Assembly: GCA_040754335.1 (NCBI GenBank) | Contig: JBFMCV010000002.1 | Span: 186,001-250,000, forward strand | Length of the DNA stretch: 64,000 nucleotides | Source: Thermodesulfobacteriota bacterium | GTDB taxonomy: Bacteria > Desulfobacterota_D > UBA1144 > Nemesobacterales > UBA2774 | Direction: 5' to 3' | Part shown: positions 1 to 64,000 of the stretch, in pieces | Layout: every line of letters begins with the position of its first letter | Numbering within the stretch: the first letter of the stretch is position 1 | Made by a program: the position numbers and the translations under genes | Notes under the pieces: generated by a model | What the model was told of the DNA's origin: nothing | Seen by the model: the letters and a program-made list of their open reading frames with translations, nothing else | The model's database searches: none

Positions 1-805
1 TGGGGACGTTGAGCTTCCTGAACATCTGCACGCCGCGCCTCACGTCTATGAGGGCCACGTCCTGTGGCGTCGTCACTATGAGGCCGCCGCTCAGCGGAGC
101 GGTCTGGACGAGGGACAGCTGCGCGTCGCCCGTGCCCGGAGGGAGGTCTATGACGAGGTAGTCAATGCCTGTCCACTCGACGTCCTCAATGAACTGCTTT
201 ATCGCGCCATGCACCATCGGCCCGCGCCAGATTACGGTCTCGTCCTCGCTGATCAGGAAACCGATCGACATGAGCTTCAGTCCATATTTTTCTAACGGTA
301 TTATTCTGTTCTGCTCCGTAGCGTGGGGTCTGTCCTTGACGCCCAGCATTATGGGCAGGCTGGGCCCCCAGATGTCGGCATCCATGAGCCCGACGCCCTT
401 CCTCTTCATGGCCATAGCCACGGCGAGGTTCACCGCGACTGTAGATTTCCCGACGCCGCCCTTGCCGCTCGCGACCGCTACGTAGTGCTTTATCGCCGGG
501 AGCTTCGACGGGGCTTCGGCTCTCGCGGGCCCCTGTCCGGGAGCGGGTTTCGGCTCTCTCGCGCCGATCTCTATATCGACGCCCGAGACGCCCGGGGTTT
601 CGAGTAAGGCGGTCCTCACGGACTCGCCTATCTCGGTTTCGAGCTTCTTGTCGGGCTTGGGCAGCAGGAGCGACACTGTCACTCGGCCGCCCTCGACTTT
701 CACGTCCCTGACTATTCCGAACGATACAATGTCTCTTGTGAATCCGGGGTACCTGACCTTCCTGAGGACGCTCCGGATCCCCTCCTGTGTGATTTCCGTT
801 GAGAT
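1..805 (-). CDS. mrp: Mrp/NBP35-family iron-sulfur carrier ATPase (partial, runs off the left edge)
   Basis: P-loop ATPase that carries and delivers Fe-S clusters in the cytoplasm. The visible 268 residues show an N-terminal DUF59-like domain (about 1-85), a linker, then the deviant Walker A SGKGGVGKST (about 113-122), MDADIWGPSLP and DLPPGTGDAQLS, all typical of Mrp. The C-terminal part with the CxxC lies outside the window. No ATG, GTG or TTG fits the start. The best candidate is ATC at 805-803, with GGAG 8 nt upstream, giving an N-terminus (ISTEIT...) of the usual Mrp length. It lies 30 bp downstream of the SufT-like gene and is probably co-transcribed with it. Identity is sure; the start codon is inferred. 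Confidence 0.93.
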   Translation of the reverse strand, partial: MSTEITQEGIRSVLRKVRYPGFTRDIVSFGIVRDVKVEGGRVTVSLLLPKPDKKLETEIGESVRTALLETPGVSGVDIEIGAREPKPAPGQGPARAEAPSKLPAIKHYVAVASGKGGVGKSTVAVNLAVAMAMKRKGVGLMDADIWGPSLPIMLGVKDRPHATEQNRIIPLEKYGLKLMSIGFLISEDETVIWRGPMVHGAIKQFIEDVEWTGIDYLVIDLPPGTGDAQLSLVQTAPLSGGLIVTTPQDVALIDVRRGVQMFRKLNVP

Positions 806-835
806 GGTTATTTCTCCTTATCTGACGGCAGCGGC

Positions 836-1246
836 TTATGCGATCCCGAGTTTTTCCTTGGCGTGCTCCGACATCATGTCGGGGTTCCAGGGCGGGTCCC
901 ATACGACTTCGACGAGCACGTTGTTAGCGCCTATCTCCCTTACGGCCGCCTCCGCCTGCTGGGCTATCATCGCGCCCATGCCGCAGCCGGGGGTCGTGAG
1001 GGACATCTTTATGCTCACGTTATTCCCGGAGGAAATCTTCACGTCGTATATGAGTCCAAGGTCGACGATGCTCACCGGAATCTCCGGGTCGTACACGTTC
1101 TGGAGCGCGTTGTAGACGTCCTCTTCCGTGAGGACTACACCGCTCGTCGCCGCTTCCGGTTTATCGAATTTGGTCAGCGTGACGCCTTTTTCAGCCGCGC
1201 CCGCCGGTTCTTCTTTCTTTATGCCTATGACTTTCTTGAATCCCAT
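836..1246 (-). CDS. SufT/MIP18-like DUF59 Fe-S assembly protein
   Basis: 136-residue cytoplasmic protein of the DUF59 (MIP18/PaaD/SufT) family, which helps mature Fe-S proteins. Family marks are YDPEIPVSIVDLGLIYDV, the TTPGCGMG cysteine loop and the C-terminal WDPPWNPDMMSE segment. The frame stays open upstream to 1408, but the ATG at 1246 has a strong GGGGGAGG Shine-Dalgarno and gives MGFKKVIGIKK, so I use it. A lysine- and alanine-rich lead of about 35 residues precedes the domain. The neighbouring mrp on the same strand supports a role in cluster assembly. Confidence 0.85.
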   Translation of the reverse strand: MGFKKVIGIKKEEPAGAAEKGVTLTKFDKPEAATSGVVLTEEDVYNALQNVYDPEIPVSIVDLGLIYDVKISSGNNVSIKMSLTTPGCGMGAMIAQQAEAAVREIGANNVLVEVVWDPPWNPDMMSEHAKEKLGIA

Positions 1247-1574
1247 GGTCTGCCTCCCCCGTCCGGTCTTTATATACGGAACATACGGACGGTTGCATCC
1301 GTTTATCGTCGATCGTCTTTCAAGCTTTATTATACCGTACGAGGCCCATTCCCGGTAATCGCCGCCGGGACCGGGCAAGAATCTAACATCCGGGCTTGAG
1401 AGGGTCAAATTTTCATTAAGATTCTGTCATTCCCTTCCCCCTTGAGGGACGGTTCTAAGCGCGCGCAAGAACCGGTCGTATCTACAACGAAGCTGATATA
1501 GCCAATTAACTTCTGCTTCAGTGCCGCCTAAACCAAATTAGGGTAGGGTGAGGGTGTACATTAAAATAAATCCA
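1247..1574. other. Intergenic, sufT-like promoter region
   Basis: No convincing gene. The reading frame of the SufT-like gene stays open for 54 more codons but lacks a family match. The stretch should carry the promoter of the sufT-like/mrp pair and the 3' end of the dps transcript; I saw no clear terminator. Confidence 0.4.
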
Positions 1575-2045
1575 TCACTCCAGATACGACCTCAGCATCC
1601 AGGCCATCTTCTCGTGCGTCTCCATGAGCCCGGTGAGATAATCGCTCGTCCCCATGTCGTTGTACTTCTCGTCGCAGGCGCGGAGGTCCTTCCTGAGCTT
1701 CTTTATAATGCTCTCGTGGTCATGCAGGAGAGAGCGCACCATGTGCTGGGCGTCCGTCCCCTTGGTCGTGTCCTCTTCGAGGGTCTTATGGTCGAGCATC
1801 TCCTGGAGCGAGCCGAGCGCGTGTCCGCCCACTGTCCTCGCCCTCTCGGCGACGTCGTCCACTATCCCTTCGAGCGCCGTGTACTGGGCCTCGAAGAACT
1901 TGTGGAGGTCGTTGAACTGCATCCCGGTCACGTTCCAGTGGTAGCCCCTCGTTTTCGTATATAGCACGTATTCGTCGGCCAAGACCCTGCTTAGAATCTT
2001 CACTACCTGAGCGCTCTGCTTTTCGTCTATTCCGATGTCGGTCAT
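1575..2045 (-). CDS. dps: Dps-family DNA-binding ferritin
   Basis: Dps mini-ferritin of 156 residues, which oxidises and stores iron using peroxide and protects DNA. The ferroxidase signature GYHWNVTGMQFNDLHKFFE is intact (His, Asp, His/Glu ligands at the dimer interface), followed by the helix with ERARTVGGHALGS. The frame extends upstream to 2108, but the ATG at 2045 has AGGAGG upstream and gives a normal Dps N-terminus. It is transcribed away from a PerR-type gene across a region with a Fur/PerR-like box, so peroxide- or iron-responsive control is likely. Confidence 0.93.
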   Translation of the reverse strand: MTDIGIDEKQSAQVVKILSRVLADEYVLYTKTRGYHWNVTGMQFNDLHKFFEAQYTALEGIVDDVAERARTVGGHALGSLQEMLDHKTLEEDTTKGTDAQHMVRSLLHDHESIIKKLRKDLRACDEKYNDMGTSDYLTGLMETHEKMAWMLRSYLE

Positions 2046-2073
2046 GATTTTCAAAGCCTCCTTTTTGATCTCT

Positions 2074-2116
2074 TGATAATAGCATAACAGAGTGATAATA
2101 TATATCAAGTGATAAT
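2074..2116. promoter_or_regulatory. Fur/PerR-type operator cluster between dps and perR
   Basis: Three copies of TGATAAT occur at 2074-2080, 2093-2099 and 2110-2116. The middle one forms a near-palindrome TGATAATATATATCA (2093-2107), close to the 7-1-7 Fur/PerR consensus. It lies just upstream of the dps start and between the two divergent genes, so one regulator could control both. Confidence 0.65.
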
Positions 2117-2170
2117 TCTTCTTAACTGGAAAATATAATCATTTACAAAGGTGGTCTATGCGGGTAAACT

Positions 2171-2614
2171 ATGAAAATCGTGAGAGACAGAGCGATTAAA
2201 CTAGAAAAATTAATGGCAAAGAGCAGGGAAAAGGGGCTTAAGCTCACCCCCCAGAGGATGGCGATATTCGACATCCTGGCTGAAGACGACCGCCACATGA
2301 CAGCGGACGAGATATATCAGAAGGCCAGGGTCGAGTACCCCATGCTCTCCCCCGCGACCGTCTACCGGAACATGGAGCAGCTGGTCGAAGCCGGGCTGCT
2401 GACGCACCTCGACCTCGGAGGCCCCTCCACGAGGTACGACACCAACCTGGAGGAGCACCACCACTTCGTCTGCGAGAAATGCGGCAAGGTCACGGACGTC
2501 TATCTCAAGGACATCCGTTACGAGCTCGACCCCGAGAAATCCGACCTATCCGACGCCCGCATCGACTCCCCGCAGCTCTACCTGCATGGGGTGTGCGCGG
2601 AGTGCGGGACTTGA
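2171..2614 (+). CDS. perR: Fur/PerR-family transcriptional regulator
   Basis: 147 residues of the Fur superfamily. A winged helix (LTPQRMAIFDIL...LSPATVYRNMEQLVEAGLL) is followed by the metal-binding dimerisation domain with the HHHFVCEKCGKV segment, and a second CxxC (GVCAECGT) ends the protein; together these form the structural zinc site. The divergent dps partner suggests a PerR-type peroxide sensor rather than a general Fur, but sequence alone does not settle that. Autoregulation through the shared box is likely. Confidence 0.85.
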   Translation: MKIVRDRAIKLEKLMAKSREKGLKLTPQRMAIFDILAEDDRHMTADEIYQKARVEYPMLSPATVYRNMEQLVEAGLLTHLDLGGPSTRYDTNLEEHHHFVCEKCGKVTDVYLKDIRYELDPEKSDLSDARIDSPQLYLHGVCAECGT

Positions 2615-2694
2615 TTCTAACCAAAATTAACTCTAAGCTTTTTTAATTTTCGAAAGTTAGGGTTGAGAAAATAAAGCGATTTCAATGAATAGTT

Positions 2695-3717
2695 ATGGCA
2701 TTATTAAAATTGCCTCATATAGGCAAGTTAGAGAATAATATTTTTATACGAACTGACAACCCATTGAAAGAAATATGGGAACATATCCTTTTATTGGGCG
2801 ACTTTCATTTTCTTTCTAAGAGATGGGAAAATCAATCCACGGAAACAATTACAACTGTCTCAACTAGTATCAAACAGGCACATGAATATTTCATAGCAAG
2901 TAAAAGTGCAACTTTGCTCACGAGACCTTTATTGATTTATTATTGCTTTATATGTTTAGCCAAAGCTGTGCTTTACCTCACAGAAAATAAGCCTCATGAT
3001 CTTCATGGATTAGGTCAACCCGAAGTCTCAGAATCACTTTTAGATGTTAGTGTAACGTTAAAGAGTAAAGGTATATTTCCTTGCTTGGCAGAATATTTGG
3101 GATATAAATATAAATCTGGTCAACAAATATCAATTGAACAATTTGTAGTTAATGTTATTGAATTAATAGAATCTTATGAACGATATTACAATAAATCTGG
3201 ACTCGTAATCACTCCAAAAGTGGAAGTATTCTTGGATGGGGACATAAATATATTTTTTGAATCGTCTTTATTCGGTAACAAAAGTAGTGAAGATTTTAGA
3301 GCTTTATTAGAGCGGAACACTAATTTATTTGATGACTTTCAGGAAGTTGAGAATGAAACGGGTATTGAGCTAAATATAAGAAATCCAATACCCAAAGATC
3401 GTCTTAATATCGATGGTGCAGCTTTAATGAAAAAGCATTTTAGTCATAGTGTATATCCTGATTCGCGATATTACCTGAATTTACATGATGAGGATATTAG
3501 GGTTCCCTCAACATTAGCCTATTTGGGAATCATGTTCACCTTGGGCTCGATTGTACGGTACTACCCTAAAGAGATAGATCGATTTCTTAGTGATAAAAAC
3601 ACATCTAATATTTGGTTTATCCAACAGCTTTGTGATTGTGCTGAAAGAGTTTTTCCAAACCTGATGCTTAATCATTATTACAATACAAATTTTATATTTG
3701 CAGCAAGCTCTTGGTAA
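2695..3717 (+). CDS. YaaC-like protein
   Basis: 340-residue protein with the helical N-terminal pattern of the YaaC family (TRPLLIYYCFICLAKAVLYL), whose function is unknown. No signal peptide or catalytic motif is evident. The gene is strikingly AT-rich against GC-rich neighbours on both sides, so it was probably acquired recently. The ATG at 2695 gives a plausible N-terminus, though no strong ribosome site is visible. It stands alone between perR and a HigA-like gene. Confidence 0.6.
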   Translation: MALLKLPHIGKLENNIFIRTDNPLKEIWEHILLLGDFHFLSKRWENQSTETITTVSTSIKQAHEYFIASKSATLLTRPLLIYYCFICLAKAVLYLTENKPHDLHGLGQPEVSESLLDVSVTLKSKGIFPCLAEYLGYKYKSGQQISIEQFVVNVIELIESYERYYNKSGLVITPKVEVFLDGDINIFFESSLFGNKSSEDFRALLERNTNLFDDFQEVENETGIELNIRNPIPKDRLNIDGAALMKKHFSHSVYPDSRYYLNLHDEDIRVPSTLAYLGIMFTLGSIVRYYPKEIDRFLSDKNTSNIWFIQQLCDCAERVFPNLMLNHYYNTNFIFAASSW

Positions 3718-3785
3718 TAGATGTCATATGAAACTAAAAGCAATTATAAAAGTTTTTTTGTCGTTATATCATAGGAGCCAAAACA

Positions 3786-4076
3786 ATGCGTATGTATAAC
3801 CCGCCGCATCCAGGTGCCTTTCTAAAAGAGGAAGTTATAGATCCCTTCAAGCTGACCGTTACGACTGCATCTAAAATACTCGGTGTGACCAGGCCGGCAT
3901 TATCCAGACTTCTAAACGGCAGGGCATCGCTTTCGCCTGAAATGGCCTTACGCTTTGAAAAGGCTTTCGGCCTCAAGATGGATACATTGCTTAGAATGCA
4001 GACTTCCTATGACATAGCCCAGGCCAGAAAAGCCGCCAATAAAATCAAAGTAGAGCGCTATCGGGTTCGAGCCTGA
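3786..4076 (+). CDS. HigA-family antitoxin / XRE regulator without visible toxin
   Basis: 96 residues with the HigA signature: PPHPGAFLKEEVIDP at the N-terminus, an XRE helix-turn-helix (ASKILGVTRPALSRLLNGRASLSPEMALRFEKAFG) and a short C-terminal helix. HigA proteins repress their operon and neutralise a HigB-type RNase. No HigB-like gene lies upstream or downstream: the upstream neighbour is the YaaC-like gene and the downstream one is a convergent hydrolase 3 bp away. It is either an orphan regulator or has an unrelated partner. Ribosome site AGGAG about 6-9 nt before ATG. Confidence 0.8.
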   Translation: MRMYNPPHPGAFLKEEVIDPFKLTVTTASKILGVTRPALSRLLNGRASLSPEMALRFEKAFGLKMDTLLRMQTSYDIAQARKAANKIKVERYRVRA

Positions 4077-4079
4077 ATC

Positions 4080-4886
4080 CTACCCCGTATGCTTCACCAG
4101 AAAGTCCATCGTCTTCTTGTTGAACTCCTCGACGTTCTCGTAAAGCCCGGCGTGGGCGCAGTCCTTGAATACTATCAGCTCCGTGTTCTTGATGTTCTTC
4201 GTCATACGGTCGGCGAAGCGGGTCGAGCACACCATGTCGTACTCGCCGAAGGTTATCAGCGTAGGCGCTTTTATCTTGCCCAGCTGCGCCTCGCAGTCGT
4301 GCGCGAGCACCGCGCCGCTCTGTCTCATAAACGCTTCCACGGGCTGAGCGGGCCTGCTCCTCACGAAGTCGGAAAGCGCCTTTATGTATTCGGGCTTGGA
4401 TGCATAAAGCATTGGCGTGAAACACCAGGGGAATATGCCGAGTATGACGGCCTCCGCCACGCTGCCTAGAGCTTTCGCCGTCACGCGCCAGCCTTCGACC
4501 ACTGTCTGGAGGAACGGGTCCGACTTCGTCCACCCGCTGTGGAGAGATAGCGACTTCACCTTGGCCGGATATTTCGCGGCGAGCCACATCGCCGTCGCCG
4601 CTCCCAGAGATACCCCCATCACGTGCGCGGTCTTTATACCCAGTTCGTCCATGAAGGCGGCCACGTCGTCGGCGAATAGCTCCATAGAGTACGTCCCTTC
4701 GGGCTTGTCTGTTTCTCCCGCGCCTCTAGGGTCGAGCGATATACACTCGAAGCTCTTTCCGTACTCGGGCGTCTGGAAGGCGTAGCAGGCGTTGTCGGCG
4801 CTCAGATAAGGGATCATTATCAAAGGCTCTCCCTGTCCCGTCTTCTCGTAATTGATGTTGATACCGTTGGCTTTTACTTTAGGCAT
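4080..4886 (-). CDS. Alpha/beta-hydrolase
   Basis: 268-residue cytoplasmic alpha/beta hydrolase. The nucleophile elbow is GVSLG (Ser93), the acid Asp217 in GEYD and the base His245 in DCAHAG, so the triad is complete. The oxyanion-hole region reads MIPYLS instead of the usual HG motif. The substrate cannot be told. It is most like 3-oxoadipate enol-lactonase/esterase-type members. It is convergent with the HigA gene, and the promoter lies in the AT-rich gap to the right, near a small GGACT-ACA-AGTCC dyad (4931-4943). Confidence 0.8.
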   Translation of the reverse strand: MPKVKANGININYEKTGQGEPLIMIPYLSADNACYAFQTPEYGKSFECISLDPRGAGETDKPEGTYSMELFADDVAAFMDELGIKTAHVMGVSLGAATAMWLAAKYPAKVKSLSLHSGWTKSDPFLQTVVEGWRVTAKALGSVAEAVILGIFPWCFTPMLYASKPEYIKALSDFVRSRPAQPVEAFMRQSGAVLAHDCEAQLGKIKAPTLITFGEYDMVCSTRFADRMTKNIKNTELIVFKDCAHAGLYENVEEFNKKTMDFLVKHTG

Positions 4887-5199
4887 TTAATTTCCCCCCT
4901 GTTCGTGTAATTAAATGAAAAAATAAATACGGACTACAAGTCCATACTATCACATTTGGAGTTACAAAGGTATAGGCTAAAAGCGGCACGGAATAAATAA
5001 TTCAGCACGCGCCATGACATACTGGGCGGACTTTGTGAGGACTTGCGGCGGCGGCCTTCCGGAGCTCCCTCCGGCTTCTGCAATCGGTCGTATCTGAATC
5101 CCTCCGTCCGGTATGCAATCTAAAATGTATTATATAGATAGGCTTCGGACGACTCATGATCGCGAGTTTCCGGCAAATGAACCTGGGAGAGAATAAATA
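4887..5199. other. Divergent promoter region, no gene seen
   Basis: AT-rich gap between two divergent genes. It holds a short inverted repeat GGACT-ACA-AGTCC (4931-4943) about 45 bp upstream of the hydrolase. No coding sequence or RNA structure was recognised. Confidence 0.4.
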
Positions 5200-5784
5200 A
5201 TGTCTGGCAGGCTGATAATGACCGCTAAGGTGGCCGATACGGAGAGGTGCCTGGCCGTACTGACGCTGGCTTTCGGAAGCGATCCGGCGGCGCGCTGGAC
5301 GTGGCCCGATCAGAGGCAGTACCTGGAGGCGTTCCCGCGCTTTGCGCTCGCTTTCGGAGGAGCGGCTATCGGCCTCGGGACCGCTCACTATTACGAGGGC
5401 TTCGCGGGAGTGGCACTATGGCTGCCGCCGGGCGCTGTGCCGGACGAGGAATCCCTCATGAATGTATTTCAGGAGACAGTTGACGGTTACAGGAGAGATA
5501 CTGTCTACTCGGTGATGGAGCAAATGGAAACATATCATCCCACGGAGCCTCACTGGCATCTGCCGCTCATCGGGGTCGATCCGGCGATGCAGGGCCGTGG
5601 GATCGGCTCGGTGCTCCAGCGTCACGTCCTCGACATCTGCGACAGGGAAGAAACACTTGCCTACCTCGAGGCTACGAGTGCGAGGAGTGTCCGGTTATAC
5701 GAGCGGCTGGGGTTTGAACCCCTCGGCACGATTCAGGCGGGAGATTCCCCTCCTATCGTTCCGATGCTGAGAAGGCCGCGGTAG
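5200..5784 (+). CDS. GNAT-family N-acetyltransferase
   Basis: 194 residues of the GNAT fold. The acetyl-CoA loop is GVDPAMQGRGIGS and the late motif is YLEATSARSVRLYERLGFEP, both diagnostic. The N-terminus (ADTERCLAVLTLAFGSDP) is typical of GNATs that act on small molecules. The acceptor is unknown. GGGAGAG precedes the ATG at 5200. Convergent with purK, 24 bp away. Confidence 0.85.
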   Translation: MSGRLIMTAKVADTERCLAVLTLAFGSDPAARWTWPDQRQYLEAFPRFALAFGGAAIGLGTAHYYEGFAGVALWLPPGAVPDEESLMNVFQETVDGYRRDTVYSVMEQMETYHPTEPHWHLPLIGVDPAMQGRGIGSVLQRHVLDICDREETLAYLEATSARSVRLYERLGFEPLGTIQAGDSPPIVPMLRRPR

Positions 5785-5808
5785 CGCGCTTTCACACTGC
5801 ACGGATTT

Positions 5809-6900
5809 TCAGCGTTTTTTCTTGCGGGGAGCGGTCAGCGGCTTCAAAATCGTCACGTGCCCCATCTTCCGGCCGTCCTTTATCTCCGATTTCCCGTAGA
5901 GGTGGACGCAGGCGTTCCCGGTTTTGTACCATTTTGCTGCCTTTGTCACGTCATTGCCGAGGAGGTTTATCATCTCGGCGTCCGAATGCCTGCCTGGCTC
6001 GCCCACGGGCAGTCCGCACACGGTGCGCACGTGCTGCTCGAACTGCGAGCAGGCGCATGCGTCTATAGTCCAGTGCCCGGAGTTGTGAGTGCGGGGCGCG
6101 ATCTCGTTGGCCAGTATCCCGCCCTGCTTCGTGACGAACATCTCCAGAGCGAGCACCCCTCTAAGCCCGACCGAGTCCGCCAACAGGCGCGCCGCATCGA
6201 GCGCGCGTCCGGCCGTGCGCGCGGGTACAGGGGCCGGCGCCACGCTCCGGGATAGTATGTGGCGCTTATGCTCGTTAAGCACGGGACCGTAGAGGGCGCT
6301 CTTCCCGTGCTTGTCGCGCGCGATTATCACGGAGACCTCGCACGTGAAATCTACCGCCTCTTCGAGTATAAGCTCGCTCGAGTCGAGCTTGCTCCAGCTC
6401 TTCCCGGGGTCGTCTTTCAGTTTATGGACAAGCTGTCCCTTGCCGTCGTATCCGAGCCTCGCGGTCTTTAGCACGAACCTGTCTCCGCCTATCCCGCTCA
6501 CGGCAAGCTCAATGTCCCGCGGACTCCGGACGGGTGCCCACTTCGCCGTAGGGATGCCTATGTCGTTCAGGTACTTCTTCTCCGTGATGCGGTTCTGGGA
6601 GATTTCGAGAAGCCTGTCGTTAGGATAGACGGGACGGAACTTCTGTAAGTAGCGAACGGTCTCGACCGGGATGTTCTCGAACTCGTAGGATACGATGTCG
6701 ACGCTCTCTGCGAATTTTTTTAGCTTCTTCTTGTCGCCGTATTCGCCGACGAACGTCTTTGCCGCTACCTGAGAAGCGGGGCTGCCCTCATCAAAGGTGT
6801 ATATGTGCGTCTTGATGCCGAGCCTCGCGGCAGCCAGAGCGCTCATGCGGCCTAATTGTCCGCCGCCCAGTATGCCTAATGTCATAGTTCTGGATTTCAT
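5809..6900 (-). CDS. purK: 5-(carboxyamino)imidazole ribonucleotide synthase PurK
   Basis: ATP-grasp enzyme of purine synthesis that makes N5-CAIR from AIR, ATP and bicarbonate. Residues 8-16 (LGILGGGQLGRM) form the N-terminal glycine loop. SYEFENIPVE, KTARLGYDGKGQ and NEIAPRTHNSGHWTID are PurK signatures. Length 363 is normal. purE follows 10 bp upstream on the same strand, so the two are an operon. The last residues (PRKKKR) are basic. Confidence 0.95.
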   Translation of the reverse strand: MKSRTMTLGILGGGQLGRMSALAAARLGIKTHIYTFDEGSPASQVAAKTFVGEYGDKKKLKKFAESVDIVSYEFENIPVETVRYLQKFRPVYPNDRLLEISQNRITEKKYLNDIGIPTAKWAPVRSPRDIELAVSGIGGDRFVLKTARLGYDGKGQLVHKLKDDPGKSWSKLDSSELILEEAVDFTCEVSVIIARDKHGKSALYGPVLNEHKRHILSRSVAPAPVPARTAGRALDAARLLADSVGLRGVLALEMFVTKQGGILANEIAPRTHNSGHWTIDACACSQFEQHVRTVCGLPVGEPGRHSDAEMINLLGNDVTKAAKWYKTGNACVHLYGKSEIKDGRKMGHVTILKPLTAPRKKKR

Positions 6901-6909
6901 CCGGTTATT

Positions 6910-7407
6910 TCAACGCCTGGGTTTTACGGCGACGCCCGCCGTCTGTTTCTTGCGGAACGCATCGAGCCTGGCCGCGACCTTTTCATCAGATATCGAAAGT
7001 ATAGCCGCCGCGAGAAGGGCCGCGTTCTTCGCCCCTGCCGTGCCTATAGCGAGCGTGCCGACGGGTATGCCTGCCGGCATCTGCGCTATGGAGAGGAGGC
7101 TGTCTATTCCTTTTAGAGTCCTGCTCTCGACGGGCACTCCCAGTACGGGGAGCGACGTCATGCTGGCCGCCATGCCCGGAAGGTGCGCCGCTCCGCCCGC
7201 ACCGGCGATTATAATTTTCAGCCCCCGCTCCCGCGCGGACTTCGCGTACTCATACAGGCGGTCAGGCGTCCTGTGCGCCGATACTATCCTTGTTTCGTGG
7301 GGTATCTTAAGGGCGTCCAACGTCTCGGCGGCGTTCTTCATCGTCTCCCAGTCCGACTGGGATCCCATTATGATGCCGACTGTGGGCTTCTTTGATGAAG
7401 GTGCCAT
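6910..7407 (-). CDS. purE: N5-CAIR mutase PurE
   Basis: Class I PurE, 165 residues, converting N5-CAIR to CAIR. Signatures: [26 protein letters not shown] (catalytic His in SAHR), [14 protein letters not shown] and [18 protein letters not shown]. The frame is open upstream to 7629, but those 74 extra residues have no PurE counterpart. The ATG at 7407 gives the usual start, with a weak AAGAG ribosome site. Operon with purK. Confidence 0.93.
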
Positions 7408-7635
7408 CTCTTTTATGCTGGCCGCGGTGCAGAGTGGTTCCGGTGCTGAATTAATGAACTCCGGCCAATGCGTTTCTATCTGTGCATTCGTTATGACCGC
7501 CGCTCTTGGGTGTTTATTATTATGGAAAATGCCCTCCAAAGTCAAATCCCGACTCCTTGAAACGTCCCCCGCCTCAAGTATATTTAATGCCCTGTAATCG
7601 GCTTCTGCATCTTCATAACGAGGAATCATCCATAA

Positions 7636-9219
7636 ATGGAATCATTGCTGGGCGGAAATCTCTCTCTCGTCATATTTTTCCCTCTCCTGGGTATACCGCT
7701 CGTCGTGCTCCTCTCCTACATATATAAGGGCTCCGATAAGGAGATGAAGATAGCAACCCTCGCAGTGACCCTCGTCGAGTTCGTCCTCTCGATACCGCTC
7801 TTCACATCTTTCGCGGGCGGGGTCGCCGGTATGCAGTTCGAGACCAAGATACCCTGGATTGCGAACCTCGGGATCAGCTACCACGTGGGTCTCGACGGCA
7901 TAAGCCTCTTCCTCGTGCTGCTCACGACTTTCATAATGCCCATCACGGTGCTGAGCTCGTGGCACACGATCCACAAGGGCATGAGAGAATTCCTCATACT
8001 TATGCTCATTCTCGAGACCGCCCTCATCGGCACGTTCGCCGCCCTCGACATGATCCTCTTTTTCGTGTTCTGGGAGGCCGTGCTCATACCGATGTACTTC
8101 ATAATAGGCATATGGGGGACGGAGAGGAGGATATACGCCGCCGTGAAGTTCTTCCTCTACACGGCGTTCGGAAGCGCACTCATGCTGATAGCGATACTAT
8201 ATCTCTTCTTCGAGCACATAAAGCAGTTCGGTGCGCCTTCCATGGACGTGCTCGATTTCTACAAGCTCACGGTCCCGTTCCACGGAATACTGAGCCCCCA
8301 GGGCCTGGCATTCCTCGCGTTCTTCCTCGCGTTCGCCATCAAAGTGCCGCTCTTCCCGTTCCACACGTGGCTCCCTGACGCGCACGTGGAGGCCCCTACG
8401 GCGGGAAGCGTGATACTAGCGGGCGTGCTGCTGAAAATGGGCACCTACGGCTTCGTCCGGTTCCTCATGCCTCTTTTCCCGCAGGCGACGGAGCAGTATC
8501 TGCCGATACTCATCGCGATAGCCATAATCGGCATCATATACGGCGCGTTCGTCGCGTTCGCGCAGAAAGACCTGAAAAAGCTAGTCGCCTATTCGAGCGT
8601 GAGCCACCTCGGGATGGTGATGCTCGGCATATTCGTGCTCAACATACAGGGCATCGAGGGCGGCATATACCAGATGATAAACCACGGGCTCTCGACAGGG
8701 GCGCTCTTCCTCATAGTCGGCATGATATACGAGAGGAGGCACACGAAGAAGATAGCTGAGTTCGGAGGGGTCGCGAAGGCGATGCCCGTGTTCGCCGCGT
8801 TCTTCATGCTTGCGACGCTCTCTTCGATCGGGCTCCCGCTGCTAAACGGGTTCGTGGGGGAGTTCCTGATACTGTTGGGCGCTTTCGAGTTCAACTACGT
8901 CTACGCGGTGCTTGGAGCTACAGGCATCATTCTCGGCGCCGTTTACATGCTGATGGCATACCAGAAGGTCATGTTCGGCCCGCTCGACAAACCTGAGAAC
9001 AAGGCGCTCCACGATATAAACCTGAGGGAGATACTCGTGCTCCTGCCTATCGCGGTGATGATGTTCGTAATGGGCGTTTTCCCGAAGCCTTTTCTTTCCA
9101 AAATGGAGCCTTCCGTGGAAGCTTTGCTCGAAAGCAAGTTCCCTAATACTGCCGTCGTCAGGAAGCTCGGAGACGAACGTCCCCGAGAGGCTCAGTCTTC
9201 TCCAGAATCTCCCGAATAA
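7636..9219 (+). CDS. nuoM: NADH-quinone oxidoreductase subunit M (solitary)
   Basis: 527-residue polytopic membrane protein of complex I, one of the three antiporter-like proton-pumping subunits. Diagnostic stretches are [17 protein letters not shown] (key Glu), [33 protein letters not shown] and the late [11 protein letters not shown]. No other nuo gene adjoins it: purE is divergent on the left and moxR convergent on the right, so this is either a displaced complex I gene or a subunit of a separate complex. Its last 62 bp overlap the 3' end of moxR on the other strand. Confidence 0.93.
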
Positions 9220-10189
9220 TATCCTCGGGCTTAACGCCTTCGGCTTCAGCCCTGAAATTGAGCACAATCCTGTGCTTGAGCACGGCTGGGGCGATCGCCT
9301 TAACGTCGTCGGTCGTCGGCGTGTATCTCCCCGAAAGCACGGCCCGCGCCTTGCTCCCCAGTATGAGGTACTGGGAAGCCCTCGGCCCTACGCCCCACGA
9401 TACGCCCTGCCTTACAGAGTCGGGAGTGCCAGGGTCTTCGGGCCTCGTCGCGCGCGCGACCCTCACGGCGTATTCGGCCACATGGTCCGATACCGGGACC
9501 CTGTGAACGAGCTCCTGATACTCGAGTATCTTCTTCGAGTCGAGTATCTTCCTGGGCTCGGGCTTGTAGGTGCCCGTCGTCGTCTTCACTATCTCTACCT
9601 CTTCTTCGTAAGAGGGGTACGATACGTCAATCTCGAACATGAACCTGTCGAGCTCGGCCTCCGGGAGAGGGTAGGTTCCCTCCTGCTCTATGGGGTTCTG
9701 CGTGGCGAATACCAGGAACGGGGCCGCTATTGGGTAGGTCTCTCCGCCAACGGTCACTTTCTTTTCCTGCATCGCCTGAAGTAATGCCGCCTGAGTTTTG
9801 GGCGAGGCCCTGTTTATCTCGTCGGCGAGGAGTATGTTGCAGAATATGGGGCCGTGTATGAATCTGAAGAACCTAGTGTCCGAAGCCGGGTCCTTCTCCA
9901 GAACCTCCGAGCCCGTGATGTCTGAAGGCATGAGGTCTGGCGTGAACTGGACTCGGTTGAATTTGAGATTGAGCACCTGTGACAGCGTGCTCACGAGGAG
10001 CGTCTTCGCCAGCCCCGGAACGCCCACGAAGAGCGAGTGCCCCGAGGACATGAGGGATATGAGGAGGAGGTCTATGACCTTTTCCTGGCCGACTATGACC
10101 TTCCCGATCTCGCGCACGATCTCGCCCCTCACGGCGGCGAGCTCTTCCGCTTTCTGCCTGTCTTCCTGTGATTCGATTCCGTTATTCAT
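9158..10189 (-). CDS. MoxR-family AAA+ ATPase
   Basis: 343-residue AAA+ chaperone-like ATPase. Walker A is GVPGLAKT (56-63), Walker B and the following sensor region ILLADEINRASP (119-130), sensor 1 ATQNP. MoxR proteins help assemble metal- or cofactor-dependent or surface protein complexes and usually sit with DUF58 and von Willebrand proteins. Here the upstream partners are a TPR-peptidase (8-bp overlap) and a DUF4175-like protein. The expected DUF58/Bat genes are missing because nuoM lies downstream, converging and overlapping by 62 bp. Confidence 0.92.
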   Translation of the reverse strand: MNNGIESQEDRQKAEELAAVRGEIVREIGKVIVGQEKVIDLLLISLMSSGHSLFVGVPGLAKTLLVSTLSQVLNLKFNRVQFTPDLMPSDITGSEVLEKDPASDTRFFRFIHGPIFCNILLADEINRASPKTQAALLQAMQEKKVTVGGETYPIAAPFLVFATQNPIEQEGTYPLPEAELDRFMFEIDVSYPSYEEEVEIVKTTTGTYKPEPRKILDSKKILEYQELVHRVPVSDHVAEYAVRVARATRPEDPGTPDSVRQGVSWGVGPRASQYLILGSKARAVLSGRYTPTTDDVKAIAPAVLKHRIVLNFRAEAEGVKPEDIIREILEKTEPLGDVRLRAS

Positions 10190-11807
10190 GTTCTTCGTCC
10201 TTTTGCGTTAGTATTTCGAGGAACTTCATTTCCCTGTCCGCCTCTTCCGCCTTTCCCTGTTTTGCGTATATGGCGGCGAGGGCCGTATGCACCTCGGGGT
10301 CGAACGGGTTTATCGAGACGACCGCGAGATAGGATTCCTCGGCCTTCGGCAGATTCCCCAATTCGAGATATATTCTTCCGAGAACGAGGTGTATGTCCAC
10401 GTTCTCGGGGTAAAACTCAAGGAGGGGGTCGAGTAATCCGAGCGCCCTGTCCGTTTCGCCCGATGCATTCAAAGCGGACGCGAGGCGCGTGGAAATGAGC
10501 GGAGAGCCGGGGTCGAAGCCGAGAGCCTTCTCGTATTCGTATGACGCGGAGCGCAGCCTGCCCCGTGCGCCCAGGAGGTCGCCCAGCCTCGTATGGCCGC
10601 GCGCCTTGCCGTTGTCTATGTCGACGAGGTCTTCGCTCCCGTCGCCTTTTTCCCCGTCCTTGTTGCTTATCCTTATGCCTTTCACTTTAACGCCCGGTAT
10701 CTTTTCTGTCAGGTTTTTCCCCCGGAGGTATTTTTCCCAGGAGCCGTAGAACGCATCGAAGTCGAGGCCCGTGACGTCTTCTAGCGCGGCTTTATAGTCG
10801 TCCCTCGCCTTCATCGCCTCGAGGAGCCCCACGAGTCCCTCGTTCCCCCACCTGTCCACGAGGAAGCCCACGCTCGTGCCGGCCTGGGCGAAGGCCAGCT
10901 GCGCCTCGCGGGCGCTGTCGAGGAGCGCGAGCGACGGGTGCATCTTCTCGATCGGCACGAGGCCGTCTTTCTCGAGCGCCTGTGCGAGTATGGTTTCGTA
11001 GAACGGTGTGAGCACGTTCCGCTTCTCCTCCCTCCACCTCGACTCCTCGTACTTCGCTATGCCCTCGTGGAGCCAGACGGGGACTGTGTTCTCGCTCTTG
11101 AGGAATATGAGGTAATGCGTGTATTCGTGCGCGAGCGTGTCGGACCACGAATAGCCCTTGGGCAGGAGGCGCGGGGAGAGTATCATTATCCTGTTGAACT
11201 TGCATATGCCTACGACGCCCGTCTTCTCGACGTTCTCGGGCGGGAGAGTAGACGCGACGGTGAAGCTCTCGAGGTCAGGGTATATCTCGATTATTACGGG
11301 GTCTCCGGGATACTCCTCCAGGTCGAGGCCTATCTCGAACCTGGATTTCTCGAGCACGTCCTTTCCGTATTCGGCTATTATGTAGTCCTCGGGGTGCGCG
11401 TACCTTATCGTGAAATACTCGGTCTTCTCTTCCTTGAACTCGGGCTTCTTGCGGACGGAGTGCATTATGAATTCCATGAACCCGTCCTCCTCGTTTTTTT
11501 CGCGGGAAGGGTCCGCGTTGAGCGTTTTTTCGGCGTATTCGTACGCTTTACCGTAGTTGCCGAGATAGTATTCGGTCACGGCCTTGAGGTAATAAGCGTC
11601 GTGCTTTTCTTCATCGGTATTTGCAAGCCGGACCGCCTCGTCCGCCTTTTCCGACGCTTCGCTTATGTCCCATTTCCTTATATCGATCTCCCCCTCCTGG
11701 AGGAGGCTGCTGAGCCCGTCCTTCGGTTCAGGCGCCCCTGACGCAGCTGTGGAGAGGAGCATGAAGAGAGCGACTATAAGTCCCGCACAAAAGCGGATCG
11801 AATTCAT
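10182..11807 (-). CDS. Exported TPR protein with MA-type gluzincin peptidase domain
   Basis: 541 residues. A signal peptide (about 1-25, ending SGA) sends it to the periplasm. Two N-terminal TPR-like helices lead into a peptidase-MA-like domain with HEYTH (227-231) and the third zinc ligand in WLHEGIAKYEE (Glu about 248). C-terminal TPR repeats (about 410-530) follow. The zinc motif is complete, so proteolytic activity is plausible. It overlaps moxR by 8 bp and the gene upstream by 4 bp, so translation is coupled across the three. Substrate unknown. Confidence 0.8.
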   Translation of the reverse strand: MNSIRFCAGLIVALFMLLSTAASGAPEPKDGLSSLLQEGEIDIRKWDISEASEKADEAVRLANTDEEKHDAYYLKAVTEYYLGNYGKAYEYAEKTLNADPSREKNEEDGFMEFIMHSVRKKPEFKEEKTEYFTIRYAHPEDYIIAEYGKDVLEKSRFEIGLDLEEYPGDPVIIEIYPDLESFTVASTLPPENVEKTGVVGICKFNRIMILSPRLLPKGYSWSDTLAHEYTHYLIFLKSENTVPVWLHEGIAKYEESRWREEKRNVLTPFYETILAQALEKDGLVPIEKMHPSLALLDSAREAQLAFAQAGTSVGFLVDRWGNEGLVGLLEAMKARDDYKAALEDVTGLDFDAFYGSWEKYLRGKNLTEKIPGVKVKGIRISNKDGEKGDGSEDLVDIDNGKARGHTRLGDLLGARGRLRSASYEYEKALGFDPGSPLISTRLASALNASGETDRALGLLDPLLEFYPENVDIHLVLGRIYLELGNLPKAEESYLAVVSINPFDPEVHTALAAIYAKQGKAEEADREMKFLEILTQKDEEHE

Positions 11808-14800
11808 TTTATTATCCTGTCGTAGTATTTCTTGTTCAGCTCGCTGTAGCCTTCGGGCGAGCCCCCTTTCATCGCCTCGAGTATCTTCTCCTTGAATTCC
11901 TTTCCTATCTCCGTCTCGGCGGCTTCGGGTATCTCTACGTATTCCGTATCCACTCCCTGCGTTCCCTGGCGCATCTGCTGCCGGCCGAGCACCATCGGCA
12001 CAGGGGAGCCCTGCCCCTGCGCGCTCGCCTGCATCTTCTGAAGGAGGCTCTCGGCTTTCTCACGCGCCGCCTTGAGGGATTTGACCGCCTCGTCCTGGTT
12101 CGATATTGCCTTGGACAGCTCGTTCCCGCCGAGGTTGTCCGAAGCTCTGCCCATCTGGTCCTGGGCGTCCGAGAGCTCTTCGCCTATGTCGGGGCTCAGG
12201 AGCATCTCCTTTCTCAGATCCTCGACCTCGTCCGAAAGCCCGCCGGTGTCCTTCCTGATCTCGTCCTGCCTCTTTGCCATGCCGGAGGATTCGGGCGCTT
12301 CTTTATCCGCGCGGAGGAGGTCTTCGAGGTCCCTCGCGACCTCGCCCGCGAGCCGCTCCGAGTTCCCTAACTCCTCCCTTGCCGATTTCAGGTTTCCTAC
12401 GCCCGCATCGCCCAGGTCACGGAGTCCCTTGGAGGTTTCCTCGACGTTCCTCGCGTTCTTGTGAGCCTCTTTCGTCTCCATCGAATCGAGCCAGTTCTTG
12501 AGCTCCTCGGCCTTCTGTATAAGGCTGTCGAGGAGATACGTACCCTCGGGCGAGCTTTCGTTCACTCCGCTCTTCGTGACCTTCGATTTCGCCTGCGAGA
12601 GGTTTTTTATTATCTCCTCCACTTTTTCCTTCTCCCGGTCTATAAAACTGCGCAGGCTGCCGCTTCCCGATCCTTCCTCCTCGAGCAGCGAATCCTTGAG
12701 ACCCTGAGTCCTGTCTCTGAGCCCCGTCTCCTCCTTCTCGAGCCCCTCGAGCCTGGCTATGATCTCGCCGAGCTTCGACATATCCTGGGAGAGGGAAGAC
12801 TGTCCGAACGACTGCATCCCGCCCTCGAGGGAGGCCATCATGCTCTCGAGACTCTGCTGGAGGCCCGCAAGCATCTGCATGGCCTTTTCGATGTTCCCTT
12901 CCTTCATCAGCTTCGCTATCTCATCGAGCTTATCCTGCATGTCTATCGACTTGAACGCGTCCCGGTTCAGAAATCCCTCCTGTATGTCGCCGCTCATTGC
13001 GCTCATCTTGCGCGCGAGCTCGGACATGAGCTTCTCGAGCTCGGCGAGCTTCTTCTCGATCTCCTGCTTGAGTGTCTGGTCGCCTGTCTCGTTAAGCTTC
13101 TTCATCATTTCCGAGAGCTCCGCGTACTCTTTCATGAGCTCTCTGCCCGCTAGGAGCGAGTCCCTCAGCTTCTCGCCCTTTATCATGGTGTCGAGGAACA
13201 GTATGTCCTCCTCGAACTCGGCGATCTCTCTCTTCATGAGCCTGCCTGCGCGGGGTATGTCCACGCTGGCGAAATTCTCGAACATTCCGCGGCGCTCAGC
13301 TAAGAGCTCGTCTATCCTCACATCCATGTTCGCGAGCCCGGCGAAGTACGTGTAATCGGAGCGGTTGTCTTCCTTCATGCCCTCAAGCGTTTTCTTGAGC
13401 GTGACGGACGCGCTCTCTATGCCCGCGGTGAGCTTCCGCTGCGTGTCCAGCATCTCTTCGATATTGACCGAGCCGAGAGTTCCCGCGCTTTCGTCCATCT
13501 CCGGCATAGCGGCGCTCTTCCCCGTCGCGGCGGATTTCTTTCCCGCACCCGAGGCTTCTATCTCGTCGCCCAGCACGCCTATCAGCTCTTCCATAAGACG
13601 CTCGGCATAGCTCATCACGTCCTTGTGCATCTTTGAGGCGTCCTTGAGCCTGACCGTGATAGCGTTCGATACCCCTCGTTTGCGCCCCGAGACGGAGTCG
13701 TTGTCTACGGCCTCCACGCGGAGCTTGAGAGTGTCGCCCGCCCCGAAATCGAGTCCGCCTGTGTCGAGCGTGTACTTGCCCTTGTAAGCGAGCGGGGCAT
13801 CCTTCGCCTTCCCGATGAGCTTGCCGGATTTCCCTGATTCTCCCTCCCACGTGAGCATGAATTCGGTGAGGCCGTAGTCGTCCCGAGCGTCGTAGTTTAT
13901 TTCTATCCTCCCGTCGGGGCCTGAATCTATCTCGTTCCCCTGGGGGGTGCTTATGGTGACTTCGGGTTTCATGTCTTCGCTCGACGTTATTTTATAGGAC
14001 CTCGTCCTGAGCCCTCCGCCCTCGTCCGTTATCAGGTAGCTCCCGTCGCCCAGGACCTGGAATTCGGCCGTTATCTTTCCGTCTTCCACGGTCACCGGAT
14101 AAGACGCCCCGTTCCCGGTTGCGAGCTTTCCTCCTTCGTACCTGCCGATGGGCTTCGCGGCGAGCCTGACCCTCGTACCCTTGAGGGCCTCTATGTCGCC
14201 TGTACTGTTTTTTATGGTTGCTGACGGGATTTTCGCATACCCTGGATAGCTGAGCGTTATCTCTATATCCGCGAGCCTTAGATTGGGCCCGCCTGAGGCG
14301 GGAGTGAGAGCGGAGCTGAATATAAAACTCCTGAATTCGCCTGCGGCCAGGAAGAGAGCTGCCGCTGCGATGACGGCTGCGCCCGCGGCCGGGAGGGAAT
14401 ATCTCCTGAGCTTCCCGAGAGGGAAAAGCGTTTTTTGGTCGATAGATACGAGCTTCCCCGTGACGGCTTCGATATGGGCCAGCGCCAGGGCGTCCGAAGT
14501 CCCGCGCGAAACATCCCCGGCTCTCACGGCTTCTTGAAGCTCAACCGCTGAGAGCGCGTCCTCGCCGAGCCCGGCCGTATTTTTCTCGAGCTCCGAGAAT
14601 GCGTCCATGCCCGATTTGTTTTTGATCAGGGGGAGATAAATAAACCTGTAAAGACAGTAAGCAAGGCAGAATACGAGCGCGGCTTTGAGCGCGGCGTAAT
14701 ATAGCGGTGCTCTCCACGGCAGCGAAAGGAGAGAGACGGCCGCGAGCGCCGGCAGAAACACGAGCGCCGTGAGCGCAACCCCTTTCAAGAGCAGGAATTT

Positions 14801-14866
14801 CCTCCTCTTTTTTTCGAGTCCGCTAATGAGACTCCCGAGCTTTTCCCTGGAACCGGCTCTCCGCAT
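11804..14866 (-). CDS. DUF4175-like membrane-anchored coiled-coil protein
   Basis: 1020 residues. Two membrane segments near residues 28-75 and another near 150-175 anchor the N-terminus. A beta-rich part follows (about 190-400; SYPGYAKIPSATIKN, TISTPQGNEIDSGPDGRI). From about 400 to 960 it is long charged helix with coiled-coil character, rich in Glu, Lys and Met (for example MQDKLDEIAKLMKEGNIEKA). This layout matches the large DUF4175-type proteins found with MoxR operons. It is the first gene of the operon. Function unknown; a periplasmic scaffold or sensor is my guess. Confidence 0.65.
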   Translation of the reverse strand: MRRAGSREKLGSLISGLEKKRRKFLLLKGVALTALVFLPALAAVSLLSLPWRAPLYYAALKAALVFCLAYCLYRFIYLPLIKNKSGMDAFSELEKNTAGLGEDALSAVELQEAVRAGDVSRGTSDALALAHIEAVTGKLVSIDQKTLFPLGKLRRYSLPAAGAAVIAAAALFLAAGEFRSFIFSSALTPASGGPNLRLADIEITLSYPGYAKIPSATIKNSTGDIEALKGTRVRLAAKPIGRYEGGKLATGNGASYPVTVEDGKITAEFQVLGDGSYLITDEGGGLRTRSYKITSSEDMKPEVTISTPQGNEIDSGPDGRIEINYDARDDYGLTEFMLTWEGESGKSGKLIGKAKDAPLAYKGKYTLDTGGLDFGAGDTLKLRVEAVDNDSVSGRKRGVSNAITVRLKDASKMHKDVMSYAERLMEELIGVLGDEIEASGAGKKSAATGKSAAMPEMDESAGTLGSVNIEEMLDTQRKLTAGIESASVTLKKTLEGMKEDNRSDYTYFAGLANMDVRIDELLAERRGMFENFASVDIPRAGRLMKREIAEFEEDILFLDTMIKGEKLRDSLLAGRELMKEYAELSEMMKKLNETGDQTLKQEIEKKLAELEKLMSELARKMSAMSGDIQEGFLNRDAFKSIDMQDKLDEIAKLMKEGNIEKAMQMLAGLQQSLESMMASLEGGMQSFGQSSLSQDMSKLGEIIARLEGLEKEETGLRDRTQGLKDSLLEEEGSGSGSLRSFIDREKEKVEEIIKNLSQAKSKVTKSGVNESSPEGTYLLDSLIQKAEELKNWLDSMETKEAHKNARNVEETSKGLRDLGDAGVGNLKSAREELGNSERLAGEVARDLEDLLRADKEAPESSGMAKRQDEIRKDTGGLSDEVEDLRKEMLLSPDIGEELSDAQDQMGRASDNLGGNELSKAISNQDEAVKSLKAAREKAESLLQKMQASAQGQGSPVPMVLGRQQMRQGTQGVDTEYVEIPEAAETEIGKEFKEKILEAMKGGSPEGYSELNKKYYDRIIK

Positions 14867-14964
14867 GTATAAAAAAGATTACCTCACTCATCCGGCTTAC
14901 GGAAGTTGGTACCCTCAATTAACTATGCTATCCTAATCGGTCGCCGGATATAAGAAGAATCCTG

Positions 14965-15393
14965 ATGGGTTACAAGAAACTGCTTACGAAGAAAATGGAG
15001 TTTTCCGCCTCCCACCGTTACTGGAACCCGGGGTGGAGCGAGGAGAAGAACAGGGAGGTGTTCGGGAAGGCGGCGGGCCCCCACGGGCACGGGCATAACT
15101 ACTGCCTCGAGGTGACCGTCGAGGGGGAGGTCGACCCCGGGACGGGGATGATAATAAACCTCTACGACCTCAAGACCATAATGAAGGAAGTGCTTACGGA
15201 TTTCGACCACAAGCACTTAAACGACGACAACCCCCGCTTCATTGACCTCATACCGACGACCGAGAACATCGCCCGCGTCCTGTGGGACATCTTTGAGGAC
15301 AGGCTCGGAGGAGATGCGAGGTGCAGACTCTACAGGATAAGGCTCTACGAAACGCCCGACCTATACGTCGATTACTGGAGGGAGCCGTCATAA
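14965..15393 (+). CDS. 6-pyruvoyl-tetrahydropterin synthase/QueD homologue lacking the catalytic Cys
   Basis: 142 residues of the PTPS/QueD family. Zinc ligands are present in FSASHR and HGHGHNY, and the glutamate in the LYETPDLYVDY segment is kept. The position of the catalytic cysteine (family CNNPxGHGHNY) reads KAAGPHGHGHNY, with Ala in place of Cys, so the classical PTPS reaction may be lost or changed. The neighbouring paralogue keeps the Cys. First gene of a three-gene pterin operon ending in folE. Confidence 0.85.
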   Translation: MGYKKLLTKKMEFSASHRYWNPGWSEEKNREVFGKAAGPHGHGHNYCLEVTVEGEVDPGTGMIINLYDLKTIMKEVLTDFDHKHLNDDNPRFIDLIPTTENIARVLWDIFEDRLGGDARCRLYRIRLYETPDLYVDYWREPS

Positions 15394-15821
15394 GGGAAAT
15401 AGCCGCGGTCACCAGGAGATACAGGTTCTCGGCGGGGCACAGGCTCTATATAAAGGGGCTTTCGGACGAGGAGAATCTGAGGATTTTCGACACCTGCTCG
15501 AACCCTAACGGGCACGGCCACGATTATTATCTCGAGGTGAGGGTCTCGGGGGGCATAGACCCGGAGACGGGAATGGTTATAAACCCGGAAGAGCTCGACA
15601 CGACCGTGGGGGACGCGCTCGGGGAGCTCGATTACAAGAGGCTCGACATCGAAGTCCCCTATTTCACGGAACGCCAGCCCACGGGGGAGAACATAGCCGA
15701 ATACCTGTGGAAGGGGTTGAGTGGACGTCTCGGAAAGAAGCTCGTACACCTGAGACTGAGCGAGACGTCGAGCAGCTATTTCGAATTCTTCGACGAGGAG
15801 GGATACCCGTATGAGCGTTGA
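15390..15821 (+). CDS. 6-pyruvoyl-tetrahydropterin synthase/QueD homologue with catalytic Cys
   Basis: PTPS/QueD paralogue with the full motif [18 protein letters not shown], zinc His in FSAGHR and the acid in [11 protein letters not shown]. It acts on dihydroneopterin triphosphate made by FolE, encoded next. A GTG at 15321 is in frame but would overlap the previous gene by 73 bp and add 23 residues without a counterpart. An ATA at 15390, overlapping the upstream TAA, has GGAGG 8 nt before it. It gives exactly 18 residues up to the His-Arg of FSAGHR, as in the upstream paralogue. I therefore place the start at ATA, as an inference. Confidence 0.85.
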
Positions 15822-16365
15822 AAAGGCCGTGAGAGAGATACTTATCGAGATAGGGGAGGATCCGGATAGAGAGGGGCTCAGGGATACGCCCAGCAGGATG
15901 GCGGATATGTTCAGGGAGCTTACAGCGGGATATGATGCGAGCCCCTATCAGATAATCCAGGAAGCACTCTTCAATATCAAGTACGACGAGATGGTCGTAG
16001 TGAAGGACATAGAATTCTACAGCCTCTGCGAGCACCACATGCTCCCCTTCTTCGGCAAGTGCAGCGTCGGATACATCCCTAACGGGAAGATAGTGGGCCT
16101 GAGCAAAATACCTAGGATAGTTGAAGTGTTTTCGAGGCGTCTCCAGGTTCAGGAGAGGATGACGGCCGAGATAGCGGACTTCCTCATGGAGGTGCTCAAC
16201 CCGCTCGGGGTCGCCGTTGTGGCCGAGGCCCAGCACCTCTGCATGGCTATGAGGGGTATAATGAAGGCCGACGCAAGCATGCTCACGAGCTCGATGCGCG
16301 GGGCGTTCAAGAAAGACGAGAGGACGAGGGGAGAATTCCTGAGCTTCATAGGCAAACATGCCTGA
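15811..16365 (+). CDS. folE: GTP cyclohydrolase I FolE
   Basis: 184 residues; opens GTP to 7,8-dihydroneopterin triphosphate, the first step of folate and other pterins. Zinc ligands are in [10 protein letters not shown] and the later [22 protein letters not shown] is the usual substrate loop. It overlaps the upstream pterin synthase gene by 11 bp. The set folE plus two PTPS homologues points to a tetrahydropterin or a folate bypass. No queC or queE is nearby to suggest queuosine. Confidence 0.95.
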
Positions 16366-16440
16366 CCGCAGCCGGGATAGAAATAATCCCCGCCTCGTAT
16401 ATAATTAACGCCAGAGACACCAAACAAGGGCTAATTCGGG

Positions 16441-17766
16441 ATGCAGCGCATCATAGTAGTCGGACTCAGCCACAAGACCGCGCCTGTCGAAATAAGGGAG
16501 CGGTTCTCATTCACCCAGGAAGAGCTCGAGGACGGGCTCGTAACGCTCGCTACCAAGAGCCACATCGAGGAATGCATGATAGTCTCCACCTGCAACAGGG
16601 TGGAGGTCTACGCGGTCTCCGAGAACGCGGACGGGTGCGTCGAGAGCGTGAAGGAGTTCCTCTCGGAGTTCCATTCCATAGCCGGGGACGCATTCTCCCC
16701 ATACCTGTACGTTTCGGCGGGACACATGGCCGTGAGACACTTCTACAAGGTCGCGTCGGGGATAGACTCGATGGTCGTGGGCGAGCCCCAGATACTCGGC
16801 CAGATCAAACAGGCTTATAAAACGGCGGTGATAAAAGGCACGGCCGGGCTGATACTGAACAGGCTTTCTCACTCGGCGTTTTTCGTAGCGAAGAGGGTGA
16901 GGACAGAGACGGGCATAGGCTCGAGGGCCGTTTCCGTGAGCTACGTGGCCGTCGAGCTCGCGAAGAGGATTTTCGACAAGCTCACCCGGAGGAAGATACT
17001 GCTCGTGGGCTCGGGAGAGATGGCGGAGCTCGCCGCGAGGAACCTGATCCGGGCGGGCGTCGGCGAGCTGATAATAGCCAGCAGGAATTTCGAGAACGCG
17101 GCCTCCCTTGCCGAGAGGCTTAACGGTAAGCCCATAATGTTCGAAGAGGTCTTTTACAGCTTGAAGGACGTGGATATCATGATCACGGCCACGGGGTCGC
17201 CCGAGTTCATAATAAAACCGCAGCACGTGAAGGAGGCGCTCAAGCTCAGGAACAACGAGCCTATGTTCATGATAGACATAGCCGTCCCCCGCGACATCGA
17301 CCCAAGGATAGGAGAGCTCGCGGACGTCTACCTCTACGATATAGACGACCTCAAGAACGTGCTCGACGAGAACATCAAGTCGAGAAAAGAGAACGCGGAG
17401 AAGGCGGAAGAAATAGTGATCGAGGTTGAAAAGGCGTTTCAGGCCTGGCTAAACAGCCTTAAGGTCGTGCCCGCCATAATAGACCTCAAGAAAAGGTTCG
17501 AGCAGATAAAAAAGAGCGAGGTCGAGAGGGCGCTCGCCAAGCTCGAGAATTACTCCGACAAGGACAAGGACGTCATCAGCCTGATGGCGTCGCGGATCAT
17601 AGGCAAGATACTCCACGGCCCGCTGACCAATCTCAAGAAAGAGGCCTCCACGTCGCGCGGGGCCCTTTACGTCGATTCGGTTAAGAAGCTCTTCGAGCTC
17701 GAGACCGAAATCATGCTCATTGCCGAAGAAGAGGAAGATGAAGCGATCTTTCAGGATTGGAACTAG
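16441..17766 (+). CDS. hemA: Glutamyl-tRNA reductase HemA
   Basis: 441 residues. Reduces glutamyl-tRNA(Glu) to glutamate-1-semialdehyde in the C5 route to tetrapyrroles. The catalytic region IVSTCNRVEVYAV (Cys about 50), GEPQILGQIKQAYK and the Rossmann loop LLVGSGEMAELAARNL are diagnostic, with the C-terminal dimerisation helices present. hemC follows, overlapping by 29 bp in another frame, so the two are an operon. Confidence 0.96.
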   Translation: MQRIIVVGLSHKTAPVEIRERFSFTQEELEDGLVTLATKSHIEECMIVSTCNRVEVYAVSENADGCVESVKEFLSEFHSIAGDAFSPYLYVSAGHMAVRHFYKVASGIDSMVVGEPQILGQIKQAYKTAVIKGTAGLILNRLSHSAFFVAKRVRTETGIGSRAVSVSYVAVELAKRIFDKLTRRKILLVGSGEMAELAARNLIRAGVGELIIASRNFENAASLAERLNGKPIMFEEVFYSLKDVDIMITATGSPEFIIKPQHVKEALKLRNNEPMFMIDIAVPRDIDPRIGELADVYLYDIDDLKNVLDENIKSRKENAEKAEEIVIEVEKAFQAWLNSLKVVPAIIDLKKRFEQIKKSEVERALAKLENYSDKDKDVISLMASRIIGKILHGPLTNLKKEASTSRGALYVDSVKKLFELETEIMLIAEEEEDEAIFQDWN

Positions 17767-18658
17767 GGGGAGCCTGCTTGCCCTCTGGCAGGCGAATTAC
17801 ATCAAGGACCTCCTCCTGGCATCCCGCCCGGAGCTTCATCCGGAGATACGCATAATTAAAACCACCGGAGACAGGAACCTCGAATCCCCTCTTTCCGAGA
17901 TCGGTGGGAAAGGGGTATTCGTCAAGGAGATAGAGGAGGCGCTGCTGTCGGAAGACGTGGACATAGCCGTCCACAGCATGAAAGACCTTCCGGCCGTGCT
18001 GCCTCCCGGCCTCGTCATCGGGGCTGTCGCCGAGAGGCACGACCCGAGGGACGCGCTCTTATCTGAGGGCGATATCAAGCTGGACGAGCTTCCGGAAGGC
18101 GCGCGCGTGGGCACGGGGAGCCTCAGGAGAGGGGCGCAGCTGCTCAACCTCATGCCCGGGCTCAGGATAGTGCCCATTAGGGGGAACGTGGACACGAGGG
18201 TCAAAAAACTGAGGGAGGGCGAGGAATACGACGCTGTCATTCTCGCAGCCGCGGGCCTCGGGCGGATGGGGCTCCTCGAAGAGGCCGCGGAAATCATTCC
18301 CGCCGACGTTATCGTGCCTGCCCCGGGACAGGGGATAATCGCCGTCGAATGCAGGGAGGGGGACGGGGGGACTAGGGATATCATCTCGGTCATCAATCAC
18401 GGGGAGACATGGACTGCCGGCGCGGCCGAAAGGGCTTTCCTCAGGAGGCTCGGCGGGGACTGTAATATCCCGGCCGGGTGTTACGCGGAGGTCGGGGGGG
18501 ATTGGGTAACGATCACGGGCATTCTCGCGTCGCCCGACGGGAAAACGGTGATCAGGGAGCATTCTTCGGGAGATGCCAATGACGCCGAGGCTTTGGGCCG
18601 CGCTCTTGCCGGGCTTATCCTCGACAAAGGCGGAGACAGGCTCACAGCGGCCCGCTGA
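17738..18658 (+). CDS. hemC: Porphobilinogen deaminase HemC
   Basis: 306 residues. Joins four porphobilinogens into hydroxymethylbilane. RIGTRGSLLALWQA opens the protein; HSMKDLPA and RRGAQLL are in the active site, and GGDCNIPAGC carries the cysteine that binds the dipyrromethane cofactor. An in-frame TTG at 17720 would add six residues. The ATG at 17738, after GAGGAAG, gives the usual MKRSFRIGTRG start. It overlaps hemA by 29 bp. hemD is not in the window. Confidence 0.95.
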   Translation: MKRSFRIGTRGSLLALWQANYIKDLLLASRPELHPEIRIIKTTGDRNLESPLSEIGGKGVFVKEIEEALLSEDVDIAVHSMKDLPAVLPPGLVIGAVAERHDPRDALLSEGDIKLDELPEGARVGTGSLRRGAQLLNLMPGLRIVPIRGNVDTRVKKLREGEEYDAVILAAAGLGRMGLLEEAAEIIPADVIVPAPGQGIIAVECREGDGGTRDIISVINHGETWTAGAAERAFLRRLGGDCNIPAGCYAEVGGDWVTITGILASPDGKTVIREHSSGDANDAEALGRALAGLILDKGGDRLTAAR

Positions 18659-18752
18659 GAACACATGCGGGTCAAATCATCGGTTCTCCTATTTCCTCCC
18701 TTTCAAAAATACGGGCTTTCGTGGTAGTATAGTATTCCATAAGGAGTGCGCT

Positions 18753-19592
18753 GTGCTGTACCAAAACCCTTCCGAAGTGCCTTTTGCTTTCCTCGACGTG
18801 GAAACTACCGGACTCGACCCCTCCCAGGGGGACAGGGTATGCGAGATAGCCGTGATAAAGACGGTGAACGGGAGCGTCGTCGGGGAGTTCTCGACGCTCG
18901 TCAATCCCGGCAGGTCCATACCCCAGAGCGCGGTATCCGTGCACGGCATAACGGATACGATGGTGAGGAGGTCGCCTTTTTTCAGGGACATCGCGAGGGA
19001 CATACTGTCCGTGATAAACGGCTCCGTCATAGTCGCCCACAACGCGAAGTTCGACCTCGGGTTCCTCAGCATGGAATTCGGGAATTTGAAGCTCCCGCCC
19101 CCCGGAAATAACGTGATAGATACGCTCGGCATAGCGAGGAGGTACTACACATTTCCGAGCAACAGCCTGGGACAGATAGCCAAGTACATAGGGCTGCCCG
19201 CCGATAGCGGGCACAGGGCGCTCGCCGACGTGATGACTACCAGGGACGTCTTCCAGTATTTCCTCACCGACCTCGACAGGCGCGGGATAAGGCTAAAGAG
19301 GTTAAAGGACATAATGAAGCTCCAGGGAAAGTCTGTCGAGCTCGAAAGCCCCAGGGAGCTCGTGCTCCCGGCGGAGATAGAGCAGGCGCTCAGGGACAGG
19401 GGGAAGCTGAGGATCAAATACCTCTCGGCCTACAACGAGGACACGACCACCCGCGTCATCGAGCCCTATGACATAAGCGTCACGAAGGGGAGCACTTACA
19501 TACACGCCTTCTGTCACCTGAGGAAGGAAAGATGCACCTTCAGGCTCGACAGGATACTCGAGTTCAAGACCGTAACTTCCTTAAAAAGCTGA
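18753..19592 (+). CDS. DnaQ-like 3'-5' exonuclease fused to a WYL domain
   Basis: 279 residues. The N-terminal half is a DEDDh exonuclease: FLDVETTGLDP (Asp, Glu), AHNAKFDLGFL (Asp) and HRALADVMTT (His, Asp). From about residue 205 the chain matches a WYL domain (LRIKYLSAYNEDTTTRVIEP, then FRLDRI), a ligand- or nucleic-acid-sensing module of transcription and defence regulators. The frame is open from 18573, but GTG at 18753 with AAGGAG 6 nt upstream starts just before the exonuclease. I infer a regulated nuclease, perhaps in repair. Follows hemC by about 95 bp. Confidence 0.8.
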   Translation: MLYQNPSEVPFAFLDVETTGLDPSQGDRVCEIAVIKTVNGSVVGEFSTLVNPGRSIPQSAVSVHGITDTMVRRSPFFRDIARDILSVINGSVIVAHNAKFDLGFLSMEFGNLKLPPPGNNVIDTLGIARRYYTFPSNSLGQIAKYIGLPADSGHRALADVMTTRDVFQYFLTDLDRRGIRLKRLKDIMKLQGKSVELESPRELVLPAEIEQALRDRGKLRIKYLSAYNEDTTTRVIEPYDISVTKGSTYIHAFCHLRKERCTFRLDRILEFKTVTSLKS

Positions 19593-19663
19593 GCCTCTTG
19601 TCTACTGCCCTTTGGATTTAATAACGGGTACGGTCATACCGGCGACAATCGTCCGCTGACACG

Positions 19664-20119
19664 CTACTGGACTGCCCTATGAATCGTGCCTGCTTCGCCG
19701 ACTGAGCCTTTCTCGCCGTCGGGAGGAGTCTGGGGGACGGCTTCGGGCTCTTCCGTGCCCGTATTCTTCGAGCTGTCGGCGGGCCCTGAGTCCTTGTCGA
19801 GCATATCGGCCGAATCCCCGTCGGGAATCTGCCCGAGGTCGAGCTTGAGGTCGATGATCTCGGCTTCGAGCCTCTTGGTCTGGGCTATGAGCCTCTGGTT
19901 TTCTATCTTGAGGGTGTTAATTTCTTTTTTGAGGTCGGTTATGTATTTATCGAGCTTCGTGCTGTCCTGCTTTATCTGATCGAGCTCCTTCTGGGTCTGC
20001 TCGAGCGCGGTGTCGCCCGTCGAAGCCTGCTCCGGCTGTTTCCCGCTCTCGCATCCGGCGAGCATCGAAACTGAAAATATTACGGCCGCGGCAATGAAAA
20101 ACGCGCTTAACTTTTTCAT
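19664..20119 (-). CDS. Coiled-coil lipoprotein
   Basis: 151 residues. The signal peptide ends in the lipobox SMLAGC (Cys about 23), so the protein is lipid-anchored in the envelope. Residues about 38-95 form a coiled coil (LEQTQKELDQIKQDSTKLDK...), followed by a low-complexity acidic, Pro- and Gly-rich tail. No enzymatic motif. Looks like a short spacer lipoprotein; function unknown. Convergent with the exonuclease gene. Confidence 0.75.
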   Translation of the reverse strand: MKKLSAFFIAAAVIFSVSMLAGCESGKQPEQASTGDTALEQTQKELDQIKQDSTKLDKYITDLKKEINTLKIENQRLIAQTKRLEAEIIDLKLDLGQIPDGDSADMLDKDSGPADSSKNTGTEEPEAVPQTPPDGEKGSVGEAGTIHRAVQ

Positions 20120-20272
20120 CTCATCTTCTCCTTAATGGTAATAACCCCGACTGATAATTTACTCTATATTTAACAGGTGTAAATGTCAATGAAAAGGGAG
20201 AATCCGGCGTATGTTACGGAGAAAACTTGACAGCGCGGGGAATATCCCATACCCTTATCCTTCCTAAACAGA

Positions 20273-20349
20273 CGCGGGGTGGAGCAGCTTGGCAGCTCGT
20301 CGGGCTCATAACCCGAAGGTCGGAGGTTCAAATCCTCCCCCCGCTACCA
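20273..20349 (+). tRNA. Initiator tRNA-fMet (CAT)
   Basis: 77-nt cloverleaf with encoded CCA. Anticodon CAT at 20307-20309. Initiator marks are visible: position 1 C is unpaired with position 72 (here U rather than the usual A), three G-C pairs end the anticodon stem (GGG/CCC), and the D-stem has A11-U24. Its T-arm sequence is repeated 1.2 kb downstream, after mrr. Confidence 0.95.
20324..20340 (+). repeat. 17-bp direct repeat, copy 1 (in tRNA-fMet 3' end; probable att site)
   Basis: AGGTTCAAATCCTCCCC inside the T-arm of tRNA-fMet, identical to 21553-21569. tRNA 3' ends are common integration sites. The pair brackets the AT-rich mrr gene. Confidence 0.7.
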
Positions 20350-20453
20350 AATACATAAATTTGTTACCCTACATTCCGGTCTCTGTTTAATACTAATATC
20401 AGTTGGTCTGTAGGTAGATGGGTAAGAAAAATTGTTGGACTGATATTCTTTTG

Positions 20454-21365
20454 TTATTCCTCAGAGAAGTAATCCGTGTCAATTTTCTTTATATCATAAC
20501 TTTGAACTTTGGATACCCCAATATTATTCTCGATCATGAGTTGTGTGAGCATATCGCCATCAATTAATATCACTTTGTGGTTTATCGTTTTTACATATTC
20601 CAATGCATCTTTGGAATAGCTAGATGTTGTAATAAAAACACCTTTGTTTGCCTTATGTCCAACGAGGCTTCCAACAAAATTCCTTATCTCTTTGGAACCA
20701 ACAGAATTTTCCCACCGCTTCGCTTGAATATAAATAACATCAAGTCCGAGTTTATCTTCATTGATAATTCCGTCAATCCCACCGTCGCCACTTTTTCCAA
20801 CTGCTTTACCTGCATCTTTACGGGAACCACCGTAACCCATGGCCAAGAGCAACTCTACAACCAATTTTTCAAAAAAACGAGGAGTTGATTTCTTTACCAA
20901 CTCTAGTAGATCCAAAGATAGTTCATTGTGAAGACTTTGATAACCCTGTTCTATAAGTTCTTGTGGTGTAAGAGACTTGCTTAATTGTCTTTGATTTCCT
21001 TCAGCTGACTCTATTTCTTTACGGGGGGTGATAAACTCAAGAAATTCAGGAAATTGTTTAAGGTAATTTGTATCGATTTCAGCTGGATTCTGTTTTAGGA
21101 CTTCTAGGCCTTTTTCAGTTATTTTGTAGTATGCTCGTTTTGTTGATTCAAGTAATCCTGCTTTTCTCAGGTAAAAATTTGCCCAGCGGACACGGTTATT
21201 AATGATATAATCCTGTCCGCTTGGCAATAATACTTTTCGCTCGGATTCCGATAATCTGAAATAATTCCCGATGTGATCGATTGTTTCACGTATTGAGTGT
21301 TCTTTGTTATCACCAGCAAATTTCAAGAGTGGAAGCATGATGGTTTCATAGTCTGGAATTGGCAT
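20454..21365 (-). CDS. mrr: Mrr-type restriction endonuclease
   Basis: 303 residues. N-terminal winged-helix Mrr_N domain (about 1-95), linker, then the C-terminal Mrr_cat nuclease domain: FFEKLVVELLLAMGYGG, GKSGDGGIDGII (Asp), YIQAKRWENSVG (Q-x-K) and a helix ending FITTSSYSKDAL. The PD-(D/E)xK core looks complete. Mrr enzymes cut modified DNA (type IV restriction) and have no methylase partner. The gene is AT-rich and lies alone between tRNA-fMet and a repeat of its 3' end, so it was probably brought in by integration. Confidence 0.88.
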   Translation of the reverse strand: MPIPDYETIMLPLLKFAGDNKEHSIRETIDHIGNYFRLSESERKVLLPSGQDYIINNRVRWANFYLRKAGLLESTKRAYYKITEKGLEVLKQNPAEIDTNYLKQFPEFLEFITPRKEIESAEGNQRQLSKSLTPQELIEQGYQSLHNELSLDLLELVKKSTPRFFEKLVVELLLAMGYGGSRKDAGKAVGKSGDGGIDGIINEDKLGLDVIYIQAKRWENSVGSKEIRNFVGSLVGHKANKGVFITTSSYSKDALEYVKTINHKVILIDGDMLTQLMIENNIGVSKVQSYDIKKIDTDYFSEE

Positions 21366-21529
21366 AGCTTTGAAATATTAATTGATATCTGTTAATTACG
21401 CAATTATCCGAACAAGCTTACATAAAAGAAGGCACTAAACACTTCACTCATAAGTCTCGACAGTTTACTAAAATAGCAAAATACTAAATTCGCCACTTGC
21501 TGACTCATCTCAACACAAGTGCATAATAT

Positions 21530-21569
21530 GGCTCTCACAACCCTCAAATCACAGGTTCAAATCCTCCCC
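21530..21569 (+). pseudogene. tRNA-fMet 3'-half remnant at the far end of the mrr islet
   Basis: About 40 bp resembling tRNA-fMet from the anticodon stem to the T-arm: GGCTC, ACAACCC, then the exact 17-bp AGGTTCAAATCCTCCCC (21553-21569). The acceptor end is lost. It looks like the decayed second att copy left after integration into the tRNA. Confidence 0.6.
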
Positions 21570-21594
21570 ATGTGTTAATTGGTACGGGCGAACT

Positions 21595-22476
21595 TCACTT
21601 TCTCCTCGCGTATATCATCATGTCCGGGCGCAAGTCTCCACCCAGAGGCGCGATACCGCCGCCCGCGTTAGTGCGGAAATCGTTGAGCTGAAACAGGTCG
21701 AATTTCGCCCGGTCGAGCAAGTTGACGACGTCGCTTATTTTATAACCCTGCATCAGGTCCTCAGGATGCGTTTCCAGGAACAGATGTTTGACGTGCTCGT
21801 CGAGCGCGCGTGTCATGCCCGACAGCACCTTATATTCAGCACCGTGCACGTCGATCTTCACAACGTCGGGCCTTATCCCTTCCGCCGCGCATAGTCGGTC
21901 GAACGTCGCAACTTCCACGCTGCCCGTCTCCGACTCGACGAGGTCCCTCTCTTCCCATCCGGTCGTTTCGGCTCTTCCGCTCCTGTCGGAGAGCCCTATC
22001 TTAAATGTCCTGACGTTTTCCCCGAGGCCGTTGATTTCTATATTTCTCACGACCTGACCGTAATAGTCGGGGTTAGGCTCGATTGAGATCACGTTTCCTC
22101 TCTTGCCGATGAGCCTGCCCGCGTAAACGGTGAAGTAGCCGATATGCGCCCCTATGTCGACGAACGTGACCGGGCCGCCTGCGCTGAGCAATTTTTTCAA
22201 CATTCCGGCGAGAGCGGGCTCATAAATCCCCCCTCTCAGGGCTTCCTCGTAATACTCGTGCCTGTCCGTCCCGTCGATGATTTTGATTTTTGTCCCGTAG
22301 AGGTCGGCTTCGAAATACTTCTCCCGTATGCCCCGCGTGCTGTAGTCCCTGAATCTTGCCAACAGCGGCGCGAGGCCGCTGATCGTCAAAAATTCATTCA
22401 GGAGGTAATTCCTTTTTGCGAACAGGGTGAGCTTGAATAGGACGAATGCCGCTTTTTCTGTCAGCTTGCCGGACAT
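21595..22476 (-). CDS. FkbM-family SAM methyltransferase
   Basis: 293 residues. The FkbM-type methyltransferase core is at about 95-260: VTFVDIGAHIGYFTVYAGRLIG (SAM loop), VISIEPNPDYYGQVVRNIEING, and DVVKIDVHGAEYKVLSG, which is diagnostic. FkbM enzymes O-methylate sugars and other small molecules. The N-terminus has a positively charged hydrophobic stretch without a clear signal peptide. Two more methyltransferase genes follow upstream on the same strand. Confidence 0.85.
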   Translation of the reverse strand: MSGKLTEKAAFVLFKLTLFAKRNYLLNEFLTISGLAPLLARFRDYSTRGIREKYFEADLYGTKIKIIDGTDRHEYYEEALRGGIYEPALAGMLKKLLSAGGPVTFVDIGAHIGYFTVYAGRLIGKRGNVISIEPNPDYYGQVVRNIEINGLGENVRTFKIGLSDRSGRAETTGWEERDLVESETGSVEVATFDRLCAAEGIRPDVVKIDVHGAEYKVLSGMTRALDEHVKHLFLETHPEDLMQGYKISDVVNLLDRAKFDLFQLNDFRTNAGGGIAPLGGDLRPDMMIYARRK

Positions 22477-22542
22477 GGTTATATGTAAAGAAATACGATA
22501 GCTTGCCTTACAGCAGGGGCCTAATTATTTTAACCGGTTTTC

Positions 22543-23271
22543 TCAGGCCTTTACCGCCCGGACTGCGATCAGGACTTCAAAGTCCGGATCCCGGGTGTCG
22601 AGCTCGGGTTCCCTCAGCTCGTGGGACGCGAGTCCGTGTAATAAACAAACTGCGGTTAATACATTCCCGTATACCTCGATTTGTAAACTTTCGTCCGGAA
22701 AATAATCGAGGAATATCTTGCTGGCCGATTGCGCGGTGAATCGCCAGTATTCGCCCCACGGGTCCCTGCCTTCTCTTCTGCATATTTTGCTTATGCCGTG
22801 AGTAGTGACAAGCAGGACGCCGCCGGGTTTCAATATGCGGTGAAGTTGCAGTATTGCAGTACGGTAATCATAGATCATCTGCAGCGACTGGGTCATGATA
22901 ATACAGTCGAAGGCGTCGGACTGAATCCCGTGCGCGCGGGTAAGATCGGCTACTATCGTCGCTTCGGGGTTCCCTTCTTCCACGCACAAGACATCACTTT
23001 GAGTCACCTTTTCTCCTCCGAATCTCAATGTGTAGGTTCTGTTCCCGAATTCGAGCACGCGTCCCTTTATGTCGGGAGCATGAGCGCTCAGGAATTTTTC
23101 AATGTAATAGCGGTCAATGGGCTGTCCTCTGTCGAAGCCTGCGCTCCTGCTCATAGGCGACAGGTTTCTCGGTATTCCATAATACCTGTTCCATTTGGAG
23201 CTTATTTGATGCCTGACGAGCCTCACTGAATTTATTGAAAACGTATTTTTGAGCAGAGACCTGATGTTCAT
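22543..23271 (-). CDS. Class I SAM-dependent methyltransferase
   Basis: 242 residues with a class I methyltransferase fold: GRVLEFGNRTYTLRFGG (a divergent SAM loop), ATIVADLTR, AFDCIIMTQSLQMIYDY and LKPGGVLLVTTHG. The substrate is unknown. The loop lacks the usual GxGxG, as in some glycan- and lipid-modifying members. Middle gene of a three-methyltransferase run. Confidence 0.75.
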   Translation of the reverse strand: MNIRSLLKNTFSINSVRLVRHQISSKWNRYYGIPRNLSPMSRSAGFDRGQPIDRYYIEKFLSAHAPDIKGRVLEFGNRTYTLRFGGEKVTQSDVLCVEEGNPEATIVADLTRAHGIQSDAFDCIIMTQSLQMIYDYRTAILQLHRILKPGGVLLVTTHGISKICRREGRDPWGEYWRFTAQSASKIFLDYFPDESLQIEVYGNVLTAVCLLHGLASHELREPELDTRDPDFEVLIAVRAVKA

Positions 23272-23305
23272 GGGGCGGCGCCTGACTTAAGGCCCGTATC
23301 GGGAG

Positions 23306-24070
23306 TCATAAATGGATTTCGTGAGCCGGATTCCTGCTTTTTATGCAGATGAAGCCGACGAAATTATACCATTGAAAAAATGTGTCCACGGTCTCGAAAC
23401 CGTTCCGTTTAAACATCTCGATGTTCTCGTCGATTCTGTAGGGGATTAAAATGTTCTCGAGCGCTTCCCTCTTATTTTCTATCTCCTCGTTCGTATATTC
23501 GTTCCGCTGCTTGTAGTCGTAATAAAGCTTAATGTAGTAACGGTTGAGGAGCGAGCTGTTTGTAAGAATCTTTTCGGTGATTATAAGAACGCCGTTCTCG
23601 TTGAGCCCCTGATATATTTTATTTATGAGCTTTTCTCTTTTTAACGGACGGACGAACTGAAGGGTCCAGCATATTAATACCACGCTCGCGTTACTCAGCT
23701 CGATTTGATCGAGGTCGCCGTTGAGGTCAGCGTAGAGCACCCTGATCCGGTCCTCGAATCCGCTCTCTTTTATCTTCTGCTTCGCCTTCTTTATCATGGG
23801 CGGGGAATTGTCGTAACCTATCAAGGACACCGAGGGATCGACTTCCGGGCAGAGATTGATTAGGGTCGTAGCCGTAGCGCATCCGAGATCGTATATGTTG
23901 CTTCCTGGTGTGGAGAATATACTGCCGATCTCCCGTATCATCCTCTGCTGCTCGGAATAGTAGGGGACGCTCCGGCTGACCATGTCGTCGAAGACGTCGG
24001 CGACCGTGTCGTTAAACTCAAAATCGGCGGTAATGCCTTTTTGTCCCCTGTACACCCGGTCTCGCTTCAT
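23306..24070 (-). CDS. cmoA: CmoA-like carboxy-SAM synthase / methyltransferase
   Basis: 254 residues resembling CmoA, which makes carboxy-S-adenosylmethionine from SAM and prephenate for tRNA wobble-uridine modification. Shared parts: VADVFDDMVSRSVPYY at the N-terminus, YDLGCATATTL, VVLICWTLQFV, and NKREALENILIPY near the substrate site. No cmoB is visible nearby, and the C-terminus is longer and differs, so a CmoA-related enzyme of other function is possible. It is the first of the three methyltransferase genes in transcription order. Confidence 0.65.
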   Translation of the reverse strand: MKRDRVYRGQKGITADFEFNDTVADVFDDMVSRSVPYYSEQQRMIREIGSIFSTPGSNIYDLGCATATTLINLCPEVDPSVSLIGYDNSPPMIKKAKQKIKESGFEDRIRVLYADLNGDLDQIELSNASVVLICWTLQFVRPLKREKLINKIYQGLNENGVLIITEKILTNSSLLNRYYIKLYYDYKQRNEYTNEEIENKREALENILIPYRIDENIEMFKRNGFETVDTFFQWYNFVGFICIKSRNPAHEIHL

Positions 24071-24461
24071 GTGGCCGCCTCACACTTTTCGATAAGTATA
24101 TTTTAACTAAGGCCCCGTGGATTATAGAGAATATATTACATCCCGCGCGAAAATAGTACAGGTAATATCTTTGGGCGGCCGGGTGCTTATGAGCTAGCCG
24201 TGACAGCTTTGAAGGCGTGCGCACTTACGACCGGGAGTATGTAATCTGTCGCGGTCATTGGATATTACCTTTATCACGGCCGGAAGCCGCTCCTGTGAAT
24301 TTGTCTTAATTGCGGAAAACCGGATTGCCTGTGAAAACGGTCGGGGATGACAGGGTATCGAAGTACGCCGGCAGTTTATATTTTGAGGGATATGCTATAT
24401 ATAAAAGCCTGACAGCATATTGCCGGAGTGTGTACGCCGCCGGTTATATGGGCGGGCGCTC
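24071..24461. other. Gap between cmoA-like gene and pump operon, nothing recognised
   Basis: Contains the cmoA-side promoter and the 3' end of the pump transcript. A short plus-strand frame (24310-24552) has no ribosome site or family features. I saw no terminator hairpin or RNA. Confidence 0.35.
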
Positions 24462-25919
24462 TCACTCGTTTCCCGCTTTTGAAACTTTCTCCGAGGCTCG
24501 ATCCATATTGTTCTCTTCGTATATCTCCCATCCGCCGCCAAGCGCTTTGTAAACGGCTACGAGCGACGTGTGTAGGTCGGTCTCGCTCGCCGCGAGTTGA
24601 GTCTGCGCCTGGAGCAGCGTGCGCTCGGCGTCGAGCACGTCGAGGAAATTCGCCACGCCGAAGTCGTACCTCATCCTCGCGAGCTTCATCGCCTTCTCGC
24701 TTTCCACGGCTGCTTCGACGAGGTACTTGTGCCTCTGTATCTCTTGGTTGTGGTCGACGAGCGTCCCGTCCACGTCCTCAATGGCTTCAAGCACGGTGAG
24801 CTGGTACTGGGCGAACGCCGCCTGGGTGCGCGCGTCTGCCTGCTTTACCCTCTGATACACCCGCCCGAGGTCGAAAGCCGGCCAGAATATGTTCGGGCCG
24901 ATGGAGAACGCACCGGCCCCGCTCTCGAAAACGCCCGAGAAAGTATCGGCCTGGAGAGAGATGCTCCCGAGGAGTGTTATCTGCGGGAAGAGCTCGGCCG
25001 TGGCTATGCCTATCGACGCCGTGAACGCCGCAAGGTTCCGCTCGGCCACCCTGATGTCGGGCCTCCTCTCCAGGAGCTCGACCGGGGTCCCCACCTTGAT
25101 GACATCGGGAATCGCGGGGAAGGGCTTCGGTTCGAGGAGCTCTTTCAAGTACGTATCCGGCTGCTGGCCTGTGAGCACGCCCAGCCTGTATATGGCCCTC
25201 CTCACCCTGGCTTCGAGCGGAGGTATGATGGCGAGCGTGTTGTTGAGCTGCGCCCTGGCCCTCGATGTGTCGAGCTCGGTCCCCCGCCCGCCTTCGAGGA
25301 GCACGATCGTGAGGTCAAGCGTGTTCTGCTGGTTGTCGGCGTTACGGCGCGCGACCTCGAGCTGGTTCTGCGCCCCCCTCAGCTCGAAATAATTCCTCGC
25401 GACCTCGGCCAGGAGCGAGACTATCACGTCACGCCTCGTGGCTATGCGGGATTCGAGCTCGGCCGTGTCGGCCTCGATGGTCCGCCTTATGCGTCCGAAG
25501 AAGTCGAGCTCCCAAAGGGCGTCGAACCCTGCCTCGTACAGATCGGCTTCCCTGTCGACGCCGGGGAAGACAGTGGATTCACCGACCTTCTGCCTCGTGT
25601 AGCTCGCGTCGAACGGGACTATGGGCGCGAGCTCGAACTCCGTCTCGGCCCTGAACGCGCGCGCTTCCAGTATCCGCGCCGTCGCTATCTGTATGTCGTA
25701 GTTCCCGGCGAGCGCGTCCCGGACGAGCCTGTCGAGCACGGGGTCGTTGAACCCGCTCCACCATTCGATCTCGATCGCGTCCGTGGAGAAGTCCTTCACT
25801 CCCGAATCTTGAAACGACTGAGGGACCTCTGTCTCGGGGGTCTTGTAGTCGGGGCCCACCATGCAGCCCGCCGTCGCAATCAGGCAGACTGCCAGTACAA
25901 ACGCCGATAAGTATCTCAT
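24462..25919 (-). CDS. RND efflux outer-membrane lipoprotein (NodT/OprM type)
   Basis: 485 residues. Lipobox CLIATAGC (Cys19), then the two TolC-like halves with long helices (for example AEVARNYFELRGAQNQLEVA and LARMRYDFGVANFLDVLDAERTLLQAQ). It forms the exit duct of a tripartite pump. The frame is open to 26234, but the ATG at 25919 overlaps the pump gene's stop as ATGA and begins with the signal peptide, so it is the start. The C-terminal residues after KALGGGW form a short tail. Last gene of the pump operon. Confidence 0.93.
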   Translation of the reverse strand: MRYLSAFVLAVCLIATAGCMVGPDYKTPETEVPQSFQDSGVKDFSTDAIEIEWWSGFNDPVLDRLVRDALAGNYDIQIATARILEARAFRAETEFELAPIVPFDASYTRQKVGESTVFPGVDREADLYEAGFDALWELDFFGRIRRTIEADTAELESRIATRRDVIVSLLAEVARNYFELRGAQNQLEVARRNADNQQNTLDLTIVLLEGGRGTELDTSRARAQLNNTLAIIPPLEARVRRAIYRLGVLTGQQPDTYLKELLEPKPFPAIPDVIKVGTPVELLERRPDIRVAERNLAAFTASIGIATAELFPQITLLGSISLQADTFSGVFESGAGAFSIGPNIFWPAFDLGRVYQRVKQADARTQAAFAQYQLTVLEAIEDVDGTLVDHNQEIQRHKYLVEAAVESEKAMKLARMRYDFGVANFLDVLDAERTLLQAQTQLAASETDLHTSLVAVYKALGGGWEIYEENNMDRASEKVSKAGNE

Positions 25920-28900
25920 TCTGCTTTTACGCTCCGGTTTTTTCTCGATTCGGTGTACTTCCTGATGACGACGTAGAAGACAGGGGTTAAAAAGAGGCCG
26001 AAGAACGTTACGCCGAACATGCCGCTGAATACGGACGTTCCGAGCGCCTGCCTCATCTCGGCGCCCGCGCCCGCAGCGATCAGGAGGGGCACTACGCCGA
26101 GAATGAACGCGAACGAGGTCATGAGGATCGGGCGGAGCCTGACGCGCGATGCCTCTACCACGGCCTCCTCCCGGCCCTTGCCCGTCTGCTGGTAGTCCTT
26201 GGCGAATTCGACTATCAGTATCGCGTTCTTGCACGCGAGACCCACGAGCACGACGAACCCGATCTGTGTGAGTATGTTGTTATCCATGCCCCGCAGGAGC
26301 AGGCCCGTTATCGCCGACAGGAGACACATGGGCACGATGAGTATTATCGCGAGCGGGAGCGACCAGCTCTCGTAGAGCGAGGACAGTATGAGGAATACGA
26401 AAAGCACGCAGAGTGGGAATATGAACAGCGCCGTGTTGCCGGCCGTGACCTGCTGGTAGGCTAGGTCCGTCCATTCGTAACCCACGCCCGGGGGCAGTAT
26501 CTGCGCGGCGAGCTTCTCCATTGCGTTAATCGCCTGCCCGGAGCTGAACCCGGGGAGCGTGGCGCCGTTCACCTCGATCGCGGGGAAAAGGTTATAGCGG
26601 ACGACGCGGTCGGGCCCGGTTTCGCTGATTATATCTACGACGGAGCCGAGGGGTACTGCCTGCCCTGTCGCGCTCCGCGTCCTCAGCTTCGCGATGTCTT
26701 CGGGCTGCTGACGGAAGTCTCCTTCCGCCTGAGCCGTGACCCTGTAAACCCGACCGAAGAGGTTGAGGTCGTTTACGTAAACCGAGCCCAGGTACACCTG
26801 GAGCGTGTCGAATATGTTCGTGAGCGGGACGTCTAGCTTCTTTGCCTTCGTCCTGTCGACCTCGGCGTATATCTGCGGGGTCCTCGTGCTGAACGTGGTG
26901 AACACCCTCGTAAGGCCCGGCTCCTGGTTGGCGGCGCCTATAAGCGCGTAGGTCGCCTTCTCGAGCTCCTTCAATCCCACGTCCGCGCGGTCCTGTACCA
27001 TCATCTTGAAGCCGCCCGCGGTGCCGAGACCCCTGACGGGCGGGGGAGAGATAACTATCAGTCTCGCCTCCTGTATGACGGAAAGCCTCCGGCTGAGGTC
27101 GGCTATTATCTCATCGAGCGTGGGGCCTTTCTTCGCGCGCTCATTAAACGGTGCGAGCGGTGTGAATATGACGCCCGAGTCCGAGCTGTTCGAGAACGTG
27201 GCCCCCGAGAATCCCGCGAACCCGACTGCGTAGGCTATTCCCGGCGTGTCCAGTATTATGTCGGTCGCGCGGGCGATGACGGAGTCGGTCCGCTCGAGCG
27301 ACGCGCCGTCAGGAAGAGCGACGTCCACAATCAGATACCCCTGGTCCTGTGCGGGGATGAACCCGCCCGGCACGCTTGTGAATCCGAGATACGTGAGTCC
27401 GATCAAGCCGCAATAGACGATTATGGCGATAGTGCTGAAACGGAGGATCCTCTTGACCGAGCCGCTGTAAGCCTCGCTCGCGCGGTCGAAGAGCCTGTTG
27501 AACCCGCCGAACACCTTCTTTAACACCCTGTTGACGAAGGGGCCGATGAACCATCCGGCGGCGCAGCCTGTGGCGAAGAGCAGGATGCGTACCGCCCATA
27601 GCGCAGCCGTGCTGCCTGACGATGCAGCGGGGTCATAACCCTGACCGGAGTTAATACCGAAGATACCGGCGATCGTGCCTGTGAGGAGATAATACGCAGC
27701 AAATCCCCCTATGGCAGCGATGCCGACGCGGGGCAGAGCCTCCTGATGCTCCGCGTCGCTGTCGGGCCTTATGAGCTGGACGGCCCTCGAAGGCGCGAGC
27801 GTCAGCGCGTTCACTGCGGAGATGATAGTCGAGGCTGCGATGACCAGTGCGAACTGCTTATAGAACTGGCCGCTTATGCCGGGGAGGAACGCCGTCGGTA
27901 TGAATACGGAGCTCAGCACGAGAGTGATCGCGAGCACGGGGCCCGTGATCTCGGCCATGGCTTTCAGCGTGGCCTCCCTCGGCTCGATCCCTTTCGACAT
28001 CCAGCGCTTGATGTTCTCGACCACGACTATGGAGTCGTCCACCACGATACCTATCGCGAGCACGAGTCCGAACATCGAGAGGTTGTTGAGCGAAAATCCG
28101 AAGGCCGCCATGACGGCGAACGTGCCGACCAGCGACACGACCGCGTCTATCATCGGCAGGAGCGCCGCCCGCCAGTCCTGAAGGAAAACGATTACCACTA
28201 TGAAAACGAGCATGAACGCGATGAACAGGGTGTGATAGACTTCGTTTATGGACTGCTGCACGAAAATCGTCGGGTTATATACGATCCTGTATTCGAGCCC
28301 CTTGGGGAAGTCCTTGCTTATCCGGGCCATAGTCTTCTCGACTGCCTGCGCCGTGGCGAGGGCGTTAGAGCCAGGGAGCTGGAATATGCCGATAGCCTGG
28401 GCGGGCTTGCCGTCGAGGTAGCTGTTGACGCCGTAGTCCCTCGCTCCTAGCTCCACGCGGGCAACGTCCTTTATGCGCGTGATGCGCCCGTCTTCGCCCG
28501 TCCTGATGACAACGTCCGCGAACTGGTCGGCCTCGACGAGCCTTCCGAGCGTGTTGACCGAGAGCTGGTAGGCGTTGCCCTGCGGCACGGGGGGCTGACC
28601 CAGCACGCCCGCCGCGACCTCGACGTTCTGCTCCCTGAGCGACTGCACGACGTCCGTCACCGTGAGGCCCATCGAGTAGAGCTTCTCCGGGTCGAGCCAT
28701 ACCCTCATGCTGTATTCGCGCGCGCCGAACACGGTCACGTTGCCGACGCCCTCTATGCGTGTGAGGACGTCGTAAACCCTTATCAGTGCGTAGTTGCTTA
28801 TGTAGAGCTGGTCGTAACGGTTATCGGGCGAGACCAGGTGGACGACGAGCAGCATGTCGGGCGAGCTTTTCCTCACTGTGACGCCTATGCGCCTGACCTC

Positions 28901-29263
28901 TTCGGGCAGTCTCGGCTCGGCGACCGCGACCCGGTTCTCGACCAGCACCTGCGCCTTGTCGATGTCTGTTCCCAGCTCGAACGTGATTGTGAGCTGCATC
29001 TGTCCGTCGCTCGTCGACTGGGAAGACATATAGAGCATGTCCTCGACGCCGTTTATCTCCTGCTCGAGCGGGGTGGCCACGGTCTCGGCTATAGTCTCCG
29101 GGTTAGCGCCCGGATAGCTCGTGCGCACGACTATAGTGGGCGGAGTGACCTCCGGGTACTGGCTTACGGGCAGAGTGAAGTAGGCGATAAGCCCCACGAT
29201 TACGATAAGGACGGAGAGCACTGTGGCGAATATCGGCCTGTCGACGAAAAACCGGGAAATCAT
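25916..29263 (-). CDS. RND multidrug efflux transporter, HAE1 family, with extra two-helix insert
   Basis: 1115-residue inner-membrane proton-driven pump. The N-terminus MISRFFVDRPIFATVLSV, the relay aspartates in GIVVDDSIVVVENIKRW and the relay lysine in GLACKNAILIVEF are all intact. AcrB-type pumps are about 1040-1050 long. The extra residues lie near 495-590, after ALTLAPSRAVQLI, and hold two added hydrophobic segments (GIAAIGGFAAYYLLTG and LWAVRILLFATGCAAGWFIG). Substrates are unknown. Coupled to the outer-membrane gene by ATGA and 1 bp from the adaptor. Confidence 0.95.
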   Translation of the reverse strand: MISRFFVDRPIFATVLSVLIVIVGLIAYFTLPVSQYPEVTPPTIVVRTSYPGANPETIAETVATPLEQEINGVEDMLYMSSQSTSDGQMQLTITFELGTDIDKAQVLVENRVAVAEPRLPEEVRRIGVTVRKSSPDMLLVVHLVSPDNRYDQLYISNYALIRVYDVLTRIEGVGNVTVFGAREYSMRVWLDPEKLYSMGLTVTDVVQSLREQNVEVAAGVLGQPPVPQGNAYQLSVNTLGRLVEADQFADVVIRTGEDGRITRIKDVARVELGARDYGVNSYLDGKPAQAIGIFQLPGSNALATAQAVEKTMARISKDFPKGLEYRIVYNPTIFVQQSINEVYHTLFIAFMLVFIVVIVFLQDWRAALLPMIDAVVSLVGTFAVMAAFGFSLNNLSMFGLVLAIGIVVDDSIVVVENIKRWMSKGIEPREATLKAMAEITGPVLAITLVLSSVFIPTAFLPGISGQFYKQFALVIAASTIISAVNALTLAPSRAVQLIRPDSDAEHQEALPRVGIAAIGGFAAYYLLTGTIAGIFGINSGQGYDPAASSGSTAALWAVRILLFATGCAAGWFIGPFVNRVLKKVFGGFNRLFDRASEAYSGSVKRILRFSTIAIIVYCGLIGLTYLGFTSVPGGFIPAQDQGYLIVDVALPDGASLERTDSVIARATDIILDTPGIAYAVGFAGFSGATFSNSSDSGVIFTPLAPFNERAKKGPTLDEIIADLSRRLSVIQEARLIVISPPPVRGLGTAGGFKMMVQDRADVGLKELEKATYALIGAANQEPGLTRVFTTFSTRTPQIYAEVDRTKAKKLDVPLTNIFDTLQVYLGSVYVNDLNLFGRVYRVTAQAEGDFRQQPEDIAKLRTRSATGQAVPLGSVVDIISETGPDRVVRYNLFPAIEVNGATLPGFSSGQAINAMEKLAAQILPPGVGYEWTDLAYQQVTAGNTALFIFPLCVLFVFLILSSLYESWSLPLAIILIVPMCLLSAITGLLLRGMDNNILTQIGFVVLVGLACKNAILIVEFAKDYQQTGKGREEAVVEASRVRLRPILMTSFAFILGVVPLLIAAGAGAEMRQALGTSVFSGMFGVTFFGLFLTPVFYVVIRKYTESRKNRSVKAE

Positions 29264-29264
29264 A

Positions 29265-30491
29265 TTATCCTCCAGTATTGCTCTCTGGCGCTTGTGTGGC
29301 GTTTTGCTGAGGCTCCTTTGACGGCAGTCCGGGCGTGAGGAAGTTCTTTTCCTTGACGACTATGTCTTCTTCGACGGGGGTTACCTTGGTCCCGGGCATG
29401 GCCCTCTGAAGCCCGTTGACGACTATCCTGTCCCCGGGCGCGACGCCCTGTCTTATCACCCTGAGCCCGTTCACCCTGGGTCCGAGAGTGACCTGCCTGT
29501 ACTCGACCATGTCTTCGGGACTGACTACCATGACGTACTTTTGCGACTGGTCGCTGCCGACGGCTTCGTCGGGCACGAGCACGGCCTTGTACTGCCCGCT
29601 GCCCATGATCTTCATCCGGGCGAATAGCCCCGGCGTGAGCGTGCCGTCCGGGTTTGAGAATACGCCTCTCCCCCTGATAGTCCCCGTATTCGGGTCGAGC
29701 CTGTTGTCTATGAAGTCTATGTAACCTTTGTGGGGGTAGTCCGTTTCGTTCGAGAGCTCCATGTAGGCCGGGTTCTGACCCTCTCTCGTGTCGGGCTTCA
29801 CACCTTCCTGCTCGAGGTTCGTGTACCTGAGATAGGACTGCTCGTCAGCCTCGAAATAGCAGTAGATCGGGTCGAGCGAAACTATCGTCGTAAGGAGCGT
29901 GCCGCCCGTGCCGCCGTTTATGAGGTTGCCGACCGTGACGTTTTTCCTGCTGATGAGTCCGCTTATGGGGGCCCTTACCTGCGTGAACTCCACGTCGAGC
30001 TCGGCCGCCTTTACGACTGCCTTGGCCTGCTCGACCGTTGCGCGCGCCACCTGCTCGTCAGACGCCCTCGTGTCAGCTTCTTCTTCGGATATAGCCCTCG
30101 CGCTCACGAGCTTCTTCGCACGCACGAGGTCGTTCTCCGCGAGCGAGAGACGGGCCTCTGCGAGCCTGAGCTCTGCCCGGGCGCGGTCGAGCTCCGCCTG
30201 GTAAGGCCTCGGGTCGATTACGAATAGAAGGTCGCCAGCCTTTACCGTCTGCCCGTCCTTAAAGTGTATGGATTCCAGATAACCGCTTACGCGCGCTCTC
30301 ACGTCGACCGTGTCGACTGATTCGAGACGCCCCGTATATTCGTCCCACTCCACGACATCCTTGACCACGGGCTTGCTCACGGTAACCGTCGGCGGAGGGG
30401 GCAGAGGGGCCTCCCCCTGCTTGCAGCCGTAGAGGAAGAGACCGAGGGATGCGAGTATGAACAATATGAGGCTTGCAGGCGAAATCTTCAT
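29265..30491 (-). CDS. RND periplasmic adaptor lipoprotein (MexA/AcrA type)
   Basis: 408 residues. Lipobox LFLYGC (Cys23) anchors it in the inner membrane. Order of domains: membrane-proximal beta, lipoyl halves (GYLESIHFKDGQTVKAGDLLFVIDP and RAPISGLISRKNVTVGNLIN) around an alpha hairpin (about 95-165), beta-barrel (YFEADEQSYLRYT...). Links the pump and the outer-membrane duct. First gene of the operon; a perfect palindrome lies 80-100 bp upstream of its start. Confidence 0.94.
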   Translation of the reverse strand: MKISPASLILFILASLGLFLYGCKQGEAPLPPPPTVTVSKPVVKDVVEWDEYTGRLESVDTVDVRARVSGYLESIHFKDGQTVKAGDLLFVIDPRPYQAELDRARAELRLAEARLSLAENDLVRAKKLVSARAISEEEADTRASDEQVARATVEQAKAVVKAAELDVEFTQVRAPISGLISRKNVTVGNLINGGTGGTLLTTIVSLDPIYCYFEADEQSYLRYTNLEQEGVKPDTREGQNPAYMELSNETDYPHKGYIDFIDNRLDPNTGTIRGRGVFSNPDGTLTPGLFARMKIMGSGQYKAVLVPDEAVGSDQSQKYVMVVSPEDMVEYRQVTLGPRVNGLRVIRQGVAPGDRIVVNGLQRAMPGTKVTPVEEDIVVKEKNFLTPGLPSKEPQQNATQAPESNTGG

Positions 30492-30846
30492 GTTCTTCGT
30501 ATCCTTTTATTATGTTTTAGTGATAACGCAGCGTAAATTTCATCGTTAATTTTCAATAATTACGGTACATTGTAAGTAAGTACTTACTTACATAGAACCT
30601 ACCAGCCCAGTCCGGGCGTGTCAAGATAATTGTAATTATAAGGTTAATTCGACGGGTGCCGCGGCGGGGCAGCCCTGCGCGCTCCCCGCTCTTCCCGGAA
30701 CCGTGCAAATGCGCGGCGCTCCTTGTGTCATACTTGATACGATGCGGTGCGTCGAAGGAAAGATTCCGTTTAATTCCTCATCCCTGAAATCGGCTTCGGC
30801 CCAGGAGAAATTCAACAACCGCGGCTGTCCCTGATATAATGTCTCC
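30492..30846. other. Promoter region of the efflux operon, no gene seen
   Basis: Holds the 22-bp palindrome described separately. A minus-strand frame at 30636-30848 lacks any family feature. The right part precedes a small plus-strand gene, which shows no clear ribosome site. Confidence 0.4.
30571..30592. promoter_or_regulatory. Perfect 22-bp palindrome, probable TetR-family operator
   Basis: The core GTAAGTAAGTACTTACTTAC (30572-30591) is its own reverse complement, with one more pair outside. TTAC/GTAA repeats of this kind are typical operators of TetR-family efflux repressors. The matching regulator gene is not in the window. Confidence 0.75.
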
Positions 30847-31128
30847 ATGACCGATCATACATCTGGCTTACCGACCGCGGGAGAGCTCACGGAAGCGCTC
30901 GGAGCGGCGGGCTTAGCTCATCACGAATACGAGCAGACCGCGCTCGGGGGCGTGCGCCACGAGGAATGGGCTGTGTTCTACGCCGCATACGTCCTCGGAA
31001 GGTTGGGGGACTTCGCCAAACCGAGCGATCTGACCAGGTGGCTCGGTGAAGCGCCGCTCACCGACAACTGGGCGGAATCCGCGGCCGCTCATGTACTTTC
31101 CGAGATCGGCCGGGGCCTCAAGTGCTGA
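30847..31128 (+). CDS. Small conserved protein of unknown function
   Basis: 93 residues, acidic, no signal peptide. A conserved core GGVRHEEWAVFYAAYVLGRL is followed by a helix. I do not recognise the family securely; similar short proteins with an E-x-x-W-A-x-F/W-Y-A-A-Y core exist. A 5'-truncated copy lies at 34138-34320 and a 3' fragment at 33331-33365. In the truncated copy most changes are conservative (for example Asp to Glu, Ala to Ser), which supports this being a real gene. Confidence 0.6.
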   Translation: MTDHTSGLPTAGELTEALGAAGLAHHEYEQTALGGVRHEEWAVFYAAYVLGRLGDFAKPSDLTRWLGEAPLTDNWAESAAAHVLSEIGRGLKC

Positions 31129-31138
31129 GGTTCGAATC
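31104..31138 (+). repeat. 35-bp repeat with tRNA T-arm-like part, copy 1
   Basis: Starts GATCGGCCGGGGCC and contains GCTGAGGTTC-N-AATC. It matches 33331-33365 at 31 of 35 positions without gaps. Its left part is the 3' end of the small gene at 30847; the right part resembles a tRNA T-arm. It brackets the ADH and SnoaL-like genes together with copy 2. Confidence 0.6.
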
Positions 31139-31529
31139 TTCCAGCAGCTAGAAAGTTTCCACGAAAAAAATTATCCGCATCAGAGTTATTATTGCACACT
31201 GAATACAGCTTTCGGATTCAGCTGTAACTTGCATCGAACACAAGCGGAATATTAAGACATAGTTAAGCAATGTTGTTTTTCCAATTTGGTTTGGTATCGT
31301 AAATAAATAAAGCCTTTCACGGATGACCTCCCGCACATCCGCACAAATTGGAGATAAATCTAATCTGGAGGAAATTTATACGGACGGATAGAGAAACCGA
31401 CCAGTGATATTTGACCGGCGGTGTCTCGGCCGATTCGCCGTTAACGGGAGAAATCGACTCTATTCCATTCGACAAAATAGGAGCGTGTATTAACTCGTCA
31501 AATCCAAAATATGCAAGGAGGTCGTAGAT
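31129..31529. other. AT-richer gap upstream of the dehydrogenase, no gene seen
   Basis: Contains the end of repeat copy 1 and then about 380 bp without a supported gene or structured RNA. The last 20 bp hold the strong ribosome site AAGGAGG of the dehydrogenase. The base composition is lower in GC than the flanks, as expected for a junction. Confidence 0.35.
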
Positions 31530-32591
31530 ATGCGCGCAGCAAGAATGCATGGGTTCAAGCAGCCGCTTGTGCTTGAGGATGTAAAGGTTCCGGATTTCGC
31601 CGCAGATGAGGTTTTAATAAAAGTCGCGGCGGCCGGGATGTGCCGTACGGATTGGCAGTTAGTAGATGGTTATTTTAAGGATTACCATACGCCAACGTTT
31701 CCGCTAACTCCCGGTCATGAAATCGCAGGATATGTGGAAAAGATAGGTGGTCTCGTGCCTGAAAGCTTCGGATTGAAGGAGGGAGACTTGGTCGTTGTCG
31801 TCGGCGGAATGGGAGACGGCGTCTGCCGGTTGTGTCACGAAGGCAATACGCATATATGCGAGAATGGAAGATGGCCGGGGTTCGGCCCTTACGGCGGTTA
31901 CGCGGAATTTGTCCCTATCCCCTACAACTATCTCATCCGTATCGAAAAAAAATATAAATTGAAACCCGAAGAGCTCGCGCCTCTCACAGACGCGGGTCTG
32001 ACGCCTTACAGAGGAATAAAGAAACTCCGGGACGCAGGCGTCCTCGGGCCGGACAGGGTCCTGGCGGTTTTCGGCGTGGGCGGTCTTGGGACATACGCGG
32101 TTCAATACGCGAAGCTTCTTTCGTCCGGGGCGACTGTGGTCGCGTTCGCCAGGAATGAGGAGAAGCTGGCCGTGGCCAGGGAGTACGGAGCGGACCACGT
32201 CATCAATGTCAAAGGGAAATCTACAGACGATATCCGTAAAGAGCTTATCAGTGCGACCGGCCACAGGAACATCGACGCTGTTATAGACTGTGCGGGTGCG
32301 GAAGCGATGATCAAGACCGGGTTCGGATTGCTCGCGAGGGGAGGCGCATACGTCTCAGTCGGTCTTGTCGGCAACCGCATAGACATTCCTCTCTTTCCGC
32401 TGGTCGTGGGGGAGTTCACGTATCACGGCTCTTTTTGGGGCAACTATAACGACCTGACCGAGGTTGTGGCATTGGCCGAGAAGGGTATGGTCAAGCACAC
32501 CGTGAAAAAAATCAAGTTCGAGGATATAAACGAGAACCTGGAATTGCTCCGTGACGGCGACATAATAGGACGCGCGGTCATTACTTATTAG
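31530..32591 (+). CDS. Zinc-type NAD(P)-dependent alcohol dehydrogenase (MDR family)
   Basis: 353 residues. N-terminal GroES-like domain with catalytic-zinc ligands in GMCRTDW and GHEIAG, then the Rossmann loop FGVGGLGTYAVQYAK. The structural-zinc lobe reads GDGVCRLCHEGNTHIC: three cysteines remain and the first is replaced by Gly/Asp, so that site may be weak. Substrate not inferable; the overall look is of a propanol-preferring or aryl alcohol type. Excellent ribosome site (AAGGAGG, 8 nt). Bracketed by the 35-bp repeats. Confidence 0.9.
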   Translation: MRAARMHGFKQPLVLEDVKVPDFAADEVLIKVAAAGMCRTDWQLVDGYFKDYHTPTFPLTPGHEIAGYVEKIGGLVPESFGLKEGDLVVVVGGMGDGVCRLCHEGNTHICENGRWPGFGPYGGYAEFVPIPYNYLIRIEKKYKLKPEELAPLTDAGLTPYRGIKKLRDAGVLGPDRVLAVFGVGGLGTYAVQYAKLLSSGATVVAFARNEEKLAVAREYGADHVINVKGKSTDDIRKELISATGHRNIDAVIDCAGAEAMIKTGFGLLARGGAYVSVGLVGNRIDIPLFPLVVGEFTYHGSFWGNYNDLTEVVALAEKGMVKHTVKKIKFEDINENLELLRDGDIIGRAVITY

Positions 32592-32664
32592 AACGCGGCT
32601 ATGTTCTCGCCTGCCGAATTCAGCACTCGGGGGAGGTTTTTAATGTTTTTATGAGGTTACGACT

Positions 32665-33312
32665 ATGAGCAGAGCCGCTATCAGTCTATTTATTAAAAAT
32701 ATCAAATCCCGGATTTGCGAACCCGCTCTGAGGTCCATATCTACCACAACAGCTGGCGGGATGTTGATATGTTCGGCCTTATTTGCAGCAGCCGTGGTCC
32801 CTGACGCGACCGATGTGGCAAATCTAAAACTACAAAATAGCTTAAAAGCGGTACCCACATTCGTTGTTGCAGAGGCTATAGCGCAGTCCGAGGAGGAAAC
32901 CGATAATATGGAAGACAAAAATAAAGAGATAGTCAGGGAGGGATTTGCCAAATGGGCAAACGGTACGGGCAGCTTTTTCGACCTCCTGACTGAAGATGCG
33001 GAATGGACTATCACCGGCCGAAGCCCCATCTCCAAAACTTACACCAGCCGCCAGCAATTCCTGGATGAAGCGATAACGCCGATTAACGAACGATTGAGCG
33101 CGGGAATAGTCCCGACTGTGCGGGGAATTTATGCGGACGGAGACATGGTGATTGCATTGTGGGACGGAACCGCCACAGCCAAAGACGGGAAACCATATAA
33201 GAACACTTATTCATGGTACATGACCATGAAAGACGGACGAATTGTGAAGGTGGTTGCGTTTTTCGATGCCATCGAGTTCATGGAGCTGTGGGAACGGGTA
33301 TCGGAAAAATAA
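32665..33312 (+). CDS. SnoaL-like (NTF2 fold) protein with N-terminal hydrophobic leader
   Basis: 215 residues. The C-terminal 130 form a SnoaL/ketosteroid-isomerase-like cone fold (KEIVREGFAKWANGTGSFFDLL, DAEWTITGRSP, FFDAIEFMELWERV). The first 80 include a basic start, a hydrophobic stretch (GGMLICSALFAAAVV) and a possible cleavage after AEAIA, suggesting export. An internal ATG at residue 82 would give just the domain. Catalytic role unknown. Confidence 0.7.
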   Translation: MSRAAISLFIKNIKSRICEPALRSISTTTAGGMLICSALFAAAVVPDATDVANLKLQNSLKAVPTFVVAEAIAQSEEETDNMEDKNKEIVREGFAKWANGTGSFFDLLTEDAEWTITGRSPISKTYTSRQQFLDEAITPINERLSAGIVPTVRGIYADGDMVIALWDGTATAKDGKPYKNTYSWYMTMKDGRIVKVVAFFDAIEFMELWERVSEK

Positions 33313-33330
33313 ACAGGTTATTATTCCCTC

Positions 33331-33365
33331 GATCGGCCGGGGCCGCTAGCGCTGAGGTTCTAATC
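33331..33365 (+). repeat. 35-bp repeat with tRNA T-arm-like part, copy 2
   Basis: Match to 31104-31138 (31/35). Here the sequence runs on as CTCTCCGCTGCC, so that GAGG-TTCTAAT-CCTC and a 7-nt acceptor-like strand follow, like a tRNA 3' end without CCA. Confidence 0.55.
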
Positions 33366-33462
33366 CTCTCCGCTGCCGGAATCCCGCGCCGAATACGTCC
33401 CAAGTCATTTTTCTGCATCAGCTGACCGATTGACACAGCTGCGGGACATATATTAAAATGAA

Positions 33463-33556
33463 TATCAACTAGAAGGGCAAACCATTTGAAAGAATGGGAC
33501 GCAAAGTCACAGGCCTAAGGACATTCCGTTTACGGCGGCTGGATTGCTATAGTGAA
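33463..33556 (+). ncRNA. Cyclic di-GMP-I (GEMM-I) riboswitch
   Basis: Matches the GEMM-I consensus closely: AGGGCAAACC, then stem CCATT-TGAAAG-AATGG with the GAAA loop, GGGACGCAAAG, and GGCCTAAGG (receptor side). The second hairpin is CCGTTTACGG, followed by a closing strand near TATAGT that can pair with ACTA at the 5' side. The base matching Vc2 G20 is G, which predicts c-di-GMP rather than cGAMP binding. It lies in sense orientation about 105 nt ahead of the gene at 33661. Confidence 0.9.
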
Positions 33557-33660
33557 CCTGATTAAGTCGAACGACTGCACGCACCTTCCCCGAATTTCTC
33601 CTTTGCACCCCGTCTCCGGAACCGGTCTGCCCTTGAATAAATCGGCAGAGGAGGTAGGCA

Positions 33661-34098
33661 ATGGCACGTAAGAAAGGCATTCCGAAAATGTCGGCGAAAG
33701 GGGCGGGCGGCGCTGCGTTCGATTTGGCCGGCATTAAATTCAGTTCCGTAGTAGGGGAGAAGAGTAACTACAACTTCCAGCCCGAGGTGACGGAGTATGA
33801 CCTCTGGCCGTTCTCCACTATAGAATGGGTCACGGCGGAGGGAAAATACAGGGCGCGGGCAATAGTCCAGCACAGGACGACCCGCGACATGGTCGCCTTT
33901 AATTCCTGGCACGAGGATTTCGGCGACGCTGAGCGTCCCATTGATCTTTTGAGGCACAGCCTGCAGGGAACGGCGGAGAGGCCGGTATACAACATCTTCG
34001 GCGAGACGATCGAGGTCCACACCGCCGACATCGGCGGAGGGTCGGTTGTGAACGTCACCGAGGTGCTTGCGCTTATCTGGTCGATGACCGAGAGCTGA
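33661..34098 (+). CDS. Unknown protein under a c-di-GMP riboswitch
   Basis: 145 residues, no signal peptide, basic N-terminus (MARKKGIPKMSAKG), then a mixed alpha/beta chain with WPFSTIEWVTAEGKYRARA and a Gly-rich turn (DIGGGSVVNVTE). I recognise no family. Strong ribosome site GGAGG 6 nt before ATG, part of which may be occluded by the hairpin at 33626-33649. The riboswitch ties it to a c-di-GMP-controlled lifestyle switch such as motility or biofilm formation. Confidence 0.75.
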   Translation: MARKKGIPKMSAKGAGGAAFDLAGIKFSSVVGEKSNYNFQPEVTEYDLWPFSTIEWVTAEGKYRARAIVQHRTTRDMVAFNSWHEDFGDAERPIDLLRHSLQGTAERPVYNIFGETIEVHTADIGGGSVVNVTEVLALIWSMTES

Positions 34099-34137
34099 AG
34101 AAGCGGGCGCCCATGTCTAAGGGACACGACTCCCCGC

Positions 34138-34320
34138 GAATACGAGCTGACAAGGCTCGGGAGCGTGAGACACGAAGAGTGGGCCGTGTTCTACTCCGCA
34201 TACGTCCTCGGAAGGTTGGGGGAGTTCGCCAAGCCGAGCGATCTGACCAAGCGGCTAATTGAAGCGCCGCTCGCCGGCAACCGGACGGAATCCGCGGCAG
34301 CTCATATTTTTTCTCCGTGA
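34138..34320 (+). pseudogene. 5'-truncated copy of the small gene at 30847
   Basis: Sixty codons matching residues about 27-87 of the 30847 product (RHEEWAVFYSAYVLGRLGEF, then SDLTKRLIEAPL), ending in TGA. The frame upstream runs without ATG, GTG or TTG back to the stop of the preceding gene, so the start is lost. The DNA match is high, and the 3' end diverges after GCTCAT. Confidence 0.75.
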
Positions 34321-34350
34321 TGAACCGTAAATAGTCTCACTTGCGATTAA

Positions 34351-34566
34351 TCACTCGCAAAACGCAGTACCGGCCCTCACGCCCGCTTTCTTCAATACGA
34401 TTGCCATGGGGCAGAACCCTGTGAAAGAAGCCTGGAACATGTTGAGTCCGACGAAGGCCGTGAACAGAAACCACGCCGGGTGGACGAAGTAACCTAACGC
34501 GAGGCTTGCGAGGACGAAGATACCGGCTATACGTAAAACGAGGCGGTCGACGTTTGCGGGTCTCAT
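34351..34566 (-). CDS. DUF2892 / YgaP-type membrane protein
   Basis: 71 residues with two membrane helices ([16 protein letters not shown] and [21 protein letters not shown]), the DUF2892 hairpin found alone or attached to rhodanese domains. The GFCPM cysteine motif is typical. Role unclear, possibly sulfur-related. Upstream on the same strand is a reductase gene, 22 bp away, so the two may be co-transcribed. Confidence 0.85.
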
Positions 34567-34588
34567 GATTTTTCCTCCTTCCCTGAAG

Positions 34589-35122
34589 TTATATCCTTCT
34601 GTAATGGTTTAGCACGAGTCCGGTCTCGAATGCGCGGCTCGTGACAAGCTTGAGCCTGACCTCGATGTCGCAGGCCCGGAGCAGAGGGGTCCCCGAGCCG
34701 AGTATTATCGGTACGATCGCGATGATGTAGTCGTCGATAAGCTTCTTCCTGTGGAACTGGGTGAATGTGCTCGCTCCACCGACTAACCATACGCGTTTCA
34801 GCTTCCATTGCCGCATCAGCTCTGCCGCATCTTCCACTTTCCCCGTAAAAAATTCCACGCATTCACGGAAGGGCTTCCGGGCGACATTGGAGAGGACGAG
34901 GCAGGGTTTGCTGCCGTAAGCCCATTTACCCGTGTCCGATATATGATCGTATGTCCTGGCTCCCATCACTAACCCATCGACGGAATCCAGGATCTCTCCG
35001 CACCCGGCCGTGGCGGGGGGCCATTCCGAGAGCCAGTCGACGTCGCCGTTCTCCCTGGCTATATAGCCGTCCACGCTGCATACGGAGTACAATATAAAGG
35101 AGGGATTCATGATTTGTTCCAT
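34589..35122 (-). CDS. Dihydrofolate reductase / RibD C-terminal family protein
   Basis: 177 residues. N-terminal [20 protein letters not shown], then [21 protein letters not shown] and [12 protein letters not shown] are the NADPH-binding marks of the YyaP/RibD_C family. It is a reductase of unknown substrate, not a folate-pathway DHFR. A related gene lies at 37584. Start taken at ATG 35122; ATG 35110 is an alternative. Confidence 0.85.
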
Positions 35123-35352
35123 GTTTAAGGCCGCACCTTGCCGATCTTATTAGATTTTATCGGAGCAACAAATAATAGCATAACATATACGACGCGTGAT
35201 TTTGTAGTGGCGGCGGTACCGGCCGTAAAACAATAAAGCCCCATTGATCCTGAGAATTTGATCCGTATTTAGAACAGGAAAGAAAGGTATAACAAATTGC
35301 GGATGAGGACGGAAATAAGTAACTATTTAATCGTGCTAACGTTTTTTATTTT

Positions 35353-35505
35353 ATGCTCTGCTGTAACGACTGTGTAAGGAATTACCGCTGCTTGTTTACG
35401 GCTGGAGACTCCTGCTGCGACGCGACGAAGGTGGTGATCAACGGATCGGACGGTCGATATAGTTTCATACCGAGACGCGATCTGCCAGTCGTTTTATCAG
35501 GGTGA
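35353..35505 (+). CDS. Possible short Cys-rich ORF
   Basis: 50 codons starting MLCCNDCVRNYRC, with six cysteines in the first 22 residues (3, 4, 7, 13, 21, 22). No ribosome site is visible and there is no family match, so it may be chance. Listed because the cysteine spacing is unusual and the region has no other explanation. Confidence 0.2.
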   Translation: MLCCNDCVRNYRCLFTAGDSCCDATKVVINGSDGRYSFIPRRDLPVVLSG

Positions 35506-35538
35506 AAGTTTTTTTAGTACGGGTGGGCGACTGGCAGA
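35481..35538. repeat. 11-bp perfect inverted repeat
   Basis: TCTGCCAGTCG (35481-35491) and CGACTGGCAGA (35528-35538) are exact complements around a 36-nt T-rich loop. There is no T-run right after the stem, so it is not a standard terminator. Confidence 0.5.
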
Positions 35539-35617
35539 AGCAATTAAAGAATTCCTGTTTCTGTTCTTTTCAGAAAGTTAAGCCAGGACCGGAAATAATT
35601 TTTAACTTACATCCGCT

Positions 35618-35776
35618 CTAATGCTTGTCGTTCGATTCGGCCGAATGCCTCTCTTCTGATTCATCTGCGCCTGATTCTGTTCCTTCCTGGATTACGACCA
35701 GGCTGCTGGCTTTTTCAACTTCGGAATGGCTGAAATAGAAGTAGTCTAAGAGTCTTATATCTATGTCTTCCCTCAC
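35618..35776 (-). CDS. Small acidic protein of unknown function
   Basis: 52 residues, starting at GTG 35776 behind an almost perfect Shine-Dalgarno GGGGAGGTGAT (GGAGG 8 nt before GTG). The N-terminal half has an aromatic helix (IRLLDYFYFSHSEVEKASS); the C-terminal half is very acidic and Ser/Glu rich. No family recognised. The ribosome site is the main evidence that it is expressed. An ATG at 35818 is possible but lacks such a site. Confidence 0.5.
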   Translation of the reverse strand: MREDIDIRLLDYFYFSHSEVEKASSLVVIQEGTESGADESEERHSAESNDKH

Positions 35777-35927
35777 CAAAATCACCTCCCCTGCCTGATG
35801 ACATATATGTAAATACATTTTAACATTTCCGGGCCGGTAATGTAAGAGGTTTTTTTATCTGTATATGCCCCGGCTGTCCCTCATTTTATGAAAAAGTACT
35901 CAGGTGTATGAAAAATATCGATTAAAC

Positions 35928-35959
35928 TGTCCTTCGTTCGCCAGATCGTTCGTCGTATG
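35928..35959 (+). promoter_or_regulatory. ECF-type promoter element A
   Basis: TGTCC (35928) -18 nt- CGTCGTATG (ends 35959), then AATG. The same two boxes with identical 18-nt spacing occur at 39286 and 41862. The layout fits an ECF promoter (-35 TGTC, -10 CGTC). It leads into the dehalogenase-DoxX-reductase block. Confidence 0.7.
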
Positions 35960-36029
35960 AATGAAGCGGACTCTAATTATTGGAGAAATGGCATGACCGA
36001 ATCGAAACTGTCCGAAAACAATCTAACTA

Positions 36030-36158
36030 ATTAAGAGGATACTAACATGAAGCCGCTGACTGAAACGCTGCTGCTCCGACAGGCGGGTTTCGATGATCGG
36101 GGCGTTTCTCGACGAATCCATTCCACGGTTCGATCAGCTGAAAACTACCAACGAGTGA
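36030..36158 (+). pseudogene. Chimeric remnant: doxX 5' end joined to an alpha/beta-hydrolase 3' end
   Basis: 36030-36066 matches the leader and first codons of the doxX gene (37107-37143) with three mismatches in 37 bp. 36099-36158 encodes AFLDESIPRFDQLKTTNE and a stop, matching the tail of the hydrolase at 41263 (AFLDAPMPSPRHMKITNE). Nothing complete remains between them. Confidence 0.75.
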
Positions 36159-36182
36159 GAAGAAACAAAAGGAGCATTTGAA

Positions 36183-37064
36183 ATGTCCGTATCGCAGTTT
36201 TCAAGCATTGATGTCCTCACCCGGAAACGTGTCCGGGTTCTCGATACCGAAATAAGCTATGTCGATGTCGGCGAAGGTGATCCTATAGTCTTTCTGCACG
36301 GGAACCCGACATCGTCCTATCTCTGGAGAAACATAATTCCGTTTCTTGAGAAAGCAGGTCGATGCCTGGCACCTGATTTAGTGGGGATGGGACAGTCCGG
36401 GAAATCTCCGGACCGTGCGTATCGCTTCGCGGATCACGTCCGTTATCTCGATGCGTGGTTCGACGCTTTAAACCTGGCGAAAAACGTCGCCCTCGTCGTA
36501 CACGACTGGGGATCGGCCCTGGGGTTTTATCGGGCCTTCCGCAATCCTGATCAGGTGCGGGCCATAGCATACATGGAGGCTATTGTTCAACCGCTCAAGT
36601 GGGACGACTTCCCGGCCGGTGTTGATGAGATGTTCCGCGCCCTCCGCTCGGACAAGGGCGAGGGGATGGTCCTCGATCACAATTTCTTCGTGGAGACCAT
36701 ACTGCCGAAGAGCATTATCCGGAAGCTGTCCGACGAGGAAATGGAAGCATACCGCGCACCGTTTAAAGACCGCGATTCACGGCTGCCGACGCTCACCTGG
36801 CCGCGCGAGCTGCCGATAGAGGGCGAGCCGCCGGATGTAGTGGCGATTGTCAGGAATTACGGCGAGTGGCTTGGGAAGAGCGCGATACCGAAGCTTTTCA
36901 TCTCTGCAGAGCCTGGTGCGATCCTTGCTGGCCGGAACCGCGATTTCTGCCGGACCTGGCCTAACCAGCGGGAAGTCACGGTGAAGGGAATACATTATGT
37001 CCAGGAGGATTCGCCGGCAGAGATAGGTCTCGCACTTGTTGATTTCTTGGGCGGCTTGCGATAG
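36183..37064 (+). CDS. dhaA: Haloalkane dehalogenase (HLD-II type)
   Basis: 293 residues. Hydrolyses carbon-halogen bonds of haloalkanes to alcohols. Catalytic set: nucleophile Asp108 with halide-binding Trp109 in HDWGS, second halide ligand Asn41 in HGNPTSS, acid Glu132 in YMEAIV, base His271 in KGIHYVQED. The Asn/Trp halide pair and the Glu acid place it with the DhaA/LinB subfamily. AAGGAG precedes the ATG. Probably driven from ECF promoter element A and followed by doxX. Confidence 0.93.
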
Positions 37065-37123
37065 CGTCAGGGGATATTTCGCGAAATTAGCTCTGAATAG
37101 AATCTAATTAAGAGGATACGAAC

Positions 37124-37573
37124 ATGAAGCTGCTGAGTGAAACTAATACGACACTCCTTAACGTCTCTATGCTGCTCCTGCGCCTCGCGGTCGGTATCAT
37201 ACTCTTCGTGGCCGGCGCCGGGAAGGTCATGGGATGGTTTGGCGGCATGGGGATGGATGCCACAATCAATATCTTCGTCACAAATATGGGAATTCATCCG
37301 CTGCTCGCTTACCTTAGCTGCTACACAGAGTTCATCGGCGGGTTTCTCTTGATCGTCGGGCTGCTTACCCGGCCCGCCGCCTTCGCCATAACGATAAATA
37401 TGCTCGTGGCCGGGATCGTGACGCTCCCGAACGGCTTCATGGCGGGGGCTTCGTACCCCTTCAGCATGATGGTGAGTTCGATCGTCATCCTCCTGGCCGG
37501 GCCTATGGCGTACAGCCTCGACGCACAGCTTCTCAGCGGGAGAAAGGAGAGCGCGGTCTTCAAGCGCGTTTAA
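37124..37573 (+). CDS. DoxX-family membrane protein
   Basis: 149 residues with four membrane helices and DoxX features (LLRLAVGIILFVAGAGKVM, TEFIGGFLLIVGLLTRPAA). DoxX-like proteins are often linked to redox or thiol stress. The following reductase begins 10 bp after it, so co-transcription is clear. Its first 37 bp are duplicated at 36030. Confidence 0.85.
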   Translation: MKLLSETNTTLLNVSMLLLRLAVGIILFVAGAGKVMGWFGGMGMDATINIFVTNMGIHPLLAYLSCYTEFIGGFLLIVGLLTRPAAFAITINMLVAGIVTLPNGFMAGASYPFSMMVSSIVILLAGPMAYSLDAQLLSGRKESAVFKRV

Positions 37574-37583
37574 CGGCGACATC

Positions 37584-38150
37584 ATGAGAAAAGTGATCGT
37601 ATCGAATCTGATATCGCTCGACGGCTTCATTGCGGGGCCGAACGGGGAAATAGACTGGTTCGGCTGGGATGAAGAGCTCGAAAGCTATTGCAGGGATCAA
37701 CTCGGATCTATGGACACGATTTTATTCGGACGCGTAACTTATGAGCTCATGGCGGGCTACTGGCCTGCGGCGTCGGCTACGGAAAATGATCAGGCGATCA
37801 TCGACGCGATGAACAACCTGCCCAAGGTCGTTTTTTCGAGAACGCTCGATAGAGTCGAGTGGAAGAATTCCAGGCTGGTGAAGGACGATATTGAGGGTGA
37901 AGTCGCGAGAATGAAACGGGAGCCGGGAAAGGACATGGTTATATTCGGCAGCGGAAGTATCGTATCGTCTCTCGCGCCGGCGGGCCTGATAGACGAATAC
38001 CGGATCTTCGTCAATCCGGTCGTTCTGGGCAGGGGAAAGTCGATGTTCCGTGGGATAGATAACAGACTCGGACTGAAACATTTATGCACGAGGACGTTCG
38101 GGAGCGGTCTCGTGCTCATATGCTATGAGCCGGCTGAAAGGAGCAGTTAG
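37584..38150 (+). CDS. Dihydrofolate reductase / RibD C-terminal family protein
   Basis: 188 residues with the YyaP/RibD_C marks: NLISLDGFIAGPNGEIDWF, ILFGRVTYELMAGYWP, MVIFGSGSIVSSL and FVNPVVLGRGKSMF. A reductase-like protein with unknown substrate, common in DGPF/SnoaL/ECF neighbourhoods. Related to the product of 34589. Confidence 0.88.
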   Translation: MRKVIVSNLISLDGFIAGPNGEIDWFGWDEELESYCRDQLGSMDTILFGRVTYELMAGYWPAASATENDQAIIDAMNNLPKVVFSRTLDRVEWKNSRLVKDDIEGEVARMKREPGKDMVIFGSGSIVSSLAPAGLIDEYRIFVNPVVLGRGKSMFRGIDNRLGLKHLCTRTFGSGLVLICYEPAERSS

Positions 38151-38192
38151 TCTTGACGGGGTGTTTATGAGATCAAGATCATCGGAGAACTT

Positions 38193-38615
38193 ATGAGGAA
38201 AACATACCACGGGAGCTGCCACTGCGGCGCCGTCCGCTTCGAATGCGAGATAGACCTTGCACAGGGCACTAGCAAGTGCAACTGCTCTATCTGCGCCAAG
38301 ACCAGGTTCTGGAAGGCTCTCATCAAGGCTGACGCGTTCAGGCTGATAGAGGGAGAAGAAGCGCTCACGGATTACCAGTTCGGGAGCAACACGATACACC
38401 ACCTCTTCTGCGGCCGCTGCGGCGTGAAGCCGTTCGGCAGGGCGTTCCTCGACGTTACTTTCGGCGGCGAGACTCTGTCGGGCGAATACTACGCGGTCAA
38501 CGTCGCGTGCCTAGACGATGCGGCGCCTGCCGAGCTCTCGGAAGCGCCTGTCCGGTATGAAGACGGTAAGAACGACGACTGGGAGTCTCGTCCCGACGAG
38601 GTCAGGCAATTGTGA
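38193..38615 (+). CDS. GFA-family (glutathione-dependent formaldehyde-activating-like) zinc protein
   Basis: 140 residues. Zinc-binding Cys sets: GSCHCGAVRF, CNCSICAKT and FCGRCGVKPF, all as in the GFA fold. Many members are not true formaldehyde-activating enzymes. Immediately downstream of the reductase, 42 bp away. A second GFA gene lies at 45626. Confidence 0.88.
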   Translation: MRKTYHGSCHCGAVRFECEIDLAQGTSKCNCSICAKTRFWKALIKADAFRLIEGEEALTDYQFGSNTIHHLFCGRCGVKPFGRAFLDVTFGGETLSGEYYAVNVACLDDAAPAELSEAPVRYEDGKNDDWESRPDEVRQL

Positions 38616-38715
38616 ATCTTACGATGCGAGGCAGGGTCAATCAGCGGTAAAGGCTTGGGAGTTCGCTCTTTAAGTTTGCAGGAAGTAGATCAAATCCAGT
38701 ATCAGGAGGCCAAAC

Positions 38716-39207
38716 ATGTCTGAGTTAACCGATTCCATGAGGGAGTTCCTGAACGGGCGTCACTACGCAACACTGGCGACGCTCAACGAGGACGGCACTA
38801 TTCACCTCACGCCGGTGTGGTACCTCTTCGAGGACGGGCGCTTTTACGTGGAGTCCTCTCCCTCTGCGCGGAAAGCCAGGAACGCCGCCGCCCGTCCGCA
38901 GGCTTCGATTGTAGTCGACAGCCGACGTAGGCAGGGAGACGAGCTCTGGGTGAGCGCGTCGGGGACAGCGGAGATAATCGGCGGAGAGCGGTCGGGCGAG
39001 ATAGCCGCGAAAATTCTCAAGCGGTATATAACGAAAGCCGGCCTAGAGGACCCGAGGGTAGGGCCGGGCTTTTCGGCGGGCGGCGGAGTCGTTATCTGTA
39101 TCACGCCCCGTTCCTGGGGGTCGTGGGATTTCAAGAGCCTCGACGACCAGTATTTCGGCGGCATACTGAGACAGACGCCCGAGAAGTGGTTCCATCAGGT
39201 TGATTGA
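38716..39207 (+). CDS. Pyridoxamine-phosphate-oxidase-fold (PPOX) flavin/F420 protein
   Basis: 163 residues with the split beta-barrel of PPOX proteins: FLNGRHYATLATLNEDGTIHL, TPVWYLFEDGRFYVESS and KARNAAARPQASIVVD. Binds FMN or F420. Substrate unknown. Good ribosome site (AGGAGG). It ends before the second ECF promoter element. Confidence 0.82.
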   Translation: MSELTDSMREFLNGRHYATLATLNEDGTIHLTPVWYLFEDGRFYVESSPSARKARNAAARPQASIVVDSRRRQGDELWVSASGTAEIIGGERSGEIAAKILKRYITKAGLEDPRVGPGFSAGGGVVICITPRSWGSWDFKSLDDQYFGGILRQTPEKWFHQVD

Positions 39208-39285
39208 TGAGGATTCTCTCTTCGACTTGCATATATCGATGGCATTCGAGCCTGCTTGCTTGAGCTGACAAAAAATTATCCGAAG

Positions 39286-39317
39286 TGTCCTGAAACCGCC
39301 CGCCCGTTCGTCGTATG
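39286..39317 (+). promoter_or_regulatory. ECF-type promoter element B
   Basis: TGTCC (39286) -18 nt- CGTCGTATG (ends 39317), then TATG. Lies 30 bp before the start of the SnoaL-like gene, in the right place and orientation. Confidence 0.75.
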
Positions 39318-39346
39318 TATGTGAATAAACACATAGGAGAGTGACC

Positions 39347-39784
39347 ATGAGCACGAATAAAACTGAAGAAAGCAGAATCCGGAAGCAAATTGAGGACTGG
39401 GCGGTGAAATTCCGCGCCAAGGACCTCGACGGGATTATGTCCATCTATGCACCGGACATCGTGTCCTTCGACGCCATAGCCCAGCTGCAATTCAAGGGGG
39501 CTGATGAGTATAGGAAACACTGGGAAGCGTGTCTTTCATTCTGTCAGGGCCCGATAATCTTCGAGACGCGTGACCTGAATATAACGGCCGGCGATGACGT
39601 TGCCTTCAGCCATTGCCTTACATGGTGCGGAGGAACTGACGAGAGCGGCGAGGAAAAAGCCTCGTGGATGCGGGCGACGGTTTGCTGGCGCAAGGTAAAC
39701 GGAGAATGGAAGGTCGTGCACGAGCATTACTCGGCGCCTTTCGACATGGAAAGCGGAAAGGCACTCTTCGATCTCAAGCCCTAG
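39347..39784 (+). CDS. SnoaL-like / ketosteroid-isomerase-fold protein
   Basis: 145 residues of the NTF2 cone fold: IEDWAVKFRAKDLDGIMSIY, DIVSFDAI, LNITAGDDVAFSH and WKVVHEHYSAPFDM. Close paralogue of 41312. The start is ATG 39347 after AGGAG; a GTG two codons upstream is in frame but less well placed. Directly downstream of ECF promoter B. Enzyme role unknown. Confidence 0.82.
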   Translation: MSTNKTEESRIRKQIEDWAVKFRAKDLDGIMSIYAPDIVSFDAIAQLQFKGADEYRKHWEACLSFCQGPIIFETRDLNITAGDDVAFSHCLTWCGGTDESGEEKASWMRATVCWRKVNGEWKVVHEHYSAPFDMESGKALFDLKP

Positions 39785-39876
39785 CGTCCGGGGGTTTAGT
39801 TCACGGCACTGTATGAGCCGCGTAAGAAAATGAGCGGAGGTAAAATCGCACGGAGTTTTAACGGGAGGGCCGACGG

Positions 39877-40251
39877 ATGTTCAAAAACACAAAGGCATTC
39901 AGCGGTTTTTCTGTAAACGAAATAGAAGAAGCCAAGAGGTTTTACGGCAAAACGCTCGGGCTCGAGGTTTCGGAATCGCACGGCATGTTAAACCTGCACA
40001 TTGCGGGCGGCGCGAATATATTGATTTATCCCAAGCCTAATCATACTCCGGCGACTTTTACGATTCTTAATTTCCCCGTGGACGATATCGAACAGGCGGT
40101 GAAGGAATTGACCGGGCGCGGCGTGCGGTTCGAGATTTACGACCTGGACGAGATCAAGACGGACGAAAAAGGCATATTCCGCGGTGAAGGGCCCAAGATA
40201 GCTTGGTTCAAAGACCCCGCGGGAAATATATTGTCAGTGCTGGAAGAGTGA
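39877..40251 (+). CDS. Glyoxalase/VOC superfamily protein
   Basis: 124 residues with the vicinal-oxygen-chelate repeat: [25 protein letters not shown] and later [14 protein letters not shown]. The first metal position is Ser/Phe rather than His, so it may not bind metal classically. Role unknown. Same direction as its neighbours, 92 bp after the SnoaL-like gene. Confidence 0.85.
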
Positions 40252-40357
40252 TAAGTTAATATCACAGTTGCAGTAAAATCAACGAGCGTCCGGAAAGCGC
40301 TTGCTCATTCACCGTATAAGCCGGACGATGCAAGATTGTAGGAAAGGGGAATTAATA

Positions 40358-41263
40358 ATGATCACAGGGCTCAAGACCTTAAACACGTTCATCCTGATCT
40401 TAACGTTGGCCCTTGTCGTGGGATGCAAATCGGGTGAAGAGGCTGACGACGGCGCGGTCGATACGCTCAAGAAGCGGGGTTACGCTCCCGTGAACGGCCT
40501 CAAAATGTATTACGAGGTTCACGGCGCTTCTAACGGCCGGAATCCGCCGCTCGTGCTGCTTCACGGAGGCGGATCGACGATCGATACCTCCTTCGGAGAG
40601 GTTCTCCGGTCTTTTGCACGGACAAGGCAGGTCATCGCATTCGAGCAGCAGGGACACGGCCACACGGCGGACATTGCGGATCGCCCGTTTACCTTCGAGC
40701 AGTCGGCTGACGACGCCGCGACACTCCTTCAGCATTTCAATATCGATCGGGCTGATTTCTTCGGCTATAGCAACGGGGGAAGTATCGCTCTGCAAGTCGC
40801 AATACGGCATCCGGAGATCGTGCGCAAATTGGTTGTCGCCTCGGCCATTTTCGAGCGCGACGGACTTTATCCGCAGTTCTGGGAGTCTATGCAGCGTGCG
40901 ACCCCGGAGGACATGCCCCCGGAATTGCGGGACGCCTATCTCCGTGTTGCACCGAATCCGCAAGACTTTCCCGCGTTCTTCGCCAAGTGCGTGAAACGTA
41001 TGCTTGAGTTTAAGGACTGGCCCCCTCAGGACATTCAGTCGATCGATGCGCCGACTCTTGTCATAGTCGGGGATGCCGACGTCGTCCGCCCCGAGCACGC
41101 GGTGCGGATGTTCCGCCTGCTCCCGAATTCACAGCTCGCGGTGCTGCCGGGCACTGATCACATGGCACTCGTGGAGCGTTCCGACTGGCTGGTCACGATG
41201 GTCGAGGCGTTTCTCGACGCGCCTATGCCGTCGCCCAGGCATATGAAAATTACTAACGAGTGA
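40358..41263 (+). CDS. Lipid-anchored alpha/beta-hydrolase
   Basis: 301 residues from ATG 40358; the frame opens at 40301, but this ATG follows AGGGGA and starts a signal peptide with lipobox LALVVGC. Oxyanion region HGGGST, nucleophile FGYSNGGS, acid VGDADVV, base GTDHMAL: complete triad. It is probably lipid-anchored in the envelope, unlike the cytoplasmic hydrolase at 4080. Its C-terminal tail is duplicated at 36099-36158. Confidence 0.85.
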   Translation: MITGLKTLNTFILILTLALVVGCKSGEEADDGAVDTLKKRGYAPVNGLKMYYEVHGASNGRNPPLVLLHGGGSTIDTSFGEVLRSFARTRQVIAFEQQGHGHTADIADRPFTFEQSADDAATLLQHFNIDRADFFGYSNGGSIALQVAIRHPEIVRKLVVASAIFERDGLYPQFWESMQRATPEDMPPELRDAYLRVAPNPQDFPAFFAKCVKRMLEFKDWPPQDIQSIDAPTLVIVGDADVVRPEHAVRMFRLLPNSQLAVLPGTDHMALVERSDWLVTMVEAFLDAPMPSPRHMKITNE

Positions 41264-41311
41264 GAGGAAACATTGTTTGACGAGAAACAAATTTTATTGA
41301 GGAGAAAAATC

Positions 41312-41752
41312 ATGGGCATAAACAAGACGAATAAGGAATCGGAGATCAGAAAGCTTATCGACGATTGGAGAGACGCCATGCGTGGGGGAGACATCGACGC
41401 TATAATGTCGTTCTACGCTCCCGATATAAGGCTCTTCGATATCATTCCGCCGCTCGAACACAAAGGGCAGGAGGCATACAGGAAGATCTGGGATATGTGC
41501 TTGCCGGCTTTCGAGGGCCCTATAGAATGCGAGGTCCGCGACCTCAGAATCACCGCAGGCGACGACATGGCGTTCAGCCACGGACTCTACCGCTTCTGGG
41601 GAACTATGACTGACGGAAAAAAGATGGATATGTGGGCGCGCGGGACCGTTTGCTACAGGAAACTGGACGGAAAATGGATGATCGTGCACGATCACCACTC
41701 CGTGCCCATAGATATGTCGACGAACCAGGCGCTTTTCGACCTGAAGCCTTAG
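41312..41752 (+). CDS. SnoaL-like / ketosteroid-isomerase-fold protein (paralogue)
   Basis: 146 residues, close to the 39347 product: DWRDAMRGGDIDAIMSFYAP, LRITAGDDMAFSHGLY, GKWMIVHDHHSVPIDM, and the shared end ALFDLKP. ATG 41312 has GAGGAG 7 nt upstream; a TTG at 41273 is an unlikely earlier start. Last gene of the block before ECF promoter C. Confidence 0.82.
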   Translation: MGINKTNKESEIRKLIDDWRDAMRGGDIDAIMSFYAPDIRLFDIIPPLEHKGQEAYRKIWDMCLPAFEGPIECEVRDLRITAGDDMAFSHGLYRFWGTMTDGKKMDMWARGTVCYRKLDGKWMIVHDHHSVPIDMSTNQALFDLKP

Positions 41753-41861
41753 CGCTGAATGTCCGGCGGCCCATGAAAGTTTCGGTAGTTCGGGTAATCG
41801 GGACTGCGTATAATTATTCGGGGTGATATACGGGGGCGGGTTATATTAATTTTTGACGGGC

Positions 41862-41893
41862 TGTCCTTAACACCTTCTTTCGTTCGTCGTATG
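41862..41893 (+). promoter_or_regulatory. ECF-type promoter element C
   Basis: TGTCC (41862) -18 nt- CGTCGTATG (ends 41893), then TATG. About 35 bp ahead of the DGPF gene that precedes the sigma factor gene, which implies autoregulation. Confidence 0.75.
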
Positions 41894-41927
41894 TATGCAG
41901 GTAAATAAATCAGTGAGGAGAACGACT

Positions 41928-42359
41928 ATGGCTACAGAGCCGATTTCAGAGTATATATTGTTATTCCGGGGCACCCATTGGTTCAAGGGCCTCTCGCCGG
42001 AGGAGATTCAGCAGATAGTCGACCGGATGCACGCCTGGCTCGACGGGTTGACAGCCGAAGGCAAGGCCAAGGCCGGGCAGCCGCTCATGTTCGAGGGCAA
42101 AGTCGTCTCGCAGAAGAACGGCAGGGTAGTGTCGGACGGCCCCTTTGCGGAATCCAAGGAAGCGATCGCCGGATATTTTCTCCTTAAAGTAGACAGTCTC
42201 GACGAGGCTGTCCAAATCGCCAAAAACTACCCGGGCCTGAATTACGGCGCGACAGTCGAGGTAAGGCCTGTCGCCCCCGAGTGCGCGGCCTCGCTTGCCC
42301 TCCTCGACAAGATCGAGGAAGAAAAGGCGTCTCATTCGGGCGCGCCGCAATACGCCTGA
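41928..42359 (+). CDS. DGPF-domain / YCII-related protein
   Basis: 143 residues with the family motif VVSDGPFAESKEAIAGYFLL. DGPF proteins are usual partners of ECF42-type sigma factors, with no known biochemical activity. The ATG at 41928 follows GAGGAG. One base separates its stop from the ATG of the sigma factor, so translation is probably coupled. Confidence 0.9.
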   Translation: MATEPISEYILLFRGTHWFKGLSPEEIQQIVDRMHAWLDGLTAEGKAKAGQPLMFEGKVVSQKNGRVVSDGPFAESKEAIAGYFLLKVDSLDEAVQIAKNYPGLNYGATVEVRPVAPECAASLALLDKIEEEKASHSGAPQYA

Positions 42360-42360
42360 G

Positions 42361-43686
42361 ATGCAGAAGCACCGGACTGCCGGTTCCGATATCGCCCCTG
42401 GAAAGGATCGCGGGGAGATAACCGAGGTCGTGGAGCATTGTTTCCGCCACGAATCGGGGAAGATCGTCTCCACGCTCACGAGGATATTCGGCGCAAGGCA
42501 CCTGAACCTCGCTGAGGACGTCGTCCAGGAGGCGCTCGCCAGAGCGCTTCAGACGTGGCCCTATTACGGCGTCCCCCGGAACCCTGCCGCATGGCTCACG
42601 CAGGTCTCGAAGAACCTGGCGCTCGATCTGATAAGGCGCGACAAGGTCTTCCGGAACAAGCAAACCGATATCGCCGTTCTCATGGAGAGCGCTCCGGCAT
42701 TTTCGGGAGGAGAGGACGCTGTGTCATTCAAGGACGAGATCAGGGACGACCGCTTGTGGATGATGTTCATGTGCTGTCACCCTTCTGTCCCTCGGGAAGC
42801 GCAGGTGGCGCTCGCGCTCAAGACCCTTTGCGGATTCAGCCCGGGAGAGATCGCGAAGGCGTTCCTGACGTCCGAGGCTGCGATCGCAAAGAGGCTTACG
42901 CGCGCGAAACGGAGGATACGCGATGCGTCTATCCCGTTCGAGCTGCCGGCCGGCGACGAGCTCAGGGAGCGTCTCGACGGCGTGCTCCACACTATTTACC
43001 TATTGTTCAACGAAGGATACAAGGCCTCCGGGGGCCATGAACTCATCAGAAAGGAGCTTTGCCATGAAGCGGTCCGCCTGTGCGCTTTACTCGCCGGGCA
43101 CCCGGTCGGCAACCGGCCTCACGTCCATGCGCTCCTCGCGCTGATGCTCCTCAACGCCGCGCGGCTCCCGGCGAGGATGAGCGCTGACGGGGACATCCTC
43201 CGGCTGAAAGAGCAGGACCGGTCGCTGTGGGACCAGGCCATGATAGCCAGGGGTTTATATCATCTCGTGCTGTCGACCGAGAGCGACGAGGCGAGCGTTT
43301 ATCACCTTCAGGCGGGCATCGCCGCCTGCCACGCTGCGGCAAGGGACTACAAATCGACTGACTGGCGGCGTATACTCCACTATTACGATCTCCTGACTGC
43401 GATCGACGATTCTCCCGTGGCGGCCCTCAACCGCTCGGTGGCGGTCGCCTATGTGCACGGTCCCCGTGCCGGGATCGAGGCGGTCGAGGCTATCCGCAAC
43501 CTCGATCATCTCGAATCTTATTATCTCCTCTACGCGGTCTTGGGCGAGTTCGAGGAGCGGCTCAATAACAGGAAGGCCGCGGCGGAATATTTCCGCAAAT
43601 CGCTCGAGCTCACGACGATAAAGTCGGAGCGCAAGTTCTTCATGAAAAAGATACGCGCGCTCGAGAGCGGCCGCAGCGGCGGCTGA
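42361..43686 (+). CDS. ECF42-like RNA polymerase sigma factor with TPR-type C-terminal extension
   Basis: 441 residues. Sigma region 2 (LAEDVVQEALARALQTWPYYG, PAAWLTQVSKNLALDLIRRD), region 4 (VALALKTLCGFSPGEIAKAF, SEAAIAKRLTRAKRRI), then about 230 extra residues of helical repeats (LHTIYLLFNEGYKAS..., LLTAIDDSPVAALNRSVAVA). ECF42 factors have this long extension and no anti-sigma factor gene. The DGPF partner is immediately upstream. Promoter C precedes the pair and matches elements A and B, so this protein is the likely regulator of all three. A TTG start at 42295 is possible but overlaps the DGPF gene. Confidence 0.92.
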   Translation: MQKHRTAGSDIAPGKDRGEITEVVEHCFRHESGKIVSTLTRIFGARHLNLAEDVVQEALARALQTWPYYGVPRNPAAWLTQVSKNLALDLIRRDKVFRNKQTDIAVLMESAPAFSGGEDAVSFKDEIRDDRLWMMFMCCHPSVPREAQVALALKTLCGFSPGEIAKAFLTSEAAIAKRLTRAKRRIRDASIPFELPAGDELRERLDGVLHTIYLLFNEGYKASGGHELIRKELCHEAVRLCALLAGHPVGNRPHVHALLALMLLNAARLPARMSADGDILRLKEQDRSLWDQAMIARGLYHLVLSTESDEASVYHLQAGIAACHAAARDYKSTDWRRILHYYDLLTAIDDSPVAALNRSVAVAYVHGPRAGIEAVEAIRNLDHLESYYLLYAVLGEFEERLNNRKAAAEYFRKSLELTTIKSERKFFMKKIRALESGRSGG

Positions 43687-43808
43687 TTTTCCCGCCGCAA
43701 CGAAATCCGTTTTGCCGGGCTCCGGCATCGGATCGCGTATTTAAATCATCTAACCTTTTTGATGTAAAATTAACCTCGCATCTTAAGCCGTACTGACAGG
43801 AGGATACT

Positions 43809-44897
43809 ATGGATTCCGATTTCTGGCCCGCGCAGACGAAAAAGCTCCGCGACATGACCGGTATAGATCATCCCATAATCCAGGCGCCTATGGCGGGCGG
43901 GCCGACTACGCCCGAGCTTGTCGCTGCCGTGTCGAACGCTGGGGGGCTGGGCTCCTTCCCGGGCGGATACCTTTCGCCCGATGAGATAGATTCCGCGATA
44001 GGGAAGATACGCTCGCTCACCGATAAACCTTTTGCCGTAAACCTGTTCGTACCCGAAAAATCGCGGCGAAAGAAGACGCCGCAAAGGGTGATGAAGAAGC
44101 TCGGGGAGATCGCGCGAGAGGTCGGCGCCGAGCTTCCGGTAGAGAACGAAATACAGGACTTCCCATTCGACGACCAGCTTGGTGTTATTCTCGACAACGA
44201 CGTGCCCGTATTCAGCTTCACGTTCGGAATTCCGAAGCGGAAGCACATCAAAGAGCTCCGGAGGAGAAAAGTCACGGTCATAGGGACGGCCACCTGTGTC
44301 GAAGAAGGGGCTATGCTCGAAGAGGCAGGCTGCAGCGCGGTGGTTGCGCAGGGGAGTGAGGCGGGAGCGCACAGGGGGACGTTCGCGAAGACGGAAAGCC
44401 TGCCCATGATCGGCGGAATATCGCTCGTGCCCCAATTGGCCGATAAAGTCGGCATACCCGTCATATGCTCGGGAGGCATAATGGACGGGCGGGGTATAGC
44501 GGCAGCGCTCGCCCTGGGCGCGTCCGCAGTGCAGATGGGTACAGCGTTCCTGAGCTGCGACGAAGCGGCTGTCCCTGCGCCGTGGCTCGAAGCGCTCGGG
44601 AATTCCCTCGATTCGAGCACGGTCGTGACGAGGGTGTATACAGGGAAATACGCGCGAGGCATAAGGAACCGTTTTTACGACGAGATGTCGGCACTCGAGG
44701 ACAAGCTCCCTGATTATCCGATCCAGAACTATCTCACGCGGCCTATAAGATCGGTGTCGCGATCTAAGGGCAATCCCGAATACATGTCCCTCTGGGCGGG
44801 GCAGGGCTCGCCCATGTCGAGGAGATGCCCGGCAGGAGAGCTCGTGCGTATGCTGGTCGAGGAATACAAGGAAACCTTCCGCCGCTTGAGAGGGTGA
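43809..44897 (+). CDS. Nitronate monooxygenase (2-nitropropane dioxygenase-like)
   Basis: 362 residues, FMN TIM-barrel. IIQAPMAGGPTTPELVAAVSNAGGLG at the start, then VVAQGSEAGAHRGTF with the catalytic His, and PVICSGGIMDGRGIAAALALGASAVQMGTAFL for phosphate binding, all typical. Oxidises alkyl nitronates. AGGAGG precedes the ATG. It follows the sigma factor by about 120 bp with no ECF element of its own. Confidence 0.92.
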   Translation: MDSDFWPAQTKKLRDMTGIDHPIIQAPMAGGPTTPELVAAVSNAGGLGSFPGGYLSPDEIDSAIGKIRSLTDKPFAVNLFVPEKSRRKKTPQRVMKKLGEIAREVGAELPVENEIQDFPFDDQLGVILDNDVPVFSFTFGIPKRKHIKELRRRKVTVIGTATCVEEGAMLEEAGCSAVVAQGSEAGAHRGTFAKTESLPMIGGISLVPQLADKVGIPVICSGGIMDGRGIAAALALGASAVQMGTAFLSCDEAAVPAPWLEALGNSLDSSTVVTRVYTGKYARGIRNRFYDEMSALEDKLPDYPIQNYLTRPIRSVSRSKGNPEYMSLWAGQGSPMSRRCPAGELVRMLVEEYKETFRRLRG

Positions 44898-45128
44898 TTT
44901 CAAATCGTTGCATACGCAACAACACTGATCTTAGGAAAATTTTTCCCTTCCGTATTCACTGCTCGGAGGTCGGTCTTGAAATCTCACTCCGTTAATATTA
45001 TTTGCATACACATAGATATTTTCAATCTCAGGGAATTTTTTCATAAGCGGAAATTTTTTGTTGTATCGTCCAAACCCGTATGTTATAACGGTTCCGTAGT
45101 TGAAAAATCCTTGACAGGGGGTGCTATC

Positions 45129-45509
45129 ATGGGTTTTTTAAGTAACTCAAATTTAAAGCAGTTCAGCTGCGGAGACGTTATTCCTGGGAGCAGCGGCATG
45201 CTCACGCTCGCCTTCGGCCCCGCCGCCGATCAGTTGAGCGGAGCGCCCGCGGGAAACGCGCAGTACCCGTTCTGGTTCGGCTGGTACCGCTGCAACATGG
45301 GCGAGGAATTAAAGCGGTGGAAGAATTCCGAAACCCATGTCGCTTACTTCGTGACGAAAGGGAGCTTCAAGATCCTGAGCGAAGGCGAGACCAAGACCAT
45401 AGGTCAGGGGACGTGGATAGGGTTCCCGCCCAAGACCGAGTACGAGGTGCACTGCATGGAGAACGGCTCGGAGCTCCTCTGGGTTTATTCTCCGCCCAAG
45501 GCGGGGTAG
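45129..45509 (+). CDS. Cupin-like protein
   Basis: 126 residues. An open frame extends upstream to 44976, but ATG 45129 gives the cleaner start. Cupin-type beta strands are seen around AYFVTKGSFKILSEGETKTIGQGTWIGFPPK. The usual His metal ligands are largely absent (EYEVHCMENGSELLW keeps one His), so a non-metal cupin is likely. A strong terminator follows. Confidence 0.6.
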   Translation: MGFLSNSNLKQFSCGDVIPGSSGMLTLAFGPAADQLSGAPAGNAQYPFWFGWYRCNMGEELKRWKNSETHVAYFVTKGSFKILSEGETKTIGQGTWIGFPPKTEYEVHCMENGSELLWVYSPPKAG

Positions 45510-45541
45510 TACCGGATTATTTTACAGATTGCCTGTTTTTT

Positions 45542-45585
45542 AGTCCGCCGCAGAGAGGATGGGCTCCCGCGGCGGACTTTTTTTA
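45542..45585 (+). terminator. Rho-independent terminator
   Basis: Stem AGTCCGCCGC / GCGGCGGACT, 10 bp without mismatch, loop of 17 nt, followed by a run of seven T. Ends the transcript carrying the cupin gene. Confidence 0.9.
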
Positions 45586-45625
45586 GATACCTTTCGTTCG
45601 CCGCATCTGCACGATCGCAGGTCTA

Positions 45626-46036
45626 TCACTCCTTGTCGGGACCGGCATCCTCATGACGCGGCAGACTGTCTGCGGTCTCGAACCACTTTATTCTGCTTTC
45701 CCTCCATATATGGTACTCGGGGCGGACGAGCGAAGGGTCGTCGAGGCTCGCGGTCGTGACGTCCACGGTTACGGGGCCTTCCGACCTCCTGAATACGAGC
45801 TGCGTGCCGCATCCGCGGCAGAACTCGCGCTGGCTCTGCGCCGACGAGCGGTAGACGGAGGGCGTCCCCTGCAGGTAAGAGAAAGAGCCGGCGGGGACTG
45901 TGAGCCATGCGACCACGGGCGCTCCCGAAGCGCGCCGGCATATCCTGCAGTGGCAGTACCCGGCGTCGATTATCTCGCCGCTTATTCTGTAACGGACCTC
46001 ACCGCACAGGCAGCCGCCTTCGAGCTGTCTCTTCAT
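45626..46036 (-). CDS. GFA-family zinc protein
   Basis: 136 residues. Cys sets GGCLCGEVRY, YCHCRICRR and FCRGCGTQLV bind zinc as in the GFA fold. Start at ATG 46036 (MKRQLEGG); a GTG at 46054 is in frame. Unlike most of the block it is on the minus strand, past the terminator. Confidence 0.87.
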   Translation of the reverse strand: MKRQLEGGCLCGEVRYRISGEIIDAGYCHCRICRRASGAPVVAWLTVPAGSFSYLQGTPSVYRSSAQSQREFCRGCGTQLVFRRSEGPVTVDVTTASLDDPSLVRPEYHIWRESRIKWFETADSLPRHEDAGPDKE

Positions 46037-46172
46037 GCTGTGATCTCGACTCACGGAGGATTTGACGACTTATCCAGAGTATATGCGCCGGGATCCGCGG
46101 TCAAGCATGCTATTAACCGGGCCCGGATTATAACTCACATGGCCGTAATACCCGGGACGCTGGAATCCCTAT

Positions 46173-46622
46173 CTAAAGTATCAGCTGTATTCCGAACTTC
46201 GGCGCTTCCTCTATGATTTTCCGTATGTGCTCCTCCGAGGGCGGCGGAGGGAACTTCGTATCATCGGTGACCGGCTCGCCTACGGCGTCGAAGAACTTCT
46301 CGAACCCCGAAGGGCTCACGATAACGAGCAGCCTTCCGGCTTCATCGGAATCGGACCTGAACGAATGACTTATCCCACGGGGGAGCGATATGAAATCGCC
46401 CGGCTCTGCGCGGAATTCCTCATCGCCGGAAAATATAGTGAACCTGCCCTTGAGCACGTAAAAAGCTTCGTCCTCGTTCCGGTGAATGTGAGGCGGCGGT
46501 CCCGGGTCTTTGGGCGGCACAAGAGCCTCGAACAGGGAATACGCACCTCCCGTGTCCTCTCCCGTGGCGAGGTATTTATAAACCGAACCCGCGACAGCTA
46601 CCGATTTCTTTATAGAACCCAT
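46173..46622 (-). CDS. Cupin-domain protein
   Basis: 149 residues. Cupin motif 1 PPPHIHRNEDEAFYVLKG (His, His, Glu) and motif 2 PGDFISLPRGISHSFRSDS (His) are complete, so a metal is likely bound. AAGGAG precedes the ATG. Paralogue of the gene at 46660, 37 bp upstream; the pair is a tandem duplication. Function unknown. Confidence 0.88.
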   Translation of the reverse strand: MGSIKKSVAVAGSVYKYLATGEDTGGAYSLFEALVPPKDPGPPPHIHRNEDEAFYVLKGRFTIFSGDEEFRAEPGDFISLPRGISHSFRSDSDEAGRLLVIVSPSGFEKFFDAVGEPVTDDTKFPPPPSEEHIRKIIEEAPKFGIQLIL

Positions 46623-46659
46623 ATGTTTTTCTCCTTGTCCTTATCAGTGCCCGGGAATC

Positions 46660-47115
46660 TCAGAGGAACATCTTTATCCCGAAGTTGGGCGCCTCCTCCA
46701 CGAGCCTCATGAGCTCTTCGTGTGATGGGGGAGACGGTAATTTAGTGTCGTCCTCGACGGGTATGCCCGTAGCGTCGTAGAACTTCTCGAATCCCGCCGG
46801 GCTCGAGAATACGAGCATCCTGCCTATCGTGTCTGATTCGTTCCTGAGCCAGTGCTTTCGTCCCCTCGGCAGGAACACGAAGTCGCCGGGCTCTGCGTTG
46901 AATTCGTTCTCATCGAGGGAAAACGTGAACCGGCCTTGTACGATGTAGAACGCGACGTCCTCGTTATTATGTATATGAGGCGGAGGGCCCAGGTCAAAGG
47001 GAGGGACGCTCACTTCGAAAAACGCATACGCCCCGTCCGTGTCTTCACCCTTCATGTAAAACTTGTAAAGTTGCCCCCCTAGCGAGAGGGCGCCGTACTT
47101 ATTCCGTAAATCCAT
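46660..47115 (-). CDS. Cupin-domain protein (tandem paralogue)
   Basis: 151 residues with PPPHIHNNEDVAFYIVQG and PGDFVFLPRGRKHWLRNES, and the same C-terminal layout (GFEKFYDATGIPVEDDTKLP, EEAPNFGI) as its neighbour. GGAG precedes the ATG. The two genes share one transcript. Confidence 0.88.
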   Translation of the reverse strand: MDLRNKYGALSLGGQLYKFYMKGEDTDGAYAFFEVSVPPFDLGPPPHIHNNEDVAFYIVQGRFTFSLDENEFNAEPGDFVFLPRGRKHWLRNESDTIGRMLVFSSPAGFEKFYDATGIPVEDDTKLPSPPSHEELMRLVEEAPNFGIKMFL

Positions 47116-47242
47116 GAACTGTTCTCCTGCTTCTCGATACGAATTAATTTACGATGATTTTACTAATTATTCTTGCTGTGGGAAGGAGTACAAAAGAGTT
47201 CCCCCGGCAGAACGCCACGCCATACGCATTAATTTCAGCAAA

Positions 47243-47260
47243 TTGTGCTATATGGCACAA
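47243..47260. promoter_or_regulatory. Inverted repeat upstream of the LPMO gene
   Basis: TTGTGC-TATATG-GCACAA, 6-bp arms, about 80 bp before the LPMO start in an AT-rich leader. A possible operator; the regulator is not known. Confidence 0.4.
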
Positions 47261-47341
47261 ATTGGCACGGAGATAAAAAACCGCTTTGTCCCCTTAATTT
47301 ATTGGTTAATCTCGTAAAAAAAAAAGAGAAAGGGGGCAGAC

Positions 47342-48568
47342 ATGCTGCATCTCAGCCGCTCGTTAATATTCCTCATCGTTGTCATCGTATTTTATTCGGC
47401 CCACGCTCAGAACGCCCGGGCTCACGGCTCCATGGAGACCCCTGTGAGCCGTATTTACAACTGTTATCTGGAAGGACCCGAAAACCCGAAATCGGCTGCA
47501 TGCGTCGCAGCTGTCGGAGCGGGGGGAAAGCAGGCGCTATACGACTGGAACGGCGTAAACCAGGCGAACGCGAACGATGACCACAAGGCGGTCGTGCCTG
47601 ACGGCGAGCTCTGCAGCGGGGGGAACGAGCTTTTCAAAGGCATGGAAATCGTGAGGGACGACTGGCATACGACGGTGATCTCGCCCGGTCCCGACGGGAA
47701 TTTCGAATTCGTATTCCTGGCGACCGCCCCGCACAAGACGAAATATTTCAGGTTCTTCGTCACGAAGGACGGATATGATCCGCTCGGCGCTTTAAAATGG
47801 TCGGACCTCGAAGCCGCTCCGTTCTGCACGGTGACGAGCGTCGAGCTCGTAAACGGGAGGTACAGGATGAAGTGCCCGCTGCCTGATAAATCTGGAAAGG
47901 GCCTGATATACGCCGTATGGCAGAGGGCCGACAGCCCGGAAGCGTTCTACACCTGCATGGACGTTGAGTTCTCAGGCGGCACGCCTGTCGCGTGGAGGTC
48001 TCTCGGCGAATTGAGGGCGCATCAGGACCTCGCTCCCGGCGATAAGGTTACGTTCCGCCTCTTCGACGCGCAGTCGGGGGACGCGGGCACGTATACGGTC
48101 GAGCTCGGGGAGGGCGAGGCGGGAGCCGGGGACTGGCCCTTCTTTCTCGCTGAAGAAGTGAACGGGAATTCCACGCTCGTGAAAATAGGCGTGCTCGGTC
48201 CCGACGGGAATATAACGCCCGTCCACAGCTCGCAGGAGAACTCCGTTTACGTTTCCTCGACGGCCGAATACTCCTTCCAGGTGGACATCGATATGGCGGA
48301 CAACGGGGGCGGGGACGGCGGAGAAGGCGGCGGAGACGGCGGGGGCGGATGCGACTGCGGATGCGAAGGGCACCCGGGAGGGGAAGCCGATTACGTCTAT
48401 CCGGACGGCCTGGGCAGTTATGAGGAGGGTACCGTAGTGCTCGGTTCAGACGGGGACCTGTATCGGTGCAGGCCGTTCCCGAACTCTGGCTGGTGCAACC
48501 AGAGCGAGCTATACTACGCGCCGGGGACGGGACTCGCGTGGGGGGACGCGTGGGTCAGGCTCGATTGA
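47342..48568 (+). CDS. Secreted AA10 lytic polysaccharide monooxygenase with GbpA-like and chitin-binding domains
   Basis: 408 residues. The signal peptide ends NARA-H, so mature His28 starts the copper histidine brace; the second brace residue is His109 in DDWHTT. The catalytic domain (about 28-205) ends AFYTCMDVEF. A GbpA domain-2-like part follows (WRSLGELRAHQDLAPGDKV...NSVYV). A Gly/Asp linker (GGGDGGEGGGDGGGG) leads to a CBM5/12-type domain (SYEEGTVVLGSDGDLYRCRP, PGTGLAWGDAWVRLD). Cleaves chitin or cellulose oxidatively, or serves as a colonisation adhesin like Vibrio GbpA. Confidence 0.88.
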   Translation: MLHLSRSLIFLIVVIVFYSAHAQNARAHGSMETPVSRIYNCYLEGPENPKSAACVAAVGAGGKQALYDWNGVNQANANDDHKAVVPDGELCSGGNELFKGMEIVRDDWHTTVISPGPDGNFEFVFLATAPHKTKYFRFFVTKDGYDPLGALKWSDLEAAPFCTVTSVELVNGRYRMKCPLPDKSGKGLIYAVWQRADSPEAFYTCMDVEFSGGTPVAWRSLGELRAHQDLAPGDKVTFRLFDAQSGDAGTYTVELGEGEAGAGDWPFFLAEEVNGNSTLVKIGVLGPDGNITPVHSSQENSVYVSSTAEYSFQVDIDMADNGGGDGGEGGGDGGGGCDCGCEGHPGGEADYVYPDGLGSYEEGTVVLGSDGDLYRCRPFPNSGWCNQSELYYAPGTGLAWGDAWVRLD

Positions 48569-48641
48569 ATAACGATGACTGCGTTATTGCTCCATGCCCG
48601 TGTACCGACTATCTGTTTAATCAGTCATAATATCTTCCCGA

Positions 48642-49604
48642 ATGTTTCTTCTGAAACTCCTGAGAGAACACAGGAAGGTTATTATTTCTTGCCGCAACAG
48701 CGGGTTCGGGGACAACCTGCTTGCGGCCGCCAATGCCTGGTATTACGCGAAAAACACGGGCAGGGCGCTCGTCATATACTGGTATCATTCACGCTACCTC
48801 GCCGATAAGAGCGAGAACGCCTTCTCTCATTTCTTTGAAATCCCCGCGAGCATCGAGGGCGTTCCCATAATAACCGCATCTCGCATTGACCGCTTGTCCG
48901 GCTTTCTCTTGTTGCACCTCCATTACCTGCTCCCGCGGCCTGACCCGCTTATGTACTTCTACAGGACGACGAGCAAGCTGGGCATACGTTCGGATTATCG
49001 TCTGACGCGGAGAATCCGTAAACGTTTCGACGAGACCGATGAAAGACTAAGGGCCATGGCCGATTTGAACCAGAGAGTCATCGTTACGCACGGCTGTTTC
49101 GTCCCGAACGAGAAACTCAGACCGTTCTTCGACGCGCTCTCGCTTAATGAGGCGTATCGAACCAGGGCGGATGCTTTTGCCGACGCGCATTTCAGGGAGA
49201 AGAAAGTCATTGGAGTGCATATAAGGTATTACAATCAAAACATGCTGCCTTCCGACCACACGAAATACTGGCTCGATCAGGTGAATGCACTCTCCGTGTG
49301 TCTGGATAAAATTCAGAAGGCGGCGGCCGGGCTCGAGGAACAGGAATACGTGGTTTTTCTATGCACTGATTCCCGTCTTGTCCATGATTTCATCTCAGGC
49401 TCCATAGGGAATGTAGTAGCGTATGAAAAGGAATTCGGCAGGGACAGCTCGAAAGAGATGCACGAGGAGCTGCCCGAAGAAACGGCGGCGGCTACCGTGA
49501 TCGAGATGTTCCTGCTCGCGAAGAGCGACGTGCTCGTGAGGTTCCCGCCCGGGTCGTGGTTCTCTCACTACGCGAGCCTGTACGCGAAAAACATTATAAC
49601 GTGA
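48642..49604 (+). CDS. NodZ/FUT8-like glycosyltransferase, probable fucosyltransferase
   Basis: 320 residues. RNSGFGDNLLAAANAWYYAK at the N-terminus and KKVIGVHIRYYNQN, then EYVVFLCTDSRLV near the C-terminus resemble the GT23 (NodZ) nucleotide-sugar site. The match is at motif level only. The GDP-fucose genes downstream (gmd, fcl) make fucose the likely donor sugar. Tandem paralogue at 49762. No signal peptide, so it acts in the cytosol on lipid or glycan precursors. No obvious ribosome site. Confidence 0.6.
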   Translation: MFLLKLLREHRKVIISCRNSGFGDNLLAAANAWYYAKNTGRALVIYWYHSRYLADKSENAFSHFFEIPASIEGVPIITASRIDRLSGFLLLHLHYLLPRPDPLMYFYRTTSKLGIRSDYRLTRRIRKRFDETDERLRAMADLNQRVIVTHGCFVPNEKLRPFFDALSLNEAYRTRADAFADAHFREKKVIGVHIRYYNQNMLPSDHTKYWLDQVNALSVCLDKIQKAAAGLEEQEYVVFLCTDSRLVHDFISGSIGNVVAYEKEFGRDSSKEMHEELPEETAAATVIEMFLLAKSDVLVRFPPGSWFSHYASLYAKNIIT

Positions 49605-49761
49605 TCCGCCAAACCCGGGCCCTGCGCCCGTCTGCACTATCGTCCCCGGAAGCGAGCGGACCGGGGAGAGACGCCATTGACAACAGGTATATAAGCGATA
49701 ACATTAGGGCTAATATCGTCAGCAATAGCCGGACAGGCATTAAACTTGACTCCGTGAATAT

Positions 49762-50730
49762 ATGTTTCTCCTCAGATTACTTTTCAAAAAAGGGAAATTT
49801 GTCATTACGCGGCGGAACAGCGGGTTTGGGGACAATTTAATATCGGCCGCGAATGTCTGGAGCTATGCGAAAAATACGGAACGTACCCTCGTCATTGCCT
49901 GGGTGCCTTCGAGGTACCTCACCGACAAATGCGAGAACGCCTTTAGCCATTTTTTCAGCGTCCCCGAAACTATCGGCGGGGTTCCGGTCATGGTCGAGGA
50001 TAGGGTCGATTGGCTGTCGGCATTCCTCATCAACTACTCCAATATATTCCTGCCCTTCCCGGACCCGCTCATATTTCTCTACGGATTGATACACAAGCTG
50101 GGATTTGATCCCAAACACAATTTGCTGACTAACAGAAGAAGCAAGCGGCAGGTGCCCATTGACAGGATAATCGTTAACTCGGAAGAGTCCGTATGGAAAG
50201 TATTCGTTACCAACGGAGGCCATTTTACCCCGTACGGTCATCTGAGGCCTTTCTTCGATGCGCTGCAATTAAAACCCGAGTTCAGGAAGGAAGTGGACGA
50301 CTTCGCAGGGAAACATTTCAGGAATAAAAAGGTGATAGGCGCGCATATACGTTACTACGGACAGAGCCTGCCCCATTCCGACCATACCGATTCATGGCTC
50401 GACGAAGCAGGCGCGCTTGCCTCATGTATTGACAAGATCAGGGAGGCCGCGGCGGGGCTCGAAGAATCGGAATATATAGTTTTTTTATGCACGGATTCCG
50501 GCATGGTCCAGGACCATATCAGCCGGTCTATCGGTAACGTGGTGACGTATGAAAAGGAATTCGGTAGTGACGGATCAAAGGAGCTCCACCATGAGCTCCC
50601 GGTCGAGACGGCTGCCGCTGCCGTAATAGAGATGTTCCTCCTTGCCAAAAGCGACGCCCTTGTGAGGTATCCGGCGTGGTCGTGGTTCTCTTATTACGCG
50701 AGCCTGTACGCGAAAGAAGTCATAACCTGA
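49762..50730 (+). CDS. NodZ/FUT8-like glycosyltransferase (tandem paralogue)
   Basis: 322 residues, sharing all conserved parts with 48642: RNSGFGDNLISAANVWSYAK, KKVIGAHIRYYGQS and EYIVFLCTDSGMV. The middle (about 90-165) diverges, as expected if the acceptor differs. Second gene of the fucosylation cluster. Confidence 0.6.
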   Translation: MFLLRLLFKKGKFVITRRNSGFGDNLISAANVWSYAKNTERTLVIAWVPSRYLTDKCENAFSHFFSVPETIGGVPVMVEDRVDWLSAFLINYSNIFLPFPDPLIFLYGLIHKLGFDPKHNLLTNRRSKRQVPIDRIIVNSEESVWKVFVTNGGHFTPYGHLRPFFDALQLKPEFRKEVDDFAGKHFRNKKVIGAHIRYYGQSLPHSDHTDSWLDEAGALASCIDKIREAAAGLEESEYIVFLCTDSGMVQDHISRSIGNVVTYEKEFGSDGSKELHHELPVETAAAAVIEMFLLAKSDALVRYPAWSWFSYYASLYAKEVIT

Positions 50731-50931
50731 CCTTACGACACGGACAGGGAGGCGGACAGGGAATTTCTCTCTGTCGGGGAAATTAACCGGTGGACACGGC
50801 TTGACGGATAAATTCATTTTTATATTATCCCGAGCTGTTGTTATAATTTGCTGTAATAATTAATGCCGCGGGTCGTGTGAGATTATCGCCGGGTTGTCGG
50901 TGACCTGAATCAGGCAATACCGGGGTTAACC

Positions 50932-51975
50932 ATGAAAAAGGCTCTTATAACGGGGATAACGGGACAGGACGGGTCGTACCTGGCGGAGTTCCTTTTGTCG
51001 AAGGGGTACGAGACGCACGGCCTCATCAGGCGGTCGAGCACTTTCAATACGGAGAGGATCGACCATATATACGTCGATCCGCACGTGACCGGCGCCAGGC
51101 TTTACCTGCACTACGGGGACCTGAGCGATTCGAGCAACCTCACGAACCTCATTTACAGCATCAGGCCCGACGAGATATACCACCTCGCCGCGCAAAGCCA
51201 CGTGCGCGTGAGCTTCGATATGCCCGAGTACAGTAACGATATAACGGGGCTCGGCACTGTGAGGATCCTCGAATCCATAAGGAGGAGCGGCATAAACTGC
51301 CGTTTCTACCAGGCGTCGAGCAGCGAGATGTTCGGGGCCTCACCCCCGCCGCAGAACGAGAACACCGAATTCCGTCCCAGGAGCCCCTACGCCTGCGGCA
51401 AGCTGATGGCGCACTGGACAGCCGTGAATTACCGGGACGGGTACGGCATCTTCGCCGTGGGAGGGATACTGTTTAACCACGAATCCCCGAGGAGGGGAGA
51501 GACTTTCGTCACGAGGAAGATCACGAAGGCGCTCGCGAATATACTCGCGGGCAAACAGGACGATCTCTACCTCGGGAACCTCGATCCCAAGCGCGACTGG
51601 GGCTACGCGCCCGAGTACGTACAGTCCATGTGGAAGATGCTCCAGCAGGATGCGCCACAGAGCTTCGTTATCGGGACCGGCGAGATGCATTCCGTAAGGG
51701 AATTCGTGGAGGAGGCCTTCTCGTACGCTGATCTCGACTGGAGCAAGTACGTGAAGACCGATCCCAACTATTACAGGCCGACGGAGGTCGAGAGCCTGCA
51801 GGCGGACTTCGGGAAGGCGAAGGAGGTCCTCGGCTGGAAGCCCGTGATAAGGTTCGGCGATCTCGTACGGATAATGGTCGACGCGGACATGAGGAAAGCG
51901 GGGCTAGAGCCGGTCGGGGAGGGGGACAGGATAATCAGGGAAAAATTCCCGGACAGGTGGTGGAAGAGGGATTGA
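50932..51975 (+). CDS. gmd: GDP-mannose 4,6-dehydratase
   Basis: 347 residues, short-chain dehydrogenase fold. [21 protein letters not shown] binds [18 protein letters not shown] and the active-site [12 protein letters not shown] (Tyr-x-x-x-Lys) with an upstream SSSEMFG identify it. Makes GDP-4-keto-6-deoxymannose for GDP-fucose. fcl follows 64 bp later. Confidence 0.95.
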
Positions 51976-52038
51976 TCTGCGGGACGGGGGAGAGATTTTT
52001 CTCTCTTCGTATTTTATAATTCAGGACAGGTAAAGAAA

Positions 52039-52986
52039 ATGGCTCTCGACCTAAGCTCGAAAAAAATTCTGCTTACCGGAGGCAGCGGGTTCCTCGGCAC
52101 TTTCGTTGCGGGGGAGCTTGAGGCGAGGGGTGTCAGGAAAAGCAATATAAGAATCCCGCGGAGCAGGGACCTCGATCTCAGGAAGTGGGAGAACTGCCGG
52201 AAGGCTGTAGACGGCACCGACGTCGTCATACACCTGGCGGCGAAGGTAGGGGGTATCGGATTCAACCTCAAATACCCGGGCGAGCTCTTTTACGATAACG
52301 CCATAATGGGGATACAGCTTATGGAAGCCGCCAGGCAGGCTGGAGTGGAGAAATTCGTCTGCGTCGGGACCGTATGCGCGTATCCGAAGTTCACGCCCGT
52401 CCCTTTTAAAGAGGAGAATTTGTGGGACGGGTACCCCGAAGAGACGAACGCCCCTTACGGCGTCGCCAAGAAAGCCCTCCTCGTCCAGGCGGAGTCCTAC
52501 AGGAAACAGTACGGTTTCAACGCCATATACCTCGTCCCCGTGAACCTCTACGGCCCGGGCGACCATTTCGATCCCGAGGACGCCCACGTCATTCCTGCCC
52601 TCATACTCAAGTTCTTCGACGCGAAGGAAAAGGGCCTGGAAAAGGTCACGGCGTGGGGCACGGGTAACCCGTCGAGGGAGTTCCTCTTCGTGAAGGACGC
52701 CGCGAGAGGCATAGTCACGGCAGCGGAGAGGTATGAAAAGAGCGCTCCCGTGAACATAGGCTCCGGGGAGGAGATCAGGATAGGGGAGCTCGTCTATATG
52801 ATAAAGGAGCTCGTCGGTTACGAAGGCGAGGTCGAATGGGACGCCTCGCGCCCCGACGGGCAGCCGAGGCGTAAGCTCGACGTCACGAAAGCGAAGGAAG
52901 AGTTCGGCTTCGAATCCGAAATATCGCTTGCGGAAGGGCTCGTCGAAACGATCGAGTGGTACAGGACCCATATGCTCAGGCGTTAG
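52039..52986 (+). CDS. fcl: GDP-L-fucose synthase
   Basis: 315 residues. LLTGGSGFLGTFV (NADP), HLAAKVGGIGFN and NAPYGVAKKALLVQ (Tyr-x-x-x-Lys) are typical; RREFLFVKDAA-like text (SREFLFVKDAARG) matches the family. Epimerises and reduces the gmd product to GDP-L-fucose. Completes the two-step pathway. Confidence 0.94.
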   Translation: MALDLSSKKILLTGGSGFLGTFVAGELEARGVRKSNIRIPRSRDLDLRKWENCRKAVDGTDVVIHLAAKVGGIGFNLKYPGELFYDNAIMGIQLMEAARQAGVEKFVCVGTVCAYPKFTPVPFKEENLWDGYPEETNAPYGVAKKALLVQAESYRKQYGFNAIYLVPVNLYGPGDHFDPEDAHVIPALILKFFDAKEKGLEKVTAWGTGNPSREFLFVKDAARGIVTAAERYEKSAPVNIGSGEEIRIGELVYMIKELVGYEGEVEWDASRPDGQPRRKLDVTKAKEEFGFESEISLAEGLVETIEWYRTHMLRR

Positions 52987-53094
52987 ACACATTCTTTCCT
53001 GTGTCACGTCTCCCTTATCAGCCTCTTAATGCAAATCAGGCATAATATTCAGGCGGCAGTTTGGCGTTATAATTCATTCATCCGGATGATATAA

Positions 53095-54501
53095 ATGACC
53101 GGCAAGACGCTCGAGAACAGGACGTTCGAAGAGATAAAGTTGGGCGATACGGCCAGCATCTCGAAGACACTCACTAAAGAGGACCTCGAGAAGTTCGCCG
53201 CGCTGACCGGGGACCTCGACCCGATCCACCTGAACGAGGGCTACGCGGTCAAGCACAATTCGGGGAAACTTGCAGCACAGAGCATATGGAGCGGTCTCCT
53301 CGCGTCGACGCTGCTCGGCTCCGAGCTGCCGGGACCGGGCACCGTCTACGTATCGCAGAAGCTCGATTTCATAAAGACGCTCAAGGTCGGGGATACGATC
53401 ACGCTGACAATACGGGCGAACAGGAAGGAGCCCAAGACGAAGGTCGTGAGCTTCGACTGCCTCTGCGTAAATCAAAATGGTGAAACGGTGATGACGGGGA
53501 CCGCGTCCGTGATAGCCCCCGTCGAGAAGGTATCGGTGCCTCTCGCCGAGGGCCCCGAGCTCCTGGTAAAGACGTATAACAAGTACGAGCGCTTCATAGA
53601 GAGATGCGCCGAGCTCGAAAATCCGCGCACCGCAGTCGCCCACCCCTGCGACGAGTCTTCTCTCAGGGCGGTAGCGGCGGCCTGGGAGGAAGACCTCATT
53701 GAGCCCGTGCTTGTTGGCCCTGAAGAAAGGATAAAGAAGGCAGCCGCCGAAAACGGCATCGATATATCCGGGCTCGGGATAGTGAACACGCCTCACAGTC
53801 ATGCCTCCGCCGCGGAAGCCGTCAGGCTCGTGAGGGAAGGGGACTGTGCGGTACTCATGAAGGGGAGCCTACATACGGACGAGCTGATGTCGGAGGTCGT
53901 GAAACCCGATACGGGGCTCAGGACGGAGAGGAGGATCAGCCACGCCTACATCATGGACGTGCCCACGTACCACAAGACCCTCATAATCACGGACGCGGCC
54001 GTAAACATATACCCGGGGCTCGACGACAAGGTGGACATATGCAGGAACGCCATAGAGCTCGCCCACATACTCGGGATCGAGACGCCCAAGGTAGCGATAC
54101 TCTCCGCCGTCGAGACGGTCACTTCCAAGATAAGGTCCACGCTCGAGGCGGCGGCGCTCTGCAAGATGGCCGAGAGGGGGCAGATCACGGGGGCGATCCT
54201 CGACGGGCCGCTCGCGTTCGACAACGCGATAAACAAAGAGGCCGCCCGGATAAAGGGGATCGAATCGGAAGTCGCGGGCGACGCGGACATCATGATAGTG
54301 CCCGACCTCGAGGCCGGGAACATGCTCGCGAAACAGCTCACTTACATGGCAAGGGCGGAAGGGGCGGGAATTGTGCTGGGCGCGCGCGTGCCGATAATTC
54401 TCGCGAGCAGGTCCGATTCGCTCCGCACGAAAATCGCGTCCTGCGCCGTGGCCGTTCTCATAGCCGCCTCGAAGAAGTCCGCGGACTCCGGGCGGAAATA
54501 A
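53095..54501 (+). CDS. Fused MaoC-type enoyl-CoA hydratase / phosphate acyltransferase
   Basis: 468 residues. N-terminal hot-dog MaoC domain (about 1-150; ALTGDLDPIHLNEGYA carries the hydratase Asp/His). C-terminal phosphate acetyl/butyryl-transferase domain (about 165-460; ARPLARVAHPCD-like VAHPCDESSLRA, GDCAVLMKGSLHTDELM). Fusions of this type are annotated as bifunctional enoyl-CoA hydratase/phosphate acetyltransferase. No acetate or butyrate kinase adjoins. Likely role: acyl-CoA handling, perhaps in beta-oxidation or fermentation. Confidence 0.9.
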   Translation: MTGKTLENRTFEEIKLGDTASISKTLTKEDLEKFAALTGDLDPIHLNEGYAVKHNSGKLAAQSIWSGLLASTLLGSELPGPGTVYVSQKLDFIKTLKVGDTITLTIRANRKEPKTKVVSFDCLCVNQNGETVMTGTASVIAPVEKVSVPLAEGPELLVKTYNKYERFIERCAELENPRTAVAHPCDESSLRAVAAAWEEDLIEPVLVGPEERIKKAAAENGIDISGLGIVNTPHSHASAAEAVRLVREGDCAVLMKGSLHTDELMSEVVKPDTGLRTERRISHAYIMDVPTYHKTLIITDAAVNIYPGLDDKVDICRNAIELAHILGIETPKVAILSAVETVTSKIRSTLEAAALCKMAERGQITGAILDGPLAFDNAINKEAARIKGIESEVAGDADIMIVPDLEAGNMLAKQLTYMARAEGAGIVLGARVPIILASRSDSLRTKIASCAVAVLIAASKKSADSGRK

Positions 54502-54601
54502 GTCAAACACCGTCCATCACTGAACAAAATGAAGGGGAGAGGGACACGGCTGCCGCGTGCGCCCTCCCCTAAAATGCTCTTATGACACCCTCATGAAACC
54601 A

Positions 54602-55072
54602 CTATAGCTCTCCGGGGGATTTGTCCTTTATAGTGCCCCAGTTGGAATTCGCCTGCGTGATGTAGCCGGGTTTGTCCTTGTCCCATTCCTGCTGTATGGA
54701 TTTGTCGAGATTCAGGTAGAGAGTGCCGTCGACAACCTCCCACACAGCCGGGTCCCCCCAGAACTTCTTCCCTTTTGCGACACCGTATGCGCAGTATCCG
54801 CCGTATGCGGGCAGGTATTTCAGAGGGTCTTTCTCGAACGCGTTCTTGTTCGCCTCGCTCGAGAAGAGGTACGTTACCCCATTATACTCCACGGTATATC
54901 TCCCGTTCCCCCTCACTGGCCCGGATTCCGTGAAATAGGACACCACGTCGTATCCACCTGCGGCCACTGTCGCGACCTCCGTACCGTCTCCCGCGCGCGC
55001 GGACGTAGCGCCCGAGACCGCGAGACCTAAAACCAGAACAAATGCAGCTGCAAATAAGATGAGCTTCGTCAT
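54602..55072 (-). CDS. Exported YHS-domain protein
   Basis: 156 residues. A signal peptide ends TSARA-G; the YHS-like domain follows (GYDVVSYFTESGPVRGNGRYTVEYNGVTYLF). YHS domains often sit in metal or copper handling. A 16-bp dyad (55139-55154) lies upstream. Divergent from the CpoB-like gene's neighbourhood and convergent with the MaoC fusion. Confidence 0.85.
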   Translation of the reverse strand: MTKLILFAAAFVLVLGLAVSGATSARAGDGTEVATVAAGGYDVVSYFTESGPVRGNGRYTVEYNGVTYLFSSEANKNAFEKDPLKYLPAYGGYCAYGVAKGKKFWGDPAVWEVVDGTLYLNLDKSIQQEWDKDKPGYITQANSNWGTIKDKSPGEL

Positions 55073-55138
55073 GAAGCACCTCCTTGTGAATTTTACGTTT
55101 GTGATGATCCGGAAGCGTGAGGGATGCGGGGAATTTAT

Positions 55139-55154
55139 ACTTGTATCTACAAGT
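55139..55154. promoter_or_regulatory. Inverted repeat upstream of the YHS gene
   Basis: ACTTGTA-TC-TACAAGT, a perfect 7-bp-arm dyad, 67 bp before the YHS start. Typical operator shape, possibly for a MerR- or CopY-like regulator. No regulator gene nearby. Confidence 0.5.
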
Positions 55155-55293
55155 GTGTGTCTATAAATAAGAATTATTTTTTCCGGGCTGCTGCGCGGAT
55201 CCTGTCCGTACTGACGGTTCTAAAATAATCTGCCGGGGAGAACGCTGCAGCTTTGAAAGGGGTTCACGGACAGCCTCGGCTTATTCTGCCGGA

Positions 55294-55890
55294 TCAGATC
55301 GTCTTCAGCTTCTCCCGCGCCGTCTGGGCTTCATGGGAGTTCGGGTACTTGTCTATCAAGGTGTTGAGGAAGTATTTGGCTTCCTGCTTCCTGCCTAGGT
55401 TGATGAGGGAGAGCCCCTGCTTGAGATAGGCTTCGGGGACCCTCTTGTCCTTGGGGTAGGTGTCGATCAGCTTCTGGTACTCGAGTATGGCGTCCTCGTA
55501 CTGGCCGTCGTTATAGCTCGCGGCAGCTCTCGAGAATATGAATTCCGGTGTGTTCGACGGGGTTTTCGGCTTCGCCTGAACGGTCTTGCCGTTTTTCCCG
55601 TTCTTCCTGCTCTCCGTTTTTACGGCCGTCCTGTCAGCGGCTGCGTTCCTGAGCTTGAGGGCTTCCACATCGAGTGCGAGCCTCTGCTGCCCGGCCTCTA
55701 CCTTGCCGATGTCCTGGTTAATCCGGGAAAGCCCGGCTTCCATGTCCTCCGTGAGCTTGTCTATCCTGGCTTCAAGCGCCGCCTGCCTGTCGTACAGGTC
55801 CTGGATGTCCGTTTTAGGGTAACAGCCGGTGAAAATTAATAGCATGAACGGAACTACGACGGAAACGGGTTTCAAGCGCGTGATGTTCAT
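55294..55890 (-). CDS. CpoB/YbgF-like periplasmic TPR lipoprotein
   Basis: 198 residues. Lipobox LLIFTGC (Cys23), N-terminal coiled coil (about 32-82) and C-terminal TPR repeats (about 115-195, EFIFSRAAASYNDGQYEDAI), the layout of CpoB. CpoB coordinates outer-membrane constriction with Tol-Pal; tol and pal genes are absent here. Confidence 0.85.
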   Translation of the reverse strand: MNITRLKPVSVVVPFMLLIFTGCYPKTDIQDLYDRQAALEARIDKLTEDMEAGLSRINQDIGKVEAGQQRLALDVEALKLRNAAADRTAVKTESRKNGKNGKTVQAKPKTPSNTPEFIFSRAAASYNDGQYEDAILEYQKLIDTYPKDKRVPEAYLKQGLSLINLGRKQEAKYFLNTLIDKYPNSHEAQTAREKLKTI

Positions 55891-56238
55891 AGTTATACGG
55901 ATTTAAGAATAACCGCCCAAGGGCTAATACTCTACCAGATTCTTCGGATTTATCTATATGAGATTTCGTGAGCTTCCCTCCGATCGGGACTGTATAAATA
56001 GGGGGCCGTGATAGGGGACCGGCGAACCCTTATGGCCGCGGGGTGTAGAGGAGCCGTGATACGGGTACTCTTACACCCGGAACGGCTGAGGGCTATAATT
56101 TTAGCGGCGGCGCCTGTTTTTCCGCCCCCCGCGCGGAATGCCGATACCCGATGCAGGCCCGAGAAAATTCGATATGAGTTGACTGCAATAACAGGTAGAA
56201 TTTTTAATGTATATGTATATTAGCGGCTGAATAACGGT
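55891..56238. other. Divergent region between CpoB-like and kinase genes, nothing recognised
   Basis: A plus-strand frame at 56008-56223 lacks a ribosome site and family features. Promoters for both flanking genes are expected here. Confidence 0.35.
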
Positions 56239-57570
56239 GTGAATCCCTTGAACCTCAGTAAACAGATAACCCTTGGTTACGCCTTGATGTTTTTCTTTAT
56301 GCTCCTTACGAGCGGGCTGTCTATATACAGCATCTACAACCTCGACAAGACGGCCTCCAACATAAGGGGCCGGTACAACACCCTCTCTAAGCTCCTTACC
56401 GAGAAAGAGGAGGGCAAGCAGGGCATATTCGCTAACGAGATGCTCCTCGAAGCCATACGGATCTCCGACAAGCAGATAAAGTACTCATACGTCATGATAT
56501 TGACGGTCGTCGGAGTAACGATGCTCTTCGGGATCGTGCTGACTATATTCATACCGAAGATGATAACGAAGCCCATACAAAGCCTCTTCAACGCGGCCGA
56601 GTCGGTCGCGGCCGGGGACTATTCCGTGAGGCTCCGGGAGGTTAAGACCTCGAGCGAGATAGATACGCTCGTCAGGGCCTTCAACAACATGATAGACAAC
56701 ATAGAGAGGAACAACAGGGAGCTCCAGAAGAAGAACGAGGAGATAATGAAGCTCCTCGAGACGACGAGGAGGTTCAACGAGCTCCTCGAGTCGGAGATCG
56801 CCCAGGCGACACGCGAGGTGGAGGAGAAACACTGGGAGCTGATGAAGGCGGAGAAGCTCGCGGCGATAGGGGAGCTCGCAACGGGTGTGGCGCACGAGGT
56901 GAGGAACCCGCTTTCGGGGATCGGGCTAGCGCTCGAGCTCATGAAGGACGAGACCGAGAACGAGGAACACAAGCAGACGATAAGGGACATCCTCAACGAG
57001 ATATCGAGGCTCGAGCGCATAGTCAAAGGACTCTTCCAGCTCGGCCATCCGAAGAGCATACAGCTCATCGAATGCACCCCTAACGATATAGTCGAGAGGG
57101 CCCTCAACCTCGTGAGCATGAAGGCCAGGGAAAAGGGTATAACGATTAAAAAGGACCTCGCCTGCAGGAGCACCTTCTACGTGGACCATGAGCAGATAGA
57201 GCAGGTTGTGCTGAACCTCCTCATAAACGGCATAGAGGCCACGGGGCGGAGCGGCGAGGTGCTCGTCGAGACGAGAAGTAATAATGGCTCGGTCGAGATA
57301 TCGGTCTCCGACACAGGCTGCGGCGTCCCTGACGACGAGATGGAGAAGATACTCCAGCCCTTCTATTCGACGAAGGAGACGGGGACGGGGCTCGGGCTTG
57401 CTATTTCAAGCAGGATAGTGGAGGCTCACAAGGGCAAGCTCCACATATCGAGCCGGGTGGGGGAGGGCTCTACGTTCGTTGTGGAGATTCCGGCCGACCT
57501 TAATCTGGAGCTCGGGGCGGAAGACAGTGCCGAAGCCGGGCATGGGACGGAGGACTATAAACTCAACTAA
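56239..57570 (+). CDS. Sensor histidine kinase (HAMP)
   Basis: 443 residues. Two membrane helices (about 10-32 and 80-103) enclose a short sensor loop of about 50 residues. HAMP (about 103-155), coiled coil, then H-box TGVAHEVRNPLSG with the phosphate His, N-box NLLINGIEA, DTGCGVP, and FYSTKETGTGLGL. The small sensor loop suggests a membrane or envelope signal. GTG start. The response regulator follows 31 bp later. Confidence 0.94.
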   Translation: MNPLNLSKQITLGYALMFFFMLLTSGLSIYSIYNLDKTASNIRGRYNTLSKLLTEKEEGKQGIFANEMLLEAIRISDKQIKYSYVMILTVVGVTMLFGIVLTIFIPKMITKPIQSLFNAAESVAAGDYSVRLREVKTSSEIDTLVRAFNNMIDNIERNNRELQKKNEEIMKLLETTRRFNELLESEIAQATREVEEKHWELMKAEKLAAIGELATGVAHEVRNPLSGIGLALELMKDETENEEHKQTIRDILNEISRLERIVKGLFQLGHPKSIQLIECTPNDIVERALNLVSMKAREKGITIKKDLACRSTFYVDHEQIEQVVLNLLINGIEATGRSGEVLVETRSNNGSVEISVSDTGCGVPDDEMEKILQPFYSTKETGTGLGLAISSRIVEAHKGKLHISSRVGEGSTFVVEIPADLNLELGAEDSAEAGHGTEDYKLN

Positions 57571-57601
57571 TCCGGAGGGAGCGGAGAAGTCTAAATAAAA
57601 T

Positions 57602-58975
57602 ATGAGCTCACTCATTCTGATAATCGAAGACGAAAGGCTCCTGTGCAAGCAGCTTCATAAGGCGCTCACGCAGGAAGGATATTCCGTCATAACGTCCTAC
57701 GAAGGGGGGGAGGGGATAGACCTCGCGAAGAGGGAAGGCCCCGACCTCGTGCTCCTCGACCTCAAGCTCCCCGACACGGACGGCCTCGAGGTGCTGAAGG
57801 CGTTCTCGAGGTGGGAGCGCCCCCCGACGACGATAATGATGACGGCCCACGGCAACGTTGAAGTCGCCGTCACCGCCATCAGGGTAGGCGCATACGACTT
57901 CATAGAGAAGCCGTTCCCCCTCGACAAGTTGAAAGTGATGGTCCGAAACGCGCTCAAGACGAGCGAGCTCAAGGACAGCCTGAGCGCGGCGGCCATGAGG
58001 GCGCAGGAGAAATACGGCTTCGGGTCGCTCATAGGTACGAGCGAGATAATTAAAGACCTGGGGAGGCTGCTTAAGAAGCTCACGGAGACCGACCCCAAGA
58101 CCATACTCATAACGGGAGAGAGCGGTACGGGCAAGGGGCTTGCGGCGAAGATACTCCACTACAACGGCGTAAGGAAGCAGGGCCCCTTCATAGAGATAAA
58201 CTGCGCCGCGATACCTGAGACGCTGCTCGAAAGCGAGCTCTTCGGCCACGAAGCAGGCGCGTTCACGGACGCTAAGAAGATGAAGAAGGGCATACTCGAG
58301 CAGGCTGACGGGGGGACGGTGTTTCTCGACGAGATCGGGGACATGAGCTTGGCACTCCAGGCTAAGCTCGTCAAGGCCGTAGAGGAGCGATCCTTCAGGA
58401 GGTTAGGCGGCAACAGGGACATATCGGTCGACCTCTCCGTCATCGCCGCAACGAACCACGACTTGAAATCTCTGGTCAAGCACAGCGAGTTCAGGGAGGA
58501 CCTCTATCACAGGCTCAAGGTGATAAGCTTCGAGATGCCGGCGCTACGCGACAGGAAGGAAGATATCCCGGTGCTGACGGACCATTTCGTCGCATATTTC
58601 AATTCGGACCTCAGCAAGAACATCACGGTCATCCCTGAAGAGGTCAGGAAGACGTTCATGAATTACAACTGGCCCGGGAACGTTAGGGAGCTCCGCAGCA
58701 CAATAGAGAGGGCGGTGCTCCTGAGCGAAGACGGCACGCTCAACCCCAAGTACATAATGCTCGAGGAGGGGGAGAGCCTCAAGGTTCAGAATTCCGACGA
58801 GAAGATGGTCATTGACGTCCCGATAGAGGAGGCGTCCCTCTACAAGATAGAAAAGAAGGTCATAACCAAGGCGCTTGACCTCAACAACTGGAACCAGACG
58901 AGGACCGCAGAGATGCTCGGCATCACCCGCGAAGTGCTCCGGTACCGCATGAAGAAGTGGGGGCTACTGAGCTGA
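57602..58975 (+). CDS. Sigma-54 response regulator (NtrC family) with GAFTDA loop
   Basis: 457 residues. Receiver with phosphate Asp53 (LLDLKLPDTDG) and EKPF; AAA+ core with Walker A GESGTGKG (172-179), ELFGHEAGAFTDA (the sigma-54 contact loop GAFTGA reads GAFTDA, 219-224), TVFLDEIGD; C-terminal Fis-type HTH (NQTRTAEMLGITREVLRYRM). Activates sigma-54 promoters under control of the adjacent kinase. Gly to Asp at the loop is a known but minority form. Confidence 0.95.
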   Translation: MSSLILIIEDERLLCKQLHKALTQEGYSVITSYEGGEGIDLAKREGPDLVLLDLKLPDTDGLEVLKAFSRWERPPTTIMMTAHGNVEVAVTAIRVGAYDFIEKPFPLDKLKVMVRNALKTSELKDSLSAAAMRAQEKYGFGSLIGTSEIIKDLGRLLKKLTETDPKTILITGESGTGKGLAAKILHYNGVRKQGPFIEINCAAIPETLLESELFGHEAGAFTDAKKMKKGILEQADGGTVFLDEIGDMSLALQAKLVKAVEERSFRRLGGNRDISVDLSVIAATNHDLKSLVKHSEFREDLYHRLKVISFEMPALRDRKEDIPVLTDHFVAYFNSDLSKNITVIPEEVRKTFMNYNWPGNVRELRSTIERAVLLSEDGTLNPKYIMLEEGESLKVQNSDEKMVIDVPIEEASLYKIEKKVITKALDLNNWNQTRTAEMLGITREVLRYRMKKWGLLS

Positions 58976-59131
58976 CGCGGGGTTCGTTTTCAGACCTCCC
59001 GGTCATTCGGGGGCTCAACAATAAAGTAAATAAACCTTGAAACCCTTTCGCTCCCGAAAGCGTATATATGTAATAAGCTAACAACGGGGTTCTTGTGTCC
59101 GAATGTCAGACCGTCCCGATAGGAGAAACCG

Positions 59132-59767
59132 ATGAAAAAATTTTCGTTCATGCTCGTTACGCTGCTTCTTTTGTCATTGCCCGGAGCGCTCCGCGCCGAA
59201 GATAACAACGCCGCCGATGCCAAGGGCGCCGGTCTTGAGATCGCCACATTCGCGGGAGGGTGCTTCTGGTGCATTCAGCCCCCGTTCGATAAGCTGGAAG
59301 GTGTGGTGAAAACGACCGTTGGCTATACCGGCGGCAAAGAGAAAGACCCGACTTACAAGCAGGTCTCTTACGGCAAGACCGGGCACGCGGAGTCTATCGA
59401 AATAATATACGACCCCAAGAAGGTCACTTACGAGGAGCTCCTGGAAGTGTTCTGGATGAACATTGACCCGACAGACTCGGGCGGCCAGTTCGTCGACAGG
59501 GGGAAGCAGTACAGGCCGGCTATCTTTTATCACGGGGAAGAACAGAAGAAGGCGGCCGAGGCGTCAAGAGACAAGCTCGCAAAGTCCGGAAGGTTCGATA
59601 AGCCGATCGTGGTCGAGATCGTCGTGGCTGCGGAGTTCTACCCCGCCGAGGATTACCACCAGATGTTCTACAAGAAGGACCCGGTCAGGTATAAATCCTA
59701 CAGGTCGGGCTCGGGCAGGGACCAGTTCATCGAGGAATACTGGGGCGAGGCCGCGCTCAGCCACTGA
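59132..59767 (+). CDS. msrA: Exported peptide methionine sulfoxide reductase MsrA
   Basis: 211 residues. A signal peptide (ends ALRA-E) precedes the MsrA domain with the catalytic motif GGCFWC, GYTGG, YEELLEVFWMNIDPTDSGGQFVDRG and YRPAIFYH. Repairs oxidised methionine in the periplasm. Fits the oxidative-stress theme of Dps and PerR. Confidence 0.94.
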   Translation: MKKFSFMLVTLLLLSLPGALRAEDNNAADAKGAGLEIATFAGGCFWCIQPPFDKLEGVVKTTVGYTGGKEKDPTYKQVSYGKTGHAESIEIIYDPKKVTYEELLEVFWMNIDPTDSGGQFVDRGKQYRPAIFYHGEEQKKAAEASRDKLAKSGRFDKPIVVEIVVAAEFYPAEDYHQMFYKKDPVRYKSYRSGSGRDQFIEEYWGEAALSH

Positions 59768-59830
59768 ACACGCAGACGCCTGACGACAAAACTGTATGGA
59801 TTTTCTCTCATGCCGAGTATAATATAGATC

Positions 59831-60394
59831 GTGACCAGACTGCTGACGCTCACGGCAGTCGTTATGATTCTCTGCGGCTGCGGAAAGAATAACGAAATCG
59901 CTTACGTCCTCGCGAACGACTCCTACCGGTGCGAGGATTTCGACGTCATAAAAGAAAAAATGGTCGCGCTCATAAACAGGGCGAGGGCGCAGAGCCGTAA
60001 CTGCGGCTACAAGATATACACGCCCGCCGGGCAGGTCACGTGGAACCCCACGCTCGCGAGAGTCGCTCTCGACCATTCGGTCGATATGGCGACCGGGGAT
60101 TTCGTAAGCCACAAGGGCTCGGACGGTAGTCAGGTGGACGAGAGGGTCGAGGAGCTTGATTACGAATGGATGAGCGTCGGCGAGAATATATCCGCGGGCA
60201 GGGAGAGCTCGGAAGAGGTGGTGGCGGCGTGGCTCGTGAGCCCCGAGCACTGCGAGAACATAATGATGGCGAGCTTCACCGAGATAGGCGGCGCCTGTTT
60301 TCACAACAAGGACACGAAGAACAAGACCTACTGGACGGTCGTTTTCGCTTCCCCCAAAGACGGCGGTGTCAGGCAGGCCCAGATTCGACAATAG
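59831..60394 (+). CDS. CAP/SCP-family lipoprotein
   Basis: 187 residues from a GTG. Lipobox ILCGCG (Cys17-18 region) and the CAP fold: VDMATGDFVSHKGSDGS (His) and SVGENISAGRESSEEVVAAWLVSPEHCENIM. CAP proteins of bacteria bind lipids or cleave; function unknown here. Its end overlaps the opposite cyclase gene by 26 bp. Confidence 0.85.
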   Translation: MTRLLTLTAVVMILCGCGKNNEIAYVLANDSYRCEDFDVIKEKMVALINRARAQSRNCGYKIYTPAGQVTWNPTLARVALDHSVDMATGDFVSHKGSDGSQVDERVEELDYEWMSVGENISAGRESSEEVVAAWLVSPEHCENIMMASFTEIGGACFHNKDTKNKTYWTVVFASPKDGGVRQAQIRQ

Positions 60395-61148
60395 CCACGG
60401 GCCTTACCCATCCGGCGCTCGCGTTAATTATCTTTATAGGAGGGCATACGACCTTGAACCCGTAAGGCGGCAGTAGGTCGAGGTTCGTGAGCTTCTCCAT
60501 CTGGCAGTATTCCCTCTCGATCCCGGCAAAGTGCGCACCCCAGATGACGCCCGGATCCCCCGTCCTCTTAAACTCCTCCACCATCGCCCAGAAGGGCCTG
60601 TCCCACCCCGCGGAATCCGTCCCCATAACCTTCACGCCCTGAGAGGCGAGCCATAACGTGGACTCCTTCCCGAGCCCCGGGAACTGCGACCAGTATTCCT
60701 TCCTCCCCCATAGCCTGTCCGCACCGGTCATCACGAGGACTATGTCGAACGGCTTCAGCTCATATCCAGTTACGCGGAGCGAAATTTTGAGATCGTCCGT
60801 GGTGATGAGCTCCCCCGGCTTCTTGTGCGTCATGTCTATGACGACGCCGTCGCCGTAGAACCACTCGACGGGCAGCTCGTCTATTGTCTTCGCCTTCTTT
60901 CCTTCCGATATTGGATGATAGTGCCACGGGGCGTCCATGTGAGTGCCGACGTGGGTGCCGAGCGTCACGTACTCGTTCGCCCACCCGAGGCCGCCGGGCA
61001 GGTCGGAGCGGCCGCACTCAAAGCGCATCATCATGTACTCGGCCGTGTCCTCGTGCTTTTCGTACCTTATCTCGAGCCTCTGGTGCTCGGGGCCGGGCGC
61101 GGGCTCAATCGTTATGCCGAGGTCAATGATCCGTGTTCCTCTGCTCAT
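60369..61148 (-). CDS. Cyclase-family (kynurenine formamidase-like) hydrolase
   Basis: 259 residues. The metal motif is GTHVGTHMDAPWHYH, followed by VVIDMTHKKPGELI and MGTDSAGWDRPF. Hydrolyses amides or opens rings; substrate unknown, kynurenine formamidase being one option. It overlaps the CAP gene's 3' end by 26 bp. Terminal part carries the metal-binding glutamate region (INASAGWVRPVA). Confidence 0.88.
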   Translation of the reverse strand: MSRGTRIIDLGITIEPAPGPEHQRLEIRYEKHEDTAEYMMMRFECGRSDLPGGLGWANEYVTLGTHVGTHMDAPWHYHPISEGKKAKTIDELPVEWFYGDGVVIDMTHKKPGELITTDDLKISLRVTGYELKPFDIVLVMTGADRLWGRKEYWSQFPGLGKESTLWLASQGVKVMGTDSAGWDRPFWAMVEEFKRTGDPGVIWGAHFAGIEREYCQMEKLTNLDLLPPYGFKVVCPPIKIINASAGWVRPVAIVESGPA

Positions 61149-61215
61149 ACGGCTATTATATTTAAATTCAGCCTGGATGAAAAGACGAAGAGAGTCTGGA
61201 AGAGAGTCTGATGGG

Positions 61216-62217
61216 TCAGTCTTTTGCGCCTGCTCCCAGAACCTCGGAGACGGCGGAGAGGACGGCGTCGTGTATCAGCCCGTTCGTCCCTACTATGCCT
61301 TTATTGCCCGAGAGCGTGCGCCCGAGCGAGAAGTCGAGCTCCTTGCCGTCTATGTCAGTCACTATCCCACCCGCTTCCTCGACTATTATCGAGCCCGCGG
61401 CGTGGTCCCATATCTTCTCGACATAGTCTTTGCGAGTCGGGAGTCTCAGGTAAATGGAAGCGTCGCCCCTCGCGAGCACGGCGTATTTGCACTGGCTGTC
61501 GATCCTTATAGGAGGCGCCTTGACGCCAAGGAGCTCAGCTATACGCGCGGAGTCCCCGTGAGAGGAATGCGCGGATTCGACCGACTCACAGAAGGGCGCG
61601 TGCTTCGTGTCCGTGATATCGGATACCGCAATCCGCTGGGGAGTGTTGTGCTCGATAGGGCGCATAGAAGAGCCCTGTCCCCTCACCGCCGTAAGTATGC
61701 AGCCCTTGCCTGCGTCAGGATGCCTGAGGTCGAGCGGCAGGGCAGGGCAGCCGAGCACGCCCAGGACCACGCGGCCGTTTTCAATCAGCGCGAGAGCTAT
61801 GGCGTACTGCTCCCCTCTCAAGAACCCCTTAGTCCCGTCTATGGGGTCGAGCGTCCAGAAAACTCCGCTCTCCCCTCCTACGTAGTCCCCCGCGTCTATC
61901 GCCGCGACGAGGCCCGCTTCGTCCATTCCGGGGAATACCTCCCCCGCGTACTCGAGTATGCGGGCGGTGAGGGCTTCCCCTCCTTCCGATCTCAATTCGG
62001 ACGAGTCCTCTTCGGCGACGATCGGTATATCGGGGAACGATTTCATGAGTTCGTGGCATATCACGGCCTGCGCCCCGAAGTCGGCGACGGTGACGGGAGA
62101 GTCGTCCTTCTTTTTCACCGTCTCTTCCGACACGAGCGAGGACTGCACGCTCATGCAGAGCCCGCAGGCCTTTCTCACGGCCTCGACCGCGGCTTTCAGC
62201 TCGGATTCATAATTCAT
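61216..62217 (-). CDS. 3'(2'),5'-bisphosphate nucleotidase / inositol phosphatase-like (CysQ/HAL2)
   Basis: 333 residues. Metal sites VAEEDS, WTLDPIDGTKGFLRG and the late DHAAGSIIVEEAGG are the family marks. Removes the 3'-phosphate of PAP/PAPS-type nucleotides. Start at ATG 62217 with AGGAG 6 nt upstream; the frame is open to 62262. Confidence 0.92.
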   Translation of the reverse strand: MNYESELKAAVEAVRKACGLCMSVQSSLVSEETVKKKDDSPVTVADFGAQAVICHELMKSFPDIPIVAEEDSSELRSEGGEALTARILEYAGEVFPGMDEAGLVAAIDAGDYVGGESGVFWTLDPIDGTKGFLRGEQYAIALALIENGRVVLGVLGCPALPLDLRHPDAGKGCILTAVRGQGSSMRPIEHNTPQRIAVSDITDTKHAPFCESVESAHSSHGDSARIAELLGVKAPPIRIDSQCKYAVLARGDASIYLRLPTRKDYVEKIWDHAAGSIIVEEAGGIVTDIDGKELDFSLGRTLSGNKGIVGTNGLIHDAVLSAVSEVLGAGAKD

Positions 62218-62274
62218 CTGTTGCTCCTGTTGTTTTAGTTTACGAGCGGAAAATTCTACCATGTATCTCGTTGT

Positions 62275-62883
62275 TCAAAACCCCGGGTGCTTTATCAGGA
62301 CGAGGAACCCCCTCCTCCTCTGCAGTGAAAAGAGAGCGAACCCCGCTATGTCGTGCGCTGCGTGCGCTGCCATCACGACCGGAAGCGATCCGGTGTAGAG
62401 GTATATCGCTCCCAATATCACGCCTTCCAAAAACGCCCAGAGCGAGAAGAGGGCGAGGCGCTTTTTCCGTATTACGTGGAATATTGCGAACACTGCTGCG
62501 GATAATGTTACAGCGGAGAAATTCCCGAAATCGAGAGTCTCTACCATGTACTGAAGGAGTATGCCCCGGAAGAACATCTCCTCGCCCGCGGCGAGGAGGC
62601 CTCCGGCTAATATCGTGTGGAGGCGCTGCACGCTGAAATATCCGGCCATCTCCATCCAGAGCCTGACGAATGAGGTGTGGAATACTGTCACGAGCAAGAG
62701 GCAGACCGCGAGGTCTGACGCCAGTATAAAACCTAGTGCGAGAATGAATTGCCAGAGTGTTGCTTCACTTGTATATAGATTCCAATCTATTCCGATGAGA
62801 TATTTGAGGAGGAGGGAGAGAGACGCGAATACGAGCGTCGCCGCGATAGAAAGCACCGTACTTTTTTTTATCGAGAACAGCAT
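62275..62883 (-). CDS. CPBP-family intramembrane protease
   Basis: 202 residues, several membrane helices. Motifs GEEMFFRGILLQY (Glu-Glu, Arg), FAIFHVIRKKR (His) and MAAHAAHDI (His) are those of CPBP/Rce1-type proteases. Substrate unknown. On the same strand and followed by an acyltransferase gene. Confidence 0.9.
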   Translation of the reverse strand: MLFSIKKSTVLSIAATLVFASLSLLLKYLIGIDWNLYTSEATLWQFILALGFILASDLAVCLLLVTVFHTSFVRLWMEMAGYFSVQRLHTILAGGLLAAGEEMFFRGILLQYMVETLDFGNFSAVTLSAAVFAIFHVIRKKRLALFSLWAFLEGVILGAIYLYTGSLPVVMAAHAAHDIAGFALFSLQRRRGFLVLIKHPGF

Positions 62884-62942
62884 CGCTCTCCCGCCCCGTA
62901 ACCCGGTTCAGTTTAACGGCGTGGGAGCGGCAAGTCCAACCG

Positions 62943-63821
62943 TTACGGGAGAGCGCCCGCGGCCTTCATGAACGGGATCATGCAGCTTTCTATCGACGGA
63001 GGGTGAAAGAGGAGCACGACCGGGGCTAGAATGAAAAGGGCGGCGAAGAGCCGTCCCCTCAGTCCGCGGTTGATTCCGTATCTAATGCCGGGTCCGGATT
63101 TCTCCATGAAAATCCCGCCCGCCTGGATGAGAAAGAAGAGCGTAGGCAGGCCGTACCAGGCGTCCGCCGGGAGCGATATGAGGAGCTCGTGGAGGATACC
63201 GGAGAATACGAAAGCGGCCACGACGGCGTATACAATGCCACACTTTCTCAAGACAGGCCTGAAGACGAATATGCGGGCCAGGTCGCGGAAGGCGAGGTTC
63301 CACCTGCTGCTCCAGAATTCCGGGAGCGACGATGCGAGGAGCGGAGAGTTCATCATCGGGACGGCGTGAACGCCGCGGCTCCTCCAGTAGAGTGAGAGCA
63401 TGTGGAATGTGCCGAAGAAGGAGAAGAGGAGAAAGCCTGTGAGCCCGATATATCCTGCCGTCAAGGTATGCCGCGGATAAAACATACGCGCTACTAGAAA
63501 GAAAAGAACGAGGCCCAGCGCGGTCTTTAGGAAAGCGAGAAGCCATTCCGTTCCTGCGGGCCTGGGGACTTTGATCCTCCTGTCGAAAAACGCGACGGCG
63601 TCCATTCCTACCCAGCAGAAGAGATACCCAATAGCGCACTTCAACCCCGGCCTCGCGCCCATGCGCACGGCCCTCCTGTACGTGAGCCATTTGAACCCGT
63701 AGAAGATCGAAAAGGCGACCGCGAAGAGAGTCCCCCACGCCGGCAGCGTGTGGCGCGACGCCGGTATCGCGAGCGCAGGGATCAGAAAGAGCGGTATCCA
63801 GTCCGTGGGGGATTTCTTCAT
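62943..63821 (-). CDS. MBOAT-like (wax synthase domain) membrane acyltransferase
   Basis: 292 residues with about eight membrane helices. EFWSSRWNLAFRDLARIFVF and FVFSGILHELLISLPADAW (His) match the wax-synthase-type MBOAT_2 signature. Transfers an acyl group to a lipid or alcohol acceptor. Neighbour of the CPBP gene. Confidence 0.8.
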   Translation of the reverse strand: MKKSPTDWIPLFLIPALAIPASRHTLPAWGTLFAVAFSIFYGFKWLTYRRAVRMGARPGLKCAIGYLFCWVGMDAVAFFDRRIKVPRPAGTEWLLAFLKTALGLVLFFLVARMFYPRHTLTAGYIGLTGFLLFSFFGTFHMLSLYWRSRGVHAVPMMNSPLLASSLPEFWSSRWNLAFRDLARIFVFRPVLRKCGIVYAVVAAFVFSGILHELLISLPADAWYGLPTLFFLIQAGGIFMEKSGPGIRYGINRGLRGRLFAALFILAPVVLLFHPPSIESCMIPFMKAAGALP

Positions 63822-63906
63822 TTGCCTGATTAATACGGATATTCCCCGGATTCGGATTGGTTATTTTTTCGCAGCGGATGCGGGATGCATTTCCTGCAAG
63901 TGTGAG

Positions 63907-64000
63907 CTACTTCGGCTGGAGAGTTCCGGAGATGCCGCTCCTTACTCTGGAGAGGAAGTGCAAGAAGCTCTCCCGCCACTCAAGCACGAGGCTGAACACG
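63907..64000 (-). CDS. Partial C-terminus of an unknown protein
   Basis: Last 30 residues and stop of a gene that enters from the right edge (FSLVLEWRESFLHFLSRVRS...). Too short to assign. Confidence 0.35.
   Translation of the reverse strand, partial: VFSLVLEWRESFLHFLSRVRSGISGTLQPK

Follow-up and report, generated by a model that had tools for sequence, protein, structure and literature searches.

The class I c-di-GMP riboswitch Vc2 of Vibrio cholerae has the pocket bases G20, A47 and C92 (PMC4744006). In one account it is an OFF switch that acts on translation, with the stability of P1 as the key factor (PMC9262584), and its mechanism is still called unknown in PMC4744006. Two other GEMM-I riboswitches, Cd1 and pilM, act on transcription and have terminators (PMC9262584). 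The G20 position is viewed as contributing to selectivity without being a strict filter (PMC9262584). Our search of the literature for riboswitches of Dadabacteria found nothing relevant.

Here we analyze a leader from a 64,000-nucleotide stretch (the window) of a Candidatus Dadabacteria genome, which lies ahead of a gene for a 145-residue protein. This leader is similar to Vc2 in aptamer class, in pocket bases and in the OFF mode that we propose below. It differs in its downstream gene and in the partner proposed for the switching strand, which is the 5' part of the core that holds G20, whereas P1 stability is the feature stressed for Vc2. With Cd1 and pilM the leader shares the GEMM-I fold and, in the mode proposed here, the location of switching strands downstream of the aptamer; however, those riboswitches use terminators, whereas a search for an intrinsic-terminator-like site between the aptamer and the start codon of our leader found none.

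Identification of the aptamer and its gene

Scanning of the window with cmscan revealed a single riboswitch match, to RF01051 (c-di-GMP-I, GEMM-I), which extended over the full length of the model (positions 1-87) at 73.5 bits and E 1.5e-12, the gathering cut-off being 35 bits. The first-pass annotation had taken the leader for GEMM-I-like on the basis of GGGCAAACC, a GAAA loop, GGGACGCAAAG and GGCCTAAGG, all of which occur in the sequence, and had proposed the covariance search that now bears it out. It had also read the equivalent of G20 as the sign of a c-di-GMP-type pocket, and the G is indeed in place: in the cmscan alignment G33476 corresponds to G20, A33503 to A47 and, most likely, C33547 to C92, the register of the last being the least certain of the three pocket bases. 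Variants of the cGAMP type have A at the G20 position.

The aptamer is on the same strand as the gene and 3' of a promoter (Table 1). This arrangement is common to three sister genomes (Candidatus Dadabacteria MAGs of the same genus), in which RF01051 was detected at the same place ahead of the same gene, and TTGACA and a TAGAAT -10 box are retained upstream of the riboswitch. Since the promoter ends at 33459, transcription would be expected to start at the aptamer, near 33466.

Table 1. Features of the leader and its gene (window coordinates)
Feature	Position	Strand	Basis or remark
Sigma-70-type promoter TTGACA-18-TAAAAT	33430..33459	+	11/12 consensus positions
c-di-GMP-I (GEMM-I) aptamer	33466..33551	+	RF01051, 73.5 bits; 74.1-74.6 in three sister genomes
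Arm A, AAGGGCAAACC, aptamer core with G20 equivalent (33476)	33473..33483	+	10/11 complementary to arm B
Arm B, GGTCTGCCCTT, proposed switching strand	33624..33634	+	Pairings by RNAduplex
GGCAGA, 3' arm of TCTGCC/GGCAGA hairpin	33644..33649	+	Leaves GGAGG free
Ribosome binding site AGGAGGTAGGC	33649..33659	+	Sequence; would pair with arm B in the ligand-bound state
ORF of uncharacterised 145-residue protein, apparently monocistronic	33661..34098	+	Sister-genome identity 86-87%, dN/dS about 0.1

Two features of the aptamer, its short P1 (ACUA/UAGU) and a P3 loop that falls one base below the consensus length, might suggest a decayed or non-functional copy or a sensor of cGAMP. However, the aptamer is 95-98% identical to those of the sister genomes, compared with 81-84% for the part of the leader 3' of it, and it carries G, not A, at the G20 position, so that we regard both possibilities as highly improbable. 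Judged by its sequence, the aptamer is a true member of the class I c-di-GMP riboswitches, with a G20-type pocket and c-di-GMP as its predicted ligand.

The ORF behind the leader differs from its counterpart in each of the three sister genomes at 65-70 of 435 bases. Third codon positions account for 46-49 of these differences, and the dN/dS ratio lies at 0.10-0.12. By these comparisons it is a real, conserved coding gene.

Pairing in the leader and a proposed switch

Using RNAduplex, we calculated -17.0 kcal/mol for pairing of arm A with arm B in the window, and -11.7 to -17.0 kcal/mol across the orthologs and a second copy of the leader (the C8 copy, see below). The shuffle fraction for this pairing was 0.014 and 0.010 in two calculations for the window and 0.002-0.076 across the four orthologous leaders, which are few and closely alike. 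Among 76 aptamers of the class, complementarity to the core at p<0.05 was found downstream in 12 versus 2 in the upstream control (Mann-Whitney p 0.0002, with related leaders counted as independent). Arm B can also pair with the ribosome site, whose GGAGG is at 33650-33654, with -13.1 kcal/mol in the window; across the four orthologs the values are -9.0 to -14.3 kcal/mol.

G20 and bases of P1b fall within arm A, and therefore pairing of arm A with arm B and the binding of ligand should be mutually exclusive. As arm B can pair with the core of the aptamer as well as with the ribosome site, we predict that the leader is an OFF switch of translation. The transcript would start at the aptamer, and the leader would be part of a single-gene message. 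At low c-di-GMP, arm B would pair with arm A, leaving the ribosome site open, and the protein would be made. With c-di-GMP bound, arm A would be locked in the aptamer, and arm B, thus freed, would mask the ribosome site and turn translation off. On this model, most synthesis of the 145-residue protein would take place when c-di-GMP is low, in motile or planktonic cells. As supporting context, the 3.26-Mb host genome has six GGDEF domains and nine RF01051 aptamers.

In the three sister genomes, forcing the aptamer to fold lowered the computed accessibility of the Shine-Dalgarno sequence (SD) from 0.42-0.53 to 0.11-0.20, and in the window the value barely changed (0.40 to 0.38); thus, the proposed direction of switching is drawn from the sister genomes. 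It is this direction that a translational ON switch would reverse: the ligand-bound aptamer would lead to a hairpin between arm B and GGCAGA, with GGAGG exposed, and the unbound leader would hide the site in some other way. This hairpin is a perfect 6 bp in the window (-10.6 kcal/mol), and it is part of the fold computed for the window with the aptamer forced. In the sister genomes, however, it falls to -2.0 to -5.4 kcal/mol while the pairing of arm B with SD stays, and the computed SD accessibility with the aptamer folded is lower there, not higher. An ON switch is thus unlikely. The same values bear on the hairpin TCTGCC/GGCAGA of the first-pass annotation, which had suggested that it controls translation. 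The hairpin is present (33626-33631 with 33644-33649), and control of translation remains the reading that we infer; the hairpin, however, is probably not the conserved or the main switch, since its pairing is weak in the sister genomes and its formation alone does not cover GGAGG.

It is even less likely that control is exerted on transcription or mRNA stability instead of translation initiation, for example by Rho-dependent termination in the C-rich stretch of 110 nt that lies 3' of the aptamer. Such a long C-rich region would suit this mode, but there is no intrinsic-terminator-like site from the aptamer to the start codon, and each of the four orthologs has an arm B complementary to SD. 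The most likely mode, which we hold with moderate confidence, is a c-di-GMP-I riboswitch in the leader of the 145-residue protein gene that probably turns translation OFF through an exchange among arm A, arm B and the ribosome site.

The 145-residue protein

Searches against Pfam, NCBIfam, PHROGs and PDB sequences gave zero matches to the protein (Pfam and NCBIfam at E up to 10), in agreement with the earlier statement that the gene belongs to no known family. PilZ or any other c-di-GMP-binding domain was likewise not detected by Pfam or NCBIfam at E up to 10. We found only two homologs outside the sister genomes, one in a Chlorobiota MAG (59% identity, L019) and one in Dadabacteria CSP1-2 (45%, L014 and L020), and neither has a riboswitch ahead of it. 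A search of 387 relatives found homologs in the five already-known genomes only, the genus of CSP1-2 being the only one besides that of the window and its sister genomes, and none was found in phages, plasmids or viral contigs.

A structure prediction, also proposed in the first-pass annotation, was obtained with AlphaFold2 from two alignments; however, the models were too poor for use (mean pLDDT 52.8 and 56.9). Foldseek with these models gave no PDB match below E 0.16, and scattered, noise-level matches to Whirly, Pur-alpha and PrgE structures were discarded. Inspection by eye had raised the idea of membership in UPF0339/DUF1508 (YegP), which the protein superficially resembles in a YRARA..FNSWH.DF.DAE..I segment and in a predicted beta-beta-beta-alpha order. 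This idea was rejected, as there was no Pfam or other sequence match and the profile comparison with hhalign gave a probability of 0.5%.

The protein looks like a soluble member of an undescribed family. One might speculate, with little confidence, that it is a small cytosolic binding protein, and not an enzyme, with a core of a beta-meander and a helix and a basic N-terminal tail. The description of the protein as a new c-di-GMP effector is too strong and is not supported, because the protein matches no family in the databases searched, shows no match to a known c-di-GMP-binding domain, and its two remoter homologs are without a riboswitch. The last point also indicates that control by c-di-GMP is not an inherent property of the protein family. 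The effector is the RNA, and the protein is the regulated gene product.

Other RF01051 aptamers and a copy of the leader

In the same genome, RF01051 also occurs ahead of a fusion of PilZ and aminotransferase, PilM and a LuxR-type regulator, and by reading of ORFs the further targets are a lytic transglycosylase, a glucose-dehydrogenase-like secreted protein and more uncharacterised proteins. This gene set is an ordinary c-di-GMP regulon. In the fusion (L001:1501-3093; G000:C3:141073), the PilZ domain is joined to a class I/II aminotransferase, so that c-di-GMP might be sensed at both levels, RNA and protein.

The LuxR-family regulator (GerE domain, E 1.7e-15) is preceded by a leader (G000:C8:53167, the C8 copy) that is 92% identical to the window leader over 164 nt. 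The similarity begins with the aptamer and extends into arm B, up to and including GGTCTGCCC, and the flanks are unrelated to the window (53% before, 60% after). Arm B of the C8 copy has a new 3' partner, with which it forms a hairpin of -9.9 kcal/mol shortly before the ATG. Since the window version of the leader is found genus-wide ahead of the 145-residue protein gene, the C8 copy would seem to be the derived one. In one sister genome (L060:1501-1595; G002:C96), a third copy of the aptamer, 92% identical over 95 nt and without the remainder of the leader, precedes the gene of a TPR protein. A tentative generalization, which we think could well be wrong, is that GEMM-I riboswitches of Dadabacteria commonly operate through a distal strand that can pair with the ligand-binding core of the aptamer, that the leader is a mobile cassette, and that the 145-residue protein is the first described member of a family controlled by c-di-GMP.

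Surroundings of the locus

A 33-nt fragment of the 3' end of tRNA-Met lies between a conserved gene for a 93-residue protein and the riboswitch promoter in one sister genome (G001, L018:6780-6960), with one mismatch and one gap and an alignment score of 54 versus 25 for the best of 300 shuffles. In another (G002, L016:3950-4530), tRNA-Met-like fragments are readable on both sides of the 93-residue protein gene, and the copy in the window (33324-33368) is degenerate. These fragments may mark an old integration site. The homolog in CSP1-2 (L014:1861-2084) is located ~150 bp 3' of the end of a tmRNA gene, another typical integration site; this tmRNA is a sub-threshold Rfam match (E 1.7e-7) that is truncated where the contig ends.

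A 45-nt direct repeat (82%) at 31097-31141 and 33324-33368 of the window brackets a 2.2-kb block that contains an alcohol dehydrogenase and a SnoaL-like gene, both of which tblastn found to be absent from the sister loci examined; at the corresponding spot the third sister genome (G003) has a serine-hydrolase-like gene. The 93-residue protein gene (30847-31128) has a second, decayed copy at 34130-34314 (184 nt, 84%), directly 3' of the 145-residue protein gene.

Implications

The riboswitch class at this locus is known, the family of the 145-residue protein is undescribed, and the wiring of the switch is what we infer. An undescribed conserved protein family joins the genes under predicted direct control by c-di-GMP, in a phylum, Dadabacteria, which as far as we found is known only from uncultured genomes. 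The window leader gives a concrete, testable model of switching, and its copy ahead of a transcription regulator illustrates how a new gene can acquire a riboswitch.
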